A stretch of 12,286 bases of DNA, taken from Candidatus Saccharimonadota bacterium. GTDB taxonomy: Bacteria; Patescibacteriota; Saccharimonadia; Saccharimonadales; UBA4665. Of the stretch, positions 1 to 12,286 are shown one piece after another. A program made the position numbers and the translations under genes. The notes beneath the pieces are model-generated. The model ran no database searches. It saw only the letters and a list, made by a program, of their open reading frames with translations, and was not told the origin of the DNA. The stretch is taken from NCBI GenBank assembly GCA_028289265.1, contig JAQGGU010000040.1, positions 1 through 12,286 on the forward strand, in the 5' to 3' direction. Each line of letters opens with the position of its first letter. Position 1 is the first letter of the stretch.

Positions 1-462
1 AGGAGCTGGCGGGACGAGCTGAAGCAAGCTTACCCGTGATTGGATAGTTGGGAGTAGAGCCTCTGTGCTAGTAGCGGTGAGAATAAGTACCGTACCCTCT
101 GGCGGCTCCTCCAAAGTCTTGAGCAGCGCATTTTGTGCCTCTCGTGTCATAAGCTGGGCGTCCTCGATGATTACAAGTCGACCGACATCACGCTGGCCGG
201 GAATGCGGAGTGCCATAAAATGTTGTAGCTCGCGAATACTCTCGATCGGAATGGCCTTACCATCCTTTGGCGAGATGACAGTGATATACGGATATTTCTC
301 GTATCCCGCTTTATCGAGAGCTAGTATACCAGCGGCGAGATACCGTGCCGTACTAGCCTTGCCACTACCCGCTGGAGCCACAAGTAACATAGCATGTGGC
401 GGCCGATTGATGCACCGCTGCAGCGACGCCTGCGTCGTCGGGTGAAACAGTAACTCGGACAT
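1..462 (-). CDS. holB: DNA polymerase III delta' subunit (clamp-loader AAA+ ATPase), 3' end cut by window
   Basis: The 154 visible codons form the N-terminal AAA+ ATPase part of a clamp-loader subunit, which helps load the sliding clamp at the replication fork. The start is ATG at 462-460, three bases after the stop of the pseudouridine synthase gene. Visible motifs are a P-loop APAGSGKAST (Lys35), a Walker B-like VIIEDAQ (about residues 98-103), the family hallmark NALLKTLEEPP (111-121) and a sensor-1/SRV segment ending TIQSRV (139-144). The zinc-binding cysteines found between Walker A and B in many DnaX and delta' proteins are missing. The P-loop Lys is followed by Ala-Ser-Thr rather than directly by Thr. 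These features favour delta' over DnaX, but a short DnaX-like paralogue cannot be excluded because the C-terminal half lies outside the window. The gene is the last visible member of the trpS unit. Confidence 0.85.
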   Translation of the reverse strand, partial: MSELLFHPTTQASLQRCINRPPHAMLLVAPAGSGKASTARYLAAGILALDKAGYEKYPYITVISPKDGKAIPIESIRELQHFMALRIPGQRDVGRLVIIEDAQLMTREAQNALLKTLEEPPEGTVLILTATSTEALLPTIQSRVSLLQLVPPAP

Positions 463-465
463 TGT

Positions 466-1317
466 CTACAAGATCTCTTTAAAGCTACCAGGAAGTGGCG
501 AGTTAAAGACTTTGCGCTCGCGGCTGGGGAGTGTAAGCTCAAGCTCTAACGCATGTAGGTATAAACGATCAGCCTTTGCCCCCTTATAGAGTGTGTCGCC
601 AACTATTGGATGCTTGAAGTGCGCTAGATGTACGCGGAGTTGGTGTGTGCGGCCGGTCTCAGGCTTCAGCTCTACTAAGCTGTGCTTGTCTGTCGACTCT
701 AAAACTTTATAGTGTGTATTAGCTGCTTTGCCATTGATACCGACACGGAATGTTTGCGGCATCTTAGGATTGCGCTCAATCGGCATGTCGATTACAGCCT
801 CCTCGGGGTCTAATGTGCCGTTGATGACAGCGGCATAGGTCTTCTTGACGCGGCGCTGTGAAAACTGTTTCTGAAGCCATGCATGCGCTTCGGGAGTCTT
901 CGCACAGATCATAACACCGCTCGTGGCACGGTCGAGTCGATGCACGATCCCCGCTCTTTCACCTTCCATACTGCGCAAACGGCCCCGCAGCCATGTAGCA
1001 ACTGTAGCCTCAGGGTTAAAAGCTCCCTTACTGTGCGTCAGCAGCCCAAGAGGTTTCTCTATAACCACACAGTCATCATCTTCATAAAGAACCTTGAGGT
1101 CTATCTCAGGTATCTGCAGGAAAAGCTCCGCGTCGTGCTCAACGACTACGTCGTCTCCGTCCCGCATTTTGTAACCGGATTTAGTTACTACTTCGCCGTT
1201 GACCGTAACCTTACCGTCATCAATTAACTTCGAAGCGAAACTCCGCGTAAGCGTAGGGTCCTGTTCAACGACCCGTTGGTCGAGGCGTTGCGCCCGACTA
1301 ATATCTAGGTTTGCCAT
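466..1317 (-). CDS. rluD: RluA/RluD-family RNA pseudouridine synthase with S4 domain
   Basis: This 283-residue enzyme isomerises uridine to pseudouridine in structured RNA, most likely 23S rRNA. An N-terminal S4 RNA-binding domain lies at about residues 9-60. The catalytic domain follows, with the family motif HRLDRATSG (126-134) carrying the catalytic Asp129. The motif KPETGRTHQLRVHL (about 218-231) is also typical of the RluA family. The S4 domain and the length match RluD/YlyB-type enzymes. The exact target uridines cannot be read from sequence, so the symbol is a family-level call. The start is ATG at 1317, preceded by a good Shine-Dalgarno sequence (CAGGAGATAG, about 6 nt before ATG). 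The gene begins 5 nt after the trpS stop, so the two are almost certainly co-transcribed. The stop codon is TAG. Confidence 0.93.
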   Translation of the reverse strand: MANLDISRAQRLDQRVVEQDPTLTRSFASKLIDDGKVTVNGEVVTKSGYKMRDGDDVVVEHDAELFLQIPEIDLKVLYEDDDCVVIEKPLGLLTHSKGAFNPEATVATWLRGRLRSMEGERAGIVHRLDRATSGVMICAKTPEAHAWLQKQFSQRRVKKTYAAVINGTLDPEEAVIDMPIERNPKMPQTFRVGINGKAANTHYKVLESTDKHSLVELKPETGRTHQLRVHLAHFKHPIVGDTLYKGAKADRLYLHALELELTLPSRERKVFNSPLPGSFKEIL

Positions 1318-1322
1318 ATATT

Positions 1323-2402
1323 CTATCTCCTGAGCCCAACGGCTTTTTGTACTTTAAGTAGTTTTGAATTGGCTACTTCGTTCATGGCAGCCTCATCTTG
1401 CTCCAGCTTCGCCAAAAGTTCATTCTCGTCCACACCAGCGATCTTCGCCTGAATATCAATTAAGAAAGCTTCTACGGCTGCCGCCACGGCTTTCTTGAGG
1501 TCGCCATAGCTCGACTTGCCTTCCCACTCAGCACTCACTTCAGCTTGTGGACGACCGCTGAGCAATGCCAGCATCTGTAATAAGTTAGAGATACCTGGAC
1601 GCTCCTTGAAGTCATAACGTATCTCGCCAAAACTGTCAGTTTCTGCGCGCATAACCTTCTTTGCGGCTTCAGCTGGGTTATCGCTGAGCATAATAGTCCC
1701 GGAAGGATCCGAAACGCTCTTGCTCATCTTCTTCTCCGGATTAAGAAGGCTGCGCACACGTGCTCCAGCTTCCAGGTTCATAAATTCAAGCTGCTTGTTC
1801 CAGGCCTCTGGCGGCGTGAATAGCTCCGTCTCGAATTTATTGTTTAGCCGCATCGCGAGGTCGCGGGCTAGCTCAATATGCTGCTTCTGATCATCACCTA
1901 CAGGAATAAACTTAGCGTCGTACAATAATATATCCGCTGCCATAAGCACAGGGTAATTAAATAACCCCGCGGTGATCGGCGGAAAGTCACCTTTATAATC
2001 GTTTTCAATTGCAAGGTTATTCGCAAAATGAGCTAGACTATCTCTCTTGTCTTTAAACTGCGTCATGCGTGAAAGCTCACCAAAACCCGTGAAGTTGCTC
2101 AGTATCCATTGTAGTTCGCTATGAGCAGAGACATAACTTTGACGATAGATAAACGTATTGGGATTATTTATATCAAGTCCGGCAGCAACAAACACCTTTA
2201 GGTTATCGATGGTTTGTTGATACAACTTGCTGTGGTCTATAGGCGTCGTAAAGCTGTGTAGGTCAGGCACGAACATGTTGACTTGGTATTCGCCCGCATG
2301 GCGAGCCTGTAGTTCTATGACCGGTAAGATACCGCCAAGATAGTTACCGATATGAAATTCAGAATTCGCCCGAAGGCCTGTAAGTACGACAGGTGTGCTC
2401 AT
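1323..2402 (-). CDS. trpS: Tryptophanyl-tRNA synthetase (class Ic)
   Basis: This 359-residue cytoplasmic enzyme charges tRNA-Trp with tryptophan using ATP. It has the class I signature motifs HIGN (residues 17-20) and KMSKS (225-229). Between them lies the characteristic TrpS block FNYPVLMAADILLYDA, followed by VGDDQKQHIELARD (about 148-181). The length is somewhat above the usual 330-340 residues. The start is ATG at 2402. A GAGG lies about 14 nt upstream, too far for a good ribosome site. A TATAAT (2416-2411) ends 8 nt before the ATG, without a recognisable -35, so a weak leaderless transcript is possible. The main expression route is probably readthrough from the upstream leader region (promoter 2873-2901, attenuator 2731-2826). 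The upstream hypothetical gene ends 16 nt away and rluD starts 5 nt downstream. Confidence 0.96.
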   Translation of the reverse strand: MSTPVVLTGLRANSEFHIGNYLGGILPVIELQARHAGEYQVNMFVPDLHSFTTPIDHSKLYQQTIDNLKVFVAAGLDINNPNTFIYRQSYVSAHSELQWILSNFTGFGELSRMTQFKDKRDSLAHFANNLAIENDYKGDFPPITAGLFNYPVLMAADILLYDAKFIPVGDDQKQHIELARDLAMRLNNKFETELFTPPEAWNKQLEFMNLEAGARVRSLLNPEKKMSKSVSDPSGTIMLSDNPAEAAKKVMRAETDSFGEIRYDFKERPGISNLLQMLALLSGRPQAEVSAEWEGKSSYGDLKKAVAAAVEAFLIDIQAKIAGVDENELLAKLEQDEAAMNEVANSKLLKVQKAVGLRR

Positions 2403-2418
2403 TGCTTGTAATTATACC

Positions 2419-2703
2419 TCATTTTACGAAGTACGGAGAGCGGTCCCGTATGGGCCCTGCAGCTAGTAGACCGAGCTCCACGAGTCTTTGTGTATTTTCA
2501 CTAGCACCTTCGACTAACTGCCGTTGGCTTATGACTGTAGTTTCCTCATCTGGTGACGGTGTTTCAACAGTAAGCGCATGTCGTCCTACATTCGCTGCTT
2601 TCTCAGCCCACCGACCACCAAACGTATTTGCTAATCTCTGCTGAGCCAGAGCGATGAGCGCTAAATCTTCCGTAGAAGGTCCTTTTATTTCTGGTGCTGG
2701 CAT
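2419..2703 (-). CDS. Hypothetical protein, 94 residues, between attenuator and trpS
   Basis: I do not recognise this protein. It is 94 residues, soluble in character, with no signal peptide, membrane segment or cysteine. The N-terminal half is Ala/Leu-rich and likely helical (about residues 11-40). It is followed by a Thr/Pro/Glu-rich linker (about 44-56) and a second helical stretch with QRQLVEGASENTQRLVELG (about 60-78), loosely like a DNA- or RNA-binding helical domain; this is only an impression. The start is supported by AAAGGA 6 nt before ATG. The gene begins only about 20 nt after the T-run of an intrinsic terminator, so it can be expressed only by readthrough. It ends with TGA, the only TGA stop among 21 complete stops in the window. 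It is 16 nt upstream of trpS and probably co-transcribed with it. Confidence 0.6.
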   Translation of the reverse strand: MPAPEIKGPSTEDLALIALAQQRLANTFGGRWAEKAANVGRHALTVETPSPDEETTVISQRQLVEGASENTQRLVELGLLAAGPIRDRSPYFVK

Positions 2704-2723
2704 AACGTATCCTTTGCTAAATA

Positions 2724-2750
2724 TTAAAAAAACCGCCTCTTGGCGGTTCC
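2724..2750 (-). terminator. Intrinsic terminator of the trpS leader (3:4 hairpin)
   Basis: On the minus strand AACCGCC (2748-2742), a four-base loop and GGCGGTT (2737-2731) form a perfect 7-bp GC-rich stem, running into seven T residues (2732-2726). It lies 20 nt after the stop of the 31-codon leader ORF and directly before the ribosome site of the 94-residue gene. It would therefore cut transcription short before trpS. Its 5' arm can pair instead with the leader segment at 2815-2806. Confidence 0.85.
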
Positions 2751-2826
2751 TTTGTGGGTTCTAGTTTCGTTATCGTCGATATCGAGTATTAGAGCGCACT
2801 GGAGCAACCGCCAAGCTTTTGCCGGT
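2731..2826 (-). promoter_or_regulatory. Putative ribosome-mediated attenuator upstream of trpS
   Basis: Three mutually exclusive pairings are visible in the minus-strand transcript. In 1:2, ACCG(G)CAA (2826-2819) pairs with TTG(G)CGGT (2814-2807) around loop AAGC, giving 7 bp with one G-G mismatch. In 2:3, CTTGGCGGTT (2815-2806) pairs perfectly over 10 nt with AACCGCCAAG (2748-2739), which includes the terminator's 5' arm. In 3:4 the terminator itself forms (2748-2742 with 2737-2731). The only Trp codon of the leader ORF (2838-2836) lies 10 nt before arm 1. A ribosome stalled there would cover arm 1 and favour 2:3, allowing readthrough into the 94-residue gene and trpS. The pairing is seen directly; the regulatory logic is inferred from trp/phe-type attenuators. 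The leader stop lies after arm 2 rather than between arms 1 and 2, which differs from the classical trp leader. Confidence 0.55.
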
Positions 2827-2865
2827 AAAGAAATACCAATATGCGAAGTTGAGGATTGCTTTCAT
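2770..2865 (-). CDS. 31-residue aromatic-rich leader peptide, apparently leaderless
   Basis: This small ORF begins with ATG at 2865 and ends with TAA at 2772-2770. The peptide has a short hydrophobic part containing the run NFAYWYFF (residues 6-13), with one Trp, two Tyr and three Phe. A basic tail follows, rich in Arg (RSNTRYRR, 24-31). The ATG lies 7 nt after a -10 element, so the transcript should start at or next to the start codon and carry no useful Shine-Dalgarno. The nearby GGGAG is too close and would mostly lie upstream of the transcript start. The ORF is framed by its own promoter and an intrinsic terminator. The likely role is a sensor leader peptide for the trpS unit. Alternatives are a free-standing small membrane-active or RNA-binding protein, or a non-coding RNA that happens to contain an ORF. 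Confidence 0.55.
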   Translation of the reverse strand: MKAILNFAYWYFFTGKSLAVAPVRSNTRYRR

Positions 2866-2872
2866 TACTCCC

Positions 2873-2901
2873 ATGGTATTAGCTTGAGGATTGTTTGTCA
2901 A
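2873..2901 (-). promoter_or_regulatory. Sigma70-type promoter for the trpS leader unit
   Basis: On the minus strand a perfect TTGACA (-35, 2901-2896), a 17-nt spacer and TACCAT (-10, 2878-2873; four of six consensus bases) are present. The stretch upstream of the -35 (about 2902-2925) is A/T-rich like an UP element. The predicted start is around 2866-2865, at the ATG of the leader ORF. Confidence 0.7.
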
Positions 2902-2954
2902 ACCTAAAAATATATTTCTTCTTAATCTTATTTAAAGAGCTTAAACATCTCCTA

Positions 2955-2989
2955 TATTGACATAAGCGCTAGTACACCCGCTGTCAATA
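2955..2989 (-). promoter_or_regulatory. Inverted repeat with a possible second upstream promoter
   Basis: TATTGACA (2955-2962) and TGTCAATA (2982-2989) form a perfect 8-nt inverted repeat, 19 nt apart. On the minus strand the right arm supplies TTGACA (2987-2982), with TATGTC 17 nt downstream (2964-2959), a plausible but weak promoter about 85 nt before the main one. It may be a tandem promoter, an operator, or both. The rest of the gap between the rpsI terminator and here (about 2990-3072) shows no gene, tRNA or other clear structure. Confidence 0.35.
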
Positions 2990-3072
2990 CCTCTTAAGGC
3001 GACCAGAATCCCGTTGTATTTAGTGGCTGAAAAGTTTTGCAAGTGGGCGCAGCCGGCATTACTACAATGTAT

Positions 3073-3108
3073 AGAAACAAAAGAAGCCCCTGAATGAACA
3101 GGGGCTTC
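3073..3108 (-). terminator. Intrinsic terminator of the infA-rpsI ribosomal operon
   Basis: On the minus strand GAAGCCCCTG (3108-3099) and CAGGGGCTTC (3092-3083) form a perfect 10-bp stem with a TTCATT loop. It is followed by TTTTGTTTC. It lies about 85 nt after the rpsI stop, and no gene follows before the trpS leader promoter. Confidence 0.92.
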
Positions 3109-3126
3109 GGGAAGAGCAGCCGGATT

Positions 3127-3182
3127 GCCGGATTAACTCCGGCATCCCGCGCGATGAGAAACCTACTTGAAGTAGGTTTCTC
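3127..3182 (-). repeat. Two hairpins between rpsI stop and its terminator
   Basis: GAGAAACCTAC (3182-3172), loop TTCAA and GTAGGTTTCTC (3166-3156) give a perfect 11-bp stem only 9 nt after the rpsI stop codon. A second hairpin, GCCGGA-GTTAA-TCCGGC (3143-3127), follows. Its 3' arm has a near copy (AATCCGGC) just downstream, allowing an alternative pairing. Neither has a T-run, so they are more likely 3'-UTR stabilising or processing structures than terminators. The reading frame that spans them (2994-3185) is judged not to be a gene. Confidence 0.75.
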
Positions 3183-3191
3183 CATTAGGGG

Positions 3192-3590
3192 TTAACGCTT
3201 CGTAAACTGGCGCTGCTTACGAGCACCCTTGAGTCCGAACTTCTTGCGCTCCTTCTCACGAGGATCACGTCCAAGTAAGTCGGCACGCTTCAGCGTACTC
3301 TTCAGGTCTTCGTTCATTGCAACGAGAGCCTTAGAGATACCAAGGCGAATTGCCTCGATCTGGCCGTCATGACCACCACCGGAAACATGTGCGCTGATAG
3401 CGTACTTATTTTCCTGGCCGAGTACCGTGAACGGCTGGCTTAGCTTAGCAAGAAGGTACTTGCTGTCCGCAAAGTACTCTTCAGCTGGCTTTTCGTTGAT
3501 CATGATAGTGCCTTTACCGCTCTGTAAACGTACGCGTGCCGTAGCACTCTTGCGTCGTCCCAAGGCGTAAAAGTATGAATCTTGAGCCAT
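3192..3590 (-). CDS. rpsI: 30S ribosomal protein uS9
   Basis: This 132-residue protein of the small-subunit head matches uS9 over its length. It has an N-terminal YALGRRKSATARVRL (about residues 8-22), a central GGGHDGQIEAIRLGI block and the basic C-terminal tail ending KGARKQRQFTKR. In known ribosomes the terminal Lys-Arg reaches the P-site tRNA anticodon stem, and it is retained here. The start is ATG at 3590, two bases after the rplM stop, with AAGGAAGG inside the end of rplM as ribosome site. It is the last gene of the infA-rpsI unit and is followed by three hairpins, the last a strong terminator. The pairing rplM-rpsI is conserved across bacteria; here it is attached directly behind rplQ. 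Confidence 0.98.
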   Translation of the reverse strand: MAQDSYFYALGRRKSATARVRLQSGKGTIMINEKPAEEYFADSKYLLAKLSQPFTVLGQENKYAISAHVSGGGHDGQIEAIRLGISKALVAMNEDLKSTLKRADLLGRDPREKERKKFGLKGARKQRQFTKR

Positions 3591-3592
3591 GA

Positions 3593-4042
3593 TTATTTAC
3601 CTTCCTTAACTGATATAGCCTTTGGCTTTTGAGCCTCGTGCTTGTGGTCAGCGTCTGCATATATCTTAAGCCGGTCAAGTCGTGCGTCACGTAGCTTATT
3701 GACTGGAAGCATACCGCGGATTGCTTGACGCATAGCCGCAGTAGGGTCCTTCTCCATCTGCTCGGTAAACGTACGTTCGCGGAGTCCGCCAGGGAAACCA
3801 CTGTGCTTGTAGTACATCTTGTCCTGGGCTTTTTTGCCCGTCACAACAGTCTGTGCAGCATTGATGATGACGACGAAGTCACCGGTATCGATGTGCGCGG
3901 TGAACATTGGCTTGCCCTTACCAAGAAGCAGAGTAGCAGCCTTAGCGGCTACGCGGCCAAGTGGCGCTTCAGCTGCGTCGAGGACGTACCATGTACGGAC
4001 GACATCTGATGGTTTTGCACTATAGGTTTTTACCGTCTTCAT
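3593..4042 (-). CDS. rplM: 50S ribosomal protein uL13
   Basis: This 149-residue large-subunit protein has typical uL13 blocks: TWYVLDAAEAPLGRVAAKAA near residues 17-36, GDFVVIINA (about 54-62), YYKHSGFPGGLRERT (about 77-91) and the C-terminal AIRGMLPVNKLRDARLDRLKIY. The C-terminal end carries a short charged extension (KHEAQKPKAISVKEGK). The start ATG overlaps the rplQ stop by one base (TAATG), indicating coupled translation. AGAGGAGA lies in the end of rplQ as ribosome site. There is no truA or other gene between rplQ and rplM, unlike in many Gram-positive bacteria. Confidence 0.97.
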   Translation of the reverse strand: MKTVKTYSAKPSDVVRTWYVLDAAEAPLGRVAAKAATLLLGKGKPMFTAHIDTGDFVVIINAAQTVVTGKKAQDKMYYKHSGFPGGLRERTFTEQMEKDPTAAMRQAIRGMLPVNKLRDARLDRLKIYADADHKHEAQKPKAISVKEGK

Positions 4043-4485
4043 TATTTAGTCTCCTCTGGTGTAGCTGGCTTAGCGGCCGGCTTAACAACCGTCTTCTTGG
4101 CAGCCTTTGCGACAGGGGCTTCCTTGAGGTCATCAACGAAGCTTACGCGTGCCAACTGAGCGTTATCACCACGGCGGGTACGAGTCTTCTCGATGCGTAC
4201 GTGACCGCTATTGCGGCCAGTAAGCTTCGGTGCGATCTCATCTACCAGCTTGTGTGCGCTAGCGACAGTCTGCAGGCTACTGATAACCTGGCGGCGATTG
4301 TGTAAATCGCCTTTCTTAGCTTTAGTAATTAGCTTCTCGACATAAGGAACTACTTCCTTTGCCTTCGGCAGTGTTGTTTCGATCGATTCATACTTTACGA
4401 GAGAATCTGCCAAGCCCTTCAGGAGGGCGCGGCGCTGATCAGTCTCGCGGTTGAATTTACGACCTTTATATCCGTGACGATGCAT
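4042..4485 (-). CDS. rplQ: 50S ribosomal protein bL17 with Ala/Lys/Pro tail
   Basis: This 147-residue large-subunit protein is recognisable as bL17. The N-terminus is MHRHGYKGRKFNR rather than the usual MRH...GRKLGR. It is followed by DQRRALLKGLADSL, a central helix-rich region with HNRRQVISSLQ, and the family motif GHVRIEKTRTRRGDNA (about residues 94-109). The last 25 residues are a low-complexity KAAKK/KPAAKPA tail absent from the shorter homologues of about 115-125 residues. The start ATG lies one base after the rpoA stop (TAAGATG), with TTGGAG in the end of rpoA as ribosome site. Confidence 0.96.
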   Translation of the reverse strand: MHRHGYKGRKFNRETDQRRALLKGLADSLVKYESIETTLPKAKEVVPYVEKLITKAKKGDLHNRRQVISSLQTVASAHKLVDEIAPKLTGRNSGHVRIEKTRTRRGDNAQLARVSFVDDLKEAPVAKAAKKTVVKPAAKPATPEETK

Positions 4486-4486
4486 C

Positions 4487-5440
4487 TTAGAGCTCCAATT
4501 CCGCTAGCTTTTCTTTTACTTCGTCAAGTGCTTTGCTGCCGAAACCCTTTAAGTCGCGGAGTTCAGCGTCGCTGAGGGAAAGCAAATCACGAACGGTGTG
4601 AATATCATTGTTAACAAGCGCGTTGTAAGTACGTGCGCTCAGGTTCATGTCTTCGACAGAAGTATTCAGTGCGCCTGCTTCGTCGCTGCCGGACTCGTCA
4701 GAGTTACCGCTTACGGCATTGCCTACAGTAGCAACAGGTTCTGGAACAGCTACGCGAGTCTTACCAGCCAGTGCTGTGTACTGGTTAACAAGGATGGCAG
4801 CAGCTTCTTCAAAAGCGTCACGTGGAGTGATAGAACCATCAGTGTCTACAGTAAGCAGGAGCTTGTCTAGGTCAGTAACCTGTCCGACACGAGTGTTTTC
4901 TACTTTGTAGCGTACGCGAAGTACTGGGGTGAACACAGCGTCAAGAGCGATCATGTCACTGGCTTTACGAGCCGTACCTTCTTCTATAGTGCGGTAACCG
5001 CGGCCTACTTCAACAGTCAGGTCCATCGTGAAGTTTGCTTTGTCATCATCGACAGTAGCAATAACGTGGTCAGGGTTGACGACTTCTACGTCAGCGTTCG
5101 TCTGGATATCCTTAGCGGTTACGACGCCCTTACCTTTTTTAACAATACGCAGGTTCTGCGCGTCTGAACCGTATACTCGGAAACGAATTCCCTTAAGGTT
5201 CAACATGATGTCTACGACATCTTCTTTAACACCCGGTACAGTAGTGAATTCGTGTGTCACGCCTTCGATCTTGAAACTGGTAACTGCAGCGCCGGCAATG
5301 CTGGAAAGCAATACGCGGCGGAGGGAGTTACCAAGAGTCATGCCGTAGCCATTGTGCAAAGGCTCAACAGTGAAAGTAGCACTATTGTCGCTGTGGTCGT
5401 CGACTGCAACGAGTCCTGGGGTGTGAATGTGGTTTGCCAT
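4487..5440 (-). CDS. rpoA: DNA-directed RNA polymerase alpha subunit
   Basis: This 317-residue subunit forms the dimer on which RNA polymerase assembles. The N-terminal domain (about residues 10-235) contains the signature GYGMTLGNSLRRVLLSS and the GAAVTSFKIEGVTHEFTTV stretch. A Ser/Glu/Gly-rich linker follows (about 235-260). The C-terminal DNA- and factor-binding domain (about 260-317) keeps the residues equivalent to E. coli Arg265 and Asn268 (here Arg270 and Asn273) and the LKGFGSKALDEVKEKL motif. Retention of these residues suggests UP-element recognition is possible, consistent with A/T-rich sequence upstream of both promoters in the window. The start is ATG at 5440 with GAGAGGAAG upstream. 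The 24-nt gap to rpsD is among the larger spaces in this unit. Confidence 0.98.
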   Translation of the reverse strand: MANHIHTPGLVAVDDHSDNSATFTVEPLHNGYGMTLGNSLRRVLLSSIAGAAVTSFKIEGVTHEFTTVPGVKEDVVDIMLNLKGIRFRVYGSDAQNLRIVKKGKGVVTAKDIQTNADVEVVNPDHVIATVDDDKANFTMDLTVEVGRGYRTIEEGTARKASDMIALDAVFTPVLRVRYKVENTRVGQVTDLDKLLLTVDTDGSITPRDAFEEAAAILVNQYTALAGKTRVAVPEPVATVGNAVSGNSDESGSDEAGALNTSVEDMNLSARTYNALVNNDIHTVRDLLSLSDAELRDLKGFGSKALDEVKEKLAELEL

Positions 5441-5464
5441 TTAGCTTCTTCCTCTCATTAAAAA

Positions 5465-6085
5465 TTAGCGTGAATAGTATTCTACGATCAGCTGTTCATT
5501 GATATCTGGTTCGGCATCTTCGCGGGTTGGCGCACCGGTAACTTGGACTTCAAACTTCTTGCGGTTTGCCTTGATCCATTCAGGTGTAGCTGAAGGAGCT
5601 GGGCTTACATCGTCAAGCTTCTTGAAGTATTCAGTGTTCTTACTGTGGTCGCGAACTACCAGTACATCACCAGCTTTCATGCGAATAGATGGGATGTCAA
5701 CGCGAGTGCCGTTGAGCAGGAAGTGGCCGTGGGTCACTAACTGGCGAGCGGCGCGACGTGAAGTTGCGAAACCTGCGCGGTAAACAACGTTGTCAGCACG
5801 CTGTTCAAGCAACTGCAACAGTACAGCACCGGATTGGCCCTGTGTGCGGCTAGCTTCTTTCATCAGGTTGCTAAACTGTTTCTCAAGCAGCCCATATAGG
5901 CGCTTGACCTTTTGCTTCTCACGCAGCTGTATAGAATACTGGCTGCCTTTACCAGGACGGAAGCGTCCGCCAGCTGACTGGCCGGGTGGTGTTGAGCGCT
6001 TTAAAAGTGCTTTGTGAGCTTTAGGGTGAAGGGCATAGCCTTCGCGGCGGCTCATCTTGACAATAGATTGAGTGTCTCGTGCCAT
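5465..6085 (-). CDS. rpsD: 30S ribosomal protein uS4, zinc-free form
   Basis: This 206-residue protein binds 16S rRNA early in small-subunit assembly. It has the uS4 N-terminal region (RFRPGKGSQYSIQLREKQKVKRLYGLLEKQF, quoted here as positions about 41-71) and a C-terminal S4 RNA-binding domain (about 93-155, with QLVTHGHFLLNGTRVDIPS). The N-terminal zinc-ribbon cysteines of many uS4 proteins are absent, and no cysteine is seen in the protein. The start ATG lies two bases after the rpsK stop, with GGAGGATC in the end of rpsK as ribosome site. In many bacteria uS4 autoregulates this operon by binding its mRNA. I see no specific target structure here. Confidence 0.97.
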   Translation of the reverse strand: MARDTQSIVKMSRREGYALHPKAHKALLKRSTPPGQSAGGRFRPGKGSQYSIQLREKQKVKRLYGLLEKQFSNLMKEASRTQGQSGAVLLQLLEQRADNVVYRAGFATSRRAARQLVTHGHFLLNGTRVDIPSIRMKAGDVLVVRDHSKNTEYFKKLDDVSPAPSATPEWIKANRKKFEVQVTGAPTREDAEPDINEQLIVEYYSR

Positions 6086-6087
6086 GC

Positions 6088-6489
6088 CTAGATCCTCCGT
6101 GCTTTCTTAGGACGAACGCCACCGTGCGGTACGCCGGTAACGTCTTTAATGCTTTCAACTGAAATATCGAGGCCTGATAGGGCGCGGACAGCGGCATCGC
6201 GGCCAAGACCGACGCCTTTAATAAAGACATCTGCCTTAGCAAAACCGTGTTGCTGTTTAGCGATCTGAGCGGCACGCTCGGCTGCAACCTGAGCTGCGTA
6301 AGCTGTGCCCTTCTTGGAACCGCGGAAACCACAAGCACCAGCGCTAGAAGCTGCTAGTACGCCGCCGTTGTTGTCGGTGAAAGTAATGATAGTGTTGTTG
6401 AAGGTAGCAAGAACGTGCACCTGTCCCGCTGGGACACTGCGCTTCTGCTTCTTCTTTGTTGTCGATTTAGTTGTAGATGTATCTGCCAT
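6088..6489 (-). CDS. rpsK: 30S ribosomal protein uS11
   Basis: This 133-residue protein of the 30S platform is well conserved. It shows GQVHVLATFNNTIITFTD (residues about 22-39), SSAGACGFRGSKKGTAYAAQVAAE (about 48-71), VFIKGVGLGRDAAVRAL and the C-terminal DVTGVPHGGVRPKKARRI. The N-terminal 20 residues are a Lys/Thr/Ser-rich extension, as in other bacteria. The start is ATG at 6489, nine bases after the rpsM stop, with CTAGGAC as a moderate ribosome site. The stop is TAG. Confidence 0.98.
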   Translation of the reverse strand: MADTSTTKSTTKKKQKRSVPAGQVHVLATFNNTIITFTDNNGGVLAASSAGACGFRGSKKGTAYAAQVAAERAAQIAKQQHGFAKADVFIKGVGLGRDAAVRALSGLDISVESIKDVTGVPHGGVRPKKARRI

Positions 6490-6498
6490 AATTTAGTC

Positions 6499-6885
6499 CT
6501 AGGTCTTTGATGCCACCTTCTTAGCGGTACCACCGACAGTTAACTTCTTACCGCGACGAGTGCGGGCGTTGGTCTTGGTTCGTTGACCGCGGCTAGGAAG
6601 GTTTGCCTTGTGGCGCAGGCCACGATAGCTATTGATGTCCTTGAGACGCTTGATGTTCCCACTGACCAAACGCTGTAGTTCACCTTCAACCGTGTAAGAG
6701 TTGTTAATGATTTCCTGGATACGGCCAATCTCTGCATCTGTCAGATCTTTGACGCGTACAGTGGGCTCGACTTTGGCACCAGCCAAAATGTCGTAACTGC
6801 TCTTTTCACCAATGCCGTGGACATAGGTAAGAGCAACCCACACTTGCTTTTCAGTTGGAATAGTAACTCCAGATATACGAGCCAT
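6499..6885 (-). CDS. rpsM: 30S ribosomal protein uS13
   Basis: This 128-residue head protein of the small subunit contacts the P-site tRNA and forms bridges to the large subunit. It shows MARISGVTIPTEKQVWVAL at the N-terminus, TYVHGIGEKSSYDIL (helix-hairpin-helix region), INSYRGLRHKANLPSRGQRTKTNARTRRG (about residues 85-113) and a basic C-terminal tail. The start ATG lies two bases after the rpmJ stop (TAAGTATG), with GGCAGGGG in the end of rpmJ as ribosome site. The stop is TAG. Confidence 0.98.
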   Translation of the reverse strand: MARISGVTIPTEKQVWVALTYVHGIGEKSSYDILAGAKVEPTVRVKDLTDAEIGRIQEIINNSYTVEGELQRLVSGNIKRLKDINSYRGLRHKANLPSRGQRTKTNARTRRGKKLTVGGTAKKVASKT

Positions 6886-6887
6886 AC

Positions 6888-7004
6888 TTACCCCTGCCTC
6901 TGCTTGTGCTTAGGTTTTAATTTGTTGATGACATACAGACGTCCCTTGCGGCGGACGATCTTGTCATCTGGACTAATCTTTTTGACACTTGCACGTACTT
7001 TCAT
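6888..7004 (-). CDS. rpmJ: 50S ribosomal protein bL36, cysteine-free form
   Basis: This 38-residue protein begins [10 protein letters not shown] and ends KPKHKQRQG, both hallmarks of bL36. Usual bL36 has a zinc ribbon made of three Cys and one His. Here the Cys positions are replaced ([12 protein letters not shown] in place of the KKxCxxCKxxRR form, and [10 protein letters not shown] in place of VICxNPKHK). Only the His remains, and there is one extra residue before PKHK. It is therefore a zinc-free variant, as described for C-minus paralogues elsewhere. ATG at 7004 gives the canonical length. An in-frame ATG three codons earlier (7013) would add MIR but sits only 2 nt from the AAAGG ribosome site. 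It lies between infA and rpsM, the standard position. Confidence 0.95.
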
Positions 7005-7080
7005 ACGGATCATTGCCTTTCTGTGTAACGGTAATGACACACTGCTTAAAATTTTAATAAAATGTAGATCTTTTCAGATA
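7005..7080 (-). other. infA-rpmJ spacer with small inverted repeats
   Basis: This 76-nt gap is the longest inside the infA-rpsI unit. It holds a perfect 12-nt palindrome TTAAAATTTTAA (about 7045-7056) and a small hairpin TGTGT-10 nt-ACACA (7041-7022) just before the AAAGG site of rpmJ. No clear promoter is seen. A regulatory role for these structures is only a possibility. Confidence 0.35.
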
Positions 7081-7302
7081 CTACGATTTGCGATAGGTGA
7101 TTCTTCCCTTAGTAAGGTCATAAGGGGTCAACTCAACCGTTACGCTGTCTCCAGGTACAATGCGGATGAAATGCTTCCTCATTTTACCGGCGACGTGAGC
7201 TATGATTTGATGGCCATTCTCGAGTTCAACACGAAACTGAGTCCCTGGTAGGGTCTCTACTATTGTTCCTGTCAACTCGATTACTTCCTTATTTGTAGCC
7301 AT
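7081..7302 (-). CDS. infA: Translation initiation factor IF-1
   Basis: This 73-residue single OB-fold protein binds the ribosomal A site during initiation. It shows [41 protein letters not shown] (positions about 8-48) and [21 protein letters not shown], the standard IF-1 layout at standard length. The ATG at 7302 is the first gene after a strong promoter whose predicted start is around 7313, leaving a leader of only about 10 nt. The sequence before ATG (TTGTTATATTT) has no Shine-Dalgarno, so initiation must rely on other features. It is preceded by the secY terminator and promoter and followed by rpmJ, as in most bacteria. The usual adk and map genes before it are missing. Confidence 0.97.
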
Positions 7303-7319
7303 AAATATAACAAGTTCTA

Positions 7320-7349
7320 ATTATAGCAGAATTGACTACAACCTGTAAA
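7320..7349 (-). promoter_or_regulatory. Extended -10 promoter for the infA-rpsI operon
   Basis: On the minus strand TTTACA (-35, 7349-7344), an 18-nt spacer and a perfect TATAAT (-10, 7325-7320) preceded by TGC (extended -10) are visible. The region upstream is A/T-rich. The predicted start near 7313 gives a leader of about 10 nt before the infA ATG. The promoter lies between the secY terminator and infA, so the ribosomal cluster is split into two transcription units. Confidence 0.85.
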
Positions 7350-7397
7350 GAGTAAGTAGATAATATATATCAGTACAATTTAATCCTGGATACTTGT

Positions 7398-7438
7398 AAG
7401 TAAACAAATAGCCCTGGCTTTTTCGCGCAGGGCTATTT
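7398..7438 (-). terminator. Intrinsic terminator after secY
   Basis: On the minus strand AAATAGCCCTG (7438-7428) and CAGGGCTATTT (7416-7406) form a perfect 11-bp stem with an 11-nt loop. It is followed by the T-rich GTTTACTT. It starts 19 nt after the secY stop. The stem is symmetrical enough to work on either strand, but no gene on the plus strand needs it. Confidence 0.85.
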
Positions 7439-7456
7439 TGATGGGATCTTTTTATT

Positions 7457-9034
7457 CTACTTTTTGCGGCGGGTAGAAAAGAGACTGCGGAATGTAGCAC
7501 GATCAGCGGTGCCGGACTCGAAGTTGTCAGAGGGGTCCTGTATGGTGCGGTTCCAAGGCATGCGCAGTAAACGCCGCTTGCCCTTTGGAGAGCCCTCATC
7601 TGCATTATCGCCTTCCGTAAAGAAATCTGGCTGCGAGTACTGGTCATAGGTCACCATGAGTGCACGGGATTCAATAGCACGGAGTGTCTGTAGCGCGACT
7701 GATACAAGGATCAGAACACTCGTACCACCAAGCGCGATGCTGGCGCTTAGGAACATCTGCGCGACTATGGGCATCAGAGCTAACAACCCGAGGCTGAGCG
7801 CACCGAAGAATGTCAAACGGTTAACGATCTTTGCAAGGTGCTTCTCAGTCTGCGCGCCGGAGCGTACGCCTTCAATGAAGCCGCCTTGCTTGTGCAGATT
7901 CTCGGCAATCTCTTTCGAGTTGAAAGTAATGCTGGTGTAAAAGTATGTGAAGAGAAATACCAGTAAGAAGTATGCCGCTGGGTATATGTAGGAATGTAAA
8001 CCACCCGCAGCGAAAGCTTGGGCACTACTTGGAGGCGTAAACCATACTTGTAGGTTTTGGGCCAACTGCTGTAAATGGGCACTGCTGTTACCTGCAAGCA
8101 ACTGGCCTGCAAAACTTGGTACACTTAGGAATGCGACAGCGAAGATGATCGGTACGACACCCGCAGTGATAAGCTTGATGGGCAATATAGTAGTAACGCC
8201 GCCGTAGGCGCGGCTACCTTGGACGCGCTTGGCATAGTTGACTGTAATCTTCCGGGCAGCTTCGTTTAGTTTCACTACCAGCCAGGTCACAATTAGCACT
8301 GCGAATAAGATGAGCAGTCCGACACCGAGTGCCTTGCCATCGACAGGCAGTGTCCATCCAAATAACGTAAAAGTTTTATCGCCAGCGAATATACTGTTCC
8401 ATAGACTGCTAACCGTACGTGGCAGGCTGCTCACGATACTTACGGTAATAAGCAGCGAAATACCGTTTCCAAGGCTTTGCTCGGTTACTAGCTCACCAAG
8501 CCACATAAGAAGCATAGAACCACCGGTAAGGGCGGCTACCATAAGTACCCATTGGGCAAGGCTGGCATTGGCGGTAATATCACCAATTCCACCTAGCTGG
8601 GAGGCATACTGACGAATCAGGTATACGGCACCGATAGACTGAATGATTGCTAAGGGGAACGTCAGGATACGGGTAATCTGGTTGATCTTCTTCTGGCCGT
8701 ACTCACCCTCTTTCTGGAGGGCTTCAAGTTTTGGTATAGCCTTGGTCAACAACTGCATAATAATCGAGGCATTAATATACGGTCCCAGACCAGCAATCAT
8801 AATAGAAAAGTTCTCGATAGCTCCACCAGAGAGCACATTCAGGAAATTTAGAAATTGGGGCGAGTTGCCGTTCTGGAAGACATTTGACAGCACCTGCTGT
8901 AATGTTTGCGGATCACTAATCGGTACAGGAATATGCGCCAGAATACGGTACACCAGCAATATGCCAAGCACGGCTAAAACGCGCTTACGCATATCAGGAC
9001 TTTTCAGCGAGCGGCCAATTACTTTCCAGTTCAC
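7457..9034 (-). CDS. secY: Protein translocase channel subunit SecY, with C-terminal extension
   Basis: This is the main membrane channel of the Sec pathway, with about ten transmembrane segments (first at about residues 18-36, last at about 432-452). Recognisable blocks are FSIMIAGLGPYINASIIMQLL (about 76-96, TM2 region), QKKINQITR, SLGNGISLLI (187-196), the cytosolic loop AKRVQGSRAYGG (268-279) and the ENLHKQGGFIEGVRSG loop (378-393). SecY usually ends shortly after the equivalent of TYDQY (462-466). Here about 59 further residues follow, polar and charged with basic patches (GKRRLLRM, STRRKK), for a total of 525 residues against the usual 420-450. The start is GTG at 9034, chosen because AAGGGG lies 8 nt upstream and MNWKVIGRSLKSPDMRKR matches SecY N-termini. 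It is the last gene before a terminator. Confidence 0.97.
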   Translation of the reverse strand: MNWKVIGRSLKSPDMRKRVLAVLGILLVYRILAHIPVPISDPQTLQQVLSNVFQNGNSPQFLNFLNVLSGGAIENFSIMIAGLGPYINASIIMQLLTKAIPKLEALQKEGEYGQKKINQITRILTFPLAIIQSIGAVYLIRQYASQLGGIGDITANASLAQWVLMVAALTGGSMLLMWLGELVTEQSLGNGISLLITVSIVSSLPRTVSSLWNSIFAGDKTFTLFGWTLPVDGKALGVGLLILFAVLIVTWLVVKLNEAARKITVNYAKRVQGSRAYGGVTTILPIKLITAGVVPIIFAVAFLSVPSFAGQLLAGNSSAHLQQLAQNLQVWFTPPSSAQAFAAGGLHSYIYPAAYFLLVFLFTYFYTSITFNSKEIAENLHKQGGFIEGVRSGAQTEKHLAKIVNRLTFFGALSLGLLALMPIVAQMFLSASIALGGTSVLILVSVALQTLRAIESRALMVTYDQYSQPDFFTEGDNADEGSPKGKRRLLRMPWNRTIQDPSDNFESGTADRATFRSLFSTRRKK

Positions 9035-9091
9035 GAATCTTACCCCTTAATCTATTTATTTTGTTTAAGTATACCCCTAGACGCCTACGTC

Positions 9092-9130
9092 CACTATAGA
9101 TTGCAGTAAAAACTACCTCTACCTATAGTG
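9092..9130 (-). repeat. Inverted repeat in the rplO-secY spacer
   Basis: CACTATAG (9130-9123 on the minus strand) and CTATAGTG (9099-9092) are perfect 8-nt inverted arms separated by 23 nt. Inside them AGTTTTTACT could add a small inner stem. The left arm begins one base after the rplO stop. A TATACT (9073-9068) downstream could be a -10 element for secY, but no -35 is recognisable. The 97-nt spacer is the largest gap in the rplE-secY unit. Confidence 0.5.
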
Positions 9131-9131
9131 A

Positions 9132-9605
9132 CTAGGCTGGCTTATCAGCCTTCTTTGAAGGACGGCCAGTGCGAGGTACAGACTTAAAACTACCACCTGC
9201 GTTCTCAAGCGCTTCGATAGCTTTGCTGCTGGCGGATTGAAGTTCGACTGTAACAGCCTTGCTTACTTCACCTTTGGCAATAAGCTTAACATTTACGTAT
9301 GCGCTACTGATGAGACCGGCTTCAGCAAGTACTGCAGTCGTTACGGTCTTACCGCTGAGTGCGTTCAGCTGGCCAGTATATACATTCTCCGCGGCTGTTC
9401 GGTGGCTACGGAAGCCAGGAAGCTTAGGAAGTTTCTGCATAAGCGGATTCTGTCCACCAGTAAAACCTGGCTTAGCTTTTGAGCCGGTACGGGAGCCATA
9501 TCCCTTAGTACCACGTCCAGCGGTTTTACCCTGGCCAGCAGCGATACCGCGGCCAACGCGCTTACTTGATTTAGCGCGTGAACTGATGAGTTCGTTGAAT
9601 TTCAT
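9132..9605 (-). CDS. rplO: 50S ribosomal protein uL15
   Basis: This 157-residue large-subunit protein has the Gly-rich, extended N-terminus typical of uL15 (KRVGRGIAAGQGKTAGRGTKGYGSRTG, positions about 15-41, then GFTGGQNPLMQKLPKLPGF). A globular C-terminal domain follows, ending in a basic tail (PRTGRPSKKADKPA). The start ATG overlaps the rpsE stop by one base (TAATG). No uL30 gene (rpmD) therefore lies between rpsE and rplO, where most bacteria have it. The ribosome site GTGAGGCA is inside rpsE. The stop is TAG. Confidence 0.97.
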   Translation of the reverse strand: MKFNELISSRAKSSKRVGRGIAAGQGKTAGRGTKGYGSRTGSKAKPGFTGGQNPLMQKLPKLPGFRSHRTAAENVYTGQLNALSGKTVTTAVLAEAGLISSAYVNVKLIAKGEVSKAVTVELQSASSKAIEALENAGGSFKSVPRTGRPSKKADKPA

Positions 9606-10234
9606 TATTTTGCCTCACTTTTTGCAGCTGTTTTTGCAGCTGGCTTCTTAGCAGGTTTTGCTATAGTAGTAATCCACTTGCTGGCAGGAACGATGCTCTG
9701 CAGTGCTTCGATAGTCGCATACGCAGTGTTAGCCTTGTTGGTTGAACCAAGAGACTTGCTAAGCGCGTTGCTGATGCCGGCTACTTCTAAGATAGTTCGT
9801 ACGACACCGCCGGCTATAAGACCGGTACCGGCGCTAGCTGGTTTGATGAGGATACGGGCACCACCAACTTTTGCTTCGACGTCATGCGGTAGCGTACCCT
9901 TATAAAGAGGAACGGCGATCATGTGCTTCTTAGCAACTTCAGTAGCTTTAGTAACAGCTGCAGTAACGTCTGCACCCTTAGATATGCCAATACCGACACG
10001 GTTTTTGCGGTCACCGACGACGACTAACGCGCGGAAACGGAAACGACGTCCGCCCTTAACGACACGTGCGACACGGTCGACGTGCAAGGTGCGCTCATCG
10101 AACTGCTTCTCTTCAGGAGCCATCTCAGGACGGCGAGAACGGCGATCATTACCGCCACCACGCTGACCACCACGACCCTGGTTTCCCTGAGCAGGACCGG
10201 TTGCTGATGTTGGTTGTGTAGTTTGTGCTTCCAT
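9605..10234 (-). CDS. rpsE: 30S ribosomal protein uS5 with low-complexity ends
   Basis: This 209-residue protein is involved in decoding accuracy and the mRNA entry region. The core spans about residues 45-190: LHVDRVARVVKGGRRFRFRALVVVGD (double-stranded RNA-binding fold), VGIGISKGADV, GARILIKPASAGTGLIAGG and GSTNKANTAYATIEAL. The first 45 residues are Gln/Gly/Arg-rich (QGRGGQRGGGNDRRSRRP) and the last 20 are a Lys/Ala/Pro tail, so it is longer than the usual 160-170 residues. The start overlaps the rplR stop (TAATG), with AAGAAGGA as ribosome site. The next gene, rplO, starts on the last base of its stop. Confidence 0.97.
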   Translation of the reverse strand: MEAQTTQPTSATGPAQGNQGRGGQRGGGNDRRSRRPEMAPEEKQFDERTLHVDRVARVVKGGRRFRFRALVVVGDRKNRVGIGISKGADVTAAVTKATEVAKKHMIAVPLYKGTLPHDVEAKVGGARILIKPASAGTGLIAGGVVRTILEVAGISNALSKSLGSTNKANTAYATIEALQSIVPASKWITTIAKPAKKPAAKTAAKSEAK

Positions 10235-10590
10235 TAGAATTCCAATCCTTCTTTACGAGCTGCGTCGGCTAATGCCTTGACGCGGCCATGATAGACGCGG
10301 CCACCGCGGTCGAAAACGACTGCTTTGACTTTGGCTGCTTTTGCTTTCTTAGCAATCTGCTCGCCAACCCAGGCTGCCTTGTCGGTCATAGTGCCGGTAG
10401 CTGCCTGTTGGCAAACTGTAGAAGCGTAGGCGATTGTCTTGTCGGTTGTGTCGTCGATAACCTGTGCAGTGATGTGCAGGTTACTTACAAAGACACTCAG
10501 ACGTGGACGTTCGGCAGTACCGCTAACTTGGCTACGGATACGCTTTTTGCGAAGAGTACGGTTCTGTAGTTTGTGTGCTAGGTTATTCAT
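10234..10590 (-). CDS. rplR: 50S ribosomal protein uL18
   Basis: This 118-residue large-subunit protein binds 5S rRNA together with uL5. It shows [34 protein letters not shown] (positions about 14-47), the [37 protein letters not shown] C-terminal block and normal length. The start is ATG at 10590, ten bases after the rplF stop. GTAGG/TAAGTAG sequence in between gives only a moderate ribosome site. The stop overlaps the rpsE start. Confidence 0.97.
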
Positions 10591-10600
10591 AGCTACTTAC

Positions 10601-11140
10601 CTACTTGTCCTTTCCTGATTTACCAGACTTGCGAATAATGCGCTCGTCGGAATATTTAATACCCTTACCCTTGTATGGTTCAGGCTTCTTGAGTGCCCGG
10701 ATTTCAGCTGCGACCTGGCCGACCTGCTGCTTGTCGATGCCAGTTACTGTAATGGTGTTCTGTTCAACGGCGGCACTAATGCCGGTAGGCAGCGCGAAGT
10801 TAACATCATGGGAAAAACCAAGGTTTAGCTTCAGCCCGGCGCCAGCTGGGGCGACGCGGTAACCAACACCATTGATCTCAAGCTTCTTAGAGAAGCCATT
10901 AGTGACACCTTCCACCATGTTGTTGAGTAAGGCGCGCATCAGACCGTGCTTGGCGCGGTTCTTTGGCTCATCATTTATACGAGTGACGATAATGTTACCA
11001 TCTTCATTAGTGACCGTAACACCTTCCATCGTGAATTGCGACAGTGTTCCCTTCGGCCCGGCCACTGTGATAGTGTCAGGGTCGATAGTGATTGTCACAC
11101 CGGATGGGATAGCGATCGGCAGTTTTCCTATACGACTCAT
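10601..11140 (-). CDS. rplF: 50S ribosomal protein uL6
   Basis: This 179-residue large-subunit protein lies near the factor-binding centre. It has two tandem domains, the N-terminal one starting MSRIGKLPIAIPSGVTITID and the C-terminal one with EINGVGYRVAPAGAGLKLNLGFSH (about residues 88-111). It ends with the conserved KPEPYKGKGIKYSDERI block and a Lys-rich tail. The start is ATG at 11140 with AAAGGAA about 7 nt upstream, 29 nt after the rpsH stop. The stop is TAG. Confidence 0.98.
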   Translation of the reverse strand: MSRIGKLPIAIPSGVTITIDPDTITVAGPKGTLSQFTMEGVTVTNEDGNIIVTRINDEPKNRAKHGLMRALLNNMVEGVTNGFSKKLEINGVGYRVAPAGAGLKLNLGFSHDVNFALPTGISAAVEQNTITVTGIDKQQVGQVAAEIRALKKPEPYKGKGIKYSDERIIRKSGKSGKDK

Positions 11141-11169
11141 TTCTTATTCCTTTTGTCTCTAAAGACTGT

Positions 11170-11568
11170 TTAGTAAACCTTACAAATTAATTCACCGCCA
11201 ACACCTTGGTTCTTGGCTTCAACACCAGTCATCATACCCTTTGAGGTACTGACAATAACAACACCACGACCGCGCTTGACGGTTGGGATTTCCTTGGCTT
11301 TAGTGTAGAAACGGCGGCCAGGCTTGCTCAAACGTACAATCTCGGTAATACGGGCATTCTCGGACTCACTGTTGATAGTGATAGTCAAAGTTTTGCCAAT
11401 AGTAGCGTCACTGACGCTGACGTCAGTCAGGAAACCATTGTCCTTAAGCAGACGTGCGACAGCTTCTTTGACGTTTGAGTGTGGCATGCTAACTTCGCTC
11501 TTACGAACAGCAATCGCGTTGCGTATACGGGAGAGCATGTCAGCGATGGGGTCTGTAGATGTGATCAT
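11170..11568 (-). CDS. rpsH: 30S ribosomal protein uS8
   Basis: This 132-residue small-subunit protein binds the central domain of 16S rRNA. It shows TDPIADMLSRIRNAI near the N-terminus, SMPHSNVKEAVARLLKDNGF (about residues 27-46) and the C-terminal signature RGVVIVSTSKGMMTGVEAKNQGVGGELICKVY. In E. coli uS8 represses this operon by binding the rplE mRNA; whether that holds here cannot be seen. The start is ATG at 11568, 17 nt after the rpsN stop, with AAAGGAG followed by a second AGGA near the ATG. Confidence 0.98.
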   Translation of the reverse strand: MITSTDPIADMLSRIRNAIAVRKSEVSMPHSNVKEAVARLLKDNGFLTDVSVSDATIGKTLTITINSESENARITEIVRLSKPGRRFYTKAKEIPTVKRGRGVVIVSTSKGMMTGVEAKNQGVGGELICKVY

Positions 11569-11585
11569 ATCCTAAGTTCTCCTTT

Positions 11586-11855
11586 CTACCAACTTGATTT
11601 AGTTACACCAGGGATTTCGCCCTTGCTTGCATATTCACGGAAAGTGATACGGCTGAGGCCGAAGGTACGCATGTACCCGCGTGGCCGGCCAGTAATGGAA
11701 TCACGGTTCTTCCAGCGTGTTGGGCTGGAGTTGCGAGGCAATTTTGCCAATCCGTCCTGGTCACCAAGTGCTTTAAGCTCCGCACGCTTTGCGGCGTACT
11801 TCTTAATCATCTTCTGCCGCTTTAAATCGCGGGCTATTGCTGATTTCTTAGCCAT
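11586..11855 (-). CDS. rpsN: 30S ribosomal protein uS14, zinc-free 89-residue form
   Basis: This 89-residue protein of the 30S head has [13 protein letters not shown] at the N-terminus and [30 protein letters not shown] then [13 protein letters not shown] at the C-terminal half. There are no cysteines, so it is the zinc-free type. It is intermediate in length between the 61-residue zinc form and the 101-residue form of proteobacteria. The start ATG overlaps the rplE stop (TAATG), with AAAAGGAGG as a strong ribosome site. The stop is TAG. Confidence 0.97.
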
Positions 11856-12286
11856 TACTTGGCCTCCTTTTCAAATGGCATGCCGAACTTCTCAAGAAGT
11901 GCGCGGGCATGTGCTTGTTCCTCTGCTTTAATCACCATAACGGCCTGCAAACCATGTGCAGTCGTAGTTTCTTCAAAGGTTAATTCTGGAAAAACAGACT
12001 GGTCGGTCAGACCGAGGCTATAATTGCCCTGACGGTCAAAAGCTTTGGCGCTGACACCGTGGAAGTCACGCAGACGAGGTAATACGACAGTCAATAAACG
12101 GTCGAGGAATTCGTACATACGGTCACCACGGAGAGTAACTTTGAGGCCGATCTTGTTGCCTTCACGAAGTTTGAAGGTAGCGATGCTAAGGCGTGCTGTG
12201 GTTTCTACGGGCTTCTGGCCAGTGATCTTTGTCAGAGTGTTGGTAGCGACTTCCATAAGGCGCTTGTCATCCTTGGCACGACCAAG
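11855..12286 (-). CDS. rplE: 50S ribosomal protein uL5, 5' end outside window
   Basis: The visible 143 codons encode most of uL5, which binds 5S rRNA and contacts the P-site tRNA. The reading frame runs open to the window edge: the ten codons before the first Met (12256) read [10 protein letters not shown], matching the uL5 segment before the ITGQKP motif. The Met at 12256 is therefore internal, and about 35-40 N-terminal residues lie outside the window. Recognisable blocks are [23 protein letters not shown], the [19 protein letters not shown] stretch, [10 protein letters not shown] and [17 protein letters not shown]. The end reads [14 protein letters not shown]. It would be preceded by uL24 and uL14 in the usual order. 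Confidence 0.95.

What the first reader, a model, noticed from the sequence alone, without database searches (positions are those of the whole stretch)
2724..2901. Candidate ribosome-mediated attenuator controlling a trpS operon
Seen: a promoter, a 31-codon ORF with an aromatic run (NFAYWYFF) and a single Trp codon, then an intrinsic terminator. A 10-nt segment inside the ORF (2815-2806) is perfectly complementary to the terminator's 5' arm (2748-2739). It can alternatively pair with 2826-2819, placed 10 nt after the Trp codon. This yields the 1:2, 2:3 and 3:4 hairpins of an attenuator, and trpS follows two genes down. A chance 10-nt match within about 100 nt is of the order of 1 in 10,000. 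Known: trp and pheST leaders work this way. Inferred: low charged tRNA-Trp (or another aromatic aminoacyl-tRNA) stalls the ribosome, masks arm 1 and permits readthrough. Caveats are the single Trp codon and the leader stop placed after arm 2. I do not know of such a system described in Patescibacteria.
Basis: partly seen in the sequence, partly recalled or inferred. Interest (0 to 1): 0.85.

Follow-up and report, generated by a model that had tools for sequence, protein, structure and literature searches.

The report
Tryptophan-starvation RNA switch in Saccharibacteria
In ultra-small parasitic bacteria a tiny gene with one tryptophan codon, read by a ribosome while it is being transcribed, appears to decide whether the tryptophan-tRNA synthetase gene behind it is switched on, and related switches carry tyrosine, phenylalanine or threonine codons before matching genes.

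Summary
Promoter, 31-codon ORF with one Trp codon, 10-nt arm complementarity and terminator are at the stated coordinates, in a Saccharibacteria genome fragment. All four held same-genus relatives carry the element before trpS; a covariance model finds it in 48 of 93 family genomes and 115 of 294 sampled order genomes. Helices 1:2, 2:3 and 3:4 covary in 35 training leaders and in 69 matches outside the training set, also at a terminator-loop base that only 2:3 pairing uses. Of 116 leaders, 112 have an in-frame UGG, mostly at codon 10-12. The antiterminator arm is read in all three frames, so RNA is conserved there, not peptide. Leaders without Trp codons: Tyr before tyrA (four loci), Phe before pheA (one), seven Thr codons before thrS (one); five other Trp-less candidates do not match. 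In 70 of 116 the start codon sits about where transcription should begin (leaderless). Best explanation: ribosome-mediated attenuation sensing charged tRNA-Trp; no expression data were available. The kind is known (trp, pheST; trpS2 predicted in Streptomyces). New, as far as I could search: the phylum, the leaderless single-codon layout, the exchangeable codon specificity.

The parts
2873..2901 (-). promoter-like site TTGACA-17-TACCAT; -10 ends 7 nt before the ATG, so the leader mRNA is probably leaderless
   Evidence: a promoter-like site with -10 ending 5-9 nt before the start codon in 70 of 116 leaders; 6% in shuffles
2770..2865 (-). leader ORF, 31 codons plus stop, MKAILNFAYWYFFTGKSLAVAPVRSNTRYRR
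2836..2838 (-). regulatory Trp codon UGG (codon 10)
   Evidence: in-frame UGG in 112 of 116 leaders
2819..2826 (-). arm 1 (protector 5' arm), ACCGGCAA
2806..2815 (-). arm 2 (antiterminator 5' arm), CTTGGCGGTT, inside the ORF
2754..2799 (-). inner extension of the antiterminator: GUG at 2799-2797 pairs with CAC at 2756-2754 (conserved UUCUGUG/CAYUGAA boxes in relatives)
2739..2748 (-). arm 3 (antiterminator 3' arm and terminator 5' arm), AACCGCCAAG
2726..2748 (-). intrinsic terminator: arm 3, loop AAGA, arm 4 GGCGGTT 2737-2731, U run
2419..2703 (-). 94-aa ORF between leader and trpS, no Pfam or NCBIfam match, replaced by other small ORFs or none in same-genus relatives
2411..2416 (-). TATAAT 8 nt before the trpS ATG: candidate basal, leaderless promoter of trpS
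   Evidence: 95 of 115 distinct upstream sequences; 5% in shuffles
1323..2402 (-). trpS, tryptophanyl-tRNA synthetase, the regulated gene

Best explanation
It is a ribosome-mediated transcription attenuator of trpS. RNA polymerase starts at or next to the leader AUG and a ribosome starts on that leaderless ORF. With enough Trp-tRNA the ribosome passes the single UGG; arm 2 is occupied and then re-pairs with arm 1, so arm 3 pairs with arm 4 and transcription stops near 2726. When charged Trp-tRNA is short the ribosome waits at UGG with its front over arm 1; arm 2 is free and captures arm 3 before arm 4 is made, the terminator cannot form, and the 94-aa ORF and trpS are transcribed. A TATAAT next to trpS probably keeps a basal supply. 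Shown by sequence comparison: the parts, their covariation and the codon-to-gene match. Inferred: transcription start, stalling, readthrough and the response to Trp.
For: Present in all four other held same-genus genomes. Covariation in 35 leaders: 2:3 helix 87.7% of cells paired against 82.3% shuffled and at most 54.3% slid, 19 double-change cells against 6.6; 1:2 and 3:4 also exceed all 500 shuffles on percentage paired. In 69 matches outside the training set, with 2:3 absent from the model's structure: 85.3% against 79.1%, 42 double-change cells against 19.3. Pair 82:169, whose 3' base lies in the terminator loop, is GC 25, UA 8, CG 7, AU 2, GU 2, UG 1, unpaired 20. In-frame UGG in 112 of 116; arm 2 core read in frames 57/37/18 of 112. 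Codon identity follows the gene in part: Tyr-tyrA, Phe-pheA, Thr x7-thrS, two Trp codons-trpE-like. Folding: terminator probability in the window 0.02 with the ribosome at UGG and 0.93 at the stop.
Against: No transcript, ribosome or phenotype data. The 1:2 hairpin is the weakest element (78.4% and 75.6% of cells paired; one pair formed in 37 of 68 sequences); a version slid by one column has more double-change cells (14 against 11), though only 25.7% paired. The minimum-energy fold of the ribosome-free window leader gives arm 2 another 5' partner (nt 6-12 of the leader), with the terminator formed. The stop codon lies after arm 2, so a ribosome at the stop covers arm 2 at most partly; my 'at stop' fold hides all upstream RNA and favours the model, while ribosome-free RNA has a mean terminator probability of 0.69. 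At least 38 of 86 trpS-bearing family genomes show no leader at E 0.01. Five Trp-less candidates do not precede a recognised cognate gene (upstream leader of L262, L347, L392, L380, L340). Column shuffles ignore relatedness.
Confidence: 0.88

Rival explanations
1. A nascent-peptide sensor: the leader peptide, not the codon speed, arrests the ribosome when free Trp or another ligand binds, as in TnaC (recalled).
For: Single Trp codon; a Y/F-W-F cluster is frequent; peptides resemble each other within subgroups.
Against: Residues before the Trp vary between subgroups and the part after it is read in three frames. Some leaders before tyrA, pheA and thrS carry cognate codons instead, as expected for tRNA sensing.
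Confidence: 0.05
2. The leader is a terminated small RNA or a small-peptide gene with its own role in trans, and readthrough into trpS is incidental.
For: The terminator is strong and the ORF is widespread.
Against: Compensatory 2:3 pairing that competes with the terminator is conserved; the element keeps company with trpS, DAHP synthase, pheA, tyrA and a trpE-like gene.
Confidence: 0.04
3. Another factor (protein or tRNA binding, as in a T-box) sets the 2:3 against 3:4 choice and translation of the ORF is irrelevant.
For: Any ligand could use the same two hairpins; PMC1262725 says most aminoacyl-tRNA synthetase genes of Firmicutes are under T-boxes (passage).
Against: No T-box or other Rfam family reaches threshold in the window. 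ATG and UGG are in frame in 67 of 71 leaders outside the training set that have ATG at model position 1, though the model itself favours such matches.
Confidence: 0.03

Closest known systems
trp operon attenuator of Escherichia coli (recalled) and of Corynebacterium and Streptomyces (PMC1262725, passages)
   Same: short ORF with Trp codons, competing 2:3 and 3:4 hairpins, intrinsic terminator
   Different: the Actinobacteria leaders have double or triple UGG (PMC1262725) and sit on biosynthetic operons; here usually one UGG, probably leaderless start, stop after arm 2, target trpS or DAHP synthase
Candidate attenuator upstream of trpS2 of Streptomyces avermitilis (PMC1262725, passages)
   Same: the same kind of target gene and principle, also predicted by comparison only
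   Different: reported for one gene of one species; whether the leaders are homologous was not tested
Leaderless poly-cysteine short ORFs of mycobacteria (Canestrari et al. 2020, known to me only as described in PMC9031893, passages; the paper itself was not held)
   Same: leaderless short ORF whose codons sense amino acid supply
   Different: contiguous Cys codons; here one Trp codon and a covarying three-arm antiterminator
pheST and pheA attenuators of gammaproteobacteria (pheST named in PMC1262725; the rest recalled)
   Same: aminoacyl-tRNA synthetase or Phe pathway gene under a codon-run leader
   Different: Rfam Phe_leader scores only 15 bits in the window (gathering 55)

Membership tests
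ribosome-mediated (leader-peptide) transcription attenuator | short translatable ORF with codons of the sensed amino acid upstream of the terminator | tested here: met
   in-frame UGG in 112 of 116 leaders; ATG and UGG in frame in 67 of 71
ribosome-mediated (leader-peptide) transcription attenuator | antiterminator that competes with an intrinsic terminator, conserved by covariation | tested here: met
ribosome-mediated (leader-peptide) transcription attenuator | protector hairpin 1:2 that a stalled ribosome would disrupt | tested here: met
   weakest helix, and the second count leans to the model; UGG lies 21 nt (median) before the arm 2 core
ribosome-mediated (leader-peptide) transcription attenuator | downstream gene belongs to the metabolism of the sensed amino acid | tested here: met
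   trpS within the held DNA (up to about 3 kb) for 62 of 77 Trp-codon leaders outside the training set; tyrA, pheA, thrS for six Trp-less leaders; five Trp-less candidates without a match
ribosome-mediated (leader-peptide) transcription attenuator | readthrough changes with aminoacyl-tRNA supply | not testable with these tools
   needs RNA or reporter data
classical layout (leader stop between arms 1 and 2; recalled) | stop codon placed so that the terminating ribosome covers arm 2 | tested here: not met
   stop lies after the arm 2 core in 106 of 108 leaders, median 22 nt
Rfam Trp_leader RF00513 / Phe_leader RF01859 | score at or above gathering | tested here: not met
   no match in the window; on L268 21.9 bits (gathering 41) and 21.5 bits (gathering 55), in the window Phe_leader 15 bits (gathering 55)
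T-box | match to an Rfam T-box model | tested here: not met
   no Rfam match at gathering in the window
TnaC-type arrest peptide | conserved peptide residues needed for arrest | tested here: not met
   peptide after Trp is read in three frames; residues before it vary between subgroups

The most novel reading that the evidence does not exclude
Saccharibacteria, and more sparsely other Patescibacteria, use one exchangeable attenuator cassette: a leaderless ORF plus a three-arm RNA whose codon run (Trp, Tyr, Phe, Thr) is swapped to set which amino acid shortage turns on the genes behind it, so that amino acid parasites read their host's supply through the ribosome.
Probability: 0.6. Interest if true: 0.75.

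Novelty: new variant of a known kind. Interest (0 to 1): 0.63.

Why it matters
Patescibacteria are described as missing pathways for making amino acids (PMC11665869, passages); I found nothing on how they sense a shortage, in a limited library. Here is a compact, testable sensor with a ready model for finding its regulon: it already links DAHP synthase, PheA, TyrA, a TrpE-like protein, an aspartoacylase-like enzyme, an M20 peptidase and a racemase-like protein to it. It is a natural test bed for attenuation on leaderless mRNA, and a candidate regulated expression part for a group whose genetic tools are limited.

Tried and rejected
Rejected: T-box or a known Rfam family. Rejected: simple terminator of the preceding rpsI; a separate terminator-like site at 3108-3083 follows rpsI and the leader has its own promoter-like site. 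Tried with little yield: thrS, a Thr leader in 1 of 30 loci read, of 134 genomes with a match; pheS, none recognised in 30 loci read, of 140 genomes (one search took wrong gene starts for pheS; seven of 30 had some upstream ORF with FF, none resembled the leader, and terminators were not checked); tyrA, a Tyr leader in 4 of 30 loci read, of 37 genomes; pheA, a Phe leader in 1 of 30 loci read, of 60 genomes. In many of these loci the gene is inside an operon or the flank is cut.

Dropped rows: weak hits in L016, L035, L043, L048 and L153 and the truncated L023 were left out of the 35-leader alignment; the genomes of L035 and L153 later gave model matches (L395; G014). L012 and L039, and L137 and L047, are copies; one of each was used. 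Of 69 matches outside the family I judged two false (L259, L221 minus strand) and left them out of the 116, but they are in the counts. Of 14 phylum hits outside the order, five look real (L336, L338, L339, L342, L347), one is unclear (L340), eight not. Of 20 loci fetched, nine look real (L379, L381, L382, L383, L384, L386, L389, L394, L395), two are unclear (L380, L392), nine not. Hits that I did not fetch were not read. The first nhmmer table came out empty; the search was rerun.

Full report
WHAT IS THERE. The window lies in a 0.9-Mb draft genome; the best named relatives of its TrpS include several Candidatus Saccharibacteria. On the minus strand, between rpsI and trpS, are a promoter-like site (2901-2873), an ATG at 2865 opening a 31-codon ORF with one Trp codon (2838-2836), and a terminator (2748-2726). 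The 10-nt arm complementarity is exact; 1 of 20,000 dinucleotide shuffles reproduces it. One 94-aa ORF without known family lies between the terminator and trpS.

RELATIVES. All four other held genomes of the genus have a like promoter, Trp-codon ORF, arms and terminator before trpS, although the following small ORF differs or is missing. Upstream regions of trpS in the family, plus named loci, gave 35 aligned leaders: 33 from the family and two from other families of the order. Every one has an in-frame UGG; 33 have exactly one.

HELICES. On these 35, cells paired are 78.4% for 1:2, 87.7% for 2:3 and 92.1% for 3:4. On this measure each exceeds all 500 column shuffles (means 73.9, 82.3, 89.2) and every slid version. 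A covariance model R1 with 1:2 and 3:4, but not 2:3, matches 48 of 93 family genomes and 115 of 294 sampled order genomes (family included) at E 0.01. In the 69 matches fetched from outside the family, 2:3 is 85.3% paired (79.1 shuffled, 0 of 500; slid at most 58.4), with 42 double-change cells against 19.3. The outermost pair uses a base in the terminator loop, so the terminator cannot explain its GC/UA/CG/AU covariation; 20 of 65 sequences do not pair there. For 1:2 and 3:4 the counts outside the family (75.6%, 95.1%) lean towards the model. Not all measures beat the shuffles: the number of pairs with a change on both sides is matched by 305 (2:3) and 182 (1:2) of 500 shuffles outside the family, and by 10 to 43 of 500 in the training set; a one-column slide has more double-change cells than 1:2 itself. 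A further conserved box before arm 3 (CAYUGAA) pairs with UUCUGUG behind arm 2 and would extend the antiterminator (81.3% against 76.6%, 0 of 500; pair types 218 of 500).

READING FRAME. Over 116 leaders (35 + 81) the UGG is codon 10-12 in 96; the ORF has 20-27 codons in 96. The arm 2 core is read in all three frames (57/37/18 of 112 where it was located), for example as AVCSVR, GGLFRVF or WRFV. Hence the RNA, not the peptide, is kept behind the UGG. A promoter-like -10 ends 5-9 nt before the start codon in 70 of 116 (6% in shuffles), about where transcription should begin; leaderless initiation is inferred.

CODON AND TARGET. Of 81 leaders outside the training set, 77 have a Trp codon; 62 of these have trpS within the held DNA (up to about 3 kb). 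Of the other 15, nine precede DAHP synthase, one a trpE-like gene (TIGR00564 473 bits, below its cutoff 518), three have short or cut flanks and two have other genes (genes were grouped by blastp and named from Pfam on representatives). None of the four Trp-less ones precedes trpS: two Tyr leaders (MINLNVAQSYLVPYYLAD, MSSIIINSTYYVRIYLADYYSVS) precede tyrA (Pfam PDH_N), one Phe leader (MHYIVSNFFAFTNPS) precedes pheA, and one Phe leader precedes an unknown 212-aa gene. First gene tyrA or pheA: 3 of 4 against 2 of 77, Fisher p 0.0005. A second model, R2, leaves out the codon region and models 2:3; it matches 169 of 288 order genomes at E 0.05, false positives included. Reading 20 loci chosen gave a leader with seven consecutive Thr codons before thrS (TIGR00418, 476 bits, cutoff 384) and a Tyr leader before chorismate mutase and tyrA. 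A further Tyr leader lies before tyrA in G267. Outside the order five weak hits look real: Trp-rich before trpB; W/F-rich before a prephenate dehydratase and, one gene down, pheS; one before an aspartoacylase-like gene; and one with six Phe codons before a carboxylate-amine ligase-like gene, which does not fit.

MECHANISM. In thermodynamic folding of 110 leaders, RNA left free by a ribosome at the UGG gives a mean terminator probability of 0.39, RNA beyond a ribosome at the stop 0.95, ribosome-free RNA 0.69; arm 3 is occupied before arm 4 exists in 0.85 against 0.09 (plainly shuffled middle, ribosome at UGG: 0.41). The window values for the terminator are 0.02 and 0.93. The stop-codon state hides arm 2 by construction. 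In truth the stop is a median 22 nt past the start of the arm 2 core, so re-pairing of arm 2 behind the ribosome is needed, and 1:2 is the least well paired helix; in the ribosome-free fold of the window another upstream stretch pairs with arm 2. Upstream of the trpS start a -10-like box lies 4-14 nt away in 95 of 115 distinct sequences (5% shuffled), suggesting basal leaderless transcription of trpS beneath the attenuated one.

WHAT IS KNOWN. Attenuators of trp operons, and one candidate before trpS2 of Streptomyces avermitilis, were predicted in Actinobacteria (PMC1262725, passages); leaderless Cys attenuators exist in mycobacteria (reported in PMC9031893, passages). Searches for such control in Saccharibacteria or Patescibacteria listed no paper that looked relevant, in an open-licence library that lacks most subscription journals; only listings were seen, except for passages of PMC11665869, whose text does not hold the word attenuation. 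So the kind is known; the phylum, the leaderless layout with arm 2 inside the ORF and the codon exchange on one scaffold are, as far as I could see, undescribed.

LIMITS.

Noticed in passing
window 2991-2955 (-); L002, L003, L005: A 32-37-bp stretch (TTGACA...AGCGCTTATGTCAAT) has two more similar copies in the same genome (89-94% identity) and a similar sequence at the same place in L005; promoter-like or mobile, unexplained.
   Followed up: no
window 2419-2703 (-) and the same place in relatives: A small, fast-changing ORF sits between leader and trpS in 40 of 62 loci outside the training set. 17 of 122 such ORFs join one weak family with a motif like ILxxxxIEVxxxDxRsxxEI; the window's ORF does not. 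Some others carry CxxC.
   Followed up: partly
Could be a terminator or a ThrRS-linked RNA element.
   Followed up: partly
L037, L218, L220, L221, L224, L227, L237, L238, L239, L243, L262, L263, L264; G137 (L207, L382): Two attenuators in one operon, in places back to back (L264) or one before each of two genes (L263: class II DAHP synthase, then a trpE-like gene).
   Followed up: partly
L226, L229, L252, L258, L338, L379, L389: An aspartoacylase/AstE-like enzyme recurs behind the leader, also outside the order; perhaps it frees acylated aromatic amino acids (a guess).
   Followed up: no
L207, L214, L220, L231, L239, L243, L257 (Asp/Glu racemase-like, below Pfam's cut-off); L234, L238, L264, L265 (M20 peptidase); L243 (LysE transporter): Genes not obviously aromatic recur behind the leader and may belong to amino acid scavenging.
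   Followed up: no
L340 (hit in G500): An ORF with Ile codons (IIIAIILL), arms and terminator, but no clear gene behind it; a possible Ile version.
   Followed up: no
trpS of G011, G020, G026, G028, G035, G055, G056, G065: TrpS open frames of 385-425 aa with a break in the match near residues 120-145, so some relatives carry an insertion in TrpS.
   Followed up: no
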